A DNA stretch of 64,000 nucleotides from assembly GCA_937942875.1 (NCBI GenBank), contig CALEBT010000011.1, forward strand, positions 36,385 through 100,384, read 5' to 3'. The notes beneath the pieces are model-generated. The model worked only from the letters and a program-made list of their open reading frames with translations. It did no database searches and was not told the origin of the DNA. This DNA is from an uncultured Ignavibacterium sp. GTDB lineage: Bacteria > Bacteroidota > Ignavibacteria > Ignavibacteriales > Ignavibacteriaceae. Each line of letters opens with the position of its first letter. Positions within the stretch are counted from its first letter, which is position 1. This document shows positions 1-64,000 of this stretch, in pieces. The translations under genes and the position numbers were made by a program.

Positions 1-474
1 GAACTGATCATAAATTATTTTATTTCCATTTTCATCAACAACTTCTTTCGGTATTGGAATAGGTCTTAATCCTTTTGCAAGAAGTTCAAATTTTTGAGTG
101 TGAACGGAGATTTCACCAGTTTTAGTTTTGAATACAAAACCTACTACTCCGATAATATCTCCAATATCTAAAAGTCTGAAAATATCATAACTATCTCCCA
201 ACTCATCTTTCTTCAGATAAATCTGAATTCTTCCTTTATGGTCCTGAATATGTGCAAAGGATGCCTTACCCATTCTTCTGATAGCCATAATACGCCCAGC
301 AATACTAACTGTCTGGTTTTCAAGATTTCCGAAATTGGATTTGATAGTCTCAGAGTCAGAATTGACATCAAACTCATATGCAAACGGATTTATACCTCTT
401 GATTTAAGTTCTTCTAATTCTTCAAATCTTCTTTTTATCAAATCATTTATATCATCAAACGGCAAATTATCCAT
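1..474 (-). CDS. lysS: Lysyl-tRNA synthetase class II, N-terminal part (truncated by window edge)
   Basis: Minus-strand reading frame from ATG at 474 runs off the left edge: [35 protein letters not shown]...[38 protein letters not shown], the LysRS anticodon-binding OB fold. Confidence 0.9.
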
Positions 475-477
475 TAA

Positions 478-1989
478 TTATTCCTTTCTACTTATACTTG
501 CAATTAAGTTACAAATATTATCCTGCAAATTTTCAACAAGCTTTACAGGTACATTAAAATTATTTACTAATATGCTGAATGCAATATCTTCATTATCCTG
601 AGTTTTTGCATATCCACTTAAATTTCTTGCAAAAGAAATAAAACCAGTTTTAGCTCTTACTTTGTATTCCGCGACAGAATTTTTCATTCTTCGAGAAAGG
701 GTTCCATCAATACCCGCAATCGGTAATGAATTAACGAAGAAAGGAAAATTCTTCGACTTATACATTACTTCAAGTAATTTTATAATCTGATTAGGTGTTA
801 CTTTGTTTAATGGTGATAATCCACTACCATCGTACATTAAAATATGCTCCGGGTTTAGTCCTACTAAAGAATACCATTCTTCACAGGCATTAACTCCATT
901 TTCAATACTGCCAAAACCTTTTTTCTCTGCTCCTAATCCTCGCAAAAGCTGTTCAGCATAAAAATTTTGCGAGCCTTTGTTGATAACTTTGATTATTTCA
1001 TATAGATAAGGAGATGGATAATTAAAAAGATGAATTGCACTATCGTAATCAATGCTTTTATTATAATCATCAATATCTACAGCATATCCTATAACTTTAA
1101 TCCCTCTTGATTCCAGTCTGTTTTTAAAGACATTTAAAAAGAAATAAGTTGGATTATAAACTGAAGCATAAGTTTTCAATGTATCACTTGTTCTGCTAAA
1201 AGTTCCAAAAACCTTGATTTTATTAGAATTTGGTTCTCTGAAAATATCAATGTTAGTTGCAGCCTCACCTGGCGAGACCGGTATAACTTCGTTGATGATA
1301 ATTATACCTCTGATTTCAGGTGTGTGCCGAACAATAACAGAGTCGAGTTCTTTATTGTAAAATAAAGTTATATCAACACAGTTATCATTAAAAGATAATG
1401 CTCCGGAAGGTGCAGCATACCAATAACTCTCATAATCTCTTGACCATCCAATTCCATAATTATTGTCATCAAAAAGATTATCATCGCCCACAATATTTCC
1501 CCTGATACTCGTAATTCCCAAATCAATTAACGAATCAACCCAGTTATCAAATGCTTTGAAAATGTTTCCATCATAAAATCTTCCAGAGAAAGTAGGGTCT
1601 CCGCTACCTTTAATTACCAAATCACCATATATAGTAGAATAACTAATTTCTCCATTTACATAAAGGCTGGTAATAAATCTGTATTTACTGCCTAATATTT
1701 CCAAACCTGCAGCAGTTGTGAATAATTTCATATTTGAAGCAGGAACGAATAATTTATTTTCATTCGTTGAATAAAGGACTTCACCATTTTGAAGTGATTT
1801 TACGACTAATCCGATGTTAGCAGTCAGGAAATTCTTATCCTGAACTAACTTATTAGTTTCTTTTTTGAATTCTGAAACGGAATAAGTTTTTATTTTCTGC
1901 GTAGTGTCAGGTTGAATAACTCTGATAGTATCCTGAGCAAAAACAGTAAAAGAAATTGATATTATAAAAAAAGAAATGAGTTTATTCAT
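478..1989 (-). CDS. dacB: D-alanyl-D-alanine carboxypeptidase/endopeptidase (PBP4, S13 family)
   Basis: Signal peptide; SxxK in PASNMKLFTTAAGLEILG, YDGSGLS, AKTG (KTG box). Confidence 0.88.
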   Translation of the reverse strand: MNKLISFFIISISFTVFAQDTIRVIQPDTTQKIKTYSVSEFKKETNKLVQDKNFLTANIGLVVKSLQNGEVLYSTNENKLFVPASNMKLFTTAAGLEILGSKYRFITSLYVNGEISYSTIYGDLVIKGSGDPTFSGRFYDGNIFKAFDNWVDSLIDLGITSIRGNIVGDDNLFDDNNYGIGWSRDYESYWYAAPSGALSFNDNCVDITLFYNKELDSVIVRHTPEIRGIIIINEVIPVSPGEAATNIDIFREPNSNKIKVFGTFSRTSDTLKTYASVYNPTYFFLNVFKNRLESRGIKVIGYAVDIDDYNKSIDYDSAIHLFNYPSPYLYEIIKVINKGSQNFYAEQLLRGLGAEKKGFGSIENGVNACEEWYSLVGLNPEHILMYDGSGLSPLNKVTPNQIIKLLEVMYKSKNFPFFVNSLPIAGIDGTLSRRMKNSVAEYKVRAKTGFISFARNLSGYAKTQDNEDIAFSILVNNFNVPVKLVENLQDNICNLIASISRKE

Positions 1990-2695
1990 ATAATGATTTT
2001 ACTTTTCGGACTTCATTTTCTGTAACATATCTATAAGTGCCAATCGGAATATCATCTCTGAATATTGAAAAACTTTCTCTATGAAGTTTAATAACTCTAT
2101 ATCCGATTTTTTGAAACATATTCTTTACAAAGTGATTTCTTCCTTCTATACACTCAACAAAAAAATTAGTCCTATCTGATTTCGAAACCGGAGAAATTTT
2201 CTCGAATCTTGCTTTTTTGTTATCTAAATTTATTCCTCGTTCAAGTTGTTTCAAAATATCTAAATCGGCTTCTTTGTTTAATCTCACTTTGTAAACTCTT
2301 GGTATTTTATTTTTTGGATGAAGTAATAAATTTGCAAAATCACCATCATTAGTTAATAAAAGAACTCCGGTAGTATCGTAATCCAAACGACCAACAGGAT
2401 AAATTCTTTGTTTAATTTTGATTAAATCTAAAACAGTCTTTCTGTTTTTTTCATCACTTGTTGTTGAAACGTAACCGGAAGGTTTATTTAATAAAATATA
2501 AATTTTTGTTTTTAGCTTAAGAACTTCACCATCAACTTCAACAACATCATTATCAAGGTCAACAAGTGTAGAAAAAGATTCAACAGTTTTGTTATTGATT
2601 GTAACTCTTTTCTGACCAATTAGTTCCTCTGCTTTTCGTCTGGAGCAGAAACCACAATCCGAGATAGCTTTATTAATTCTTATTTTCTGAGCCAT
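1982..2695 (-). CDS. rluB: rRNA pseudouridine synthase, RluB/RsuA family
   Basis: S4 domain (RINKAISDCGFCSRRKAEELI) and PVGRLDYDTTGVLLLTNDGDF motif; start chosen at MAQKIRINKAIS rather than the longer ORF start at 2716. Confidence 0.88.
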   Translation of the reverse strand: MAQKIRINKAISDCGFCSRRKAEELIGQKRVTINNKTVESFSTLVDLDNDVVEVDGEVLKLKTKIYILLNKPSGYVSTTSDEKNRKTVLDLIKIKQRIYPVGRLDYDTTGVLLLTNDGDFANLLLHPKNKIPRVYKVRLNKEADLDILKQLERGINLDNKKARFEKISPVSKSDRTNFFVECIEGRNHFVKNMFQKIGYRVIKLHRESFSIFRDDIPIGTYRYVTENEVRKVKSLYE

Positions 2696-3320
2696 TCTCT
2701 TGATCTTCTTTCTCAACTAATTCTTCAATTGCATTCATCATAATTCGGTTTTTCTGTTCAATAAAATCTTCGTCCTGCATAATTTCTTCAATTTCTCTTG
2801 GTTTGGGTAGATCTTTGATATTGCTTAATCCAAAATAGATTAAAAATTCTTTTGTTGTTGAATAAAGTAAAGGTCTTCCAATAGTTTCTGCTCTGCCGCT
2901 GATGGTTATAAGCTTTTTATCTAGTAAAGAAGCTATAATGTAATCAGAATTAACTCCACGAATTGACTCGATTTCAGGTTTAGTAATGGGCTGTTTATAA
3001 GCTATTATAGCAAGAGTTTCTAATGCAGCCTGACTTAATCTTCGTTTTGATTTTTCATTTGATAAAAAGCCAAGATATTTGGAATATTCTTCTTTTGTTG
3101 CAAAAAGATATCCGCCGGCAATATTAACTATTCTAATTGATCGACCAGAATCTGAATATTCAGTATTTAATTCAGCAATTATGTCAGAAACATTTTGATT
3201 GCTTATTTCTGCATCTTCTCCATCTATACCTTTGATTGTTCTGATAATTTCAGAATCGCTTAAAGGTTCATCAGATGAAAATATTAGTGCTTCGATAACA
3301 CTTTTATAAAAATTACTCAT
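2673..3320 (-). CDS. scpB: Segregation and condensation protein B
   Basis: [36 protein letters not shown] motif; adjacent to scpA. Confidence 0.93.
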   Translation of the reverse strand: [215 protein letters not shown]

Positions 3321-4030
3321 TATGTTTTAATTATTAGAAAATCGTTATAATTATCAGACGACTGAATTTTTATTCTTTTTGATTTAACTAATTCAAGAAT
3401 GGCAATAAAAGTAACAACTACTATAATTTTTTGTTTTATTCCTTCAATAAGCGATATAAAATGTATCTGATGAATATCTTCCAATTTCTTAAAGATAAAA
3501 TCAATCTGCTCAGAAATTGACACACTAATTTTTTTAACCTGATGAACAGGTTTATTTTTTATTCCTTCAATAACTCTCTTAAAAACTTTTGCTAAATCAT
3601 AAACAGAAACATTTCCTAAAAGAGTTTCAAAATCATCAGGTGGATTACTAACATCCTGTGAAAAATTACCTCTGAAACTTATCTTTCTTTGAGCTGATTC
3701 AAAGAAAGAAAGCTCTTCAGACATTTCTTTATATCTCTTATATTCCAACAATGCTTTAACTAAATCAGCTCGCGGATCAATTACCTCACCTTTCTCATCA
3801 TATTCCTTAGGAAGTAACATTCTGGCTTTAATGTGCATAAGTGTAGAAGCCATCAGAATAAATTCGCCTGCGGTTTCAAGGTCAAGGAATTTTATAAGAT
3901 TCACATAATCCAAAAATTCTTTTGTGATTTTTGAAATAGGAATATCATAAATATTTATTTCATCTCTTTTTATAAAAAAGAGTAATAAATCAAGCGGACC
4001 TTCAAAATGTTCTAATTTAATTTTATACAT
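3320..4030 (-). CDS. scpA: Segregation and condensation protein A
   Basis: FEGPLDLLLFFIKRDEINIYDIPISKITKEFLDYV motif; overlaps scpB. Confidence 0.92.
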   Translation of the reverse strand: MYKIKLEHFEGPLDLLLFFIKRDEINIYDIPISKITKEFLDYVNLIKFLDLETAGEFILMASTLMHIKARMLLPKEYDEKGEVIDPRADLVKALLEYKRYKEMSEELSFFESAQRKISFRGNFSQDVSNPPDDFETLLGNVSVYDLAKVFKRVIEGIKNKPVHQVKKISVSISEQIDFIFKKLEDIHQIHFISLIEGIKQKIIVVVTFIAILELVKSKRIKIQSSDNYNDFLIIKT

Positions 4031-5010
4031 CAGCCCAAATTCATTTTTTGATGAACTTCATTCATAGTTTCTTCAGCAGCAGATTTTGCGGCGATTTCAC
4101 CATTAGCCAAAATATCCAGAACTTCATTATAATGTTCTTCATAATAAGCCCTTTTTTCTCTCAGTGGTGAGAAAAATTCAGAGATTTTATCAGTGCATTT
4201 TAATTTACAATCTACACATCCTAAAGCACCGCTTTTACAATTATGATAAATTTCTTCAGTTTCCTGAAAATTAAATTTTTTATGATATGAATAAATCAAA
4301 CAAATGTCGGGATTACCGGGATCGCCTTTTCTTATCTTGTTTGGATCAGTCACCGCTTTACGAATCTTTGATTTAATTTCATCGGGACTATCAGATAATA
4401 AGATTGTGTTATTTAATGATTTACTCATTTTAGCATTACCATCCAAGCCCGGAAGCCTTGGAAAAGTAGTTAGCAGAGGCTCTGGTTCAGGAAAAACAAA
4501 TCCATATTGATTATTAAACCTTCTGGCAATCTCCCTTGAGATTTCTACGTGAGGCACCTGATCTTCACCAACAGGGACATAATTACCTTTATAAAGTAAA
4601 ATATCAGCAGTTTGAAGCACAGGATAACCAAGATGGCCATAAATCAAATTATCAAGATTTAAATCTCTAACCTGATCCTTTAGTGTTGGATTTCTCTCAA
4701 GTCTGTTAGAAGTAATAAGCATACTGAAAATTAAAAATAACTCAGCGTGCTGTTTTATCTTTGATTGACGAAACATCAAACATTTTTTTGGATCTAACCC
4801 GGCAGAAAGCCAATCAATTAACATTTGAACAGAATTATTATAAATATCTTTTGTGTTTAAATCTGTTGTCAAAACGTGATAATCAGCAATAAGAAAATAA
4901 CAATCAAAATTATTTTGAAGCTGAACCCAGTTTTCCAAAGCACCAACATAATGACCAATATGTAATCTTCCTGTTGGTCGCATTCCACTTAAAATTCTCT
5001 TTTGACTCAT
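4030..5010 (-). CDS. trpS: Tryptophanyl-tRNA synthetase
   Basis: SGMRPTGRLHIGHYVGAL (HIGH) and KMSKSLNN (KMSKS) motifs. Confidence 0.96.
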   Translation of the reverse strand: MSQKRILSGMRPTGRLHIGHYVGALENWVQLQNNFDCYFLIADYHVLTTDLNTKDIYNNSVQMLIDWLSAGLDPKKCLMFRQSKIKQHAELFLIFSMLITSNRLERNPTLKDQVRDLNLDNLIYGHLGYPVLQTADILLYKGNYVPVGEDQVPHVEISREIARRFNNQYGFVFPEPEPLLTTFPRLPGLDGNAKMSKSLNNTILLSDSPDEIKSKIRKAVTDPNKIRKGDPGNPDICLIYSYHKKFNFQETEEIYHNCKSGALGCVDCKLKCTDKISEFFSPLREKRAYYEEHYNEVLDILANGEIAAKSAAEETMNEVHQKMNLG

Positions 5011-5037
5011 AAGATTTTGAAAAGGGTTATGTTTAAA

Positions 5038-5526
5038 TTAAGATAAATAAAGATAGGGTTTCCATTTTTCATCAATTTTGCTGACGATGTTTTTTATAAA
5101 GATTACGTGACTGGGTTTATATGGTCTTGTGAGTAATTTCATATTAGCTTCTTCAGGTGTTCTATCGCCCTTTAAATTGTTACATTTAGTGCAAGCCGTA
5201 ATAAGATTTTCCCAAGAATCACTACCACCTCTTGCTTTTGGGATAATATGATCAACTGTCAGCATAAGGTCTGATCTTCCACAATATGCACATTTATAAT
5301 TATCTCTTCTTAAAATATTCTTTCTTGTTAAAATTACTTTTTTATAGGGTACTTTAATAAACTTACTTATTCTTATAACACTTGGCCAGGGGAAATTCAT
5401 CTTTACCGTTCTGATAGACTTCTTTTCATCTTTATGAACTATCTCTGCTTTCCCTAAAAAAATTAATAACACTGCTTTTTTCAGAGTACAAATAGTAAGG
5501 GGTTCATAACTTTGATTAAGAACCAA
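5038..5526 (-). CDS. HNH endonuclease family protein
   Basis: RDNYKCAYCGRSDLMLTVDHIIPKARGGSDSWENLITACTKCNNLKGDRTPEEA, canonical HNH with CxxC pairs; start codon uncertain (no in-frame ATG). Confidence 0.85.
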   Translation of the reverse strand: MVLNQSYEPLTICTLKKAVLLIFLGKAEIVHKDEKKSIRTVKMNFPWPSVIRISKFIKVPYKKVILTRKNILRRDNYKCAYCGRSDLMLTVDHIIPKARGGSDSWENLITACTKCNNLKGDRTPEEANMKLLTRPYKPSHVIFIKNIVSKIDEKWKPYLYLS

Positions 5527-5574
5527 GACTTTAGCATTTAATTTTCCATTAATAGAAATTTTTCGTTCGAAGAT

Positions 5575-5766
5575 TTACTCCTTATTTTTATATTTACTGA
5601 TTAGTAAAGCTCTGATTATTATTCTTAAAATAAATACAAATATAGTTATGTATAAAAATATCTTGTAATACCCGGTGCTTACTGATTTTGTAAAAATTAG
5701 TATTGCAAAAACGGCGACTAATAAAATAGTTCCGTAATTAAAATATTTATACCATAATTGATTCAT
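5575..5766 (-). CDS. Small two-helix membrane protein, unknown function
   Basis: 63-aa ORF with ATG start and two hydrophobic segments, in a co-directional gene string; no family recognised. Confidence 0.5.
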   Translation of the reverse strand: MNQLWYKYFNYGTILLVAVFAILIFTKSVSTGYYKIFLYITIFVFILRIIIRALLISKYKNKE

Positions 5767-5830
5767 TTTTACCCTTAATGCTAACTTATCAATACATTTT
5801 TAGTATTGCAATGTATAAAATATTATAAAG

Positions 5831-6205
5831 TTAGATTTTATTTATAACTGCAAAGCAAACCACATAGTTCTCTGAGTGACTTATGGATAACTTAATTTCC
5901 TTATCATCTGACAGGTACTCTTTTAATTTTCCATAAGTTTTAACAATTGGTAATCCATTATTCTGATTGAATACTTCAATATTTTTCCAGCTTGCTATTT
6001 TCTGTTCAGCTTCGCTCAGAGCTTTATATATTGCTTCTTTGGCAGCAAATCTTGCCGCAAAATGCTGATATTTGTTTGCTTTATTGATACAGTAATCTAT
6101 TTCATTTTCCGTATAAATTTTATTAAGAAATCTTCTGTCAAATCTGTCTATGACACTTTTTATTCTATCAATTTCAATTATATCAACACCAATTCCTAAA
6201 ATCAT
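5831..6205 (-). CDS. acpS: Holo-[acyl-carrier-protein] synthase
   Basis: MILGIGVDIIEIDRIKSVIDRF...FAARFAAKEAIYKAL and LSISHSENYVVCFAV. Confidence 0.95.
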   Translation of the reverse strand: MILGIGVDIIEIDRIKSVIDRFDRRFLNKIYTENEIDYCINKANKYQHFAARFAAKEAIYKALSEAEQKIASWKNIEVFNQNNGLPIVKTYGKLKEYLSDDKEIKLSISHSENYVVCFAVINKI

Positions 6206-6206
6206 A

Positions 6207-7889
6207 TTAGTAGCCTACAGCTCCTCCATAACCTCTCGGATCAGTAGCTCCGAATAACATTCCATTTTCAATTGCAATAGCTTCAACTCTGCCAAGAGTT
6301 CGTAATTCACCTAAAATGTGATTCCTTTTTATTAAATTTTCCTTTACATCATTTAGAATCGCCCTGTTTTCATAGTCAATTCTATCAGGTAACCATTGAT
6401 GATGAATTCTTGGTGAATTAACTGCTGCCTGTACCTGCATTCCAAAAATCAGATAATTCATAATAACCTGAAGGACTGCAGTTGGAATTGTTGAGCCGCC
6501 CGGAGAGCCTAGTATTAGTATTGGCTTTTCATCTTTAAGTATAATTGTTGGAGTCATAGAACTCAACATTCTCTTACCCGGTTCAATTTTATTTGCCTCG
6601 CTACCAGTCAATCCAAATTGATTTGGTTCTCCTGGTTTAGCACTGAAATCATCCATCTCATTGTTTAACAAAAATCCTGCTCCCTCAACTACAACTTTGG
6701 CACCGTATGAAGAATTAATTGTAGTGGTTACACTAACAGCATTACCAAATTTATCAACAACTGAGTAATGAGTTGTCTCTTGACTTTCATCATATTTTGG
6801 AAACTCACCTGGAGATATTTCTGATGATGGAGTAGCATTATAACCTATCTGTGTAAAAATTCTTTGAGAATAGTCTTTATTCAATAATTCAACCAATGGA
6901 ACAGGATAAAAATCTGAGTCTCCTAAATGCTTTGAGCGATCAGCATAAGCATATTTGAAAGTTTCTACCAATTTATGAATATATTCCGAACTATTCCATT
7001 CATCTTTATTAAATTCAAAATTTTCAAGCACATTTAAAGACTGAAGAAGAATTACTCCACCTCCGCTTGGAGGTCCCATAGTAATAACTTTATAACCTTT
7101 AAAGGTAGAAATAATTGGATCTCTTTCAACGGCTTTATAATTTTCTAAATCTTCATAAGTGATTAAACCACCTGTATTTCGCATCTGATTAACAATTTTA
7201 TCAGCTACTTTACCTTTGTAAAAACCATCTCTCCCTTTAGCAGAAATTAATTTCAAAGTTTTGGCTAAATCTTTTTGAACAAATTTATCTCCTTCTTCGA
7301 AAGGTTTGCCATTTTTAGTAAAAATTTTCATTGATGATGGATATTTCATAAAGTCTGAATAAAAAGCATTTATGGAATGTACCAGTTTGTAATCGAGGAT
7401 AAAACCCTTTTCTGCTAATTTAATTGCCGGTTTGATAACGTCTTTAAGCGGCAACGTTCCATATTTTTCAAGAGCATATGTTAAACCCGCAACACTTCCC
7501 GGAACACCTGAAGATATCTCACCTTCCTGACTTAAATTTGGCAAGAAATTTCCGTTTGAATCCAGATACATTGTTTCATTGGCATACATTGGGGCTTTTT
7601 CTCGATAATCTATCGAAGTATTTCTACCATCATTGAAATGGATAACCATAAAACCACCGCCACCAATATTCCCTGCTGCAGGATAGGTAACAGCTAAGGC
7701 AAATCCAACTGCTACTGCTGCATCTATAGCATTTCCTCCCTTTTTAAGTATTTGAATACCAACCTCAGATGCTATTTTACTGGCTGATACTACCATCCCA
7801 TTTTTCCCTCTTACCGGATCAGGATTCTGAGCAAAAGTTAATACTGAAACAAGAAGAGCAAAATGAATTCCCCTAAAAAATATACGCAT
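6207..7889 (-). CDS. ggt: Gamma-glutamyltransferase
   Basis: GKNGMVVSASKIASEVGIQILKKGGNAIDAAVAVGFALAVTYPAAGNIGGGGFMVIHF and the autoprocessing region QETTHYSVVDKFGNAVSVTTTIN. Confidence 0.95.
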   Translation of the reverse strand: MRIFFRGIHFALLVSVLTFAQNPDPVRGKNGMVVSASKIASEVGIQILKKGGNAIDAAVAVGFALAVTYPAAGNIGGGGFMVIHFNDGRNTSIDYREKAPMYANETMYLDSNGNFLPNLSQEGEISSGVPGSVAGLTYALEKYGTLPLKDVIKPAIKLAEKGFILDYKLVHSINAFYSDFMKYPSSMKIFTKNGKPFEEGDKFVQKDLAKTLKLISAKGRDGFYKGKVADKIVNQMRNTGGLITYEDLENYKAVERDPIISTFKGYKVITMGPPSGGGVILLQSLNVLENFEFNKDEWNSSEYIHKLVETFKYAYADRSKHLGDSDFYPVPLVELLNKDYSQRIFTQIGYNATPSSEISPGEFPKYDESQETTHYSVVDKFGNAVSVTTTINSSYGAKVVVEGAGFLLNNEMDDFSAKPGEPNQFGLTGSEANKIEPGKRMLSSMTPTIILKDEKPILILGSPGGSTIPTAVLQVIMNYLIFGMQVQAAVNSPRIHHQWLPDRIDYENRAILNDVKENLIKRNHILGELRTLGRVEAIAIENGMLFGATDPRGYGGAVGY

Positions 7890-8781
7890 CTACTTTTATC
7901 CCTTTTGAGTTTAATTGATCTACCAAAATCTTTGTTAAAGTTTCAAGTTGTTTTATTGATGATTTTAAGTTTCCAAGCAACTCATCATCATAAAGTATTT
8001 TACCTAAATTATTTTCACGTTTATTAATCTCATCAGTGAAAGAATTTATTTTCTGTACCAAATCTTTTGTTTCTTTACTAAGAACATTAAAATTGTTTAT
8101 AAGTTCTTCAACTGACTCTCTGTTATCTTTAATCAGATTATTTGTATTTTCTGTTAATTCGACAGCATTTTGAGTCAATTTATTTATATCTGCTCTATTT
8201 TCTGAAATGACATTATTCATCTGATTTGATAAATCATTCATATTGTTCACAAGAATTTTCAATTCCTTAATAAAACTTTCATCCGATACCATTTTATTCA
8301 ATGATGACAAAACTGTTTTGACATCTTTTAGGACAGTAACAAGATCATCCTGTACTGAACCAAGTAAAGCCATAACTGAAGGAATATCTGCTTGGAATAC
8401 TCCGGTTTGAATTTTACTGAAGTCAATCTCATTTTCAGAAAATCCGGGTTCAATATCTACTTTTTTACCACCCATTAAATCAAGCATTACTATTGAGAAT
8501 TTTGCGTCCTCTTTAATTTTTACATCGTTGTCAATTGCAGCTTCAACAATTAAATCATTATTTCTAATAATTATATCATTGACATAACCTTTGCGAAAGC
8601 CGTTTATAGTTACCGGATCTCCGATTTCCAATCCAGAAACATTTTTGAATTTTATCTTGATAAAATTTTCGGAACTCCGTATTGATAAATTTTTAGCCCA
8701 ACCAAAAATCCAAAGGAAAAGTATTATTCCAATAATAACTGTTAAACCCACCTTAATTTCTGTTTTACGTTGTTCTTTCAT
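7873..8781 (-). CDS. MCE/MlaD family lipid-transport protein
   Basis: Single N-terminal TM helix then FKNVSGLEIGDPVTINGFRKGYVNDI (MCE domain), coiled-coil C-terminus. Confidence 0.88.
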   Translation of the reverse strand: MKEQRKTEIKVGLTVIIGIILFLWIFGWAKNLSIRSSENFIKIKFKNVSGLEIGDPVTINGFRKGYVNDIIIRNNDLIVEAAIDNDVKIKEDAKFSIVMLDLMGGKKVDIEPGFSENEIDFSKIQTGVFQADIPSVMALLGSVQDDLVTVLKDVKTVLSSLNKMVSDESFIKELKILVNNMNDLSNQMNNVISENRADINKLTQNAVELTENTNNLIKDNRESVEELINNFNVLSKETKDLVQKINSFTDEINKRENNLGKILYDDELLGNLKSSIKQLETLTKILVDQLNSKGIKVDAYIF

Positions 8782-8806
8782 AATATTCTCAATCTATTAC
8801 CTAAAT

Positions 8807-10090
8807 TTAATTATTCAGTATTTCTATTTGAACTTTTTTTATTCTCTTTTTAGCTAACTCAATAATTGTCAATTTCATATTTGAAATATCGAGAGTAACT
8901 TTTTCTGAAGGTATTTCTCCAAAATGGTCCAATAAAAAAGAAGCTATAGAATAATCTTTGATTTTTTCATCCAGTTTAACCTTTAATTTAGTTTCTGCTT
9001 CAAATTCTGAAAAAGTTAAATTGGCATTAACAACGAAAATGTTTTCAGAAATGGCATTTATATTCAATTCGCTTCTGTCAAATTCATCCCAAATATCACC
9101 TAAAACTTCTTCTATAATATCCTCTAAGGTGATAATACCGGCTGTTCCGCCATATTCATCTACTACAATTGCTATATGATTTTTCTTTAATTGAAATTCA
9201 TTCAGTAAATCATCAATTTTTTTTGTTTCAGGAACAAAAAGAGGACGTTTCATTAATGACTTTAAATCAGCACCATTTTTAAGTTTTGGATTTATATTAA
9301 ATTTTAATAAATCTTTAGCGTGTAATATACCGACAATATTATCAATACTATTTTCATATACCGGAATTCTGGAATGACCAGATTCTGTAACTACATCTAT
9401 TGCTTTATCTATGTTATCCTTCAATGATAACGCTATGATATCAACTCTCGGGGTCATTATTTCAAACACAGAGATATCTTTGAAATCTGTAAGACTCTCA
9501 AGAATTTCTTTTTCACTTTGATTGAGATTGATTTTATCATTTGCAAGTAATGAAATGTCAGCAAGTTCTTCTGGATTGACAGCAAATTTTTTTCTGTTAA
9601 ATTCAAATTTTGAAGTTGCGAAACGTATAAATTCGGAAATTATTTCTGAAATTGGGTAAATAATTACGGTAAAAAAGTAAAGTGGAACTATTATAACTTT
9701 AAGTAAAGGAATCTGATAATTTGTTGCAATCATTTTAGGTATCAGTTCACCGAAAATTAATATCAGTGTACTGATAATAATTATTTGAATTCCAATCATT
9801 AAATTTATATCAAGATGATATATCAAGGATATTTCAGTAACAAGAATTACTGAAATAATAGAAATCGCAACATTTACAAGATTATTACCAATCAGAATGG
9901 AAATAAGTAGCCTTCTTGGAGAAGATAATAAACTATTCAAATATCTTTGAACGGTATTATTATATGAAAAATAATTAGTTACTTTTTTCTTATCTAATCC
10001 AAAAAGGGCTACCTCTGAACCAGAAAAGAAGGCAGAAAAAAATAATAAAACTATTAAAAGGATTAAATAAACTAACCGCTCAATTTCCAA
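8807..10090 (-). CDS. Hemolysin/CorC-type protein: DUF21 (CNNM) + CBS pair + transporter-associated domain
   Basis: Four TM helices, VFEIMTPRVDIIAL, GHSRIPVYENSIDNIVGILHAKDLL, VVDEYGGTAGIITLEDIIEEVLGDIWDEFD. Confidence 0.93.
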   Translation of the reverse strand: MEIERLVYLILLIVLLFFSAFFSGSEVALFGLDKKKVTNYFSYNNTVQRYLNSLLSSPRRLLISILIGNNLVNVAISIISVILVTEISLIYHLDINLMIGIQIIIISTLILIFGELIPKMIATNYQIPLLKVIIVPLYFFTVIIYPISEIISEFIRFATSKFEFNRKKFAVNPEELADISLLANDKINLNQSEKEILESLTDFKDISVFEIMTPRVDIIALSLKDNIDKAIDVVTESGHSRIPVYENSIDNIVGILHAKDLLKFNINPKLKNGADLKSLMKRPLFVPETKKIDDLLNEFQLKKNHIAIVVDEYGGTAGIITLEDIIEEVLGDIWDEFDRSELNINAISENIFVVNANLTFSEFEAETKLKVKLDEKIKDYSIASFLLDHFGEIPSEKVTLDISNMKLTIIELAKKRIKKVQIEILNN

Positions 10091-10119
10091 AGTTTGTCTT
10101 TATAAAAATTATTTAAACT

Positions 10120-10539
10120 TTAAAATGGTAAGTCGTCATTAGATTCAACTTCTCCGGAATCAACAGAATCAGACCCATAATTTTCAGAAGGTTCTTTAGA
10201 AATCTCAGCATTTGATTCTAATGGAATTATCTTATCAGCTCTAACTTCAAATACAGTTCGTTTAATCTTATCTTTATCTTCATAACTTCTTGAAACAAGA
10301 CGACCTTCAACATAAACTTTTTTGCCTTTTTTAAGGTAATCCTTAAAGAAATCCGATAAGTTAAAAGCAACTATATTATGCCAGGTTGTTTCATCAGTCC
10401 ATTCGTTGTTTTTATTTTTATACCTGAAATTAGTAGCGACTGAAAAACTTGTAATCGAGAGATTATCAGTAGTAAATCTGTTTTCTGCATCTTTCCCAAG
10501 ATTACCTATAAGCATAATTTTATTTAATGAAAATGCCAT
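10120..10539 (-). CDS. ssb: Single-stranded DNA-binding protein
   Basis: LNKIMLIGNLGKDAENRFT...WHNIVAFNLSDFFKDYLKKGKKVYVEGRLVSRSYEDKD and acidic DDLPF tail. Confidence 0.96.
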   Translation of the reverse strand: MAFSLNKIMLIGNLGKDAENRFTTDNLSITSFSVATNFRYKNKNNEWTDETTWHNIVAFNLSDFFKDYLKKGKKVYVEGRLVSRSYEDKDKIKRTVFEVRADKIIPLESNAEISKEPSENYGSDSVDSGEVESNDDLPF

Positions 10540-10561
10540 ATAACCTCACTTAAAAAAATTG

Positions 10562-10589
10562 TTAATTGTTAATTTTTAATTTTTAATTG
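10562..10589. repeat. Four 7-bp tandem units TTAATTG TTAATTT TTAATTT TTAATTG
   Basis: Direct reading; spans the stop codon of the SPOR-domain gene. Confidence 0.8.
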
Positions 10590-10992
10590 TAACAACCCAG
10601 GCGTCCTGAAATTCCGGGAACAATTTCAGATTATCTCTGACAATCTCAGCATCAGACTTATTATTAAATCTTTTTTCTAATTGAACCAAATAGAGATTCA
10701 CTCTGTCACTAAATGAGATGACCACTTCTTCATTAAGCATCTTTTTACTTTTATCAGCAAATCTTTTTGCTCTTTGTTCAGTAGTAAAAGCTCCGATTTG
10801 AACAACATAGAAAGATTTTTCCGGAACAAATTCTTCTACCGGTTCTGAGACAAAAGAATTCAAATTTTGATCAACTTCAATTGAATCCAGTTCAACTTTA
10901 TCAAAAACGTAATCATTCTTCTCCTGCGTTACTTCTTTTGAAGAGCAGCCAATTAAAAACAGAATATAAAATAATATGGTTATCTTCTTCAT
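10576..10992 (-). CDS. SPOR-domain lipoprotein
   Basis: Lipobox MKKITILFYILFLIGCSS; FYVVQIGAFTTEQRAKRFADKSKK SPOR motif; start set at 10992 because upstream extension lies in a terminator-like hairpin. Confidence 0.82.
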   Translation of the reverse strand: MKKITILFYILFLIGCSSKEVTQEKNDYVFDKVELDSIEVDQNLNSFVSEPVEEFVPEKSFYVVQIGAFTTEQRAKRFADKSKKMLNEEVVISFSDRVNLYLVQLEKRFNNKSDAEIVRDNLKLFPEFQDAWVVTIKN

Positions 10993-11001
10993 AATAATAC
11001 A

Positions 11002-11026
11002 GGGCTGCCTGACTAAAAGGCAACCC
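11002..11026 (-). terminator. Probable intrinsic terminator of the FadL-SGNH operon
   Basis: GGGCTGCCT-gactaaa-AGGCAACCC: 9-bp stem with one G.U on the transcribed strand, 7-nt loop, GC-rich in AT-rich DNA, just after stop at 11036. Confidence 0.6.
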
Positions 11027-11035
11027 ATTTAACAA

Positions 11036-12475
11036 TTAGAATAAAAGACGATTAAATACTTCTATCGGGATAATAGGATAACCATTTTGATAACTAAGTT
11101 TAGCAGAGAATATCAAGCTTCCCGGAATTGCTGATACATCTACTAATGGGAATTTAGCATTAAACTTTGAATTTATAACTTTAATAAACTCATTTGCAAT
11201 AATGCCTTGTCCCTGGCTTGTTGGATGAACACCGTCTAAACTAAATAACCCACCCGTTACAAATGTAGTTGTAAACACTCTGCCATTGAAAACAGTGCCG
11301 CCAGTAAAATCATTTTGGCGAATCTCTTTAAATAACTTATTTATGTCAACTAATCCAAAATTTACCGCAGTTGCAAAGTTTGAAATTATTGTATTAAAAT
11401 TATTAATGGCAGTAGTTGCTGTTTGAATTTCATCAGAATCAAGAATCAAAGGATTTGGCCAGGGATTTTGTGGATGGAATCCAAAAGGTTTTGCAGTATC
11501 AATTCCAGCAGGGACAGAAATTCCTAAGTCACGATAATATTTACCTGTAGGTTGTCCAAGCAACGGGGCATAAGAAGAACCTCTCAATGTCACCAAATTT
11601 GTGCCTCTTAACAAACTGACAGAATCAGCAATTCCAATACCGCTTGATTTTTGATAAACTAATCCGTTTACACCTAATGCTTGTAATTGATACCAAGGGG
11701 TTGATAAAGCTATTTGAGGACCCACTGTATTAAAAAATGGAATTGAAGTAACGTCAGGAATATTTGCAACAATTCCTTTACCTTGTTTCCCCGCCGCCGT
11801 TATAGCATTAGCAATTGCTCCATATATTGCCTGAAAATTCGGAACTGGAGTTGGAGCGGACGGTGAAACTCCTCCACTGGTTGCATATCCTAAAACATCA
11901 TTATTGCCAATCCATAATGTTATAAAAGTTGGATTCTGTTCTAATGCTAACTGAATTGGAGTTTTTGTTCCAGTTGTACCATTTCTTAAAATAATATCAA
12001 AATATGGATTTGGAGTACCACCAAAAAGTGCAGAGGCACAATTAGTAGAACTTGTTGCTGAAACCACATCGTAAGCTAAAGCACCAGGAACTCCTAAGTT
12101 TTGAAATGGTAATGGATAGTTTAAGTTTATTATAGAGCCTTGCTTAGTGTTTGTAAACAAAGTAAACGGAGATAAAGATTTTATTTCCAATCTTCCACCG
12201 AGACCGGGATCACTAACGGCTAAACCAGAAATTTCTACACCAGCTTGTTTTGCAATTAAATATGGATAAGCATACTGAGTAGCAGAAATATAAATAGTTC
12301 CGTTCTGATATCCCGCAGTTAAGCTATTACCTAGTGAAACCATTTTTGATAAATCAGCATCTCCACTTTTTCCACCCAAAGATGGAGGAGCTGTTAAATC
12401 TGATCTGTCTTCACAACCATTAAAAACTAAAAAGAAAGAAACAGATAAAACAAATAATGCTAGTAATTTTTTCAT
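11036..12475 (-). CDS. SGNH/GDSL-type lipase/esterase, lipoprotein
   Basis: Lipobox-like FLVFNGCEDR; GNSLTAGYQNG (GDSL-like block I), WIGNNDVLG (block III), LDGVHPTSQGQGIIANEF (D-x-x-H block V). Confidence 0.88.
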   Translation of the reverse strand: MKKLLALFVLSVSFFLVFNGCEDRSDLTAPPSLGGKSGDADLSKMVSLGNSLTAGYQNGTIYISATQYAYPYLIAKQAGVEISGLAVSDPGLGGRLEIKSLSPFTLFTNTKQGSIINLNYPLPFQNLGVPGALAYDVVSATSSTNCASALFGGTPNPYFDIILRNGTTGTKTPIQLALEQNPTFITLWIGNNDVLGYATSGGVSPSAPTPVPNFQAIYGAIANAITAAGKQGKGIVANIPDVTSIPFFNTVGPQIALSTPWYQLQALGVNGLVYQKSSGIGIADSVSLLRGTNLVTLRGSSYAPLLGQPTGKYYRDLGISVPAGIDTAKPFGFHPQNPWPNPLILDSDEIQTATTAINNFNTIISNFATAVNFGLVDINKLFKEIRQNDFTGGTVFNGRVFTTTFVTGGLFSLDGVHPTSQGQGIIANEFIKVINSKFNAKFPLVDVSAIPGSLIFSAKLSYQNGYPIIPIEVFNRLLF

Positions 12476-12489
12476 TTCTTCTTCTCCTC

Positions 12490-13728
12490 CTATAAGCTAT
12501 ATAATAAACCGATTGATAAAACAGTGGCACTAATATTATAAACCCCATTAAATGGTGTATTACCGGTTATAAATTGTTTGGAATTTTCAACTTTAAGTTC
12601 ATTTCCACGGATATAAAGGAATGAACCTCTTACTGAAAGATTATTCATTAACTTGTATTCAGCACCAATTGTCAAACCAATTCTATCTGTTTCCGGTAAT
12701 GATGGAGCAACCATATCGTCATCAACAGGTTTTTTATCATAATATACACCACCACGAACTGAAAAATCTTCTGATAATTTATAATCTGTACCTAATCTTA
12801 TCACAAAACTGTTATTATAAGATCTTGGACTTGCAATATCTGTATAAGCTGGATCAACAAAATCTACCTTTAAAGTATCATAACTTGACCAACCAACATA
12901 TTGAAAATCGGTACTAATTAACCAATTTTCCGTCAATTGATAAGCAGCACCAACAGCAAGATTAAAAGGTGTTTTCAATTTTGCTACTACATCTCCCATC
13001 GGAAGTCTTTTTGCATCCAGTAATTGCTTAGCTCCTTCAGTTGTTGCAGTACCACTGAAATCATAATCAATATTACTTTGGAAAGCTGCACCTAAGGTCA
13101 AATCCTCGGTGGCTTTATACATAACTCCAAAACTGAAACCAAAAGCTGACTTATCTTTTCCTTCCAATGAGATTTTAGCATCTCCTTCAAATGGTGTTTG
13201 TGGAGTTTTTTGTTTGATAAGAACATTTGCAAAACTAAATACGAAACCAGCACCAATAGAAAGATCTTCTGTAATTCTGTAAGAAACAGTTGGAGTGAGA
13301 GTAAAAATTTGTAATTCTGTTTCAAGAGCTAAATATCTCCCAATCCAATTATCTTCCCATTTGGTTCCCAAACCAAAAGGAACGGTAAAACCAATACCAG
13401 CAGCCCAGTTTTCATCAAAACTATGAGAAGCAAAAAAGTTAGAAGGATAAAATGTCCTTTTAGCAACTTTGAATTCCTCAACATTCGGACTTATACCGCG
13501 GAATCCAGATGATGGTGATACAAAATGTGAACTCAACATAAAATGAGTGCCTTTGATAAATGACAATCCGGCAGGGTTCCAATATACTGCACTTGGATCG
13601 TTGGCAACTGCTGTAAATGCCCCGCTCATCCCGGATGCTTTTGCTCCGTGTTGATTTAGCTGAAAACCACCAGCAAAGGCCACAGAGGTAAAGCAAAGCA
13701 TTAATGCAAATAAAGTAATTTTTCTCAA
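12490..13728 (-). CDS. Outer membrane transporter, OmpP1/FadL/TodX family
   Basis: GGFQLNQHGAKASGMSGAFTAVANDPSAVYWNPAGLSFIKG N-terminus; TTG start preceded by GGAGGAG Shine-Dalgarno. Confidence 0.92.
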   Translation of the reverse strand: MRKITLFALMLCFTSVAFAGGFQLNQHGAKASGMSGAFTAVANDPSAVYWNPAGLSFIKGTHFMLSSHFVSPSSGFRGISPNVEEFKVAKRTFYPSNFFASHSFDENWAAGIGFTVPFGLGTKWEDNWIGRYLALETELQIFTLTPTVSYRITEDLSIGAGFVFSFANVLIKQKTPQTPFEGDAKISLEGKDKSAFGFSFGVMYKATEDLTLGAAFQSNIDYDFSGTATTEGAKQLLDAKRLPMGDVVAKLKTPFNLAVGAAYQLTENWLISTDFQYVGWSSYDTLKVDFVDPAYTDIASPRSYNNSFVIRLGTDYKLSEDFSVRGGVYYDKKPVDDDMVAPSLPETDRIGLTIGAEYKLMNNLSVRGSFLYIRGNELKVENSKQFITGNTPFNGVYNISATVLSIGLLYSL

Positions 13729-13749
13729 GGTATCTCCTCCTAATAATTA

Positions 13750-13763
13750 GTTTGTTAACAAAC
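13750..13763. promoter_or_regulatory. 14-bp perfect palindrome GTTTGTTAACAAAC upstream of fadL-like gene, putative operator
   Basis: Exact self-complementary 14-mer 22 nt upstream of the start codon. Confidence 0.4.
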
Positions 13764-13793
13764 AAAAATTAGTATTTTTTTTTAAATAACAAA

Positions 13794-14297
13794 TTAGTTG
13801 ATTTCAAAAAGTTTAGTGTTTTTTTCTATTGTATCCCCTTCTTTTACTCCACATAAGACTATTTTACCATCATTTGGTGCAAGTATTTCGTTTTCCATTT
13901 TCATAGCCTCCAAAATTATCACCGGTTCACCCTTTTTTATCAAATCTCCATTTTTCTTAATAATTTTTAATACTAAACCGGACATAGGAGCAAATACCTT
14001 AACATTTACTTTTTTTTCTGAATTCCTGACTGAAGTGATCTCTTTAGCTAAAAATTCTATTTTAGTTTTGCAATCGACCTGATAACGTGAATTATTAAGA
14101 AAGATTTCAAATAAGCTGTTATTCATTTCTATAATTTTACAAATAAAAATTTTATTACCATATTTTATATTATAATTAGTTTTATCAACTTTTATGAATG
14201 AAATTGAATCGATTTTGTCATTCACAGAAACTGAATTTTCGCTTATAAATTTCACCTGAAACTTTTTCCCATTTACCAGTGAGTAAAATTCATTCAT
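13794..14297 (-). CDS. Biotin/lipoyl-attachment (biotin carboxyl carrier) protein
   Basis: C-terminal FAPMSGLVLKIIKKNGDLIKKGEPVIILEAMKMENEILAPNDGKI, EAMKM biotinylation site. Confidence 0.92.
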   Translation of the reverse strand: MNEFYSLVNGKKFQVKFISENSVSVNDKIDSISFIKVDKTNYNIKYGNKIFICKIIEMNNSLFEIFLNNSRYQVDCKTKIEFLAKEITSVRNSEKKVNVKVFAPMSGLVLKIIKKNGDLIKKGEPVIILEAMKMENEILAPNDGKIVLCGVKEGDTIEKNTKLFEIN

Positions 14298-15795
14298 AAT
14301 TCTGCCTGAGCCAGTTATTAGTTAAATCTTTCGAAGGACTTTTGGATATAGTTTTTGAATTCTTCCTTAAAAATGAAGCCAGGATAGAGACAACTTCGAT
14401 TTCCTCTTGGTTATTTTGTTTTTCTTTTTCCAAGAAAAATTGATTCAGTAGAGCGGATTCAACGGTGTTTATATTATGTTTTCCTTTTATAAACGTTTCT
14501 GATTGAAGTATAAATTTCAGGAAACTAATATTCGTTTCAACACCTGCTATTAAATACTCATTCAAAGCTCTTTGTAATCTCCTGATAGCTTCATCCCTGT
14601 TACTACCCCAGCAAATAAGTTTTGAGAGCATTGAATCATAGTTTATTGTAATTTCAGAGTTTTCATTTACTCCCGAATCAATTCGAACACCATATCCTCC
14701 GGGTTCACGATAGAAAATTATTTTCCCCGTGCTCGGTAAAAAACCATTATTTGAGTCTTCAGCATAAATTCTACATTCAATGGCATAACCTTTTTGTTTA
14801 ATTTCTGATTGTTCAAAGGAAATTTTATTACCTGATGCAATGTTAATTTGTTCTTTAACCAAATCTATTCCGGTAACTAATTCAGTTACCGGATGTTCAA
14901 CCTGTAATCTTGTATTCATCTCCAAAAAGTAAAAATTATCTTCCTCATCTTTAAGAAGTTCTACTGTGCCGGCGTTTGTATAATTACAAGATTTTGCAGC
15001 ATTTAATGCGATGGCAGCAACTTTTTCTCTTAATTCAGGAGTAATTGAAAAAGATGGAGATTCTTCGATAATTTTTTGATGTCGCCTTTGAATTGAGCAT
15101 TCTCTTTCAAATAAATGACGATAATTACCATATTCATCAGCAATAATCTGCACTTCAATATGCTTTGGATTTTCAATCAACTTCTCCGCATAAATCTCAT
15201 CACTTGCGAAAGATTTTTGTGATTCTCTTCTGGCAGATTCAAAAGCCGGGATAAATTCCTCTTCATTCCTGACTATCTTCATACCTTTGCCGCCACCGCC
15301 GGCTGAAGCCTTTAAAAGAACGGGAAAGCCAATTTGTCTTGATATTTCTATACCTTCGTCATAATTACTTATAGGTTTTACAGTTCCTGGTACAATCGGG
15401 ACATTATTTTTTTTCATCAGTTCACGTGCAGCAGTTTTTGAACCCATCATTCTTACAGATTTTGATGTAGGTCCGATAAACTTAATTCCTGATTTTTCTA
15501 CCATTTCAATAAAGTCAGCATTTTCCGAAAGGAATCCATAACCGGGATGAATTGCATCAGCTCCTACTTTCAGAGCAAGATCAATAATTTTTTGTTTGTT
15601 GAGATAAGATTCCGAAGCTATCGCAGGCCCGATAAAATATGTTTCATCAGCAAAATGAGTGTGTAAGGAATTTCTATCAGCCTCGGAGAAAACCGAAACT
15701 GATATGATTCCCATTTCTTTGCAAGCTCTGATAACCCGCAAAGCAATTTCACCTCTGTTTGCTATTAGAATTTTTCTAAACATTTTAACTCTCAT
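14290..15795 (-). CDS. accC: Biotin carboxylase subunit of an acyl-CoA/acetyl-CoA carboxylase
   Basis: FRKILIANRGEIALRVIRACKEMGI, KASAGGGGKGMKIV, EMNTRLQVEHPVTE; start may be ATG at 15795 or 15783. Confidence 0.93.
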   Translation of the reverse strand: MRVKMFRKILIANRGEIALRVIRACKEMGIISVSVFSEADRNSLHTHFADETYFIGPAIASESYLNKQKIIDLALKVGADAIHPGYGFLSENADFIEMVEKSGIKFIGPTSKSVRMMGSKTAARELMKKNNVPIVPGTVKPISNYDEGIEISRQIGFPVLLKASAGGGGKGMKIVRNEEEFIPAFESARRESQKSFASDEIYAEKLIENPKHIEVQIIADEYGNYRHLFERECSIQRRHQKIIEESPSFSITPELREKVAAIALNAAKSCNYTNAGTVELLKDEEDNFYFLEMNTRLQVEHPVTELVTGIDLVKEQINIASGNKISFEQSEIKQKGYAIECRIYAEDSNNGFLPSTGKIIFYREPGGYGVRIDSGVNENSEITINYDSMLSKLICWGSNRDEAIRRLQRALNEYLIAGVETNISFLKFILQSETFIKGKHNINTVESALLNQFFLEKEKQNNQEEIEVVSILASFLRKNSKTISKSPSKDLTNNWLRQNYE

Positions 15796-18137
15796 TTAAA
15801 TTCTACAATTGTAATACCATCTCCGCCGAAATCTACAGGAGCATAATAGAACTGTTTGATACCTGTATGCGAAGATAAAATTTCGTTTACTAATTTTTTC
15901 AATACGCCTGTTCCCTTTCCGTGAAGTATTTCAACACGCTCATATCCTAATTGGTAAGAGTCGTCAATGAATTTAATAATTTCAAATTCGGCATCATTCG
16001 CTCTTTTACCTCTAATATCAAGTCTGTAATTTGTATTCGGAGTTTTTACAAAATCAAGAAATTTACTTTCAGCTTCTTCTTTGATCTGCTTTGAATGTTT
16101 GAGGTCACTCAGATTTGCTAAGACTTTTATACTACCAATTAAAATAGTCGCTTTCTTCTTTTCGTTATTGATTTCGATAATTTTTCCAACAGAATTAGAA
16201 TTATTTATTGATACATAATCTCCAATTTTGAAATTTTCATTTAATTCTGATTCTTTTTCAATTTCTTTAGATAAAGATTCAACTTTGGAATGAATTTCTT
16301 CTATAACTTTTCTGCTTTCCTTTAAAGTAAATTTATCTGCTCCGGATTCTCTGATTTGTTTTACGGTAAGTTCAAACTTTTTATTTAACTCCGATAACAA
16401 CTTTTCGGCGTCTTCTTTTGTCTTTTTGATTATTTCTCTTTTCTCTTTTTCAAGTTTTTCATAGCTATTTTTATAGAGATTTGACAAACTTTTTAATCTT
16501 AAATTTTCTAACTCAATTTCATTCAATTTCTTTTCAAGGTCAAAAGATTTTGCTTCAACTTCAGAAATAAATTTTTCCAGATTAAGTTTTTCCGAATCAA
16601 TGAAAGACCTTGCATCCTGAATTATATTCAACGATAGACCACTTTTTTCTGCAATCTCAAATGCATAACTGCTTCCCGGAACACCAAGCTTAAACTTATA
16701 AGTAGGTGAAAGTGAATTATGATCAAACTGCATTGAAGCATTTATAATTCCTTCAACCTCGAAAGCAAAAATCTTCAGATTACCGTGATGGGTTGTCGCA
16801 AAAGTCAAAGCAGATTTTGATAATAATTTTTTAAGAATTGCAGCAGCTAAAGCAGAACCTTCTATTGGGTCTGTTCCCGTTCCAATCTCATCAAGCAAAA
16901 CTAAACTTTCTGAATCTGCTGCTTCTGAAATCATTTTAAGATTCTTTAAATGTGAACTAAAAGTAGATAAATCATCTTCAATTGATTGCTGATCTCCAAT
17001 ATCCAGCAATATTTTTTCAAAAATAAGGAAATTAGAGTCTGGACTTACAGGAATATGTATGCCGGACTGCAGCATTAAACAAAGCAGACCAATTGTTTTT
17101 AAGACTACAGTTTTTCCACCCGCATTTGGTCCGGTAATGATTACAACTTTTTCATTCTCTAATTTGAAACTTAAAGGAACGGTCGAACTGCGGCCTAATT
17201 TTTTTAGTAATAACGGATGTCTTCCATCAAGAATTTCTAAACTTTTACTCTCGTCAATATTTGGAAGACAACCCATAATTTCAATGGAGTAGTTCGCTTT
17301 GGCAAAGATAAAATCAACTTTAGTTATAATGCCGTAAGAGTAAAGTAATTCTTCACTTTTATCACCAATTATTTTTGTCAATTCTCTCAGAATTCTTTCT
17401 ACTTCACGCTGCTCTGCGAATGAAAGAGATACAATTTCATTATTGAGTTCGAGAGTTTCTTCAGGTTCTATATAAACAGTTTGTCCTGTTGATGATTCTG
17501 AATGTATAAATCCCCTAATGTGTCTTTTGTGTTCAACTTTAACGGGAATAACCATACGACCATCTCTGAGTGTAAGATAATCTTCCCTTACGAAATCTTC
17601 ATCTTTAAGTCGTTTTATTATTTTACTAATTGATTTAGTCAATTCATCTTTTTTTATGATTATTTCTTTTCTGATTCTGCGTAGTTCAGTGCTTGCACTT
17701 TCCCTTACCTCGCCTTCTGAAGTTAGTATTTTATCAATTTGATTTTCTAAATTTCTATCAGTGACTAAATCTTTTACGATTTCTTTAAGAAGAAAGTAGT
17801 TTTCTTCTTTATAGAATAAGTTTCGAATTACTCTTGATACGGCAGCTAATTTTTTTATATCTAGAATTTTCTTTGTGCTAAGTATTGAGCCTTCTATTCT
17901 GCTTTTAAATAAGTCATCTTTAATATCCGGAATAAACTCTAATGGTGGATTCCCTTTTTTTATGATAAAATCTTTTGCCTCATCAACTAATTTACAATTT
18001 AAGATTATGTCCGCTCTTTCAGTTAAAGGTTTTAATGACTCAATTAAAATTTTTCCACCTTCAGTAATTGCATAATTAGAGATAAATTTCAATATTTTAC
18101 TGAACTCTAATTTTTCTAATACATCATTACTAATCAT
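15792..18137 (-). CDS. mutS2: Endonuclease MutS2
   Basis: Walker A ITGPNAGGKTVVLKTIGL, LVLLDEIGTGTDPIEGSALAAAIL, C-terminal Smr domain LDIRGKRANDAEFEIIKFIDDSYQLGYERVEILHGKGTGVLKK. Confidence 0.96.
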   Translation of the reverse strand: MISNDVLEKLEFSKILKFISNYAITEGGKILIESLKPLTERADIILNCKLVDEAKDFIIKKGNPPLEFIPDIKDDLFKSRIEGSILSTKKILDIKKLAAVSRVIRNLFYKEENYFLLKEIVKDLVTDRNLENQIDKILTSEGEVRESASTELRRIRKEIIIKKDELTKSISKIIKRLKDEDFVREDYLTLRDGRMVIPVKVEHKRHIRGFIHSESSTGQTVYIEPEETLELNNEIVSLSFAEQREVERILRELTKIIGDKSEELLYSYGIITKVDFIFAKANYSIEIMGCLPNIDESKSLEILDGRHPLLLKKLGRSSTVPLSFKLENEKVVIITGPNAGGKTVVLKTIGLLCLMLQSGIHIPVSPDSNFLIFEKILLDIGDQQSIEDDLSTFSSHLKNLKMISEAADSESLVLLDEIGTGTDPIEGSALAAAILKKLLSKSALTFATTHHGNLKIFAFEVEGIINASMQFDHNSLSPTYKFKLGVPGSSYAFEIAEKSGLSLNIIQDARSFIDSEKLNLEKFISEVEAKSFDLEKKLNEIELENLRLKSLSNLYKNSYEKLEKEKREIIKKTKEDAEKLLSELNKKFELTVKQIRESGADKFTLKESRKVIEEIHSKVESLSKEIEKESELNENFKIGDYVSINNSNSVGKIIEINNEKKKATILIGSIKVLANLSDLKHSKQIKEEAESKFLDFVKTPNTNYRLDIRGKRANDAEFEIIKFIDDSYQLGYERVEILHGKGTGVLKKLVNEILSSHTGIKQFYYAPVDFGGDGITIVEFK

Positions 18138-18655
18138 TGAGTAGAGTCTTTTTCGTTAATAAAATCTTTGATAATTTTTTCTGTATCAGGTGTATAACCT
18201 TTAATTAAGTTAAAAGTTGAAGGGACTACAGAATAAGTCTGCTCATAAAAAACAGAATTCTTCTTAGTTTTTTCTTCAGGAAAGTCAAAGATATCAAGAA
18301 AGAGAAAAATTGCACTTACAAAAAACAAAATTTGAAGTCCGCCGATAAAACCACCAACTAATTTATTGAGAAGAGAATTTATTTTATCAAAAGGATGAAT
18401 AATCCTTTTCAGGATTGAAAAGATTAAAATTGTTGTAAAGAATATCAGAATGCCGGCTAATATTTCAGCAAAATAATATTCTATATCAAAATGCTTTTCA
18501 ATAAATAATCCAAAATTATCTTTAAACAAAGCGGCAAAAACTATAGCAAGGATAAAGCCAACAAATCCAATTAGCTTACGTAGGAAGCCATCTTTATAAC
18601 CAAGAATAAAACCGATTAGTAATGCAACAACTATTAAAATATCTATTATATTCAA
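18134..18655 (-). CDS. CvpA family membrane protein
   Basis: MNIIDILIVVALLIGFILGYKDGFLRKLIGFVGFILAIVFA, CvpA N-terminal signature. Confidence 0.88.
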   Translation of the reverse strand: MNIIDILIVVALLIGFILGYKDGFLRKLIGFVGFILAIVFAALFKDNFGLFIEKHFDIEYYFAEILAGILIFFTTILIFSILKRIIHPFDKINSLLNKLVGGFIGGLQILFFVSAIFLFLDIFDFPEEKTKKNSVFYEQTYSVVPSTFNLIKGYTPDTEKIIKDFINEKDSTQ

Positions 18656-18657
18656 TT

Positions 18658-19104
18658 TTATATTAAAAGTTTTTCAACAATTTTTCTTATCACGCTACCA
18701 TCAGCTTTCCCCTTCAGTGTTTTTGCAGCAGTTGGCATCACTTTAGAGAAATCTTCTTTACCTTTTGCATTGAGTTCTGAAATAATCTTTTTTACTTCAA
18801 CTTCAATCTCTTCCTCAGTTAATTGTTTGGGCAAATATTCCATAATTATCTGCAATTCTTTTTCTTCTTTTTCAGCCAAATCCAATCTACCGGCATTTTT
18901 GAATTGCTCAATAGATTCTTTTCTTTTCTTTGCAGCTGCATTCAATATATTAAGTTCATCACTCTCAGCAATTTCTTTTCCTGAGCCACTTTTTTCAAAT
19001 TCCAGAATCAAAGCTCTGATTGATCTGATAGTATTTAGTCTATCCTTGTCACCGGATTTCATTGCCTCTTTCAAATCCTGATTTATTTTTTCTTTTAAGT
19101 TCAT
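18658..19104 (-). CDS. GatB/YqeY domain protein
   Basis: LKEKINQDLKEAMKSGDKDRLNTIRSIRALI...EYLPKQLTEEEIE...GKADGSVIRKIVEKLL. Confidence 0.93.
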   Translation of the reverse strand: MNLKEKINQDLKEAMKSGDKDRLNTIRSIRALILEFEKSGSGKEIAESDELNILNAAAKKRKESIEQFKNAGRLDLAEKEEKELQIIMEYLPKQLTEEEIEVEVKKIISELNAKGKEDFSKVMPTAAKTLKGKADGSVIRKIVEKLLI

Positions 19105-19120
19105 TGTATTCCTCCATAAA

Positions 19121-19157
19121 ATGAAAAGGCAGGTTAGTTACTGAAACAGACCTGCCT
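19121..19157 (-). terminator. Probable intrinsic terminator after the exbB-exbD-exbD operon
   Basis: AGGCAGGT...ACCTGCCT 8-bp perfect stem, 15-nt loop, followed on the minus strand by TTTCATTTT. Confidence 0.65.
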
Positions 19158-19181
19158 GAAAATGTAATTACTGAAGATAAT

Positions 19182-19595
19182 TTATATTCGAAGTGTGGCA
19201 GAGTAGTTAATTCTAAGGCAATAGGCTTTACGCAAGGCCTGCTGTATATCAGTAACTAAGCCCATATCGATACCCTGATCGATTCTGAGAGAAACAATCA
19301 CATTAGGTAAAGCTTGTCTTTTTGAATACATAATTTTTTCAATTTCATCAAACTGAACAATACTATCATTAATCTGAATTCTTTTATCTCTACCAACCCA
19401 AATGTAAGAAATCAACCTTTTGTTCTCAATCTTTTCAATTGCCTGTGCTTCAGGTAGTTTATAATCAACATAAACTTCAACTTCCCTTAAGGTTGTAGTC
19501 ACCATAAAAAACAAAAGCAACATAAAAACTATATCAGGCATTGATGAAGTTGGAATTTCTTGTTTTGTACTAGCTCTTCTTTTTTCAAAATGCAT
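19182..19595 (-). CDS. exbD: ExbD/TolR-family biopolymer transport protein (second paralogue)
   Basis: IPTSSMPDIVFMLLLFFMVTTTLREVEVYVDYKLPEA, single N-terminal TM plus periplasmic domain. Confidence 0.88.
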   Translation of the reverse strand: MHFEKRRASTKQEIPTSSMPDIVFMLLLFFMVTTTLREVEVYVDYKLPEAQAIEKIENKRLISYIWVGRDKRIQINDSIVQFDEIEKIMYSKRQALPNVIVSLRIDQGIDMGLVTDIQQALRKAYCLRINYSATLRI

Positions 19596-19610
19596 ATTGA
19601 ATCCTTCTGA

Positions 19611-20141
19611 TTATTTAACTACTTCAGGTTCAGCAAGTGAAATAATAATTGGAACCTCTTCTTTGATCACTTCCTGTTGTTCAGCATTCAAGTCAATAAA
19701 TTTCTTCCCGAATCTGGAATTTGACAGCTCGTCTCTAACTTCAAAAAAAGCTAATTTAATCTGATCAAGAGCAGCAATATATTGTTTATATACTGTTTTC
19801 CTATCGGTCTTTAATGAGACTATCATTTTTTTGTTAGAAGGCAGACCGATTTTTTTCTCTATCCTAGGCTTAATTGTGTTTTTAATTTGAAGAATAGATA
19901 CAAAATCACCATCAATAAGAACATCACCATTTTCGTTTATTAAAACTGATGCCATTCTATCGGGATCGACTTTAACGGTAACCATTTCTTCAGGTGGAAC
20001 ATATTCAGGAAGGGTTAATCCCAAACCAGTATCAACATCAATAACTGTTGCAACAAGAAAGAACAATAACAAGAGAAATGCTATGTCCGCCATTGATGAA
20101 GTTGGGATAGCAGCTTCTGGAATTTTTTTCTTTTTAAGCAT
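19611..20141 (-). CDS. exbD: ExbD/TolR-family biopolymer transport protein (first paralogue)
   Basis: IPTSSMADIAFLLLLFFLVATVIDVDTGLGLTLPEYVPPEE. Confidence 0.9.
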   Translation of the reverse strand: MLKKKKIPEAAIPTSSMADIAFLLLLFFLVATVIDVDTGLGLTLPEYVPPEEMVTVKVDPDRMASVLINENGDVLIDGDFVSILQIKNTIKPRIEKKIGLPSNKKMIVSLKTDRKTVYKQYIAALDQIKLAFFEVRDELSNSRFGKKFIDLNAEQQEVIKEEVPIIISLAEPEVVK

Positions 20142-20161
20142 ATATCATTAAACTCGATAAA

Positions 20162-20848
20162 TTATTTTTTTAATTCATAAAGAGCATCAATCAATTCAAT
20201 TGAGCTTTGTTCCATATCTCCTACTAATCTGTCAATTCTTGAAACGAAATAATTGTAGAATATCTGGAGAATCATAGCTACAACAAGTCCGAATAATGTG
20301 GTTAATAACGCTACAGAGATACCAGATGCAACGATTGCGGGAGAAATCTGAGCAGCTTCCTTAATAGCATCAAATGCTTCAATCATACCTTGAACTGTTC
20401 CGGTAAATCCAAGCATTGGTGCAATTGTAATAAATGTTGAAATCCAAATGAGTCCTCTTTCTAAGAATCCCATTTCAACTGCACCGTAGGCCATAATAGC
20501 TTTTTCTGCGGCATCGAGTCCTTCATTATATCTTAGGAGACCAGCATAAAAAACTGAAGCAACAGGTCCGCGAGTATTTTCGCAAACTTTTTTTGCAGCT
20601 TCTACTCCACCTTCGTCAAGTGCCTTCTTAATTTTAATGATAAAATCTTTGGTGTTAACTCTTGCTCTAGTTAAAGACCAGAATCTTTCAAATGAGAATG
20701 CTAAGCCAATTATTAAACTGGCAAGAATTGGCCACATAAATCCACCACCAGCATTAAATTTTTCTACTAACCAATTCAATGCACCGCCTTGATTTGAAGC
20801 TTGAGCCACAACATTAAATATCGATGAGATGTTTGCAAAAATATCCAT
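20162..20848 (-). CDS. exbB: MotA/TolQ/ExbB proton channel family protein
   Basis: ERGLIWISTFITIAPMLGFTGTVQGMIEAFDAIKEAAQISPAIVASGISVALLTTLFGLVVAM; AGGAGG ribosome binding site. Confidence 0.93.
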   Translation of the reverse strand: MDIFANISSIFNVVAQASNQGGALNWLVEKFNAGGGFMWPILASLIIGLAFSFERFWSLTRARVNTKDFIIKIKKALDEGGVEAAKKVCENTRGPVASVFYAGLLRYNEGLDAAEKAIMAYGAVEMGFLERGLIWISTFITIAPMLGFTGTVQGMIEAFDAIKEAAQISPAIVASGISVALLTTLFGLVVAMILQIFYNYFVSRIDRLVGDMEQSSIELIDALYELKK

Positions 20849-20903
20849 AAAAGATATCCTCCTAAATGTATATGATTATAGTTTTTGTTTGATTTCTTAT
20901 TTG

Positions 20904-20924
20904 CAACATTTCAAAAAAATGTTG
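20904..20924. promoter_or_regulatory. Inverted repeat CAACATT-N7-AATGTTG upstream of exbB
   Basis: Perfect 7-bp arms 56 nt upstream of exbB start. Confidence 0.3.
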
Positions 20925-21045
20925 GCACTACAATAAAGATTTAATTATTCAAAGTCAATAAAATTATTTTAAATTAAACGTTATATTTATTAGGATTTTT
21001 CAAGTTTTTCATTAAATTTATATAAAATGTCGAATTAGAAAAAAA

Positions 21046-24000
21046 TCATTTCAGATAAACAAGTTTTTTAGTTTGTTTAAACAATACTCCTTCAGAGTTA
21101 ACTTCACTTACTGATAATTGATAAAAATATGTTCCACTCGCTAAATTATATTCTGAAGGGTTAAAAAGAATTTCATAATTTCCTGCATTTTTATTTTCAT
21201 TAATCAAAGAGGCTACTTCTCTACCGAGAACATCAAAAACAGTTAATTTAACTGATTTTTCATTACTTAAACCAATTTCAGGAATGCTAAATTTAATTTT
21301 TGTAGTCGGATTAAATGGATTTGGATAATTTTGTTCCAAAGTAAATTGATCTGGTATTCCTACAAAAGCTTTAACCTCACCATAAAATTTATAAGTTCCA
21401 TCAAAATCAATTTGCTTTATTCTATAAATATATTCTCCGTTAATTAGATTTTTATCAGTGAAACTGTAGAAAGACATCTGAGAGGTAGTACCGTTTCCCG
21501 ATACAAATCCTATAGATTTCCAATCGTTTTTAATATCATCAGAAGTTCTTCTTTCAATTTCAAAACCTTTATTGTTTAATTCTGTAATGGTTGTCCAATT
21601 AAGGATTACATTATTTCCATTAACTTTTGCTGTTAATCCAGATAGTTCAACTGGAATAATATTTTCACCTCCGGAGAAACAAACTATTCGACCGTCTCTC
21701 GAGCCAGCGACAAATTCTCTGCTAAAATTGCCGTCGATATCTGCTAAATCAACAACGTGCTCAGCAGCAGTAGAATTGCCCCCAGAACCGAAAGCATAAT
21801 TGAATTTATTTTGACCACTGACACCATCAAAAATGTGCACGAGATTATTTAAGGATGCTGTTCCAACTTCCGGAATTCCATCTCCATCAAAGTCACTTAG
21901 AACATCTTTCCCAAGTATATTTCCTCCGGTTGAATTCTGCCAGATTATACTTCCATTAAGACCTTCAAGCATAAATACTGTTTGACTTATACCACTTGCT
22001 AAAATATCAGGCTTACCAGAATTATTAACATCAGGAACAACTCTCAGATCCTCAATAAATACACTGCCAATATTAGTTGACCAGATAAGAGAGCCATTTA
22101 AACCATCAATTACATAGATATTTCCGTTAATTGTTCCAACCAAAACATCAGAACTTGAGCTTCCACCAATATTAGGAATTTCCTTAACAGTCCAAGGTGC
22201 TCCATTGGTATTAAAAGTCCAAATAGGATTTCCACTTGCGTTAAATCCCATAACTTCATTTAATGTCCCAACACGAGAACCTACCGCACCACCGGCATCA
22301 GTTGAAGTAACCATATATTTTAATTTTTGTTGAGCAGATTGATCAATTCTCCAAATCTGCGAACCATTAGCACCATTCAACAAATAAACTGAAAATCTAC
22401 CTGCACCGGTTGATTCATTTCCACTTGCAGAGACTAAAACATCAGGTATCCCATCCCCAGTGAAATCTCTTTTTACATCTAATCCCATAATATCTCCATC
22501 ATCGGTAGTGGAAGGATTGCCAAATGCCCAAAGAACTGCTCCTGTTCTACCATTTAAAGCATAAACAAATTCATTTCCGCCAGCTGTACCAATAATAACA
22601 TCCTGAAAACCATCGCCATTTAAGTCTGATGCTATTTGCAAGCACTGTTCTTGTTCAACAGCACCAGTGTTGATTGAACCAAAATAAGTAGAATAAGTCC
22701 AGAGAATATCTCCCCAACCAGAACTATTACCATTAAAAACCATAGTCCAATAATTCTGAGTTGCTATTGCCATATCCATAACACCATCACCATTTATATC
22801 TTGAATCTTTTTCATAGACCTTGGATGATATTGCTGAAACGTTGTACCCGGATTATCTGGAATCTGACCTTGCCAGTAAATATTTCCAAACTCACGTTGT
22901 GGATTTACTCCCGAACCCTGCAGATACACAAATTTAACATTTCCATTTGATGCATTAGAATATACAAGTAATGAATCTGAAAAATTCTGAACCTCATTTG
23001 GATTAAACCAAACTCTGAAAGTATAACTTGCCAGTCCATTTATGTTTATAGGTGTCGTAATTCCTTGTAAGTAAAAACGATTTGATTTAAGTCTTAATGA
23101 ATCAATGGTTAAAGTTGATGTCCCTGCATTTGTAATTTTAAGCTCTCTGTACGAAGTAGAATTAGTTCTCTTTTGACCAAAATTAATTGATGTAGGATCA
23201 AATAAAATATGAGCTGCTCCGTAAACTCCACTTCCATTTAATAAGGTTCTGGAATATGGGAAATTGATATCATTATGATAAAACATAACCGAATCCTGAT
23301 AGATTTGATTAGCTGTTGGAGTAAAAGCAACTTTAAACGTATCAGTATTCCCAGGAAGAATTACTTTTGGAAGTGTAGTTACTAAAGTAAAAACTGAATT
23401 ACTGATTTTAGAAGAGTCTATAACCAGATTTGCATTACCATAGTTTCTAATCAAAATATTTTGTTCAGACGAGTTGCCAATTATGATATTGCCAAAATTC
23501 AAAGTTGTAGTAATCAAGTTAATTCCGGGAGTTCCGGAGCCTGATAAATCATACTTAAATAATTTTCTCCCTGAAGAAGCACCAACTGGTTCAGCCAATA
23601 ACCAGAAATGATTTCCATCCCAGGCTAAACCTCGTGGGTTTTGTCTTTGCCCAGGTATTTCCGGAGGGTTGAAAGAAAATAAAGTATCCTTAGTGGAAAT
23701 CTTCACTGCATAAATTTTATCAACTCCCTGAAAACCATCGTTCACCCAAAAGAGAGTATCTCCTTTAACTGCAATTCCTTGTGGTTGTAATTGAGCCGGA
23801 AATGTTAAACGTGTTGCTATCGAATCAACTATTTGTTTTGTTGTAGGATTAATTTTATAAAGTCCAACTCTGGAATCTGGCGAATAAACAGAGACCCATA
23901 AACCTGTTCCATCCCAGGCTGCACCGCCAAAATAAAAACTTGATCCAAAAATAGTTGTTGAAAGAATTGAATCAAGAACTACTCCGGTTGGACTTACTTT

Positions 24001-24315
24001 GAATAAATCGCAACGTGCAGTTTTTCTTTCAACATACCAGAAATTAGTGCCGTCAAAAGCAAGACCTTGAGATTCTCTTATCGAAGGATAATTGATAACT
24101 ATCTGCTGTACCTGTGTGCCGCTGCTGTTAACAGCATTTAAAATACCTTTACCATCTGTAGAAGAACTTGATGAAATCCAATAATTACCATTAGCATAAA
24201 CTAATCCATAACCGTTGCTGTAAAATGCTCCAGAGGGTAAATTAACTGTTTGAACTAAAGTCTGCGGAAAAAACAAATAATTGATAACGATTAAAAGCAT
24301 TAAAATTCTTTTCAT
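21046..24315 (-). CDS. Large secreted beta-propeller/choice-of-anchor D/FG-GAP protein with T9SS C-terminal sorting domain
   Basis: Signal peptide; two ASPM/HYDIN-like repeats (LNFGNIIIGNSSEQNILIRNYGNANL; INFGQKRTNSTSYRELKITNAGTSTL); FG-GAP-like DINGDGVMDMAIATQ, DLNGDGFQDVIIGTAGG, DFTGDGIPDVLVSASG; C-terminal FTLEQNYPNPFNPTTKIKFSIPE...GTYFYQL. Confidence 0.88.
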   Translation of the reverse strand: MKRILMLLIVINYLFFPQTLVQTVNLPSGAFYSNGYGLVYANGNYWISSSSSTDGKGILNAVNSSGTQVQQIVINYPSIRESQGLAFDGTNFWYVERKTARCDLFKVSPTGVVLDSILSTTIFGSSFYFGGAAWDGTGLWVSVYSPDSRVGLYKINPTTKQIVDSIATRLTFPAQLQPQGIAVKGDTLFWVNDGFQGVDKIYAVKISTKDTLFSFNPPEIPGQRQNPRGLAWDGNHFWLLAEPVGASSGRKLFKYDLSGSGTPGINLITTTLNFGNIIIGNSSEQNILIRNYGNANLVIDSSKISNSVFTLVTTLPKVILPGNTDTFKVAFTPTANQIYQDSVMFYHNDINFPYSRTLLNGSGVYGAAHILFDPTSINFGQKRTNSTSYRELKITNAGTSTLTIDSLRLKSNRFYLQGITTPININGLASYTFRVWFNPNEVQNFSDSLLVYSNASNGNVKFVYLQGSGVNPQREFGNIYWQGQIPDNPGTTFQQYHPRSMKKIQDINGDGVMDMAIATQNYWTMVFNGNSSGWGDILWTYSTYFGSINTGAVEQEQCLQIASDLNGDGFQDVIIGTAGGNEFVYALNGRTGAVLWAFGNPSTTDDGDIMGLDVKRDFTGDGIPDVLVSASGNESTGAGRFSVYLLNGANGSQIWRIDQSAQQKLKYMVTSTDAGGAVGSRVGTLNEVMGFNASGNPIWTFNTNGAPWTVKEIPNIGGSSSSDVLVGTINGNIYVIDGLNGSLIWSTNIGSVFIEDLRVVPDVNNSGKPDILASGISQTVFMLEGLNGSIIWQNSTGGNILGKDVLSDFDGDGIPEVGTASLNNLVHIFDGVSGQNKFNYAFGSGGNSTAAEHVVDLADIDGNFSREFVAGSRDGRIVCFSGGENIIPVELSGLTAKVNGNNVILNWTTITELNNKGFEIERRTSDDIKNDWKSIGFVSGNGTTSQMSFYSFTDKNLINGEYIYRIKQIDFDGTYKFYGEVKAFVGIPDQFTLEQNYPNPFNPTTKIKFSIPEIGLSNEKSVKLTVFDVLGREVASLINENKNAGNYEILFNPSEYNLASGTYFYQLSVSEVNSEGVLFKQTKKLVYLK

Positions 24316-24327
24316 AGTATCTCCCTT

Positions 24328-24735
24328 TTATTTTCTTGGATTTTCTTTAACAAAATTTTTTATATAATCTACAATAAGCTGAGTGGATGCACCGGGAGTA
24401 AATATTTCACCCACACCCATAGATTTTAATTTTTGAATATCTTCATCAGCAATAATACCTCCGCCTGTAACAAGAATATCACTAACTCCTCTTTCCTTTA
24501 ATAAATTGATAATTCTGGGGAAAATTGTCATATGTGCACCTGAGAGAATACTAACCCCGATAACATCAACGTCTTCCTGAATGGCTGCTTCTACAATCAT
24601 CTCAGGAGTTTGACGCAGTCCTGTATAAATAACTTCCATACCCGCATCTCTTAAAGCAGCAGCAATAACTTTTGCACCTCTGTCGTGGCCATCAAGTCCT
24701 GCCTTGGCTACCAGTACTCTGATTTTTTTATCCAT
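24328..24735 (-). CDS. Stand-alone cobalamin-binding domain protein (methylmalonyl-CoA mutase C-terminal type)
   Basis: [40 protein letters not shown] (DxHxxG B12 motif), [27 protein letters not shown]. Confidence 0.93.
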
Positions 24736-25159
24736 TTAACTGCCCGCTGTATATTTCAATGAATTCTTTCATTTTTGCTGAAATGGTCTTCAGTTCATTT
24801 TCATTATATGATTTAGAGATCAAATTGAATTTGAAGTCATTTTCAAATCTTGGAATAATGTGGAAATGAAAATGAAAAATACGCTGTCCTGCTGCTACTC
24901 CGTTATTCGACATTGTATTGAATCCATCTGCTGATGTGGCTCGTTTAACAATTCCGGCAAGGAATTGAACACGGGAAATTAGTTTATGAAGCATATCTTC
25001 CGGAACTGTCAGGAAGTTATCATAGTGCTGTTTGGTAAGAACCAGCAAGTGCCCGTAATTGATAGGATTGATATCCAGAAAGGCGATGATATCTTCATCT
25101 TCATATATTATTTCTGATGGAGCTTCTTTTTTAATGATGTCACAAAAAATGCAATCCAT
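24728..25159 (-). CDS. HIT family hydrolase
   Basis: [43 protein letters not shown] and [10 protein letters not shown] (HxHxHx). Confidence 0.95.
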
Positions 25160-25222
25160 AAGTGACCTCTTATTGTTATATTAAAATTAATCAAAAATAA
25201 TTTCTGTTAAAAGATTTGGACG

Positions 25223-26182
25223 CTATAAAATATATTCTTTTTCTCTGCCAAATATTCCGAATAATCCGCCGGTGTGAACAAATAAATATTTCATCCCCAA
25301 ATCTTTTTTCAAAAAGTTATGATAGTACGCATAAAATGCTTTACCTGTATATGCAGGATCGAATAAAATTCCTGATTCAGATGCAAACTTTTTAATTAGT
25401 TTAATTTTATCCTGATTGATTTTTTTATATCCCTCTGTTGAATATCCATCCAGGACAATCAATTTATCAACTGATAAATGTACATCAATATTAAATTCGT
25501 TAATTAGAGCCTTTGCGAGATTCAAGATTTTATTTCTTATTGTTTCGGCATCATATAAAACATTAACAACTATCACTTTTGTCTTATAATTAGATTTGGA
25601 AAGGGCTGCTAAAATTCCTGCAGCAGTTCCACCAGAACCTGCTGCAACTACAATACCATCTAATTTATTCAAATCAGTTTGTGAAGATAACTCAGAGACA
25701 AAATTAAAATAGCCATAACTGCCAATTACATTTGCTCCTCCTTCGGGAATTACATAAGCATTTAATCCATTTCTCTTTTTGAGAAGTTGAGAATCTTTAA
25801 ACATTATTTCATTTACATTATCAAATTCTCTCTTATTAAGAAATTTTATTTCAGCACCACACATTTTGCTCAGGAAAAGATTTCCACTATAGTTTGACTT
25901 TTCTTTACCCCATAAAAAAAGTTTTGTATTTAATCCGAGTCTTTTTGCAGCTAAAGTAACTGCACGGGCGTGATTTGATTGTTCACCGCCGCAAGTAAAA
26001 ATTATATCGGCTTTTTTCTTTTTTGCATCGTGTAGTAAATATTCAAGTTTTCTGATTTTATTTCCAGATAACTCACAACCTGTTAAATCATCTCTTTTAA
26101 TAATAAACTTTTTGTTTTCAAAATTGCAGATTTCGAGAGGAGTTGGAATTAAAGCAAGATTAATTTTGTTTATTGATTTCAT
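25223..26182 (-). CDS. PLP-dependent D-cysteine desulfhydrase / ACC deaminase family protein
   Basis: IIKRDDLTGCELSGNKIRKLEYLLHDAKKKKADIIFTCGGEQSNHARAVTLAAKRLG; GSGGTAAG; HTGGLFG. Confidence 0.9.
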   Translation of the reverse strand: MKSINKINLALIPTPLEICNFENKKFIIKRDDLTGCELSGNKIRKLEYLLHDAKKKKADIIFTCGGEQSNHARAVTLAAKRLGLNTKLFLWGKEKSNYSGNLFLSKMCGAEIKFLNKREFDNVNEIMFKDSQLLKKRNGLNAYVIPEGGANVIGSYGYFNFVSELSSQTDLNKLDGIVVAAGSGGTAAGILAALSKSNYKTKVIVVNVLYDAETIRNKILNLAKALINEFNIDVHLSVDKLIVLDGYSTEGYKKINQDKIKLIKKFASESGILFDPAYTGKAFYAYYHNFLKKDLGMKYLFVHTGGLFGIFGREKEYIL

Positions 26183-26970
26183 AGTGAATCTTTAAATTTA
26201 TAATAAAATTTTCTGGCAAGTTTTAAGTCCTCAGGGGTATCTATAGATATTGAGGAATAATCAGTCTGTACCATTTTAATTTTCATTCCCATCTCAAGCA
26301 TACGAAGTTGTTCAAGTTTTTCAGCTTTTTCTAAATCAGTTTGTTTAAATGAAGTAAATTTTAAAAGAGCATTTTTCCGATATGCATATAATCCAATGTG
26401 CTTAAAATATAAACCGGAATTAATAAGCTGCCTCTGAGTCTTTAATTCTCTAATATATGGAATTTTTGAACGAGAGAAATACAGAGCATAATTTTCATAA
26501 TCAAATACAACTTTGACAACTGATGGATTATCTAATTCTTTGTAATCCAATATCGGAGTCATAATAGTTGATACTTCCACTTTTGAATCAAATAACAGGG
26601 GTTCTATTGAAAGATCAATGGTCTTATAGTTAATAAAAGGCTCATCGCCCTGAATGTTTACTATAATTTCAGCATTAATAAAATTCTTAACAACATAAGC
26701 TACTCTATCCGAACCAGAATTAATATCGGATGGCGTCAAAAAATATTTTGCTCCAAAATTCTCACAAAGTTCTGCGATTTTTTGATCATCAACTGCGATG
26801 ATTATTTCATCAACTAATTTTGATTTACAAGCATTTTCATAAGTATGCTGAAGAATAGATTTTTCACCTATTTCAAGGGTTAACTTTCCAGGAAGTCTCT
26901 GCGAGGCATATCTGGCTGGGATTATTCCTACAATTATTGGCCTTTCTGTTTTAGTTTTCTTTTCGTTCAT
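26179..26970 (-). CDS. kdsB: 3-deoxy-manno-octulosonate cytidylyltransferase
   Basis: VGIIPARYASQRLPGKLTLEIG...NIQGDEPFI...YFSRSKIPY...HIGLYAYRKNALLKF. Confidence 0.94.
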   Translation of the reverse strand: MNEKKTKTERPIIVGIIPARYASQRLPGKLTLEIGEKSILQHTYENACKSKLVDEIIIAVDDQKIAELCENFGAKYFLTPSDINSGSDRVAYVVKNFINAEIIVNIQGDEPFINYKTIDLSIEPLLFDSKVEVSTIMTPILDYKELDNPSVVKVVFDYENYALYFSRSKIPYIRELKTQRQLINSGLYFKHIGLYAYRKNALLKFTSFKQTDLEKAEKLEQLRMLEMGMKIKMVQTDYSSISIDTPEDLKLARKFYYKFKDSL

Positions 26971-27260
26971 TTATCTTTTATTACTTTTGGAACTCTGAAA
27001 TATTGTTCATCCTTTTCAGGTGCATTTAATAAAGCATCTTTGGTTTCTATGGAAGTTTTTAATTTATCATCACGCATCACATTAGTTACTTCCAAAGGAT
27101 GAGAAAGTGGTTGCACATCATCGGTATTTATTTCATTTAATTTGTTCATATACTCCAAAATGTCATTAAACTGACTTGTAAACTTTTCAATTTCTTCTTC
27201 ACTGAAATTTAGTTTAGCAAGTTTTGCAATTTTTATTATTTCTTTTTTATCAACGCTCAT
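26967..27260 (-). CDS. gatC: Asp-tRNA(Asn)/Glu-tRNA(Gln) amidotransferase subunit C
   Basis: KIAKLAKLNFSEEEIEKFTSQFNDILEYMNKLNEINTDDVQPLSHPL...MRDD. Confidence 0.95.
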   Translation of the reverse strand: MSVDKKEIIKIAKLAKLNFSEEEIEKFTSQFNDILEYMNKLNEINTDDVQPLSHPLEVTNVMRDDKLKTSIETKDALLNAPEKDEQYFRVPKVIKDK

Positions 27261-27967
27261 AAAAATTTTTCCTTATTGTTTTGAATAATTTTTTTGATAT
27301 TATCCATTAGTTGAAGTTCATCAACTTTGCTTTTTATATTGTCAGTATTAATTGGACTATCAAAAATTAATTTAACAGTTCCTTTTTTTAATTTGAAAGA
27401 ACCTTTGGGCATTATCTTATCAGAATCAACGATAGTAACCGGAACAACAGGATAACCAACTTTTGCAGCTAAATGAAAAGCTCCTCTTTTAAAGGGTAAT
27501 AATTCACCTGTTTTACTTCTTGTTCCTTCGGGAAATACCAATACTGAAATACCCTTATTCTTCATTAACTCTTTTGCCTCTTCAATACTTTTCATTCCGC
27601 TTTCCGGACTTTTTCTGTCAACCATTATATAAGGACCAAATTTTAACTGCCAACCAAAAAAAGGAATTCTAGAAAGTTCTTTTTTGAATATCATAGCTAA
27701 TCTGTTTGGAACACCCCATTGCAGAACTGTAATATCAAACTGGCTTGCGTGATTAGAGACAAAAACATAAGTAGCATTTTTATCAATTTTGTCTATTCCA
27801 AATATCTTAACTCTAACCCCTGATATAAATAATATTCCACCCGAAAATATTTTTGACAAATAATGATAAGAAATAAAGGAGCGGTCAACAATAATTGAAA
27901 TCAAAGCAAGTATTGAAAGAATTAAAGTATAAATACCAATTAGTATTAGTTTTATAATTGTAATCAA
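27257..27967 (-). CDS. plsC: 1-acyl-sn-glycerol-3-phosphate acyltransferase
   Basis: SNHASQFDITVLQWGVP (HX4D-like), FPEGTRSKTGELLPFKRGAFHLAAKVGYPVVPVTI; TTG start at 27967 inferred because ORF start at 28102 overlaps the M48 gene by 134 nt. Confidence 0.88.
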   Translation of the reverse strand: MITIIKLILIGIYTLILSILALISIIVDRSFISYHYLSKIFSGGILFISGVRVKIFGIDKIDKNATYVFVSNHASQFDITVLQWGVPNRLAMIFKKELSRIPFFGWQLKFGPYIMVDRKSPESGMKSIEEAKELMKNKGISVLVFPEGTRSKTGELLPFKRGAFHLAAKVGYPVVPVTIVDSDKIMPKGSFKLKKGTVKLIFDSPINTDNIKSKVDELQLMDNIKKIIQNNKEKFL

Positions 27968-27968
27968 T

Positions 27969-29084
27969 TTACAACTCTTTAAAGTTTTCTTTAGATAAAA
28001 GGTATTTGTCAATGTTTTGGATTCTTTTTTTATAAGATGGATGGCTGTAAAAATACCATTCAACAAAAGGATGCGGATCTTTATCTGAAAGATTTTTTTC
28101 AAATAATTTAGTCAGTGCAGATTTGAATGAATCAGATAAATCAGTAGATTTTACAGCAAATGTATCAGCTTCATATTCAAATTTTCTGGAGATGATATTT
28201 GAGATTGGGGTTACAAATAATCCAATAATAAATCCCCAGATTATCAAAAGAGGTAAAGCTGAAATTTGTGATACCGAATCAAATCCAAAATAATTTACAG
28301 AATTTTTGTAGATAACAGAAATCAGATAAAATATTATAAAACTTTGTATAGTAGATAATAACAAATTCTTTGGTATATGCTTTAACTTGTAATGACCAAT
28401 TTCGTGAGCGAGAACAGTTTTGATTTCATCAATATTGAGAAGATTAAGTAAAGTATCGCCAAGAATTATTTTTTTTGTTTTTCCAATTCCTGTCAAAGCT
28501 GCATTAGCTTTTTTTGTTTTAGAACTTAAATCAAATGAATAGATTTTTGAAAATTTGAAATTACTTCTTTCGGCTAAATCTTTTAACGCTCCTGTTAATT
28601 CTTCATCTTCAAGTGGCTTAAGTTTGTAGAATAAAGGAAATATCAGTATCGGAAAAATCTGAGCTAAAACCACTGAGATAAAAAACATTGTAATTGAAAA
28701 AAACAGCCACCAGGTCTCAGGATAATTTTTAATTAAATAGAAAAATAAAAGTAAAACCGGAACTCCAATTACTAAAGATACAATTAAGGACTTTAGTTTA
28801 TCAATTAAATATTTAATTAAGGTTTGATTCGAAAGATGATATTTATGCTCAAGGATATAGCCCGAATAAAAGTTAATTGGGAATGTTATTAAAGAAGTGA
28901 TTATTGATATTGAAATGACAAAAATTATAAAAACAAGGTAATCTGAACTAACATATTCTCTAATGAAATTTTCAAGACTCTTTCCAAAACCTGTAATTAA
29001 AATCAATATAATAGTCGTAATAAAAATGGCACTGCTTAAAATACCAAGCCACAGTTTTATTCTGTTATATTTCTTAACATCCAT
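27969..29084 (-). CDS. M48 family (Ste24-type) metallopeptidase
   Basis: TVLAHEIGHYKLKHIPK (HExxH) with multiple TM helices and FEYEADTFAV. Confidence 0.92.
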   Translation of the reverse strand: MDVKKYNRIKLWLGILSSAIFITTIILILITGFGKSLENFIREYVSSDYLVFIIFVISISIITSLITFPINFYSGYILEHKYHLSNQTLIKYLIDKLKSLIVSLVIGVPVLLLFFYLIKNYPETWWLFFSITMFFISVVLAQIFPILIFPLFYKLKPLEDEELTGALKDLAERSNFKFSKIYSFDLSSKTKKANAALTGIGKTKKIILGDTLLNLLNIDEIKTVLAHEIGHYKLKHIPKNLLLSTIQSFIIFYLISVIYKNSVNYFGFDSVSQISALPLLIIWGFIIGLFVTPISNIISRKFEYEADTFAVKSTDLSDSFKSALTKLFEKNLSDKDPHPFVEWYFYSHPSYKKRIQNIDKYLLSKENFKEL

Positions 29085-29178
29085 AATTGAAAAATAAGAA
29101 CAAGGGATTATGTAAGCAAAATTTAGTTATATTTTCAAAATAAAATGGCTCAGAATCCGTCAGCAATAGTTCAAAAAT

Positions 29179-29997
29179 CTAAATTACACCGAGAGATTTC
29201 TTTTCTAACCAACCGACTTTTCCATCTTCAAGTCTGATTTTCAACCAATTATCAATCTTATCTTCAATCTTAACTTTCAAACCTTCGTGAATAACAAAAG
29301 AATCTTTACTGAATGGATCCGGAGATGACTTGACAACAACAGAAGCTGATAAAATTACTCCATATTTTACATTGTAATCCCGATTTAATCTAACTGCTAA
29401 AAGAACTGTTGAAAAAACAAAAATTATCAATGCAATAAACATCGAATAAAAACTTATCCTTCTGGTATTATAATCTTTTGAAATAATATAGGTAAGGAAA
29501 GAAATAAGAATTATTAAAAAGAAAACATAACTAATTATTGTAAGTTGATTAGCATTAAAAATAGCCAAAGCATTTTCCCATAATTCAAAAACAAAAAATT
29601 CAGGTAATTTTTCAACTTTATCTTTTGTCTGGAGCTTGACAAAATTTAGATTATGATTTATGTCTTCATCCTTTGGAAGAAACTTTTTAGCTTTTTCATA
29701 ATGAAGAATTGCTAAACCAATTTTACCAATTCTGTAATAAGCATTCGCAAGATTATAATGTATTGAAGCACCGGAATATCCCTCAGAGAGCAATTTTTCG
29801 TATGATTCAATAGATTTTTGATAATCTCCAGAAAGAAATTGATAATTAGCTTCCTTAAAAATTTTCCCAACATCTGATGAGGCATAAGTAGAACTGAATA
29901 AAAAAATTATCAAGAAAATCAAAACTAATTGTGCCCTTCTCTTGCTCTCAATCTTACTCTTAATCTTACTCTTACTCTTATTCTTACTCTTAATCAT
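29179..29997 (-). CDS. TPR + SH3-like domain membrane protein (BatE-type)
   Basis: TPR NYQFLSGDYQKSIESYEKLL...IHYNLANAYYRIGKIGLAILHYEKA, TM helices, C-terminal SH3-like VVKSSPDPFSKDSFVIHEGLKVKIEDKIDNWLKIRLEDGKVGWL; overlaps batD. Confidence 0.82.
   Translation of the reverse strand: MIKSKNKSKSKIKSKIESKRRAQLVLIFLIIFLFSSTYASSDVGKIFKEANYQFLSGDYQKSIESYEKLLSEGYSGASIHYNLANAYYRIGKIGLAILHYEKAKKFLPKDEDINHNLNFVKLQTKDKVEKLPEFFVFELWENALAIFNANQLTIISYVFFLIILISFLTYIISKDYNTRRISFYSMFIALIIFVFSTVLLAVRLNRDYNVKYGVILSASVVVKSSPDPFSKDSFVIHEGLKVKIEDKIDNWLKIRLEDGKVGWLEKKSLGVI
29935..29994 (-). repeat. Degenerate 6-bp tandem repeat encoding an alternating xK N-terminus
   Basis: Minus strand ATTAAG AGTAAG AATAAG AGTAAG AGTAAG ATTAAG AGTAAG ATTGAG AGCAAG right after the start codon. 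Confidence 0.75.
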
Positions 29998-31795
29998 TTA
30001 ACTCCCTTTCAATATCAATAATCACTTTCATAACTTCATCATAGAATTCTTTCATTGAAGCATTTGATGCAGCGTTTGGAGCAAATCTGATATACTCACA
30101 TTTCTGTCCTGTATTTTTCATCGATGCTGATATTGATTCATCAACGCCGAGTTCTTTAAGCTTATCAAAGGCTAAATCCAATGTAAAATCAGATTTACTT
30201 ATATCGAGTTTATTTTCGAGATAGCCATAAAAAGCCATTGCAATCTCTGTATAAAATTCCTGAACTTTATTCTCATTCAGATATTGTAAAGATTTTTTTA
30301 ATCTTTTCTTTGCAATTTTTTCAGCTCTTAAATAGTTGAATGTTTTAACATCAGATTTAATTTTTTTATTATAATTATTCCAATAAATTACTCCTACAAA
30401 ACCCAAAACTGGTAATATTACAAACAACCAGAAATAAAGGTTATTTACTAAATAATTCTTTTCTTTGGTTATATATCCTAATTCAGTTTTGATTGAACGA
30501 ATATCTGATCCTATTGATTTTATATTTTCTTTATCACTATTGAAGATGGTTAATAAAGAATCATTCTGCTCAATTTTAATATTAAAGCCGGATGTTCGGA
30601 TTGTAAAATATTTTTTTATTTCTGGATCGAAATAAGAGAATTCTATAGGTTTAATTTCCCTGCTACCAGCTGCTCTCGGAATTAAAAGATATTCATAAGT
30701 TTTAGTACCTGAAACTATGGCTCCTCTGTTAACTACTTCATTGAGTTTTGGTTCATATTTTTCAATACCGGAAGGGAGTTCCAACGCCGGCATTTGTAAA
30801 AGAGTAATATTCCCTGTTCCTGAAATTTTTACTGTCAGATTAAAAGGTTCATTAACTTTTAATTCCTCTTTATCAATCGAAGCTGAAATATTAAACTTAC
30901 CTACTGCTCCATTAAAATTTGCTGGCTTATCATCTTCTGGTAAAGAAAAAACATTAACTCTGACTACATTTGATTTTGCCTGATATTCATAAATTTCCTG
31001 ACGATTAAATGGATCATTAAAAAAACTGTCCCAGAAATTATCAAGATTACGATTTTTTCTAACTGCTATTGGAACTGTTAATTCGAAAGGAGAAACTTCC
31101 AAAACACCACTTTGAGTTGGAAACAAAGCAGCTTTTTTTAAAACTGCAACATTAAATCTTTTGCCATCTATAACTTCTGTGGTGAAAGATAAAGTTCGTG
31201 CTGTTTCAATTTCCTCAGCCCAAAAACCTACATACTGAGGAAGCTTACTGATTGACATTTGTGCAGCAATATTTAATCTGGTATAGAGTTTATATGTTAC
31301 TGTTACCTGCTCTCCAATGTATGCTTTGTTTTTATCAACAACCGCTCTGATAAAAAGATTTTCGGATATTTCCCTTGTATTTATTTCTGTACTTTGTTTT
31401 TCTTCTTTTTGTCTTGGACTTCCTTTAATAACTGAAATCTGAATCGGATCAGTTTTTAATTTTTCTCCTTTGAACTCTATTGAAGCACTACCAATTGTAT
31501 ATTTGCCTAAAGACGTAGCTATAAGAATATATGAGAATGTTTTCGAAGCACTTACGTTTCCATTTATAATTTGCATACTGGTAGATTGATTAGGCCCTGA
31601 GATTAGTTTTAATCCACTAAAATTAGGAGGGACAAAATTACTTAGAGAATTAATATCAGTTCCCTGAAAAGTAAAACTTATTTCAAAAGTTTCACCTTCA
31701 GCTACAGTTGTATTATTAACCGAAGCTGTAAAAGTCTGAGGATAAACTATACCAATAAATAAAAGCAATAATAATATAATCTTTTTCATCACCAA
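29990..31795 (-). CDS. batD: BatD family protein
   Basis: TFTASVNNTTVAEGETFEISFTFQGTDINSLSNFVPPNFSGLKLISGPNQSTSMQIINGNVSASKTFSYIL, BatD/oxygen tolerance signature; operon context. Confidence 0.9.
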   Translation of the reverse strand: MVMKKIILLLLLFIGIVYPQTFTASVNNTTVAEGETFEISFTFQGTDINSLSNFVPPNFSGLKLISGPNQSTSMQIINGNVSASKTFSYILIATSLGKYTIGSASIEFKGEKLKTDPIQISVIKGSPRQKEEKQSTEINTREISENLFIRAVVDKNKAYIGEQVTVTYKLYTRLNIAAQMSISKLPQYVGFWAEEIETARTLSFTTEVIDGKRFNVAVLKKAALFPTQSGVLEVSPFELTVPIAVRKNRNLDNFWDSFFNDPFNRQEIYEYQAKSNVVRVNVFSLPEDDKPANFNGAVGKFNISASIDKEELKVNEPFNLTVKISGTGNITLLQMPALELPSGIEKYEPKLNEVVNRGAIVSGTKTYEYLLIPRAAGSREIKPIEFSYFDPEIKKYFTIRTSGFNIKIEQNDSLLTIFNSDKENIKSIGSDIRSIKTELGYITKEKNYLVNNLYFWLFVILPVLGFVGVIYWNNYNKKIKSDVKTFNYLRAEKIAKKRLKKSLQYLNENKVQEFYTEIAMAFYGYLENKLDISKSDFTLDLAFDKLKELGVDESISASMKNTGQKCEYIRFAPNAASNASMKEFYDEVMKVIIDIERELND

Positions 31796-32520
31796 TCTTT
31801 ATCTTTTTTTAATACTCTGCCTTTTTGTTTTCGCAATTCTTTTTGCAAATCCTTTTCATTATTTCTCAAAGCTTCAAGAATTTTTTCAGCTTGATCTTTG
31901 GAAATTTTTGCTTCACTTTGCTGCTGCTGTTTCTCTTGTTGCTGCTGATTTTGCTGCTGTTCATTTTGATTTTGTTGTTTTTCCTTATCCTTATTTTCTT
32001 CGTTCTGATTCTGATTTTGCTGTTGTTGCTGTTCCTTATTCTTATCCTGGTTTTTATTGTTTTGATTCTGCTGATTTTGATTTTGCTGATTATTTTTTAG
32101 CAGAGATAAAGCGTATGATAAATTATACTTTGTATCTAAATCATTTGGATTTAACTTCAAGGCATTTTTGTATGCTTCCACACTTTGTTCGATTTTGTTA
32201 GACTTTAAAAGAGAATTTCCAATGTTATGATAAATCTTTGACTTCAGTTCTTTGTCTTCTGTTTTTTGTAGGAGTTCCTGATAATTTTTTGCAGATTCAT
32301 CAAACTTCTCTTGTTTATAATATGAGTTACCTAAATTAAATTTTGAAGGAACAGAATTAGGATTTTTCTCAATTGCTTTTCTGAAATTCAGTTCTGCCTC
32401 AGAATATTTTTTCTGATTATATAAATCAACACCGTCATTATTTAATTTCCTCTCAGACTGACTGAATAAATAAATATCTGCAAAAAACACTGTAATTATG
32501 ATTAAACAAATTCTTCTCAT
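31789..32520 (-). CDS. batC: BatC-type TPR protein with Q/N-rich tract
   Basis: TPRs NQKKYSEAELNFRKAIEKNPNSVPSKFNLGNSYYKQEKFDESAKNYQELL followed by NQQNQNQQNQNNKNQDKNKEQQQQQ low-complexity region. Confidence 0.86.
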   Translation of the reverse strand: MRRICLIIITVFFADIYLFSQSERKLNNDGVDLYNQKKYSEAELNFRKAIEKNPNSVPSKFNLGNSYYKQEKFDESAKNYQELLQKTEDKELKSKIYHNIGNSLLKSNKIEQSVEAYKNALKLNPNDLDTKYNLSYALSLLKNNQQNQNQQNQNNKNQDKNKEQQQQQNQNQNEENKDKEKQQNQNEQQQNQQQQEKQQQQSEAKISKDQAEKILEALRNNEKDLQKELRKQKGRVLKKDKDW

Positions 32521-33557
32521 TTTTCAAATCCTATTTTTTCATTCAGTTTTTTGAATAATCTTGATTTTCTGTCAGTTACAAATATCTCAATAATCATTAG
32601 CAGAACAGCCGGAATGAGAAAATAATAATATCTCGTTTCATAATCTGATATTCTCTTTGTACCAAACTCTGTCTTCTCAAGACTTTCAAGATCCTCGTAA
32701 ATTTTCTGAAGATGATCTTCATAATTATTTCCTCTGAAATATTTAGCTCCGGATTTTTCAGCAATTTCTATAAGAACTTCTTCATTCAGTTTTGTCAATA
32801 CAGTATTACCATCTTTATCCGATTTATATCCTATTCTGATGCCTTGTGAATCATAAACTGGGATTGGAGTTCCATCAGGCGAACCAAGACCAATGGTGTA
32901 GATTTTTATTTCTTTCTCATTGGCAAGTTTTATTGCCTTATCAATATCTCCTTCGTGGTCTTCACCATCTGTAATTATTACAATAGCTTTCTTTGTTGAT
33001 GAAGTATCAAAAGACTGAACAGCCATCTGAATCGCAGAAGCGATTGCTGTTCCCGGTTGAGGAATTGTATTAAAGTCAACTGCTGATAAAAATAAATTAG
33101 CAGCTGAATAATCAATTGTTAATGGAAATTGCAGGTAAGCATTCCCGGCAAATACTACTAAACCAATTCTATCACCCTGAAGCTTCTGAATCAGACTTGA
33201 TATTTGATACTTTGCTTTTTCTAATCTGTTTGGTTTGATATCCTCTGCGCTCATACTAAGCGAAACATCCAAACAAATAAAAACATCAATTCCTGTTTGC
33301 TTAACTTCCTGAAGTTTTGTACCAACCTGCGGATTTGCAAAAGCGAAAACCAACAGTGAGAAAATTATCATTTGTAAAACAAATCTGATAGTATTCTTTG
33401 TAGAACTATAATCAGGCAATAAAAATGAATGGAGATTTACATCTGCAAATTTTTTCAGAAGCTCATTCCTTCTTTTTACAATAAAGACGAACATTAAAAT
33501 GAATATTGGAATCAGCCAAAGCAACAAAAGATATTCTGAATTTTCAAATCTGAACAT
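32517..33557 (-). CDS. batB: BatB VWA-domain membrane protein
   Basis: VDVFICLDVSLSMSAEDIKPNRLEKAKYQISSLI (MIDAS DxSxS), ITDGEDHEGD; TM helices at both ends. Confidence 0.91.
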   Translation of the reverse strand: MFRFENSEYLLLLWLIPIFILMFVFIVKRRNELLKKFADVNLHSFLLPDYSSTKNTIRFVLQMIIFSLLVFAFANPQVGTKLQEVKQTGIDVFICLDVSLSMSAEDIKPNRLEKAKYQISSLIQKLQGDRIGLVVFAGNAYLQFPLTIDYSAANLFLSAVDFNTIPQPGTAIASAIQMAVQSFDTSSTKKAIVIITDGEDHEGDIDKAIKLANEKEIKIYTIGLGSPDGTPIPVYDSQGIRIGYKSDKDGNTVLTKLNEEVLIEIAEKSGAKYFRGNNYEDHLQKIYEDLESLEKTEFGTKRISDYETRYYYFLIPAVLLMIIEIFVTDRKSRLFKKLNEKIGFEK

Positions 33558-34552
33558 TATGGTAATTTCCTGAAAATAGTTTTACTCAATAAGAAGTCAA
33601 GTAAAAACAGAATCAATGCTGGTAACATTAACTTAGAATATAATTCTGCTGCTGTTCTGTATGATGTAATTTCAACTTTTGATTTTTCCATTTTATCGAT
33701 AATCTGATAGATCTCCTCAAGAGCTTTGTTATTAGTAGCTCTGAAATATTTTCCGTCGGTGTTTTCTGAAATTCTTTTTAACAGTGGCTCATCAATTTCT
33801 ACAGGAACCATTTGATATCTTGTTCCAAATGGTGTCTGAATCGGATAAGGCGCTTCGCCACGAGTACCAACTCCGATTGAATAAATTCTCACACCATAAG
33901 CTTTTGCAATTTCTGAAGCTGAAAGCGGGTCAATCTCTCCTGCATTATTAACGCCATCAGTTAATAAAATTATTACCTTACTTTTTGCATCACTGTTTTT
34001 TAATCTGTTAACACCATTAGCAATCGCATTTCCGATGGCTGTTCCGTCATCAAGCATTCCACTTTTTATATCTTTTAGTAAATTTCTTAATACTGAATAA
34101 TCAATAGTCAAAGGACATTGTGTAAAGGCAACTCTGGAAAAAATTACAAGTCCAATTCTGTCTGAAACACGACCTTCAATAAACTTATCAGTAATTTTTT
34201 TTGCTGCTTCCAACCTGTTGGGTTTGAAATCCTCTGCCAGCATACTACCTGAAATATCCAAAACAATTGCAATGTCAATTCCTTCTGTATTTACATTTGT
34301 TCCTGTGCTGAAAGACTGAGGTCGTGCCAGGGCAATGATAAGCAAAAGTAAACTCAACATTTTGAGAGTAAAAGGCAGATGAAATAGCTTGACTCTTAAT
34401 GAACTCCCTGATTCTTCAAATATTTTGGAATCGGAGATTTTTATGGAAGTCAGTCTTTCTCTTATGCGATAAAAATATATTAAAGTTAAAATTGGAATGA
34501 TAATTAAAAAGAATAATACCCAGGGATATAGAAAAACTACACCATTAAACAT
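33557..34552 (-). CDS. batA: BatA VWA-domain membrane protein
   Basis: IDIAIVLDISGSMLAEDFKPNRLEAAKKI, LTDGVNNAGEIDPLSASEIAKAYGVRIYSIGVG. Confidence 0.93.
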   Translation of the reverse strand: MFNGVVFLYPWVLFFLIIIPILTLIYFYRIRERLTSIKISDSKIFEESGSSLRVKLFHLPFTLKMLSLLLLIIALARPQSFSTGTNVNTEGIDIAIVLDISGSMLAEDFKPNRLEAAKKITDKFIEGRVSDRIGLVIFSRVAFTQCPLTIDYSVLRNLLKDIKSGMLDDGTAIGNAIANGVNRLKNSDAKSKVIILLTDGVNNAGEIDPLSASEIAKAYGVRIYSIGVGTRGEAPYPIQTPFGTRYQMVPVEIDEPLLKRISENTDGKYFRATNNKALEEIYQIIDKMEKSKVEITSYRTAAELYSKLMLPALILFLLDFLLSKTIFRKLP

Positions 34553-35495
34553 TATTCACCTCTGGGTTTATATTTTTTTCATAATCAGTAAAATCTGAAG
34601 GTACTGTAGAATTAACTATTTCTTTTGCCTGATTCATCATAATTGAATTCAAATCAGGTATCGGATTGAATTTTGCAAATTTCACAAGATCAGCATTAGT
34701 AAAGAATTCCTCTGTTATTTTTACAATTTTTTCAGCTTCTTTAATACTTGTCAATAACTGAATTTGTTCTGAAGAAGTAAGCTCAAGTGCTGGAAACGAA
34801 AATCTTTTTTCAAAGTATTCACGAATAATTTCAGTTATTCTGGAATGATATTCTTTCACTTTACCATTTTGCCAAAGTTTTTCTTTTTCAAGTTCTTCAA
34901 GTTTTGTTAATGCAACAATATGAGGAGGAATAATTATTTCAGGTTTTTCAGATTCAACATCCTTTCGCTTTAAGATTTTTTTGAAGATAAAATAAAGAAT
35001 AGCCAATACAAGAAGTCCTGATAAAATCCACAAGATAATTTCTAAAATGTTCAAAGGAATTTTTATCGGAGCTTTTATATCTTTAACATCTTCTTCAGCT
35101 TTAACTTCAATTGAGTGAATTTTTATAGCAACTGAATCGGATGAAAAATAAATTTTAGATGTATCTCCCTGACGAGCTAAAACAAATAAAAATGAAGGTA
35201 TATAAACCTCTGCTGAATCATAATAAGATAGAGTAAACTCTTTACTATAAGTTATTTTATTTTCCATCGTATCTGATTTAACCGGATTTTCATTAATTAT
35301 TTCAAACTGTTTAAGATTCTCCCTGAAAAAAGGTTCCTGTAAAATGAATCCTTTGGAATATACTGCTTTTATTTGAAGATATATGAAATCACCAATTAAA
35401 TAATCAGTCGAATCGGTTTTCACCTCAACTTTCAATTGTGGAAGTGAATTAAAGCATATCAATAGAAATAAAATCAAAATTTTCTTAATTACCAT
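34545..35495 (-). CDS. BatD-like/DUF4381-like membrane protein of the Bat operon
   Basis: Signal peptide, beta-rich N-terminal domain, single TM, C-terminal helical HIVALTKLEELEKEKLWQNGKVKEYHSRITEIIREYFEKRFSFPALELTSSE. Confidence 0.75.
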   Translation of the reverse strand: MVIKKILILFLLICFNSLPQLKVEVKTDSTDYLIGDFIYLQIKAVYSKGFILQEPFFRENLKQFEIINENPVKSDTMENKITYSKEFTLSYYDSAEVYIPSFLFVLARQGDTSKIYFSSDSVAIKIHSIEVKAEEDVKDIKAPIKIPLNILEIILWILSGLLVLAILYFIFKKILKRKDVESEKPEIIIPPHIVALTKLEELEKEKLWQNGKVKEYHSRITEIIREYFEKRFSFPALELTSSEQIQLLTSIKEAEKIVKITEEFFTNADLVKFAKFNPIPDLNSIMMNQAKEIVNSTVPSDFTDYEKNINPEVNNV

Positions 35496-36364
35496 CGCTT
35501 TTCTCTTATCTTAAAAAACTGAACGAGAGGTTTAATATAATCCTCACCTGAAATGATACTTATATTATCAATTTTATTTAATCTGAAAAGGTACTTTCTT
35601 TTGTTGGAATCTTCAATTTTTCTCTTTTTATAATAATCCAAAAAACTTTTACTTGAAGTATCAATCAAAAATTCTTTGCCAGTTTCGGCATCAAGAAATT
35701 TTACTAAGCCTACATTAACTAACTCACGTTCTCTTTTATCCTCAATAGATAACGCAATAAAATCGTGTTTTTTACTTACTACACTTAAAATTTTTTCATA
35801 GCCAGTATCAATAAAATCAGAAAGAAAGAAAACTATAGAGCGTTTTTTTATTGTGTGATTCAAGTACTCCATTGCATTTTGAAGGTTAGTTTTATTTCCT
35901 TCCGGTTTAAAGGATAAGATTTCTCGAACGATTCGTAGAACGTGTTTTCTTCCTTTTCTAGGAGGGACAAATTTTTCAATTTTATCAGTAAAAAGAATCA
36001 AACCAACTTTATCATTATTCTTTAGTGCTGAGAAAGAAAGTATTGCACTTATTTCTGCAGCAACTTTTTGTTTGGTTTTTTGTTTAGTACCAAAGGAAAG
36101 TGAGCCGCTCAAATCTATCATCAGAATAACGGTTAATTCTCTTTCCTCCTCAAAGACTTTAATAAACGGATGTCCAAATCTTGCAGTAACATTCCAGTCA
36201 ATATTTCTTATATCATCACCAAACTGATATTCACGAACCTCAGAAAACTCCATTCCTTTTCCTTTAAAGACGGAATGATATTCTCCTGAAAAGACCTGAT
36301 TTACAAGTCCTTTAGTTCTGATTTCAATTTCACGAACCTGCTTTAGTAATTCTTTATCTATCAT
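35489..36364 (-). CDS. DUF58 domain protein
   Basis: GEYHSVFKGKGMEFSEVREYQFGDDIRNIDWNVTARFGHPFIKVFEEERELTVILMIDLSGSL. Confidence 0.94.
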   Translation of the reverse strand: MIDKELLKQVREIEIRTKGLVNQVFSGEYHSVFKGKGMEFSEVREYQFGDDIRNIDWNVTARFGHPFIKVFEEERELTVILMIDLSGSLSFGTKQKTKQKVAAEISAILSFSALKNNDKVGLILFTDKIEKFVPPRKGRKHVLRIVREILSFKPEGNKTNLQNAMEYLNHTIKKRSIVFFLSDFIDTGYEKILSVVSKKHDFIALSIEDKRERELVNVGLVKFLDAETGKEFLIDTSSKSFLDYYKKRKIEDSNKRKYLFRLNKIDNISIISGEDYIKPLVQFFKIREKRW

Positions 36365-36366
36365 TA

Positions 36367-37350
36367 TTAAGGAACTTCAACTCTGTTTAGAATTTCTTTT
36401 ATTATATCTTCGCTGGTTAACTCCTCTGCCTCGGCTTCATAAGAAATTGCAACTCTGTGTCTTAGAACATCATAACAAATTGCACGTACATCCTCAGGAA
36501 TCACATAACCTCTTCTTTTAATAAATGCCATAGCTTTTGCCCCTAATGCAAGGTTTATTGTTGCACGTGGAGAAGCTCCGTAGTTGATTAAATGAGTCAA
36601 ATCTTTAAGATTAAATTTTTCAGGTTGTCTTGTAGCAAACACAATATCAAGAATATATTTTTCAATTTTTTCATCAAGATAAACTTCGTGAATAATACTT
36701 CTTGCATTGATGATCTCGTTAGGAGAAATTATCTGGTTCACTTGAATAGTCTCACCACTTACATTTTGCTTCATAATTTTTTGCTCTTCTTCACGAGAAG
36801 GATAATCAATCTTGACTTTAAGCATAAATCTGTCAACCTGAGCTTCCGGAAGAGGATAAGTTCCTTCCTGCTCAATGGGATTCTGTGTTGCAAGTACTAA
36901 AAACGGCTCTTCTAATCTAAAGGTATGTTCTCCGATTGTTACCTGTCGTTCCTGCATAGCCTCAAGTAAAGCTGACTGCACCTTAGCCGGGGCTCTGTTG
37001 ATTTCATCAGCTAAAATAAAATTTGAAAATATTGGACCCTTCTTTATCAAAAAATTTCCGTCTTTTTGATTATAAATTTGTGTTCCAATCAAATCTGCAG
37101 GAAGCAAGTCAGGTGTGAATTGAATTCTCTGAAACTTAGATTTCATTGCGGACGCAAGTGTTTTAATGGCAAGGGTTTTAGCAAGTCCCGGAACTCCTTC
37201 AAGAAGAATGTGACCATTGGCTAAAAGTCCAATAACCAATCTTTCAATCATTTGCTTCTGACCAACAATAACTTTTGAAATTTCAAGAAACAGAGTGTCT
37301 ATAAATGCACTTTCCTGTTTGATTTTTTCATTTAATGCTGAAATATCCAA
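36367..37350 (-). CDS. MoxR family AAA+ ATPase
   Basis: GHILLEGVPGLAKTLAIKTLASAM (Walker A), FILADEINRAPAKVQSALLEAMQERQVTIG, LATQNPIEQEGTYPLPEAQVDRFMLKV; TTG start at 37350 preferred over 37527. Confidence 0.94.
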   Translation of the reverse strand: MDISALNEKIKQESAFIDTLFLEISKVIVGQKQMIERLVIGLLANGHILLEGVPGLAKTLAIKTLASAMKSKFQRIQFTPDLLPADLIGTQIYNQKDGNFLIKKGPIFSNFILADEINRAPAKVQSALLEAMQERQVTIGEHTFRLEEPFLVLATQNPIEQEGTYPLPEAQVDRFMLKVKIDYPSREEEQKIMKQNVSGETIQVNQIISPNEIINARSIIHEVYLDEKIEKYILDIVFATRQPEKFNLKDLTHLINYGASPRATINLALGAKAMAFIKRRGYVIPEDVRAICYDVLRHRVAISYEAEAEELTSEDIIKEILNRVEVP

Positions 37351-37464
37351 TTTAAACCTCTTAATTTTTGCTTTTTTTGACGGCTGCAAACTTAAATATG
37401 TTACAAACTCTGAGCAAGATTCATAATTCTGCTTTGTATTTTTGAAAAAAAACTCCAAAAAAAT

Positions 37465-38106
37465 ATGAAACCAAAATTCAAAGGGGTAATTTTCGATATA
37501 GACGGGACTCTGACCTTTACTAATCAACTAATTTTTGATTCATTCAATTATATTACCCAGAAGTACCTTGGCAAACCTTATTCAAATGAAGAAGTAATTG
37601 CACTTTTCGGACCAACCGAAGATGTAATTTTCAAACAGCTTTTCCCAACACAATTTGAACAAGTCAAAAAAGATTATTACGAATATTACCATCAAAATCA
37701 TAAAATTGCTTTGTTATATGATGGCATAAAAGAACTTTTAATTGATTTAAAGAATGCCAACTGTATTCTTGGAATTTACACTGGGAAAGGAAGAACTTCC
37801 TCTTTAATTACATTAAACTTTCTCGGTGTTCGTGAATTATTTGATTTAATAGTTACCGGAGATGATGTGGAAAATCATAAGCCATCACCGGAAGGAATTA
37901 TTAAGTTTATAAATGAATTTGGATTAGATAAAAAAGAAGTAATTATGATTGGTGATGCTCCCTCGGATATAAAAGCAGCTCACGATGCGGGAGTAGAAAT
38001 TGCTTCAGTAATCTGGGACAGTTATTCATCTGAAAAAGTTAAAGCAATGAATCCTGAAAATTGTTTTTCAACAGTTAAAGAATTAAGAGAATTCCTGTTT
38101 ATCTGA
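37465..38106 (+). CDS. HAD-superfamily phosphatase (phosphoglycolate phosphatase/PpaX-like)
   Basis: GVIFDIDGTLTFTNQ (motif I), LGIYTGKGR, KPSPEGI, VIMIGDAPSDIKAAHDAG. Confidence 0.92.
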   Translation: MKPKFKGVIFDIDGTLTFTNQLIFDSFNYITQKYLGKPYSNEEVIALFGPTEDVIFKQLFPTQFEQVKKDYYEYYHQNHKIALLYDGIKELLIDLKNANCILGIYTGKGRTSSLITLNFLGVRELFDLIVTGDDVENHKPSPEGIIKFINEFGLDKKEVIMIGDAPSDIKAAHDAGVEIASVIWDSYSSEKVKAMNPENCFSTVKELREFLFI

Positions 38107-38119
38107 TTTAATTATTGAA

Positions 38120-39457
38120 CTAAAACTTGAATGGATAAACAAAAGATATTCTTGGCTCAATCCTTTTCTGTGGTTCGAAAGAAATTATATTATTATTACT
38201 ATCTCTTATTGGAGTAAAAGTCCAATTATATACAACAGAAACAAGTATGTACTCTATCGGTTTATATCCTAATTCAGTAAATAAATAAGAACGATCATCA
38301 AGTTTGAATATATCTTTTTCATCTCTGATGTTAATTTTGTCATAACCAGCTCTTAAAACAAACGAAACATTCTCTGGTTCAATTGATGTCCGAAGGTTTA
38401 ATATTCCACTATTCGGAGCTTTATCCAATCTCTGGTAGCTTCCAAGAATATCAAAAAGATTTAACACTCTGATTAAAAGTTCTCCGTAATAACCGTTTTG
38501 GTTTTCTGTAATTGAGTTAACAAGATCAACTTTAGTAATGTAAGAATTTGATTCAGCATTGCCCTTAAATCTTTCAATTTCATACAAAGAATTAAAGTAT
38601 GCTCCCAAATACTTTCCGTTATTGATTCTTCTTTCAAGTTTTGAGGATAACGATAACAAACCAGGACCATTAAAATTAAATTGAACACCAGTAGCAATTC
38701 CACTACCAAAATCTATCATTTTATTGTAATCAAAATAAAGTAAAATTTTTGTTGATGCAGTCTTCATTAATGGAAGACCAACATCAAAACCAATAAATGA
38801 AACATCCCCACCATCTTTTAGAACTTTAAACTCTCCGTTCGAATCAAATTTACCGCTATCTACTCTGGCTAAACTGTTAAAATCTGAAATCAGAGTTAGT
38901 CCTAATTCTAAATTACTTATTATTGGCAAATTCGAAGCCGAAGTAAATTGAATCGGAAGCACATATCCACGAACTCCCAAAATACCAGCTTGTCCGAAGG
39001 AGCCATAAATTGACTCAAATCCAAATTTTCCAAAATTTATATCTGCTATTAAACCAATGCGTCTGTTATCAAAAGTAGGACTATTATTATAATTATTCAT
39101 TATGGTTCCGTGTCCAAGAGAATAATAACCTAATGAGCCAAGTCTTATATAAACCGGTTCATCTTTCATTCCATATCTAAGATATCTTATTATGCTTAAA
39201 TAATCTGAGAATTCATTAAAATTCTCTTTCCTTAATTTTCCCGAAGGTTCAAAATCAAGAATTAAATCCAGACCAACTCCGAAGTTCATAAAAGAAATTT
39301 CTGGTTGGAAGCCAAATCTGTAATGAGGTTTTCCATCAATCCAATTAAGTCCAAATCCACCTGTAATATTTCCTTCATCAGGTTTAGGATAATTAAATGT
39401 TTGTGGAAAGAGTTGGAAAGAAATTATAGATAACAGAATAATAAATTTTATTTTCAT
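38120..39457 (-). CDS. Predicted outer-membrane beta-barrel protein
   Basis: Signal peptide; alternating aromatic beta strands; terminal KRIEPRISFVYPFKF with C-terminal F. Confidence 0.65.
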   Translation of the reverse strand: MKIKFIILLSIISFQLFPQTFNYPKPDEGNITGGFGLNWIDGKPHYRFGFQPEISFMNFGVGLDLILDFEPSGKLRKENFNEFSDYLSIIRYLRYGMKDEPVYIRLGSLGYYSLGHGTIMNNYNNSPTFDNRRIGLIADINFGKFGFESIYGSFGQAGILGVRGYVLPIQFTSASNLPIISNLELGLTLISDFNSLARVDSGKFDSNGEFKVLKDGGDVSFIGFDVGLPLMKTASTKILLYFDYNKMIDFGSGIATGVQFNFNGPGLLSLSSKLERRINNGKYLGAYFNSLYEIERFKGNAESNSYITKVDLVNSITENQNGYYGELLIRVLNLFDILGSYQRLDKAPNSGILNLRTSIEPENVSFVLRAGYDKINIRDEKDIFKLDDRSYLFTELGYKPIEYILVSVVYNWTFTPIRDSNNNIISFEPQKRIEPRISFVYPFKF

Positions 39458-39533
39458 TTTTATACGCTTTTTTTAATAGCCAAAAATAGTAAACTATTTG
39501 GAAAGATAAGCCTCTGAAAAAAATTAGATATAA

Positions 39534-40190
39534 TTATTTTACTATAACAAACTTTTGAGAATGTAAGAATTTCGTCCTCGAACTCAATAGAATAATATAA
39601 ATTCCGGAGGGCAGATTTTTATATCGAATATTAAATTCATTAGGAGGATTGGATACAATAAATTCTTCAACTTTTTCACCTGTAATTGAGAAAATTGAAG
39701 ATACAACTTCATTTATTGTATTATCAGAGAGATAAATATTAAGTTGGTTGGTCTCCGGAATATGATATACCACCAAATTTTTAGCATTCTCTTGCCTGTA
39801 TGTATCAACCGAGATAGGGAAATAATTTACTGTAAGTGTGTCACTATAATGGAATGTACCATCATTGTCAATTTGTTTTAATCGGTAATAATAGATTCCA
39901 TAATTCGGCAATGTAGTGTCAACAAACATATAATGTTTTGGCGAATTAGAATTCCCATTTCCTGGAACAAAGTCAAGTCCCAAAAATTGATATGGCGTAT
40001 CTGCCCGTTGAACTTCAAAGCCAAAATTATTTACTTCAGTTGCAGTTCCCCACCTTAAAAGTACACCGTTTGAAAGAATTAACGCCTCAAAATAAATTAA
40101 TTCAACCGGTAATATATCTTCTGTTTGAGCGTTAAAATCATTTACGAAAAGACTTAGCAAATAAAATATTAATATTAATAATTTTTTCAT
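39534..40190 (-). CDS. Minimal Fn3-like protein with T9SS C-terminal sorting domain
   Basis: Signal peptide; LPVELIYFEALILSNGVLLRWGTATEVNNFGFEVQRA...YYYRLKQIDNDGTFHYSD; C-terminal ISVDTYRQE...SIFSITGEKVEEF...LPSGIYIILL...QKFVIVK. Confidence 0.72.
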   Translation of the reverse strand: MKKLLILIFYLLSLFVNDFNAQTEDILPVELIYFEALILSNGVLLRWGTATEVNNFGFEVQRADTPYQFLGLDFVPGNGNSNSPKHYMFVDTTLPNYGIYYYRLKQIDNDGTFHYSDTLTVNYFPISVDTYRQENAKNLVVYHIPETNQLNIYLSDNTINEVVSSIFSITGEKVEEFIVSNPPNEFNIRYKNLPSGIYIILLSSRTKFLHSQKFVIVK

Positions 40191-43100
40191 CTTAAAACTG
40201 CAAGTTTTTGGGTTGTTGTTTTGACCTTTGAATCTTTTTTAACCACAAATTTATATATATATACACCATTACTAATCAAATCACCATCTTCATCCTTTCC
40301 ATCCCAATATATCTTATTAAAATTAGTATTTAATTGAGAAGGTAATATTTTAATTTCTTTTATTAATCTTCCTGCAATTGTAAAGATTTTTATGTATGCT
40401 TCTTCTGGTAATTGCGTTAAGATAAAAGTAAAATACGTGTCATCTTTAAATGGGTTGGGATAATTATATACTTCTAACAGTTCCACTTCCTGAGAAACTT
40501 TAAAGAATCTTTCAACTAATGGCTGATTAGGTATCCTTCCATAAATATCTTTGAGAAAAACTCTTAAATTGTGTTCGCCTGATGGAAGGCTTGTTTCAAA
40601 ATAAATATTTATTTTTCTTTCTATGGTATCATAATCATAATTTAACTGATAAGCATATTTTCTAAAACCATTAAGATATATTTGAATAGCAGAGGTATCA
40701 TCTACTGAAAACCAAACCGGATATTGAATTTCAATATTTACTTTGGAATCAGGCTCGACATAATCCCAATCAGATATTTCCTGACCATTAAATTTTACCC
40801 ACACAGAAGAATTTGATACAGAAGTTGAAGTATCTCTTTTAACATAAAAAGGTTTTAGAAAAATATTATTTGATTCAAAAAATTCATTTACAATATTAGA
40901 TGAATCAATAGAAACTCTAAAATTGAAATTTCCATATCCGTCATAAATAGTGTTCAAATATGAATAGCCAAAAGAAATTGAACTATCAGGTTGCAACTTT
41001 GTAACTAAAGAGTCTATAAGTTTAACTGATGAATTATCACTTTTTAATAAATCAATTTTAACATTAAAACTATCTGCATCTGATTTACCAACATTAAATA
41101 TTTTAGCATTAACATTTATAGACTGACCCTGCATTATGGTATCTTTGTTAGTGATTACAGTTTGGTAATTCACTGCTAATTCCGGAACAACATCAAAACT
41201 TGCCCCAAGGCTGAAAATTTCGGGCGATTCTTTAATTTCATTTGCGGTAAGTTTAGCAAAAATTTTGATTGCTGGATAAACCCTTGCATCTATGGCTGAT
41301 AAATCTAACGAATCAGATTGTGTAGAAAGATTAAACAATGTATCAATTTGCCCATTTGATTTTATCCCTAACGGTATAAAAGTAATGGATGAGTTATTTG
41401 GTTTGCTTGTTTCAAATTTTGCGTAATTCCAATTCTTTGCGAATTTCATCTCTGGAAAAACCACATAACCAGTATCATAAGTCACGACCTTAGACATTTC
41501 AACTGTTGCAACTCCGGCAAATAATTTACGATAATCTTCAGGCACAGTGCCTATTTCAGCTCCTTTTCTTCCTAAAATACACCAGCCTTCACGATATCTA
41601 ATACTATCTATATAAACAGAGCCGAGGGTTTTTATTGCATTTCTGGGAGGAGTATTACCACTGTAACCAAGAATATTTTGTGCAGCATCAGCGGAAATTG
41701 TCATCGCAATTAAAGTTCCATTAGGTAAGTTGTTTATATAATTTTTTAATGAATCGCTGACACCAGGCTCAGGAACTAGAAAGTAACGAATGTTAGAAAT
41801 ACTTAAATCAATTGAATCTATTATTGCAGTTGCAATTCCCCAATAGAAAGTATTCGGCAATATTTCAATTCCATTTCTAAGAATAGAGCCAAATGCACCA
41901 TCGTGACCCCCAGCTGATTGAATTTTTAGTATTAAATTTTCCTTGGATATCTTCCAGCTGTTTGTGATCGTATCAAATAATGTTCTTTCATATATGAATT
42001 TATTGTCTTCACTTAAGGGACTGTCAATAAAAATCTGGTATTGAGGTTTTTTTTGTATAAATGAATGTGTCTGATTATAAAAAGAACTGCTGTCATCGAT
42101 TTTAATTCGAAAATAATATCTTTTATTTTCTAATAAATTTAATAATTGAATTTGAGTCTTAAGTTCTTCAAAGTTTGCCGTAAAGCTATCATATTGAGTA
42201 AACTGTTCATCAAGGGATATTTCAAGCTTTATTTTTTCAGGCTTTTCTGGAATTTTTATAAGAGGATTGAGCACCTCAATTTTGTTCTTTGATGTATTAA
42301 ATAAATTTGATACTTCAATTAAACTTAGAGAAGTACTATTAACAATATAATTGAATTCAGCTATGTTGTCATCTTCATATATTTCACTAATCAAATTATT
42401 TGGGTCTAATCTAATTACTAATTTTCTATTTCCAATAAAGTTATTAACGGGAATGTTAATGATAATTGTATCCTGAAATTTAACTACCGGTATTGTTAGT
42501 GAATCTGAAAATGTCAAAATATCATTTTGAAAATCTTCAACTAATAATTCCAACGAATCCGCAGTAACAATTCCATAATTACTTATTATACATTTAAACT
42601 TTAAGGTATCAACTAAATCATTCGGTTGTTCAGTAAGTAAATTAATATTAGAAGAAGAAACTATAAAATTAGGTTTTTCTGGTAGTCTTAGTCCGATTAT
42701 TGGATCACCGAACAACAAATTACAATATGTAAATAATCGAGTTACATCGTTAATTCCAGATTGATTTAATTGCTGAATTTTTGATAACAAATGAATGTAT
42801 CCAATTCCTTTGACACTATCCTGAATAAGATTCTGATAAAATAATTTCGGGAAATTCAAGGATGTAGATAAAAATCCAAAACTCGAATTACCTAAATAAT
42901 GTATAGCCTGACCACTATTAGATTGTGAAACAAATAACTCTCCAAATGCATCCACATCAGGTTCAGCAAATTTTGCAGTAGAGCACCCAAAATCACTAAT
43001 TAATGGTAATCTGTCATTGTATTTATTTTTAATGTGTTCTACTTCACTTATTGAATTATCCCACGTTCTTGTTCCACTATGACCAATATATGAGATAAAC

Positions 43101-45580
43101 AATCCTCCTTCATCAATTACTCTTTGAACTTCTTCCAAAGTATAAGGGCCAAAATTTGAAGGAGGGTTAATTGTCTTGTAAAAATGAGTTGCATTACCAA
43201 ATAATGTTGGTGTTTTAACGTAATTATTCATTACAAAATTGTTGGCGGCGATTATCTGTGATAGCTCGTTAGGTTTTGTTGCATCTCCACCACTGAAAAA
43301 TATAAAGGACTTGTTGAAATAATCATATTTTTTTTGAAGATACTTTTGATGCTTCTGTAAATAATGGAGCACTTGCTCATTATTATTTGCAGGTATTCTT
43401 CCTATATACATTTGGGGAATATTTATGTTGCTATTATCCCACATTACATACCAAACATCACTGACGGGATTGCCAAAAGATGTAACTACATTTTTCTTCC
43501 TTGGAGTTGGAGCGGGTGTAACTACATCCTTATAATCATAATTAGCATCACCTATAATAGTCAGATAAGATGGTTTTGGCTGCACCCAGTTATTTGATGC
43601 TACCTTTAAGAATTGCCTGATTGTCTCTGCTTCCATCATTCCATATGAAAATTCATCATATATATCCTCATCAAAAATTAGTTCAGTGCGAACAGCATAA
43701 TTATTTTGAATAAAGTTTTTGTATTGTAAAGAAGAGCTTTCTAATATCTTGTTTGTTAATATAATATAATCCGCACCCCTGCTTTGGTTTCTAAGATTTA
43801 CAAAAAATTTTTTTTGCTTAAAAATTGGATTAGAAACTTTTGATACAGAAGTTATATAATATTGATCACCGCCTTGTACTGTGTCAATGAAAAAGATTTG
43901 ATAAGGACCTGAACCAGAGGTGGTAAAATTTATCACTTTCTTTAAAGTTGGTTTGATTTTGTAAATAATCAAATTATTTGGAGAAGAGATATTGTCAATC
44001 TTTACTATTCTGATGTTTTGTGCTAAACTATCCGGTACTATTATTTTAATCGAGTCATTTATAGCTACATTATACCGATAATAATCAATGTCAACCCAAT
44101 CAATCAAGGATTGATGAAAATTTGCAGTTGAAGGTAATCCGAACACTCTAACAGTGTTATTTCCTGATATCAGTTGAGATGAATTGTAGTTACCTGTGAG
44201 ATTAATAGTTTGTTTGTAATTATAAGTAACTGTATCCTGAGGAGTTGAGCTATTTAAACTTAATCCGTGCTTATGAGCGTTTGAGTTAACATTTGAAGCA
44301 TAACTAATCAATCTTACAATTACATTTACAGGAGATGATGGAACAAAATTATTTGCTTGAAATGTAAAAGATTGCGAACCGCTACTTCCAATAGTTAACC
44401 ACGTAAATGTTTTATTCTCCTGCCAGAAAGGTAACTGAACTCTTGGCGTAACCGGATCATAATACCATAATCTAACATCTTTTTCAAGATGTAATTTTGC
44501 AATATGTGATTTAAGAGTATCACTTGTTGATGATGGATTTTGATTAATTAACTGCAGTCTTGTTCCATTAGAACCGTCCCAAGTTAACCACACTACAGAG
44601 GTATCATTATAGCGATTTAAATATTGTATATAGTCCTGACCAATAGAAACTATATTTCTGTAATTCTGATAGGTGTAATTCTTTTCCGAATAGAATTCAA
44701 TATAATCAGTAGAGTCAAAAACATTATCATCCTCACCATAAACAAATATTGGCAATTCCTTCCCTTTAAAGAATATCTTGAATGTTTTTGGATTGATCAG
44801 GTTTGGGTTAACTCCGTAAGATAACAAATTACCGTATGTAATTTTGTAAATATTGTCATTAGGTATTGCAAGTTTAACATATTCCCTTGAATAATCAATC
44901 CATTGACCAGCTGTATCACTAAGTGCAATATTTGGATTAAATGAGCGATAATTTAGTGCCTCATCATAATTTATTATGAATTCTTTAAGTACTTCATCAT
45001 AAATAGATAAAGGAAGATTATTCACTGCATAATTATTACTGCTTTTTATAATATTTACTTTTATATCGCAGGAATCAATCAAGTACAAAGAGCGTTCTTG
45101 AAATGAATATTGATGAGAATTTAACTTGATAGCAACCACATAAAAATCTCTGATCCAGGTATATCCTAAAATTTCTATTTGTTGCTCTGGATAAATAAAC
45201 ATATTGGATAAAGTTTTATCATAATCAACTTCTCTGTATGAAATAATCGAATCAGCCTCCAGAAAAACTTCTGGATTTTTTTCAATCAGGACTTTTTCCA
45301 TAATTGCTTTAGAAATATTATCTAAAGAAACATTAACTTTGGATTCAGGAGGAATAGCTAAAAAGAAAGTTTTTGAAGGCAATTTCAATAAGCCTGGTTT
45401 TGATTCATCAATTGCTTCAATAAAATCAATTAGTTGATAACTTCCAACAGTTTTGGTTGTGAATAAATCAGGTGTTCTCTTATAATTTATTAGGAACTCA
45501 TTTTCATTTTTTTTTATAAATGTTTGTGCAAATATCGAAGTTGTCGATAAAGCTAAAAAAAATAAAATAAAATTTCTCAT
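40187..45580 (-). CDS. C25 (gingipain/PorU-like) cysteine protease with CARDB-like and ILEI/FAM3-like domains and C-terminal sorting domain
   Basis: RGADYIILTN...YDEFSYGMMEAETIRQFLK...YLTIIGDANYDYKD...GLFISYIGHSGTRTW (His834)...LISDFGCSTAKFAEPDVDAFGELF (Cys866); C-terminal VYNYPNPFKDDTYFTF...WDGKDEDGDLISNGVYIYKFVVK. Confidence 0.85.
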   Translation of the reverse strand: MRNFILFFLALSTTSIFAQTFIKKNENEFLINYKRTPDLFTTKTVGSYQLIDFIEAIDESKPGLLKLPSKTFFLAIPPESKVNVSLDNISKAIMEKVLIEKNPEVFLEADSIISYREVDYDKTLSNMFIYPEQQIEILGYTWIRDFYVVAIKLNSHQYSFQERSLYLIDSCDIKVNIIKSSNNYAVNNLPLSIYDEVLKEFIINYDEALNYRSFNPNIALSDTAGQWIDYSREYVKLAIPNDNIYKITYGNLLSYGVNPNLINPKTFKIFFKGKELPIFVYGEDDNVFDSTDYIEFYSEKNYTYQNYRNIVSIGQDYIQYLNRYNDTSVVWLTWDGSNGTRLQLINQNPSSTSDTLKSHIAKLHLEKDVRLWYYDPVTPRVQLPFWQENKTFTWLTIGSSGSQSFTFQANNFVPSSPVNVIVRLISYASNVNSNAHKHGLSLNSSTPQDTVTYNYKQTINLTGNYNSSQLISGNNTVRVFGLPSTANFHQSLIDWVDIDYYRYNVAINDSIKIIVPDSLAQNIRIVKIDNISSPNNLIIYKIKPTLKKVINFTTSGSGPYQIFFIDTVQGGDQYYITSVSKVSNPIFKQKKFFVNLRNQSRGADYIILTNKILESSSLQYKNFIQNNYAVRTELIFDEDIYDEFSYGMMEAETIRQFLKVASNNWVQPKPSYLTIIGDANYDYKDVVTPAPTPRKKNVVTSFGNPVSDVWYVMWDNSNINIPQMYIGRIPANNNEQVLHYLQKHQKYLQKKYDYFNKSFIFFSGGDATKPNELSQIIAANNFVMNNYVKTPTLFGNATHFYKTINPPSNFGPYTLEEVQRVIDEGGLFISYIGHSGTRTWDNSISEVEHIKNKYNDRLPLISDFGCSTAKFAEPDVDAFGELFVSQSNSGQAIHYLGNSSFGFLSTSLNFPKLFYQNLIQDSVKGIGYIHLLSKIQQLNQSGINDVTRLFTYCNLLFGDPIIGLRLPEKPNFIVSSSNINLLTEQPNDLVDTLKFKCIISNYGIVTADSLELLVEDFQNDILTFSDSLTIPVVKFQDTIIINIPVNNFIGNRKLVIRLDPNNLISEIYEDDNIAEFNYIVNSTSLSLIEVSNLFNTSKNKIEVLNPLIKIPEKPEKIKLEISLDEQFTQYDSFTANFEELKTQIQLLNLLENKRYYFRIKIDDSSSFYNQTHSFIQKKPQYQIFIDSPLSEDNKFIYERTLFDTITNSWKISKENLILKIQSAGGHDGAFGSILRNGIEILPNTFYWGIATAIIDSIDLSISNIRYFLVPEPGVSDSLKNYINNLPNGTLIAMTISADAAQNILGYSGNTPPRNAIKTLGSVYIDSIRYREGWCILGRKGAEIGTVPEDYRKLFAGVATVEMSKVVTYDTGYVVFPEMKFAKNWNYAKFETSKPNNSSITFIPLGIKSNGQIDTLFNLSTQSDSLDLSAIDARVYPAIKIFAKLTANEIKESPEIFSLGASFDVVPELAVNYQTVITNKDTIMQGQSINVNAKIFNVGKSDADSFNVKIDLLKSDNSSVKLIDSLVTKLQPDSSISFGYSYLNTIYDGYGNFNFRVSIDSSNIVNEFFESNNIFLKPFYVKRDTSTSVSNSSVWVKFNGQEISDWDYVEPDSKVNIEIQYPVWFSVDDTSAIQIYLNGFRKYAYQLNYDYDTIERKINIYFETSLPSGEHNLRVFLKDIYGRIPNQPLVERFFKVSQEVELLEVYNYPNPFKDDTYFTFILTQLPEEAYIKIFTIAGRLIKEIKILPSQLNTNFNKIYWDGKDEDGDLISNGVYIYKFVVKKDSKVKTTTQKLAVLR

Positions 45581-45611
45581 AAATAATCGAATATAATTTT
45601 TAACAAAATTT

Positions 45612-46340
45612 TTATTGTCTTGGATTAAATTTTAGATATAGTATCCTAAAAAAAAATAGAGGGCCTCCAATAATATATCTATTAAACAGACGCCTCGGCT
45701 CAAGCAAAAATCTAAAAAACCATTCGAGATTTAATTTTCTTAAAATTTTAGGTGCTCTTCTTTGATAATTTAGGAAAAAATTCATAAAGTTACCAACACA
45801 TATAAATACTCTATCTGGCAGATATTTTTTAAGTTCAAAAGCAAGTAATTCCTGTTTTGGAGTACCAAGACCTAGAAAAATATACCTTGAATTACAAATT
45901 TTTATTTTTTTGATCAAATAGTCTCTATTTTCTACATCAGAAAAACCATTGAAAACAGCTTCAACAAGTAATTTTTTCTTACGACATCGTAACAAGAATT
46001 CTTCTTTATTAAAATCTCCACCAACAAATACAACTGAATTTTTTTTCTGAATCAAAATGCTGATAAAATTCTCGTGTATTTCAGTTGAGTCAATTCTTTC
46101 AAATTCCCACTTATTAAATAACTTAAGTAAAATGTACAATCCTATTCCCTCTTGATAAAACATAAATTCATTAGTAAGTTCAATTAAAGGGGGATTTTTG
46201 TAAAAATTATTGAAAGAATTCTGATTAAAGTAAACAAATACACCTCCTTTGCCACTTTCATACATATCTAAATAAGAATTGATTATTTCAGCCTTTTTTT
46301 TAATAAGCTTTTCAATTAGCTGATACATTCCATTCGTCAA
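45612..46340 (-). CDS. WecG/TagA/CpsF family glycosyltransferase
   Basis: RYIFLGLGTPKQELLAFELKKYLPDRVFICVGNFMNFFLNYQRRAPKILRKLNLEWFFRFLLEPRRLFNRYIIG. Confidence 0.93.
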   Translation of the reverse strand: MTNGMYQLIEKLIKKKAEIINSYLDMYESGKGGVFVYFNQNSFNNFYKNPPLIELTNEFMFYQEGIGLYILLKLFNKWEFERIDSTEIHENFISILIQKKNSVVFVGGDFNKEEFLLRCRKKKLLVEAVFNGFSDVENRDYLIKKIKICNSRYIFLGLGTPKQELLAFELKKYLPDRVFICVGNFMNFFLNYQRRAPKILRKLNLEWFFRFLLEPRRLFNRYIIGGPLFFFRILYLKFNPRQ

Positions 46341-47799
46341 TTTTTACTAAGTAGAAATTACCAGTTTTTTTTCTAAATATTCCTCCATAAATAAATGGAG
46401 ACACCAAAATAATATTAGAATCTTTTTCTTTGATAAAATAGTCTTTAAACAATCTGAATCTATAAAATATTGAGTCATTTTTAATAGGATTTTCAAAAGA
46501 ATAAAAACTCAAATACTTAGGATTTTTTTTATCAAGATATTCTTTCAAATTGCCGGATTTAACATATTTATAATATTCATAACTGTTTATAAGTCCATCA
46601 CCGTTAATAATTCTTCTATCTGAGAAGAAAGATACTAAACCACTATAGTCAACCTGATAAATTACATCATCTGAAGAAGTTGATTGATTTATTCTCTTTG
46701 CAAATTCTAAAGCAGACTCATGATTGTAGTAATTATTTCTGAACACCAATAAGTAAAACAAGTTCATAAAAATTAAAATTGCAACTAAATACTTTGTTTT
46801 AATTAAATATTTTAAGACTGTGTAAACCAAAAGCAGAGCGGGAAATAAAGAGTATGTATAGTACCACTCTCTCGCTCCATTATGATTAAAAACAAAATTC
46901 ACAATTAAGAAAATAATACTGCTATAATAAATGTTTAATATCAGATTGAATTCCTTACATAGTTTAATTTTACCTTTGAAAATATAGTATAATGCACCAC
47001 TTACAATAATTAGTGCGAGAATTATAAAATCAATAGGATTGCCAAAAGGCGTTGGGAAAAACTTTAAATTACTAATTATGTTCTCAGATAATTTGTATTT
47101 ACCAGATATCAAAAAGAATTCCCCAAAAACTATTTTATTTATAATCAAATAAATTATTACTGAGAGGAAAGGTATAATTATTAGTTTATAAAAATGTGTT
47201 AATAATTTTTTATCATAAGTATAAATAAACACCACTATAGCAATAAAAGAATAAAAGAACAAATCAATTCTTGCAAGAAACAATAATGATAATGATATTG
47301 ATAAATAAAAATAATCTATTCTGTTGAATTGATGGGATAACAATTTTTCAATAAATAATAAAGTTAAAGTTAAAAAAAATAAAAATATCTGAACTTCTAA
47401 GCCGATTAGATAAATAAAAACGAATGGAATCAACAATAATGTAAATGAGAAATAATTATTCTTTGAGATTGAATATATTTTATTAAATCTGAATATAGTA
47501 TATAAGCATAGGTAACTAATTAATGTATTTAATATAAAAACTATTCTTAGCAGAAATTCTGGCTCTTTATTAAAGAATAACGATACTTTAAAGACCATCC
47601 AAAGTAATAATGTCCATAAAGGATGATAACCATTTGTTAAATTTATTCCGTCAAATGTTGAACCATACCCTTTTGCTAAATTCAAAGCTGTTTTTAGATA
47701 AAAATATGAATCATCACTTGTGTATTTAATTAAATACTCAATTGGAGCGAAAAACCAAATCAATATCAAAATTATAATATATATATTTACATATGCCAT
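46312..47799 (-). CDS. Polytopic membrane protein, glycosyltransferase-39/PMT-like
   Basis: DDSYFYLKTALNLAKGYGSTFDGINLTNGYHPLWTLLLWMVF near N-terminus, many TM helices; in polysaccharide cluster. Confidence 0.68.
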   Translation of the reverse strand: MAYVNIYIIILILIWFFAPIEYLIKYTSDDSYFYLKTALNLAKGYGSTFDGINLTNGYHPLWTLLLWMVFKVSLFFNKEPEFLLRIVFILNTLISYLCLYTIFRFNKIYSISKNNYFSFTLLLIPFVFIYLIGLEVQIFLFFLTLTLLFIEKLLSHQFNRIDYFYLSISLSLLFLARIDLFFYSFIAIVVFIYTYDKKLLTHFYKLIIIPFLSVIIYLIINKIVFGEFFLISGKYKLSENIISNLKFFPTPFGNPIDFIILALIIVSGALYYIFKGKIKLCKEFNLILNIYYSSIIFLIVNFVFNHNGAREWYYTYSLFPALLLVYTVLKYLIKTKYLVAILIFMNLFYLLVFRNNYYNHESALEFAKRINQSTSSDDVIYQVDYSGLVSFFSDRRIINGDGLINSYEYYKYVKSGNLKEYLDKKNPKYLSFYSFENPIKNDSIFYRFRLFKDYFIKEKDSNIILVSPFIYGGIFRKKTGNFYLVKIDEWNVSAN

Positions 47800-47801
47800 A
47801 G

Positions 47802-48878
47802 TTAAAGTAAACTTTTATAGATTTCTATTAAATTTTTCGTATATAATTCTGGGCTCATTAAGTTAGCTACTTTATCACTTAGATTTTTTGATATTAATTT
47901 CTCTGTTTTTTCATCCAATGATAATACCTTTTTGATAACTTCATTAAGATTTTTTTCTCCATAATTAAATAATAAGCCATTGCTCCCATCATCAATGAAC
48001 TCACTAATTCCACCTACATTTGAACCAATGAACAGAGTATTATAGATTCCTGATTCTAACATTACAAAAGGGAAAGACTCTAATTTTGAAGGTAATATTA
48101 CATAATCCGATATTCTGTAAAAACAACTAATTTCCTCCAGGGGCTTAATGAATATGAAATTTTTACTGAATTTTGATATTCTCTCTCTTTCTGCATCTGA
48201 TATGTCTGTAATGAGAATTAGTTTTATAAAATTATATTCAGAAAACAATTTCTTGAAAACTTTTATCATTATATCAACACCTTTAACCTTGTTCCACCTG
48301 CCTACGAACAGGAAAACTTTATCATATTTGCTTATTCCAAAAGAACATCTGTCAAAATTTTTATTATCATCAGGACTTATTTTTACAGGATTGTAAATTT
48401 GAATAATCCTATATGAATCAACTTTATAATTATGAATTATATTGTCAGCTACTGCTTTACTTACCGCAATTATTTTATCAGACCTGAAACTTAATAATTT
48501 AAAGCCTTTTACCAAGCTGTGAACAGTAGTTATTGTTTTAACACCAATCTGGTTTTTAATTAAATTTGATAGTAATTCTGGATACCGGTGATGCGTGTGG
48601 ATAATATCAATAGAATTTTTAATACAAAACTCTTTTAATTGCTTTAAATTTTCCTTTATAAAAAAAATATTTTTGAATCCTTTTTCAAAATTCATTAAAG
48701 AGACATTTACTTTGATATTCTCTAATCTTGTTAAGCTATCGCCTTTGTTAGTCAGGAAAAATAAATTAAAATCTGAATAAGATTGTAATTCTGATAAAAC
48801 GATAACAATATACTTACTAACGCCGCAGGTGTAATTAAAATCAGGAGAGATGTGTAATAAATTAATTTTTTTTTTCAC
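47802..48878 (-). CDS. Glycosyltransferase family 4
   Basis: HTHHRYPELLS, VFLFVGRWNKVKGVDIMIKVFKKL, YVILPSKLESFPFVMLESG. Confidence 0.9.
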   Translation of the reverse strand: MKKKINLLHISPDFNYTCGVSKYIVIVLSELQSYSDFNLFFLTNKGDSLTRLENIKVNVSLMNFEKGFKNIFFIKENLKQLKEFCIKNSIDIIHTHHRYPELLSNLIKNQIGVKTITTVHSLVKGFKLLSFRSDKIIAVSKAVADNIIHNYKVDSYRIIQIYNPVKISPDDNKNFDRCSFGISKYDKVFLFVGRWNKVKGVDIMIKVFKKLFSEYNFIKLILITDISDAERERISKFSKNFIFIKPLEEISCFYRISDYVILPSKLESFPFVMLESGIYNTLFIGSNVGGISEFIDDGSNGLLFNYGEKNLNEVIKKVLSLDEKTEKLISKNLSDKVANLMSPELYTKNLIEIYKSLL

Positions 48879-50010
48879 TTGTCAATTCAAAGTAAAGTTG
48901 TTTAAAAAAGTTGATAAAAATTCTTTTACTATACTTATTTTCTATTGCATTTTTGCCGTTATTACCAAGTTTTTTGGCTTTTTCAGGATTGTTGTATAAA
49001 TCCATTATTAATTTTGCACATTTCTCAATATCACCAAATGGATATACATATCCGCAATTTTCCTGTTCAATTATTTCTCTAATACCTCCAACATCGCTTG
49101 ATACAATTGGCACACCTTGTTTCATAGACTCCCAGATTGAAAGAGGTAAGCCCTCTGATAAAGAAGTGTACAGCACCAGATCAAAATGCTTTAAATAATA
49201 TTTTGTATTAGGTACATAGTTAAGAAATTTAACATTATTATTAACTTTCAATTTCTTAGCAAATGCTTTCATATCACCTAATAAAGGACCATCGCCAAAT
49301 ATGAACATATAAATATTTTCATAAGATTTATCCAATAAATATTTTAAGACACTCAAAGAAATATCAACTCTTTTAGTTTTTTCATTTCGAGTAATCATTC
49401 CTATCAGAAAATGTGATTGTTTTTTAGAAAGGATTATTTTTTCGATGTTTTCATCTATTTCCGTTTCAGTATCATCTATTGCGGTATTGTAATAATAGGA
49501 AAAACTACGAAAAAGTTGGGATTCTCTCTTTAATTCTTCAATATTATTTTTTGATGGAGCAATTACCTTGTTGCAACCTTTAAAGTAAAAAATAATTAAA
49601 TGAAAAATGTAAAGAATTATTTTTTCTATTAAGTTATAATAAATATTAAAAATAAATGTTCCGTGATAATTGAAGATATGCTTTTTTCTAAAAAAAATAT
49701 TTAATAGCCCAATTGTTATATAACATTTAGTAGAATGAGTCTGAATAATATCTGGATTATATTTTCTTATTAGTTTTATCGCATTGAACATAAATCTTAC
49801 AGGAAATTTTTTATTTATGTCTTTGCTTAAATAATATTCAATTTGTAAGTGATTCAACTTTTTTACCGCTTCTTCCCCTCCATCAAAATATATTATGTTT
49901 TTAACATTTTCATTTACATTTTTAAATATCATAAGAAGATGATTAAATACCCCATCAGACTTTCCTGTAATATTTTGAGCGAAATGAAAAATAATTACTT
50001 CTTTATTCAT
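48862..50010 (-). CDS. Glycosyltransferase family 4
   Basis: IIQTHSTKCYITIGLL, LVLYTSLSEGLPLSIWESMKQGVPIVSSDVGGIREII. Confidence 0.92.
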   Translation of the reverse strand: MNKEVIIFHFAQNITGKSDGVFNHLLMIFKNVNENVKNIIYFDGGEEAVKKLNHLQIEYYLSKDINKKFPVRFMFNAIKLIRKYNPDIIQTHSTKCYITIGLLNIFFRKKHIFNYHGTFIFNIYYNLIEKIILYIFHLIIFYFKGCNKVIAPSKNNIEELKRESQLFRSFSYYYNTAIDDTETEIDENIEKIILSKKQSHFLIGMITRNEKTKRVDISLSVLKYLLDKSYENIYMFIFGDGPLLGDMKAFAKKLKVNNNVKFLNYVPNTKYYLKHFDLVLYTSLSEGLPLSIWESMKQGVPIVSSDVGGIREIIEQENCGYVYPFGDIEKCAKLIMDLYNNPEKAKKLGNNGKNAIENKYSKRIFINFFKQLYFELTSEKKN

Positions 50011-51205
50011 TATAGAGTTCAGTGTAATTTTTAACCATAAATTCTAAAGAAAATTTATTAACTGAATTTTTCGCTTTTTCATTTATGCTCAAGTTTGAAT
50101 TCAATAATTTATGAGATATATCATCAAGGTCATTTATATCAACAAGAGTTCCATTCGTATTATCAATAACCTCTCGATTACCTCCATCATTACTTGCAAA
50201 AACATTCAAACCGCAAGCAAGAGCCTCCAAGATTACCATATCGAAAATAACTCTTTCTGACAATGAAATGTAAATATTACACATTTTCATTAACTTAATT
50301 ATATCAATGTTTGGAAGATAGCTGATAAAGTGAACATATTTACCTATTCTTAAAGTGTCTGCTAACTTTATTAGTTCATTTGTTTTATTTCCTGAACCTA
50401 TACAGATTAACACGCACTTATCCTTTCTTAATTTACACAAATTAGAAAATACTTTTAATATTAAATCAATATTCTTTACCTTAATATGTGAACCAACAGT
50501 AATTAACCTAAACTCAAAATTATTTAACCAACCCCATTTTACTGAAAATTCATCATCAATTTCTATGTTGTTAATTAAATTAATGTTAATCCCGTTATGT
50601 ATAATCTTTATTTGATAATTGTAACTGTTCATATTTAAATCTTCAAAAAATAAATCTTTTGCCGAAATACTTGGAAATGTAATTATATCTACAATCTCAA
50701 GTGTTCTTTTTTCTAAATTATTATATCTTTCATAAAGATTTAATAAAGGTCTCCTTTTCCCATAAAACTGAATCATATCATTTACTATTGAACCTTTCGA
50801 ATGTAAAGAAAGAATAAGTTTTTTTGTGCTATGAGGTTTTTTATGCAATTTGAATAGAGTCCTTATATCGTGTGAATGAATAATATCGTATTGTGAATTA
50901 GAAATCTCGCGGGTGATTTTATTTATTGCTTCATTGAAAAAATACTTTAAATATATCGTTGCTGTAAAAAAACTTCTGTATAATTTAATTTTATTAAATA
51001 TAGCTTGCGTTAAAGAAATTTTCTTCTCGAGGAGTAAATTTCTCATTCTGAGTTTAGTAAAATCCATTAAGCCGTTTTTCGACAGGAAAAAGATATAAAA
51101 ATCATTTTTGCTTATAGCCCTGATAATTTCGTGAATTATTTTATTGGGACCGCCAGAATTTTCATTTGGCACACCTGATAAAGAAGTAAAAAGTAATTTC
51201 TTCAT
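50003..51205 (-). CDS. Glycosyltransferase family 4
   Basis: YDIIHSHDIRTLFKL, LITVGSHIKVKNIDLILKVFSNL, IYISLSERVIFDMVILEALACGLNVFASNDGGNREVI. Confidence 0.9.
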   Translation of the reverse strand: MKKLLFTSLSGVPNENSGGPNKIIHEIIRAISKNDFYIFFLSKNGLMDFTKLRMRNLLLEKKISLTQAIFNKIKLYRSFFTATIYLKYFFNEAINKITREISNSQYDIIHSHDIRTLFKLHKKPHSTKKLILSLHSKGSIVNDMIQFYGKRRPLLNLYERYNNLEKRTLEIVDIITFPSISAKDLFFEDLNMNSYNYQIKIIHNGININLINNIEIDDEFSVKWGWLNNFEFRLITVGSHIKVKNIDLILKVFSNLCKLRKDKCVLICIGSGNKTNELIKLADTLRIGKYVHFISYLPNIDIIKLMKMCNIYISLSERVIFDMVILEALACGLNVFASNDGGNREVIDNTNGTLVDINDLDDISHKLLNSNLSINEKAKNSVNKFSLEFMVKNYTELYNE

Positions 51206-52308
51206 ATTAAATTTTTGGAAAGTAATTCAAATATTTTTAATGAACGAGCAATGACATGATGCATATCGTAATATTTAAATTCGGCTAATCGCCCGCATAA
51301 TATCAAATTATCAATTTTATTTGCTTCTTGATTATACTTTTTAAACAACTCCATATTAGAATCGGTTATAATTGGATAATAAGGGTCTCCATCTTTCACA
51401 GAATATTCAAATGAAACTGTTGTAAAATCTGAATCCTGTGAAGTGATTTTTTTGTATTCCGTTACTCTTGTAAAATCTGTTCCTGGTTCAACGTAATTAA
51501 CTACTGAAACTGGTTGATAAGATTCAACTTTAAAGTTTTTGTATATAAAATTTATTGATCTGTAACTTAATCGTCCATATTTATAATCAAAAAAATAATC
51601 TATCGGACCAGTATAAATCATTTTATCGTATTTAATTTCATTGACAACTTTTTTATAATCTGTGTTTAATACTATCTCAATGTTTTTATGACTGAGCATC
51701 TTTTCAAAGATTTTTGTATATCCTTCTTTCGGCATAAATTGATATTTATCAGTAAAGTAACGGCAATCATCATTCGTCCTTACAGGTATTCTTCCACATA
51801 CGGATGGCGACAATTCTCTTGGTTCAAGATTCCATTGCTTTTTTGTATAATGCCTGAAGAATTTTTCAAATAAATCTAAACCAACCTGATTAACAATTAT
51901 ATCTTCTGAATTTTTTATAGGATATCTTCTTTCTCTTACCTTTTCATAAAAAGCTGCAACCTCTTCGTCTGTTTTTAGATCAAGATTGTATAGTTTGTTT
52001 AAAGTAATTCTGTTTATTGGAATTGGATAATATTCATCTCCTATTTTAGCCAATACTTTATGCTCATAAGGTATCCATTCTGTAAATTGAGATAGGTAAT
52101 CGAAAACCTCTTTGCTATTAGTATGAAAAATATGCGGTCCGTATCTGTGAACTAAAATTCCGTATTCATCATATTCATCATAGGCATTACCTGCAATATG
52201 CTTTCTTTTTTCAACAATAATAACTTTTTTGTTTAACTGTGAAGCTATTCGTTCAGCAAGCACAGAACCTGCAAAACCTGCACCAACTATCAAATAATCA
52301 CATTTCAT
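51202..52308 (-). CDS. glf: UDP-galactopyranose mutase
   Basis: CDYLIVGAGFAGSVLAERIASQLNKKVIIVEKRKHIAGNAYDEYDEYGILVHRYGPHIFHTNSKEVFDYLSQFTEW. Confidence 0.97.
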   Translation of the reverse strand: MKCDYLIVGAGFAGSVLAERIASQLNKKVIIVEKRKHIAGNAYDEYDEYGILVHRYGPHIFHTNSKEVFDYLSQFTEWIPYEHKVLAKIGDEYYPIPINRITLNKLYNLDLKTDEEVAAFYEKVRERRYPIKNSEDIIVNQVGLDLFEKFFRHYTKKQWNLEPRELSPSVCGRIPVRTNDDCRYFTDKYQFMPKEGYTKIFEKMLSHKNIEIVLNTDYKKVVNEIKYDKMIYTGPIDYFFDYKYGRLSYRSINFIYKNFKVESYQPVSVVNYVEPGTDFTRVTEYKKITSQDSDFTTVSFEYSVKDGDPYYPIITDSNMELFKKYNQEANKIDNLILCGRLAEFKYYDMHHVIARSLKIFELLSKNLI

Positions 52309-53566
52309 TTTTCTTAAAAGATTTTTTATAAAATATATACATTAAAAAACTTACATAAATTTCAATTGATAATGTTCCAACTGCTGTTCCTATTTCTTTA
52401 AATAAACTTGTTAGATTATAAACTACTATTAAACTAAGAAATGCTGAAGTAACAACCACAAATAAAAATTTATTATCTTCTTTCATAGTTAATAAAAACT
52501 GAATTCCATAAATATTACTTATTGAAATTATAAAAGGAAGCCAGCTCAATATTTTTAGGATCACCACAGTTTCAGCATACTGTTCACCCAGAATAATCAT
52601 TACTATTTCTTTAGCAAATATGAATGCAAATAATGAAATTGAAAACATCGGTATAATTTGAAATTTAATTAACTTTTTTTTGAAAATAAGAAAAGATTCA
52701 GATGAATGATTATATAAGTAATTCATTCTGGGGAAAACGCTTTGAGATATTGGATTCAATAGCCCCTGTATGGCATATCTAATCTTATCCGCAGCTGAGT
52801 AGATACCAACCAGGGTTTCATTTGTCAATGCTCCAAGAATTATAATATTTGTAGTTGTGTAAAAATTTATAGATAATGTTGATAAAAATAATTTCCATCC
52901 TACTTTTAACTGATTGAATATATCTGATAAATTAACCGTAGTTATTGAAATCCTGGCAAGCTTAAATCCATAATAAAATGAAAGCATTCCAACTAATAAT
53001 TGAACAAAACTTATTATTAAAGCATATAATATTAAATCGGATGAACATTTTACAAAAATGAAAATTAAAATAACTCCCGTTGATTTAGGAACTAAATTAA
53101 TTAATGCCAGTAGCTTTGTTTTCTCCAGTCCTTGATAAAACCATTGAACGTAGAATATATTACCCAGAACAAATAGAAACAGTATTATAATTAAAGTCAA
53201 ATAGTTTTTTAGTGAACTAATAAATAAAATAATTGTCAAAAAAATTATTCCGGATAAAAGAAGTAAAATAAGTTTGCTGTAAAGAACCGAGAAGAAAGTT
53301 TTAGATAAAAAAGCAGTATTATTTCTGTTAACAGATACCTCACGAACTGCAGTTAAATTAAATCCATAATCGGTTATAATAATAAAATAATTTATAATTG
53401 CTAAAGCAAAACTTATAATTCCATAGTTAGCAGGTCCCAATACTCTAACTACATAAGGTAAAGTAATAAGTGGGATTAAATAGTTTATAAACTGGACAAC
53501 TGAAAGTGAACCAATATTTGATAATAAAACTTTATTATTCTGTATTTTTTCTCTGAGATTTACCAC
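52298..53566 (-). CDS. wzx: Polysaccharide flippase (Wzx/RfbX, MATE-like)
   Basis: NIGSLSVVQFINYLIPLITLPYVVRVLGPANYGIISFALAIINYFIIITDYGFNLTAVREVSVNR. Confidence 0.92.
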   Translation of the reverse strand: MVNLREKIQNNKVLLSNIGSLSVVQFINYLIPLITLPYVVRVLGPANYGIISFALAIINYFIIITDYGFNLTAVREVSVNRNNTAFLSKTFFSVLYSKLILLLLSGIIFLTIILFISSLKNYLTLIIILFLFVLGNIFYVQWFYQGLEKTKLLALINLVPKSTGVILIFIFVKCSSDLILYALIISFVQLLVGMLSFYYGFKLARISITTVNLSDIFNQLKVGWKLFLSTLSINFYTTTNIIILGALTNETLVGIYSAADKIRYAIQGLLNPISQSVFPRMNYLYNHSSESFLIFKKKLIKFQIIPMFSISLFAFIFAKEIVMIILGEQYAETVVILKILSWLPFIISISNIYGIQFLLTMKEDNKFLFVVVTSAFLSLIVVYNLTSLFKEIGTAVGTLSIEIYVSFLMYIFYKKSFKKNEM

Positions 53567-53572
53567 AGATGT

Positions 53573-54793
53573 TTAATTTTTTAGCCAGGAATTAGGATCA
53601 ACACTTTGACGTCCGTTCCAAATCTGAAAATGAAGAACTCTCCCTTCAAGACCATTACTAACGTATCCAATCACACTGCCGGCATTGACTTTTTGGTTTT
53701 CAGATACTTGAATATTTTCAAGATGACCATAAACCGTTCTATAATTGCCTTTGTGTGTAATTATAACTACCGTCCCATAACCTGGTAGCCACTCTATTGC
53801 GCTTACAATTCCATCAGACACTGATTTGACCACAGGATCTGTGCATAAAATATCAATTCCATAATTAACCGAGATAGTTTTTAACTTCATATTTTGTTTA
53901 GAACCAAAATCTGAAATAATCTTGCCTCTGCTGACAGGAAAAGCTAATCTGCCTTTTAATTCGCTAAATGATACAGAACTCGTCAGGAATTCATTATCAA
54001 ATATTTTTTCCTCAACAATATCATTTTTCGTTTCAATCTTTTCAGTATTTTTTTTTGCAATTTGCCTGGGTTTCTGAGCTTCTGAAATAAGCTTTTCAAT
54101 TAAATTCTTAATAGCTATCTCAGATTTCTTTTTATCAGCAATCTGTTTGGATAAAACTGTTCTGTCTTTTCTTAATTCATTCAGTAATTTTTCTTCCGAG
54201 TTTAATTTATCTTTCAATAATGATAGTTCTTTATTCTTTTCAGCGGTTAATAATCGCTTTTCTTCAATTTCTTTTGCAAGTTTATTCTGCATAATATTCA
54301 ATTCGGCAATCTTTGTATTCAAATCTTTAATTTTATTTTGCTGCCGGTTTGAAAAATCACGTAAATATTTAATTCTTAGAATTGCTTGTCTCATATTTTT
54401 TGAATTTATAATTGATTCAAGCTCTGAGATTCTGCCATACTTATAATTATATACTGCATACTTTGAATAATCTGATTTAATCTGATTGATCTGATTTTCT
54501 TTTAGTTTTATTTCTTCTTTTATTTTATCAATTTGATGAGACTTTGTATTTTCTTCGCTTCTGAGGGCACTTACAATTTTCTCAAAATAAAATTTTTGTT
54601 TATTAAGGTTTGCATAATTTGAGTAAGAATTCTTCTCTTTCTTTTGATTGATTTCAAGCTCCCGCTCAAGATTTCTTATCTGATTCCTCAAATCATCAAG
54701 TCTTTTAGTCTCCTCTTCGATTTCTTTATTCTGGGAGAGTATTACGAAATCTGTTGAAATTATGAATAAAACTATGTAAAGAATCTTTACCAT
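53573..54793 (-). CDS. Murein hydrolase activator, EnvC-like coiled coil + M23 peptidase domain
   Basis: Long coiled coil then GRLAFPVSRGKIISDFGSKQNMKLKTISVNYGIDI...GIVSAIEWLPGYGTVVIITHKGNYRTVYGHLENIQVSENQKVNAGSVIG. Confidence 0.9.
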   Translation of the reverse strand: MVKILYIVLFIISTDFVILSQNKEIEEETKRLDDLRNQIRNLERELEINQKKEKNSYSNYANLNKQKFYFEKIVSALRSEENTKSHQIDKIKEEIKLKENQINQIKSDYSKYAVYNYKYGRISELESIINSKNMRQAILRIKYLRDFSNRQQNKIKDLNTKIAELNIMQNKLAKEIEEKRLLTAEKNKELSLLKDKLNSEEKLLNELRKDRTVLSKQIADKKKSEIAIKNLIEKLISEAQKPRQIAKKNTEKIETKNDIVEEKIFDNEFLTSSVSFSELKGRLAFPVSRGKIISDFGSKQNMKLKTISVNYGIDILCTDPVVKSVSDGIVSAIEWLPGYGTVVIITHKGNYRTVYGHLENIQVSENQKVNAGSVIGYVSNGLEGRVLHFQIWNGRQSVDPNSWLKN

Positions 54794-55575
54794 TTAATTA
54801 TATCAGCATCATCTGGCAAATTAAAATCTATCGATAAGTTTTTTTTATTAACATAAATTTTCTTGTAATTTATTTCAATTCGCTGTTTCGAGGATTTATT
54901 TATTATTATTATCCTGTATGGGACTGCTACATTTTCCATTAATTCAAATTGTGAGAAAGCACCTAAAATTTCAAACTTTGAATCAGCAGATTTTAATTCA
55001 TAATCAGTAATTCCTAATCTTCTGACATCAATTTTATAATTTGTAATCAAGCCAGTTAGAGAATCAATATAAGAAAGATGATATTTATCATAAATTACAT
55101 TGAACTCATCCGGTGATTTGTACAACTGATTTGTAAGATTTACTGATCCAGTTAATACATCAATAATATCTTTAAATGGCAAATCAATACGAAAAATATT
55201 TTGAAGCACTTCGCTATCAATCTCGCCTGTGTAAGCAGTGTTTGATAATGCATCATAAAAAATAAAATTTTTATTGGTTACTAAAGCCTGACCAAGCTCA
55301 ATTCCAAAAGGACCTAAAATATTCAGGAGAATAGAATCCGGTTTAACCAAAACAACTCTGAAATTTGCTGAATTTTCCAAAGTGGGGGTGTTAACCACCA
55401 AAGTACCATTTCCCTCAAAATTTTTAATTCTTCTTCTATTAGCTTCTAATTTATTAATTAACCTATCTACAGATAATATTTCTACATCGTCATCTGGTCT
55501 TGAAGGGACACAACTCAAAAAAGTAACTGTTACAGTCAGAAAGAGGATTACTCTGAAAAGATAAATCGATTTCAA
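54787..55575 (-). CDS. DUF4292 / LolA-LolB-like lipoprotein
   Basis: Lipobox TVTFLSCVPS; INKLEANRRRIKNFEGNGTLVVNTPTLENSANFRVVLVKPDSILLNILGPFGIELGQALVTNKNFIFYD. Confidence 0.82.
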   Translation of the reverse strand: MKSIYLFRVILFLTVTVTFLSCVPSRPDDDVEILSVDRLINKLEANRRRIKNFEGNGTLVVNTPTLENSANFRVVLVKPDSILLNILGPFGIELGQALVTNKNFIFYDALSNTAYTGEIDSEVLQNIFRIDLPFKDIIDVLTGSVNLTNQLYKSPDEFNVIYDKYHLSYIDSLTGLITNYKIDVRRLGITDYELKSADSKFEILGAFSQFELMENVAVPYRIIIINKSSKQRIEINYKKIYVNKKNLSIDFNLPDDADIIKW

Positions 55576-57392
55576 ATTTCACCTTTGATTATTTTTTGTT
55601 CAATATCTGTTTTGGTAGGGTCAATTTCTAAAGCTTTTTTCCATAATTCAACAGCTCTAGTTTTATTGCCCAATTTGAACTCTATATCACCTAAATGATC
55701 AGTAATTACAGCACTTTCACTTCCAACTTCAATAGCTTTTTCAACAAAATATTTTGCTTCACTATATCTTCCGAGTTTATATAATATCCAACCTTTTGTA
55801 TCTAAAAATGCGGAACTCAATGAGTCTTTATCTAAAGCGATATTGACCATATCCAAAGCACGTTCGAGTTGTATTCCTCTTGTTGAAAGAGAATATGCAT
55901 AATTATTATTTATTATTGCATCATCAGGGCTAATAGACAAAGCTCTTTCATAAAGACTATCACTTTTATCATAAAAACGTTTTTCGTTATAAATCATAGC
56001 TAACGTGCCTAAAACATTAACTTCATCAGGGCTTAAAGATAATGCTCTTTCCAAATAAATTATTGCAGAGTCTTGCTCTTTTAATTGGCTTAATGTGTAA
56101 GCATAAGCACTAATTGTATTTACATCCCGCGGATTAAGATCAACTGATCTTTTTAGGTATTTAGCCGCTGAATCGTTTTTACCCAATTGAGCTAAAGACA
56201 ATCCCAGAATGAAATTTATATAATATTCATTTGGGAAAAGCTCTATTGCCTCTAACATTATTTTTTCAGCTTCGTAATATTTTTTATTATCGAAGTGAAG
56301 AGCGCCTAATCTAACCCAAGAATCAACACTCCAGTTAGCATTTTCGGTTACATATTTAAAGTATTCTATTGCTTTGTTATTTTCACGTTGATTTATAGCG
56401 ATTGCCCCCAAAACTAACTTAATCTGCCAATAGCTGGAATCTTTATCTAATTTATTGAAAATCATTTTTGAAATTGGTAATGCAGAAGAATCACGAAATG
56501 ATTTTTCGAAAAAGAAATATCCAATGTCCATCTTTGATTGGAAATCAAGCTCTTTGGAATCAATAATTAATTCAATTTCATTATAAACTTTTTCCCAATT
56601 CTTTTCAGTTAGGTATAACTCTATTTTCCTTTGTCTTGAAGAAATATCATCTGGATTTAGTTCAAGAAGTTCATCTATCATAACAATTGCTTCAGAATTT
56701 CTATTCTGAATCAAGTACAAGTCAATCAGATTTTTTATAATTGATTTATTACCGGGATCAATTTTAAGTAATCTTTCAAGAGTTATGATTTCATCACTAA
56801 TATTTCCAAGTCTTCGGTGCAAATCTGACATTCTTGCTAATATACTCCAGTCTGAGCCAATCATTTTCAACAACTTTTCATATAATTCTATTGCACTTAA
56901 TGGACGATCTTGTTCAAGAAAGACAGCAAGTTTGTATTGTAACTGATAATTATTTGGAAATTTTTCGACTGCAGTTTCTAAAACTTCTACTGCTGATTTT
57001 TTCTGATTACCCAAATTGTAAATATCAGAGAGAAGAATAAAATAGTCTGCAACAGTTGAATCTAATTCAATAGCTTTATTTGCAAATTGAAGTGCTAAAT
57101 TTAATTTATTATTGTACAAATTAGCTTTGGCAAGCGAAAAATAAATACCTGCAGAAGTATCATATAAAATCGCTGTTTCAAATTTCTTTAATGCTAAACT
57201 ATAGTCTCCTTTTGCCAATAATATGTTTCCATCAATCACATTTTCCAGAGCTAATCTTTTCCTTTCCTTTTCAGATAAGTAATTACCGAAGCTATCCTCT
57301 TTTTTGACTATATTTTCAGAAGAAGAAGCACAGCCTGAAAGAATTAGAGCAAGTGTTATAGATATAATAAATTTTATAATAGTCGAATTCAT
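55572..57392 (-). CDS. TPR-repeat lipoprotein
   Basis: Lipobox LALILSGCASSS, more than ten TPR-like units (e.g. SIYFSLAKANLYNNKLNLALQFANKAIELD); start set to second Met of ORF. Confidence 0.87.
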   Translation of the reverse strand: MNSTIIKFIISITLALILSGCASSSENIVKKEDSFGNYLSEKERKRLALENVIDGNILLAKGDYSLALKKFETAILYDTSAGIYFSLAKANLYNNKLNLALQFANKAIELDSTVADYFILLSDIYNLGNQKKSAVEVLETAVEKFPNNYQLQYKLAVFLEQDRPLSAIELYEKLLKMIGSDWSILARMSDLHRRLGNISDEIITLERLLKIDPGNKSIIKNLIDLYLIQNRNSEAIVMIDELLELNPDDISSRQRKIELYLTEKNWEKVYNEIELIIDSKELDFQSKMDIGYFFFEKSFRDSSALPISKMIFNKLDKDSSYWQIKLVLGAIAINQRENNKAIEYFKYVTENANWSVDSWVRLGALHFDNKKYYEAEKIMLEAIELFPNEYYINFILGLSLAQLGKNDSAAKYLKRSVDLNPRDVNTISAYAYTLSQLKEQDSAIIYLERALSLSPDEVNVLGTLAMIYNEKRFYDKSDSLYERALSISPDDAIINNNYAYSLSTRGIQLERALDMVNIALDKDSLSSAFLDTKGWILYKLGRYSEAKYFVEKAIEVGSESAVITDHLGDIEFKLGNKTRAVELWKKALEIDPTKTDIEQKIIKGEI

Positions 57393-57525
57393 AATTGAAA
57401 ATATATCTATCTGATAATGGAATAACAAGAGAACTAAATTATCTCAAAGTATTATATTTCAATGAATAATATTTAATAGAAAATGTTTTTTATATCTGAA
57501 AGAAAAAATTTACTAATTTTTATAA

Positions 57526-59892
57526 ATGATTGAATCGATTAAAAAAGCGGAAAACACATTAAAAAAATTCTTTGGTTTCAATGAATTTCGTCCCTCGCAA
57601 AAAGAAATCATAGAAAAAATTACTGATTCTCAGAATGTCCTGGCTGTTATGCCAACAGGTGCTGGCAAATCAATTTGCTATCAAATTCCTGCATTAATGT
57701 CAGATAATTTTTCGATTATAGTTTCACCATTAATTGCTCTGATGAAAGATCAGGTAGACTCATTAAATAAAAATCAAGAAGTTGCAGCATTTATAAACAG
57801 CACACTTGAATGGTTTGAAATTGAAAAAGTCTTTCAAAAGTTAAACAGCAAAAAAATAAAACTTCTTTACCTTGCTCCTGAAAGGCTTGAATCAAAAGAA
57901 TTTGCCGAAAGATTAAAAACACTGAATCCTGATTACCTGTTTATTGATGAAGCACATTGCATCAGTGAATGGGGACACAATTTCAGACCAAGTTATACCA
58001 AGTTAAAAAACTTTATAGATTATCTTGGAATTAATAAAGTTTCTGCCTTCACTGCAACAGCTACTCCAGAAGTGATTTCAGATATTATTGAACAACTGAG
58101 TTTGAAGAATCCGACAATTATAGTTAAGGGTTTCGAAAGAGATAATATTTCAATCAATATTTTTAACACTTCAAAAAAGAAAGAAAAACTGTTAGAAATA
58201 TTAAATGTTAATCCAACTCCCGCTCTTATTTACACCTCAGTAAGACGTAAAGCGGAATTGATAAATCAATTTTTGAATCTTAATAAATTCAATTCAGAGT
58301 TTTATCACGCAGGGCTAAACCCGATAATCAGAAAAAAAATCCAGGAGGAGTTTATCGAAGGTAATATTCCGATTATTGTTGCCACTAATGCTTTTGGGAT
58401 GGGAATAGATAAAAGCGATATTCGTACGGTAATACATTATGACATTCCCTCTTCTATTGAAAGTTATTATCAGGAATTCGGAAGAGCAGGAAGAGATGGA
58501 AAACAAGCAAACGTTTTTCTTCTCTTTAAAGAAAGAGATACAGATGTTCATAAATATTTTATTAATAATTCTTATCCGACCAAAGAAATAATTCAAAGCG
58601 TTTATAATGGTATCTGTGACTCTGTTCAACTTGCAGTTGGAAATATCTTGACTACCGAAATTCCAGTTAACTATGATTATCTTAAAAGTTACGTCAATAA
58701 AAAGATTACTCAGGCACTAATTCATTCTTCATTAAAATATTTAGAAAAGGCAGAATATCTTAAAATTAACTCTGGTTTAATGACCTCTGATTCTATGATT
58801 TTTCTTGAGACTCCTGAGAAAGTAAAGAAATTTGTAAAAAGTGTTTCAAATCCGGAATTAAAATTACTGATTTTATTTCTGGTAAGAACTTACGGGAATA
58901 AAATTTTCAGTTCAAAAGTCAGAATTGATTATAATTCAATCGAAACAAACACTGGTTTGAGTGCTGAAGCGCAGAAACTTCATTTAAATTTTTTAAAAGA
59001 TTTCGGAATAATTGATTATTATCAATTTGAAGGCAAAGAAACTGTTACTTTATTAAAACCACGAGTGACAAAAGAAAATTTAAAGCTTGATTACGCCCAG
59101 ATTAGTAAATTCTATTTAATGGCTTCAGCTAAATTAGAAAAGATGAAAAACCTGGTTTTTATAAACGATTGCAGATTTAAGTACATTCTGAATTATTTCG
59201 GGCAGAATACAGAAAATTATTATTGCGGAAAGTGCGATAATTGCAATAAAATTGGCTCAACAAAAATTGACCTTTTAGAATTTACTGAAAGTGAAAAAGA
59301 AATAAATGAAAGTAATGAAGAAGTTTTTGAACATCTTGAACTATATAACAGACTCGTTCAGCTAAGATTAAAAGTAGCTAAAAAACTTATGCAAACTCCA
59401 AATATGATTTGTCCTGATTTTGTACTATCAAGAATTTCAAAACTAAAGCCGGATAATAAACTGAAGTTGATGACAATTGAAGGTTTTAACTTAAGAATGT
59501 TCAATAAAATTGGTGAAGAAATACTTCAGGAAATCAAAGACTATCTTGAATCAAATAAAACTCCAACAGAAAGAAAAATTCCTGATAACATAATTGAGAC
59601 TTATAATCTGATAAAAAAAGGTTATAGTCTCAAAGAAATTTCAAAATTAAGAAGTCTTGACGAAGCAATAATTTCAATGCAGATTGAAACACTTATTTCA
59701 ATCAATACGGATTTGGAATTAGAAAAAATAATTTCCAAAAAGAAAATTGATGCAGTTAAAAGATTTTATAATGAGGGAATCAGAGACTTGAAAATGATTA
59801 AAAAGAAAATATTTGAAGAAATGAATTTGGAATGTAATATTTCAGAGATTAGAATTGCACTTGCTTGGATAAGAAAAGAACTTTCTAATTAA
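57526..59892 (+). CDS. recQ: ATP-dependent DNA helicase RecQ family
   Basis: FRPSQKEIIEKITDSQNVLAVMPTGAGKSICYQIPAL, FIDEAHCISEWGHNFRPSY, FTATATPEV, GFERDNISINIF, IVATNAFGMGIDKSDIRTVIHYDIPSSIESYYQEFGRAGRDG, CGKCDNC zinc motif, HRDC-like region. Confidence 0.96.
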   Translation: MIESIKKAENTLKKFFGFNEFRPSQKEIIEKITDSQNVLAVMPTGAGKSICYQIPALMSDNFSIIVSPLIALMKDQVDSLNKNQEVAAFINSTLEWFEIEKVFQKLNSKKIKLLYLAPERLESKEFAERLKTLNPDYLFIDEAHCISEWGHNFRPSYTKLKNFIDYLGINKVSAFTATATPEVISDIIEQLSLKNPTIIVKGFERDNISINIFNTSKKKEKLLEILNVNPTPALIYTSVRRKAELINQFLNLNKFNSEFYHAGLNPIIRKKIQEEFIEGNIPIIVATNAFGMGIDKSDIRTVIHYDIPSSIESYYQEFGRAGRDGKQANVFLLFKERDTDVHKYFINNSYPTKEIIQSVYNGICDSVQLAVGNILTTEIPVNYDYLKSYVNKKITQALIHSSLKYLEKAEYLKINSGLMTSDSMIFLETPEKVKKFVKSVSNPELKLLILFLVRTYGNKIFSSKVRIDYNSIETNTGLSAEAQKLHLNFLKDFGIIDYYQFEGKETVTLLKPRVTKENLKLDYAQISKFYLMASAKLEKMKNLVFINDCRFKYILNYFGQNTENYYCGKCDNCNKIGSTKIDLLEFTESEKEINESNEEVFEHLELYNRLVQLRLKVAKKLMQTPNMICPDFVLSRISKLKPDNKLKLMTIEGFNLRMFNKIGEEILQEIKDYLESNKTPTERKIPDNIIETYNLIKKGYSLKEISKLRSLDEAIISMQIETLISINTDLELEKIISKKKIDAVKRFYNEGIRDLKMIKKKIFEEMNLECNISEIRIALAWIRKELSN

Positions 59893-60193
59893 GAAATGAG
59901 GAATCAGGTTTTGATTCAACGTATTTTATTGCTTTTTGGAAAAATTGTTCCCATAACTCAGGTTTAGAATTATAGTATTCGATCATCTTCTGATAATCTT
60001 CTCTTTTAATTCCGTGTTGTTTGAAAACATTATTTTTATATTCTTCAAGCATTTCAGAATGATTATGCAGAGAGTCGGGAAATGAAATTAAATCTATATA
60101 AACGAGCATAAATTTATCTTCATCAACGGGAGGTTTTTCTTTACAGGAAAAGAGAAATATTAGTAACGAAAGGATTATTAAAAAATATTTCAA
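59885..60193 (-). CDS. DUF4296-like lipoprotein
   Basis: Lipobox IFLFSCKEKPP; KNNVFKQHGIKREDYQKMIEYYNSKPELWEQFFQKAIKYVE. Confidence 0.78.
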   Translation of the reverse strand: MKYFLIILSLLIFLFSCKEKPPVDEDKFMLVYIDLISFPDSLHNHSEMLEEYKNNVFKQHGIKREDYQKMIEYYNSKPELWEQFFQKAIKYVESKPDSSFLN

Positions 60194-60194
60194 T

Positions 60195-61118
60195 CTACTT
60201 CATTCTTTTACTTGCTTCGAAAAGGATTCGTTTTTCTCTTTCGGTTAGATTTTGGTAACCAGTTCTGCTTATCTTATCAAGGATTTCGTCTATTTCCTGC
60301 TGAGTTATAATATCTTCTTCTTCAATGTCTCTGTATTTAATCTCATCAAGGTCATCGTTTCTTCTTCTGGTTGAGGATGGTGTATAAAAATCTTCGTATT
60401 GATTTTTATAACTTTTCTTATAAAAGTACTCTTTTCTGAAAACATTCTTTAATTCAATATTGAAATTTTTATCAAAAAGCAGATATAAAAATCCGAACAA
60501 TGCTCCGCCCAAATGAGCTAAATGCGCTACATTACTTTCAACTGAATTTATTGCTAAAAATTCGAAAACAATCAGAAAGCCAATTAAATATTTGGCTTTT
60601 ACAGGGATAAGGAAATAAAGGAAGATATATCTATCAGGAAATAGTAGTGCAAAGGCTACCAAAACACCAAAAACTGAACCTGATGCGCCAATAGTAACTG
60701 CAGGAGTACTTCCCAAAAGTGGAGATACGAATAGGTGAAGTAATCCTGCAGAAACACCAGCTAATAAATAAAAAATCAAAAATTTCTTTGAACCAAAAAT
60801 ATTTTCTATCTCAGCGCCAAACATCCAAAGACCAAACATATTAAACAGAATATGGCTAAAATTTCCGTGCATAAACTGATAAGTAATTAATTGCCAAATC
60901 TGAAAATTAAACGGATTCCCTGGAAAATCGCCAACTAAGATTGGATTTAGAGCGAACCATCTGTTCAGGATATAAACAGCAGGTAAACCATTAAATACAA
61001 TATTCTGCATTATGATTTGAACAAAGAAAACTGCTGCGTTGATAATCAAAAGATTTTTGATTACCGGCGGAAACAAATTAAATCCGAATAATCCCCTTGG
61101 TTGATAATAATTACTCAA
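60195..61118 (-). CDS. Rhomboid family intramembrane serine protease
   Basis: TYQFMHGNFSHILFNMFGLWMFG, TIGASGSVFGVLVAFA (GxSG), VAHLAHLGGALFGFLY. Confidence 0.94.
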   Translation of the reverse strand: MSNYYQPRGLFGFNLFPPVIKNLLIINAAVFFVQIIMQNIVFNGLPAVYILNRWFALNPILVGDFPGNPFNFQIWQLITYQFMHGNFSHILFNMFGLWMFGAEIENIFGSKKFLIFYLLAGVSAGLLHLFVSPLLGSTPAVTIGASGSVFGVLVAFALLFPDRYIFLYFLIPVKAKYLIGFLIVFEFLAINSVESNVAHLAHLGGALFGFLYLLFDKNFNIELKNVFRKEYFYKKSYKNQYEDFYTPSSTRRRNDDLDEIKYRDIEEEDIITQQEIDEILDKISRTGYQNLTEREKRILFEASKRMK

Positions 61119-61132
61119 ATTTTATCCTTTAT

Positions 61133-62329
61133 TTATTCATCATTTAATGCTGCAACACCCGGAAGGATTTTGCCTTCAAGAAATTCTAAAGAAGCTCCGC
61201 CACCGGTAGAAACGTGAGAAACTTTTTCTTTCAATCCGGCTTTAGCAATTGCAGCAGCAGAATCACCGCCACCGATGACGGTTATAGCACCATCTGCCGT
61301 TGCTTCTGCTAAACTTCTTGCAATTTCAAAAGTCCCTTTAGCAAAATTATCCATCTCAAAAACACCCATTGGTCCATTCCATACAATAGTTTTTGATTTC
61401 AGAATTTCATCCCTGAATAATTTAACTGTTTCAGGTCCAATATCTAATCCCATTTTATCTGCAGGTATATTATCAACTTTAACAACCTCTGATGGAGAAT
61501 CATTATTAAATTCAGTTGCGACAACAATGTCAACAGGAAGTAAAAATTTTACACTCGAGTTTTGAACCTTTTCTAAAATTTCTTTCGCCAGCTCAATTTT
61601 ATCTTCTTCTAACAGCGATTTACCAATTTCTTTTCCCTGAGCCTTAAAAAAAGTGAAAGCCATACCGCCACCAATAATCAGAGTATCAACTTTATCAATT
61701 AAATTGTTGATCACATCAATCTTGCCTGAAATTTTAGCACCACCAAGAATTGCCGTGAATGGTCTTTTCGGATTAGCAATAGCTGAACCTAAATAGTCAA
61801 GTTCTTTCTGCATTAAGTATCCTGCAACAGAAGTTGAGACATATTTTGTAATACCCTCTGTTGATGCGTGAGCACGATGAGCACTGCCAAATGCATCGTT
61901 TACGTAGATATCAGCCAATTCAGATAATTTTTTCGCAAACTCAGGATCATTCTTTTCTTCTTCAGGATGGAACCTGACATTTTCAAGTAATAATACATCA
62001 CCATCCTGCATTTGATCTACCATTGCTTTTACATCATCTCCGATACAATCAGGAGCCAGTTTTACTTCTTTGCCTAATAATTCTGATAATCTCAACGCAG
62101 CAGGTTTTAAACTGTATTTAGGATTTGGTCCACCTTTTGGTCTTCCTAAATGACTTGCCAGAATTGCTTTTCCACCATCACTAATAATTTTTTTAATCGT
62201 AGGAAGAGATTCAACTATTCTGATATCATCAGTTACATTCAGGTTTTCATCTAAAGGGACATTAAAATCAACCCGGACAAATACTCTTTTGCTTTTAAGA
62301 TTTATCTTATCAATGCTTAATTTATTCAT
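61133..62329 (-). CDS. pgk: Phosphoglycerate kinase
   Basis: [64 protein letters not shown]; start at [11 protein letters not shown]. Confidence 0.97.
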
Positions 62330-62360
62330 ACATAATCCTGTAATTTGTTTAAGAATAAAG

Positions 62361-62397
62361 ACTTCAGAGAGTAAAGCTTTCACAATACTCTCTGAGT
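62361..62397 (-). terminator. Hairpin between gap and pgk (terminator/attenuator or processing site)
   Basis: CAGAGAGT-N14-ACTCTCTG perfect 8-bp stem extended by ACT/AGT past a one-base bulge, followed on minus strand by CTTTATTC. Confidence 0.5.
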
Positions 62398-62402
62398 AAA
62401 GT

Positions 62403-63476
<1,074 letters not shown>

Positions 63477-63744
63477 TTAAATTATAATTTTTGGCGAGTA
63501 AAGTTAGAGAAATAACGAAAAATTATCAATCTGAAACTAATGATAAATTAACGGCTTGATTGCTATTTAATTTTCTATTAAAGTTAAATGAAACTTATAA
63601 AAATTTTGTTAAATCAAGTTATCGAATTTTATTATTTAAGATAGAATAAAATCCTGCCAAAGTGTAGTTTCTAAATAGTAGATCAACAATTCATAATATT
63701 ATTAACATCAATAAGGTAAATAATTTTTAGTTTTAAGCGTAAAC

Positions 63745-64000
63745 TCAGGAATAAACTATCTCTCCTCCTTTAAATACCTTTAGCTTACCCGGTTCAAATT
63801 TTAACCAGTTCTCATCTGTCAAAGGATGTGAAGCAATTATATAACCTGACTGAAATGGGGATTTTTCTTCAGCTAAATTAATCTCATAGTCTTCATCAAG
63901 TAACCTAATATATGAAAAGGGTGTTTTTCTTTGTACATAACTTAAACCGTTGTATCCATTCTTATCGAAGTAACAAAAAAGATACTCGCCATCACTCATA
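63745..64000 (-). CDS. Class II glutamine amidotransferase domain protein, C-terminal part (truncated by window edge)
   Basis: SGYIIASHPLTDENWLKFEPGKLKVFKGGEIVYS resembles the C-terminus of YafJ-type GATase_4 proteins. Confidence 0.6.
   Translation of the reverse strand, partial: MSDGEYLFCYFDKNGYNGLSYVQRKTPFSYIRLLDEDYEINLAEEKSPFQSGYIIASHPLTDENWLKFEPGKLKVFKGGEIVYS

Follow-up and report, generated by a model that had tools for sequence, protein, structure and literature searches.

A GG (ILEI/FAM3-type) domain within a PorU2-like C25 protein encoded beside a polysaccharide operon in Ignavibacterium

Introduction

GG domains have been described for animals (PMC10276149) and for phages (PMC9437275). 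The stem of POMGnT1 contacts beta-GlcNAc through Arg129, Asp179 and Arg207, FAM3C and FAM3A bind GlcNAc as well, and Fam3L1 of C. elegans is a GG domain without two of the three POMGnT1 contact residues (PMC9802357). The GG/POMGnT1-stem-like domains of phages, such as T4 gp35 and Tal CBM_1 of streptococcal phage TP-778L, are carbohydrate-binding modules (PMC9437275). In the T9SS of Porphyromonas gingivalis, PorZ binds A-LPS and passes it to the PorU sortase, providing an experimental precedent for the model considered below (PMC8545088).

Here we analyze a 64,000-nucleotide stretch of DNA from an uncultured Ignavibacterium sp. (contig CALEBT010000011.1), referred to as the window. A sequence-only reading had proposed that a 1797-aa ORF in it carries an ILEI/FAM3-like domain fused to a gingipain/PorU-like enzyme between the protease and the sorting domain, possibly serving glycan recognition. 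In our literature search we found no paper linking GG domains to C25 enzymes or T9SS, no mention of PorU2 or PF15711, and nothing joining T9SS with WecG.

A GG domain in the 1797-aa ORF

The ORF lies at 40187..45580 on the minus strand, and the peptides on which the initial proposal was based are encoded within it (ILKIQSAGG at 41906..41932, GRKGAEIG at 41549..41572 and EDYRK at 41525..41539). Pfam ILEI (PF15711) matches residues 1248-1341 (41558..41839, minus strand) at 51.9 bits (E 1.1e-13), well above the cut-off of 27 that defines the family, and a search with the GG segment by itself returned ILEI as the sole Pfam match (54.9 bits). Alignment with relatives gives a somewhat wider domain comprising residues 1217-1364 (41489..41932, minus strand). 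The ILEI search yielded no match above the cut-off in 14 control genomes and a single one, this ORF, in the whole source genome; this rules out a GG family spread across the genome of this organism, as two further weak matches (E 0.005 and 0.019) are noise-like.

When the window domain was searched as a single sequence against PDB, FAM3B ranked first (E 0.0019), while matches to capsid VP1 were due to chance and vanished once a profile was used. That profile, built from 68 diverse bacterial GG domains and no animal sequences, retrieved FAM3B (E 1.3e-26), FAM3C (8.8e-26), POMGnT1 (5.9e-23), FAM3A (7.3e-23) and TMEM2 (4.9e-21), with the best unrelated entry reaching only E 0.0024. An AlphaFold model of the GG domain, calculated from 11 sequences (the window copy and relatives), is of moderate confidence, with a mean pLDDT of 57 and values of about 65-84 for most of the core. 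The top 21 PDB chains found with this model by Foldseek all belong to FAM3, POMGnT1 or TMEM2, with a probability of 1.00 and E-values between 2e-5 and 1e-3; most superimpose at about 3 A across roughly 130 columns. No other fold scores better than E 0.3. The moderate model is concordant with the independent sequence profile.

Considering the Pfam score, the PDB profile and the predicted fold together, homology of residues 1217-1364 to GG (ILEI/FAM3) domains is near-certain. The sequence-only reading had suggested a Pfam ILEI search, a comparison with FAM3 structures, a structural superposition and a survey of C25 proteins as ways of checking its domain assignment, and the assignment held in each: in the Pfam score, in the bacterial profile (E 1e-26 to 5e-21 for FAM3, POMGnT1 and TMEM2), in the matching fold of a moderate-confidence model, and in the presence of GG across relatives, class and phylum described below. 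The domain is not a member of the FAM3 cytokine family, which comprises free-standing secreted proteins with FAM3 disulfides, because it is part of a 1797-aa enzyme. A single Cys can be seen in residues 1217-1364.

Architecture and class of the C25 enzyme

The protein begins with a probable signal peptide, MRNFILFFLALSTTSIFAQ, identified by inspection (45524..45580; this and all following features of the protein are on the minus strand), followed by a Propeptide_C25-like region at residues 43-207 (44960..45454), where PF08126 gives a weak match of 24.7 bits against a cut-off of 22. The Peptidase_C25 catalytic domain spans residues 605-962 (42695..43768; PF01364, 176.7 bits). The GG domain comes next, then a CARDB Ig-like domain at residues 1466-1574 (40859..41185; PF07705, 39.7 bits) and a probable C-terminal FlgD-like, T9SS-type sorting domain at about residues 1703-1797 (40190..40474), so that the order of protease, GG and sorting domain had been read correctly. 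The protein is a candidate for T9SS secretion: a probable leader and a FlgD-like C-terminus are visible, the latter from a C-terminal pattern common to relatives and a sub-threshold FlgD_ig match of just 17.6 bits. The catalytic residues His834 (YIGHSGTRTW, 43079..43081) and Cys866 (DFGCSTAKF, 42983..42985) are both retained in 72/72 aligned proteins and, with the PF01364 score, place the protein in Peptidase C25.

The PorU2 model NF052324, which NCBI names as a putative T9SS sortase, matches about 850 residues at 376.6 bits, below its equivalog cut-off of 450, and the PorU model NF033707 gives 261.5 bits, below its cut-off of 420; under NCBIfam cut-offs the protein is PorU2-like and not formally PorU2. 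The label gingipain/PorU-like thus needs refinement, as the canonical PorU of the genome is a separate gene without GG, scoring 988 bits against NF033707, which implies that the window protein is a second sortase-like enzyme and not PorU. GG is likewise absent from the third C25 protein of the genome. The genome also encodes SprA and PorZ, and its PorV2-like barrels score below the cut-off. The sequence of the window protein is compatible with transpeptidation or plain proteolysis, and transpeptidase activity is therefore a prediction. An AlphaFold model of residues 596-1400, covering C25 and GG, has a pLDDT of 46 and a pTM of 0.32, values at which the geometry of GG and active site is not readable.

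Distribution and inheritance of the C25-GG architecture

ILEI occurs in 42/60 relatives; at class level 153/247 genomes have it, and at phylum level 92/397. These counts rule out a private fusion in this genome. The ORFs bearing it are mostly about 1600-2400 aa long, and at the fetched loci they are C25 proteins homologous lengthwise to the window protein, in which GG follows C25 at a comparable spacing. By our reading of two phylum tables, full-length class-level PorU2-like genes above about 300 bits all carry ILEI too. Judged from these sequences, GG has a fixed place in a subfamily of PorU2-like C25 proteins that extends across families of the class Ignavibacteria; the proposed fusion stands insofar as GG is inside a C25 protein, as a conserved module instead of a one-off event. 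Domain loss is not favoured as the explanation for the absence of GG from some relatives, because genomes without the domain are missing the strong PorU2-like gene as a whole. One example is G005, a closed genome from this genus, which shows PorU-level matches only.

Canonical PorU2 proteins of other families contain, in most cases examined, a diverged GG domain at residues of about 1070-1230 that Pfam ILEI misses; E-values there are approximate, owing to the small database, and no ORF outside the PorU2 family scored below 1 for GG at these loci. Across 72 proteins, the pairwise distances in C25 and in GG show a strong correlation (Mantel r 0.86, with the highest of 999 permutations reaching 0.22), and the median identity is 22% between GG domains versus 28% for C25. 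Such a correlation would be predicted for an architecture that is old and has been passed on vertically.

Some loci depart from this layout. Three C25 proteins of about 2400 aa have two GG domains after the protease (L047:169-7362, L068:8914-16092 and L069:6952-14112), and three others have an extra GG-like domain at about residues 540-700 in addition to one near 1340-1540 (L076:5202-11144, L078:5395-11202 and L079:7761-12692). Paralogous C25-GG genes adjoin each other at seven loci (L061, L065, L067, L070, L071, L072 and L084), and up to five ILEI matches occur in some genomes. In genome G277, a 585-aa ORF (L048:5994-7748) fuses GG/ILEI (78.7 bits) to a phosphatidylserine decarboxylase domain without C25, and its R-D-R triad is intact.

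Sugar-contact residues

At the positions of the POMGnT1 triad, the window copy has Trp1247 for Arg129, Ala1297 (followed by Asp1298) for Asp179, and Arg1330 for Arg207. One of the three GlcNAc contacts is thus retained, so that the ligand is probably not GlcNAc; the triad is not required for family membership. Of the three contacts, Arg207 is the best conserved across about 111 bacterial GG domains, with 79 retaining it; 61 retain Asp179 and 33 retain Arg129, in whose place 24 have Trp. This Trp is invariant among close relatives of the window copy. The full triad occurs in 26 of these bacterial domains, implying that some members may bind like POMGnT1. For the branch of the window protein, a changed sugar specificity is plausible and a loss of sugar binding possible.

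Gene neighbourhood and polysaccharide operon

Directly upstream of the C25-GG gene, on the same minus strand as all genes of this operon, lies a WecG/TagA/CpsF-family glycosyltransferase gene (45612..46340; PF03808, 106.7 bits; TIGR00696, 91.9 bits), the only copy found in the source genome, which is 71% complete. It is followed upstream by genes for a 495-aa protein with no Pfam or NCBIfam match (46312..47799), three GT4-type glycosyltransferases (47802..51205; PF00534), a UDP-galactopyranose mutase (51202..52308; PF03275, 242.6 bits) and a Wzx-type polysaccharide flippase (52298..53566; PF01943, 170.1 bits). Directly downstream, also on the minus strand, a small T9SS-cargo-like protein with a Por_Secre_tail is encoded (39534..40190; PF18962, 32.8 bits); such a protein takes this position in 11/55 relatives. 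Further along, the window encodes a 445-aa protein, possibly an outer-membrane barrel with a weak NCBIfam match, that is often found downstream of C25-GG in relatives (38120..39457), and a 1089-aa protein with HYDIN/ASH-like Ig domains and FG-GAP/PQQ-type beta-propeller repeats (21046..24315).

Across loci, the gene immediately upstream of C25-GG is of the WecG type in 25/61, and many of the remaining upstream neighbours are other glycosyltransferases, sugar epimerases or O-antigen ligase-type proteins. The gap to the upstream gene has a median of 36.5 bp, with both genes on the same strand in 52/62 cases. The C25-GG gene is usually the last of a polysaccharide operon. WecG homologues lie near GG genes in at least nine families; 24/57 GG loci have one, compared with 0/40 control loci taken from these genomes (p 3e-7). 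For a set of six polysaccharide genes, at least one was found at 30/57 versus 1/40 (p 3e-8). Both p-values overstate independence, given the relatedness of the loci and the hand-picking of control positions at round coordinates.

The polysaccharide link is absent at the genome's own PorU locus, and the six polysaccharide queries gave no match at canonical PorU2 loci, where PorU2 genes directly follow PorV2 (NF052325) in several families (L151-L166), apparently forming a second attachment module. The operon link is therefore a feature of the Ignavibacteria-class branch and not general to C25.

Discussion

The reading that we prefer, with a probability of roughly 45%, is that the window protein is a T9SS surface transpeptidase whose GG lectin module reads the glycan made by the adjoining operon and joins cargo to it. 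The PorU2-like C25 transpeptidase would be exported by T9SS to the cell surface, distinct from canonical PorU, while Wzx, UDP-galactopyranose mutase, the GT4 enzymes and the WecG-type enzyme would produce a surface polysaccharide. GG, with its FAM3/POMGnT1-stem fold, would serve to recognise carbohydrate and would position this glycan beside the Cys-His site; the enzyme would cleave the C-terminal signal off particular T9SS cargo and attach the C-terminus thus exposed to an amino group of the glycan. A single polypeptide would thereby perform the tasks of PorZ (glycan binding) and PorU (transpeptidation) of P. gingivalis, and the predicted enzyme, with its built-in sugar reader, may anchor proteins to a specific surface glycan, the identities of acceptor and cargo being part of the prediction. 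This lectin-sortase model draws on the GG homology, the invariant His834 and Cys866, the presence of T9SS and the WecG/polysaccharide linkage, as well as on GlcNAc binding by POMGnT1 and FAM3, the 26 bacterial triads and the PorZ-PorU precedent. Counting against it are the window triad, one-third kept, the canonical PorU2 proteins without glycan genes, and the PorZ of the genome, which makes a built-in glycan reader not strictly needed. The glycan-recognition idea of the sequence-only reading accordingly gains from the adjoining operon and loses from the replaced contacts.

The same replaced contacts, degraded in many family members, would suit a GG domain that docks the enzyme to a PorV2/PorQ-like outer-membrane barrel or to cargo, sugar binding having been lost or never present. 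FAM3 proteins serve as secreted signalling proteins, and GG is retained in canonical PorU2 proteins that adjoin PorV2 and not glycan genes, both in keeping with protein-protein contacts; however, docking would leave the strong WecG/polysaccharide linkage without explanation and has to accommodate the 26 bacterial copies with all three sugar contacts, and we regard it as rather unlikely. The linkage to the cell's own polysaccharide synthesis also argues against a secreted gingipain-like protease that uses GG for targeting or adhesion to environmental or host-like glycoproteins, comparable to carbohydrate-binding modules of exoenzymes. C25 is a protease family, and CARDB and Ig-like repeats fit a surface adhesin-protease, but the PorU2 model extends over about 850 residues, beyond the catalytic core, making this explanation improbable. 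Least probable, with a very small chance of being correct, is a ligand-free spacer kept by descent in the PorU2-like subfamily. The lower identity of GG relative to C25 would agree with a spacer, whereas the many invariant GG positions in close relatives, the retention over long divergence and the repeated duplication within proteins would not.

The lectin-sortase model can be extended, more tentatively, to a widespread group of PorU2-like sortases in which the in-chain GG would choose the acceptor, each enzyme being matched to the polysaccharide of its own operon. If so, several protein-to-glycan anchoring systems could run in parallel in one cell, and the animal FAM3/POMGnT1 fold would have old bacterial relatives that couple proteins to sugars. 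Should GG read the anchor glycan, this would explain the choice of acceptor by a second sortase and give the uncharacterised PorU2 enzymes a function; the fold, still of unclear role in FAM3 proteins, would also gain relatives in bacteria. The finding is open to direct test, as the isolated domain can be applied to a glycan array and the neighbouring operon is defined. Its newness is in recognition and context, involving neither a new fold nor a new enzyme class; given detection by Pfam's own model, InterPro very probably holds the combination of C25 and GG already.

Comparison with known systems

With FAM3B, FAM3C (ILEI), the POMGnT1 stem and the GG domains of TMEM2/CEMIP, the window domain has fold and family in common, but it is embedded in a C25 enzyme and two of the three POMGnT1 sugar contacts are replaced. 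Phage T4 gp35 and TP-778L Tal CBM_1 have the same fold in tail proteins, not enzymes; in sequence, the window GG gave no significant phage match, the PHROG long-tail-fibre connector family being weak at E 0.073. PorU2 (NF052324) resembles the window protein over 850 residues and has a diverged GG in the same place, whereas the window protein scores below the PorU2 cut-off (376.6 < 450) and adjoins glycan genes where canonical PorU2 adjoins PorV2. PorU of P. gingivalis shares the C25 dyad and, probably, the T9SS-type C-terminal domain, along with the proposed coupling of cargo to a surface glycan. There, the glycan is delivered by a separate protein, PorZ (PMC8545088), whereas the window protein carries a GG domain of its own, in a genome that also encodes a PorU without GG and a PorZ.
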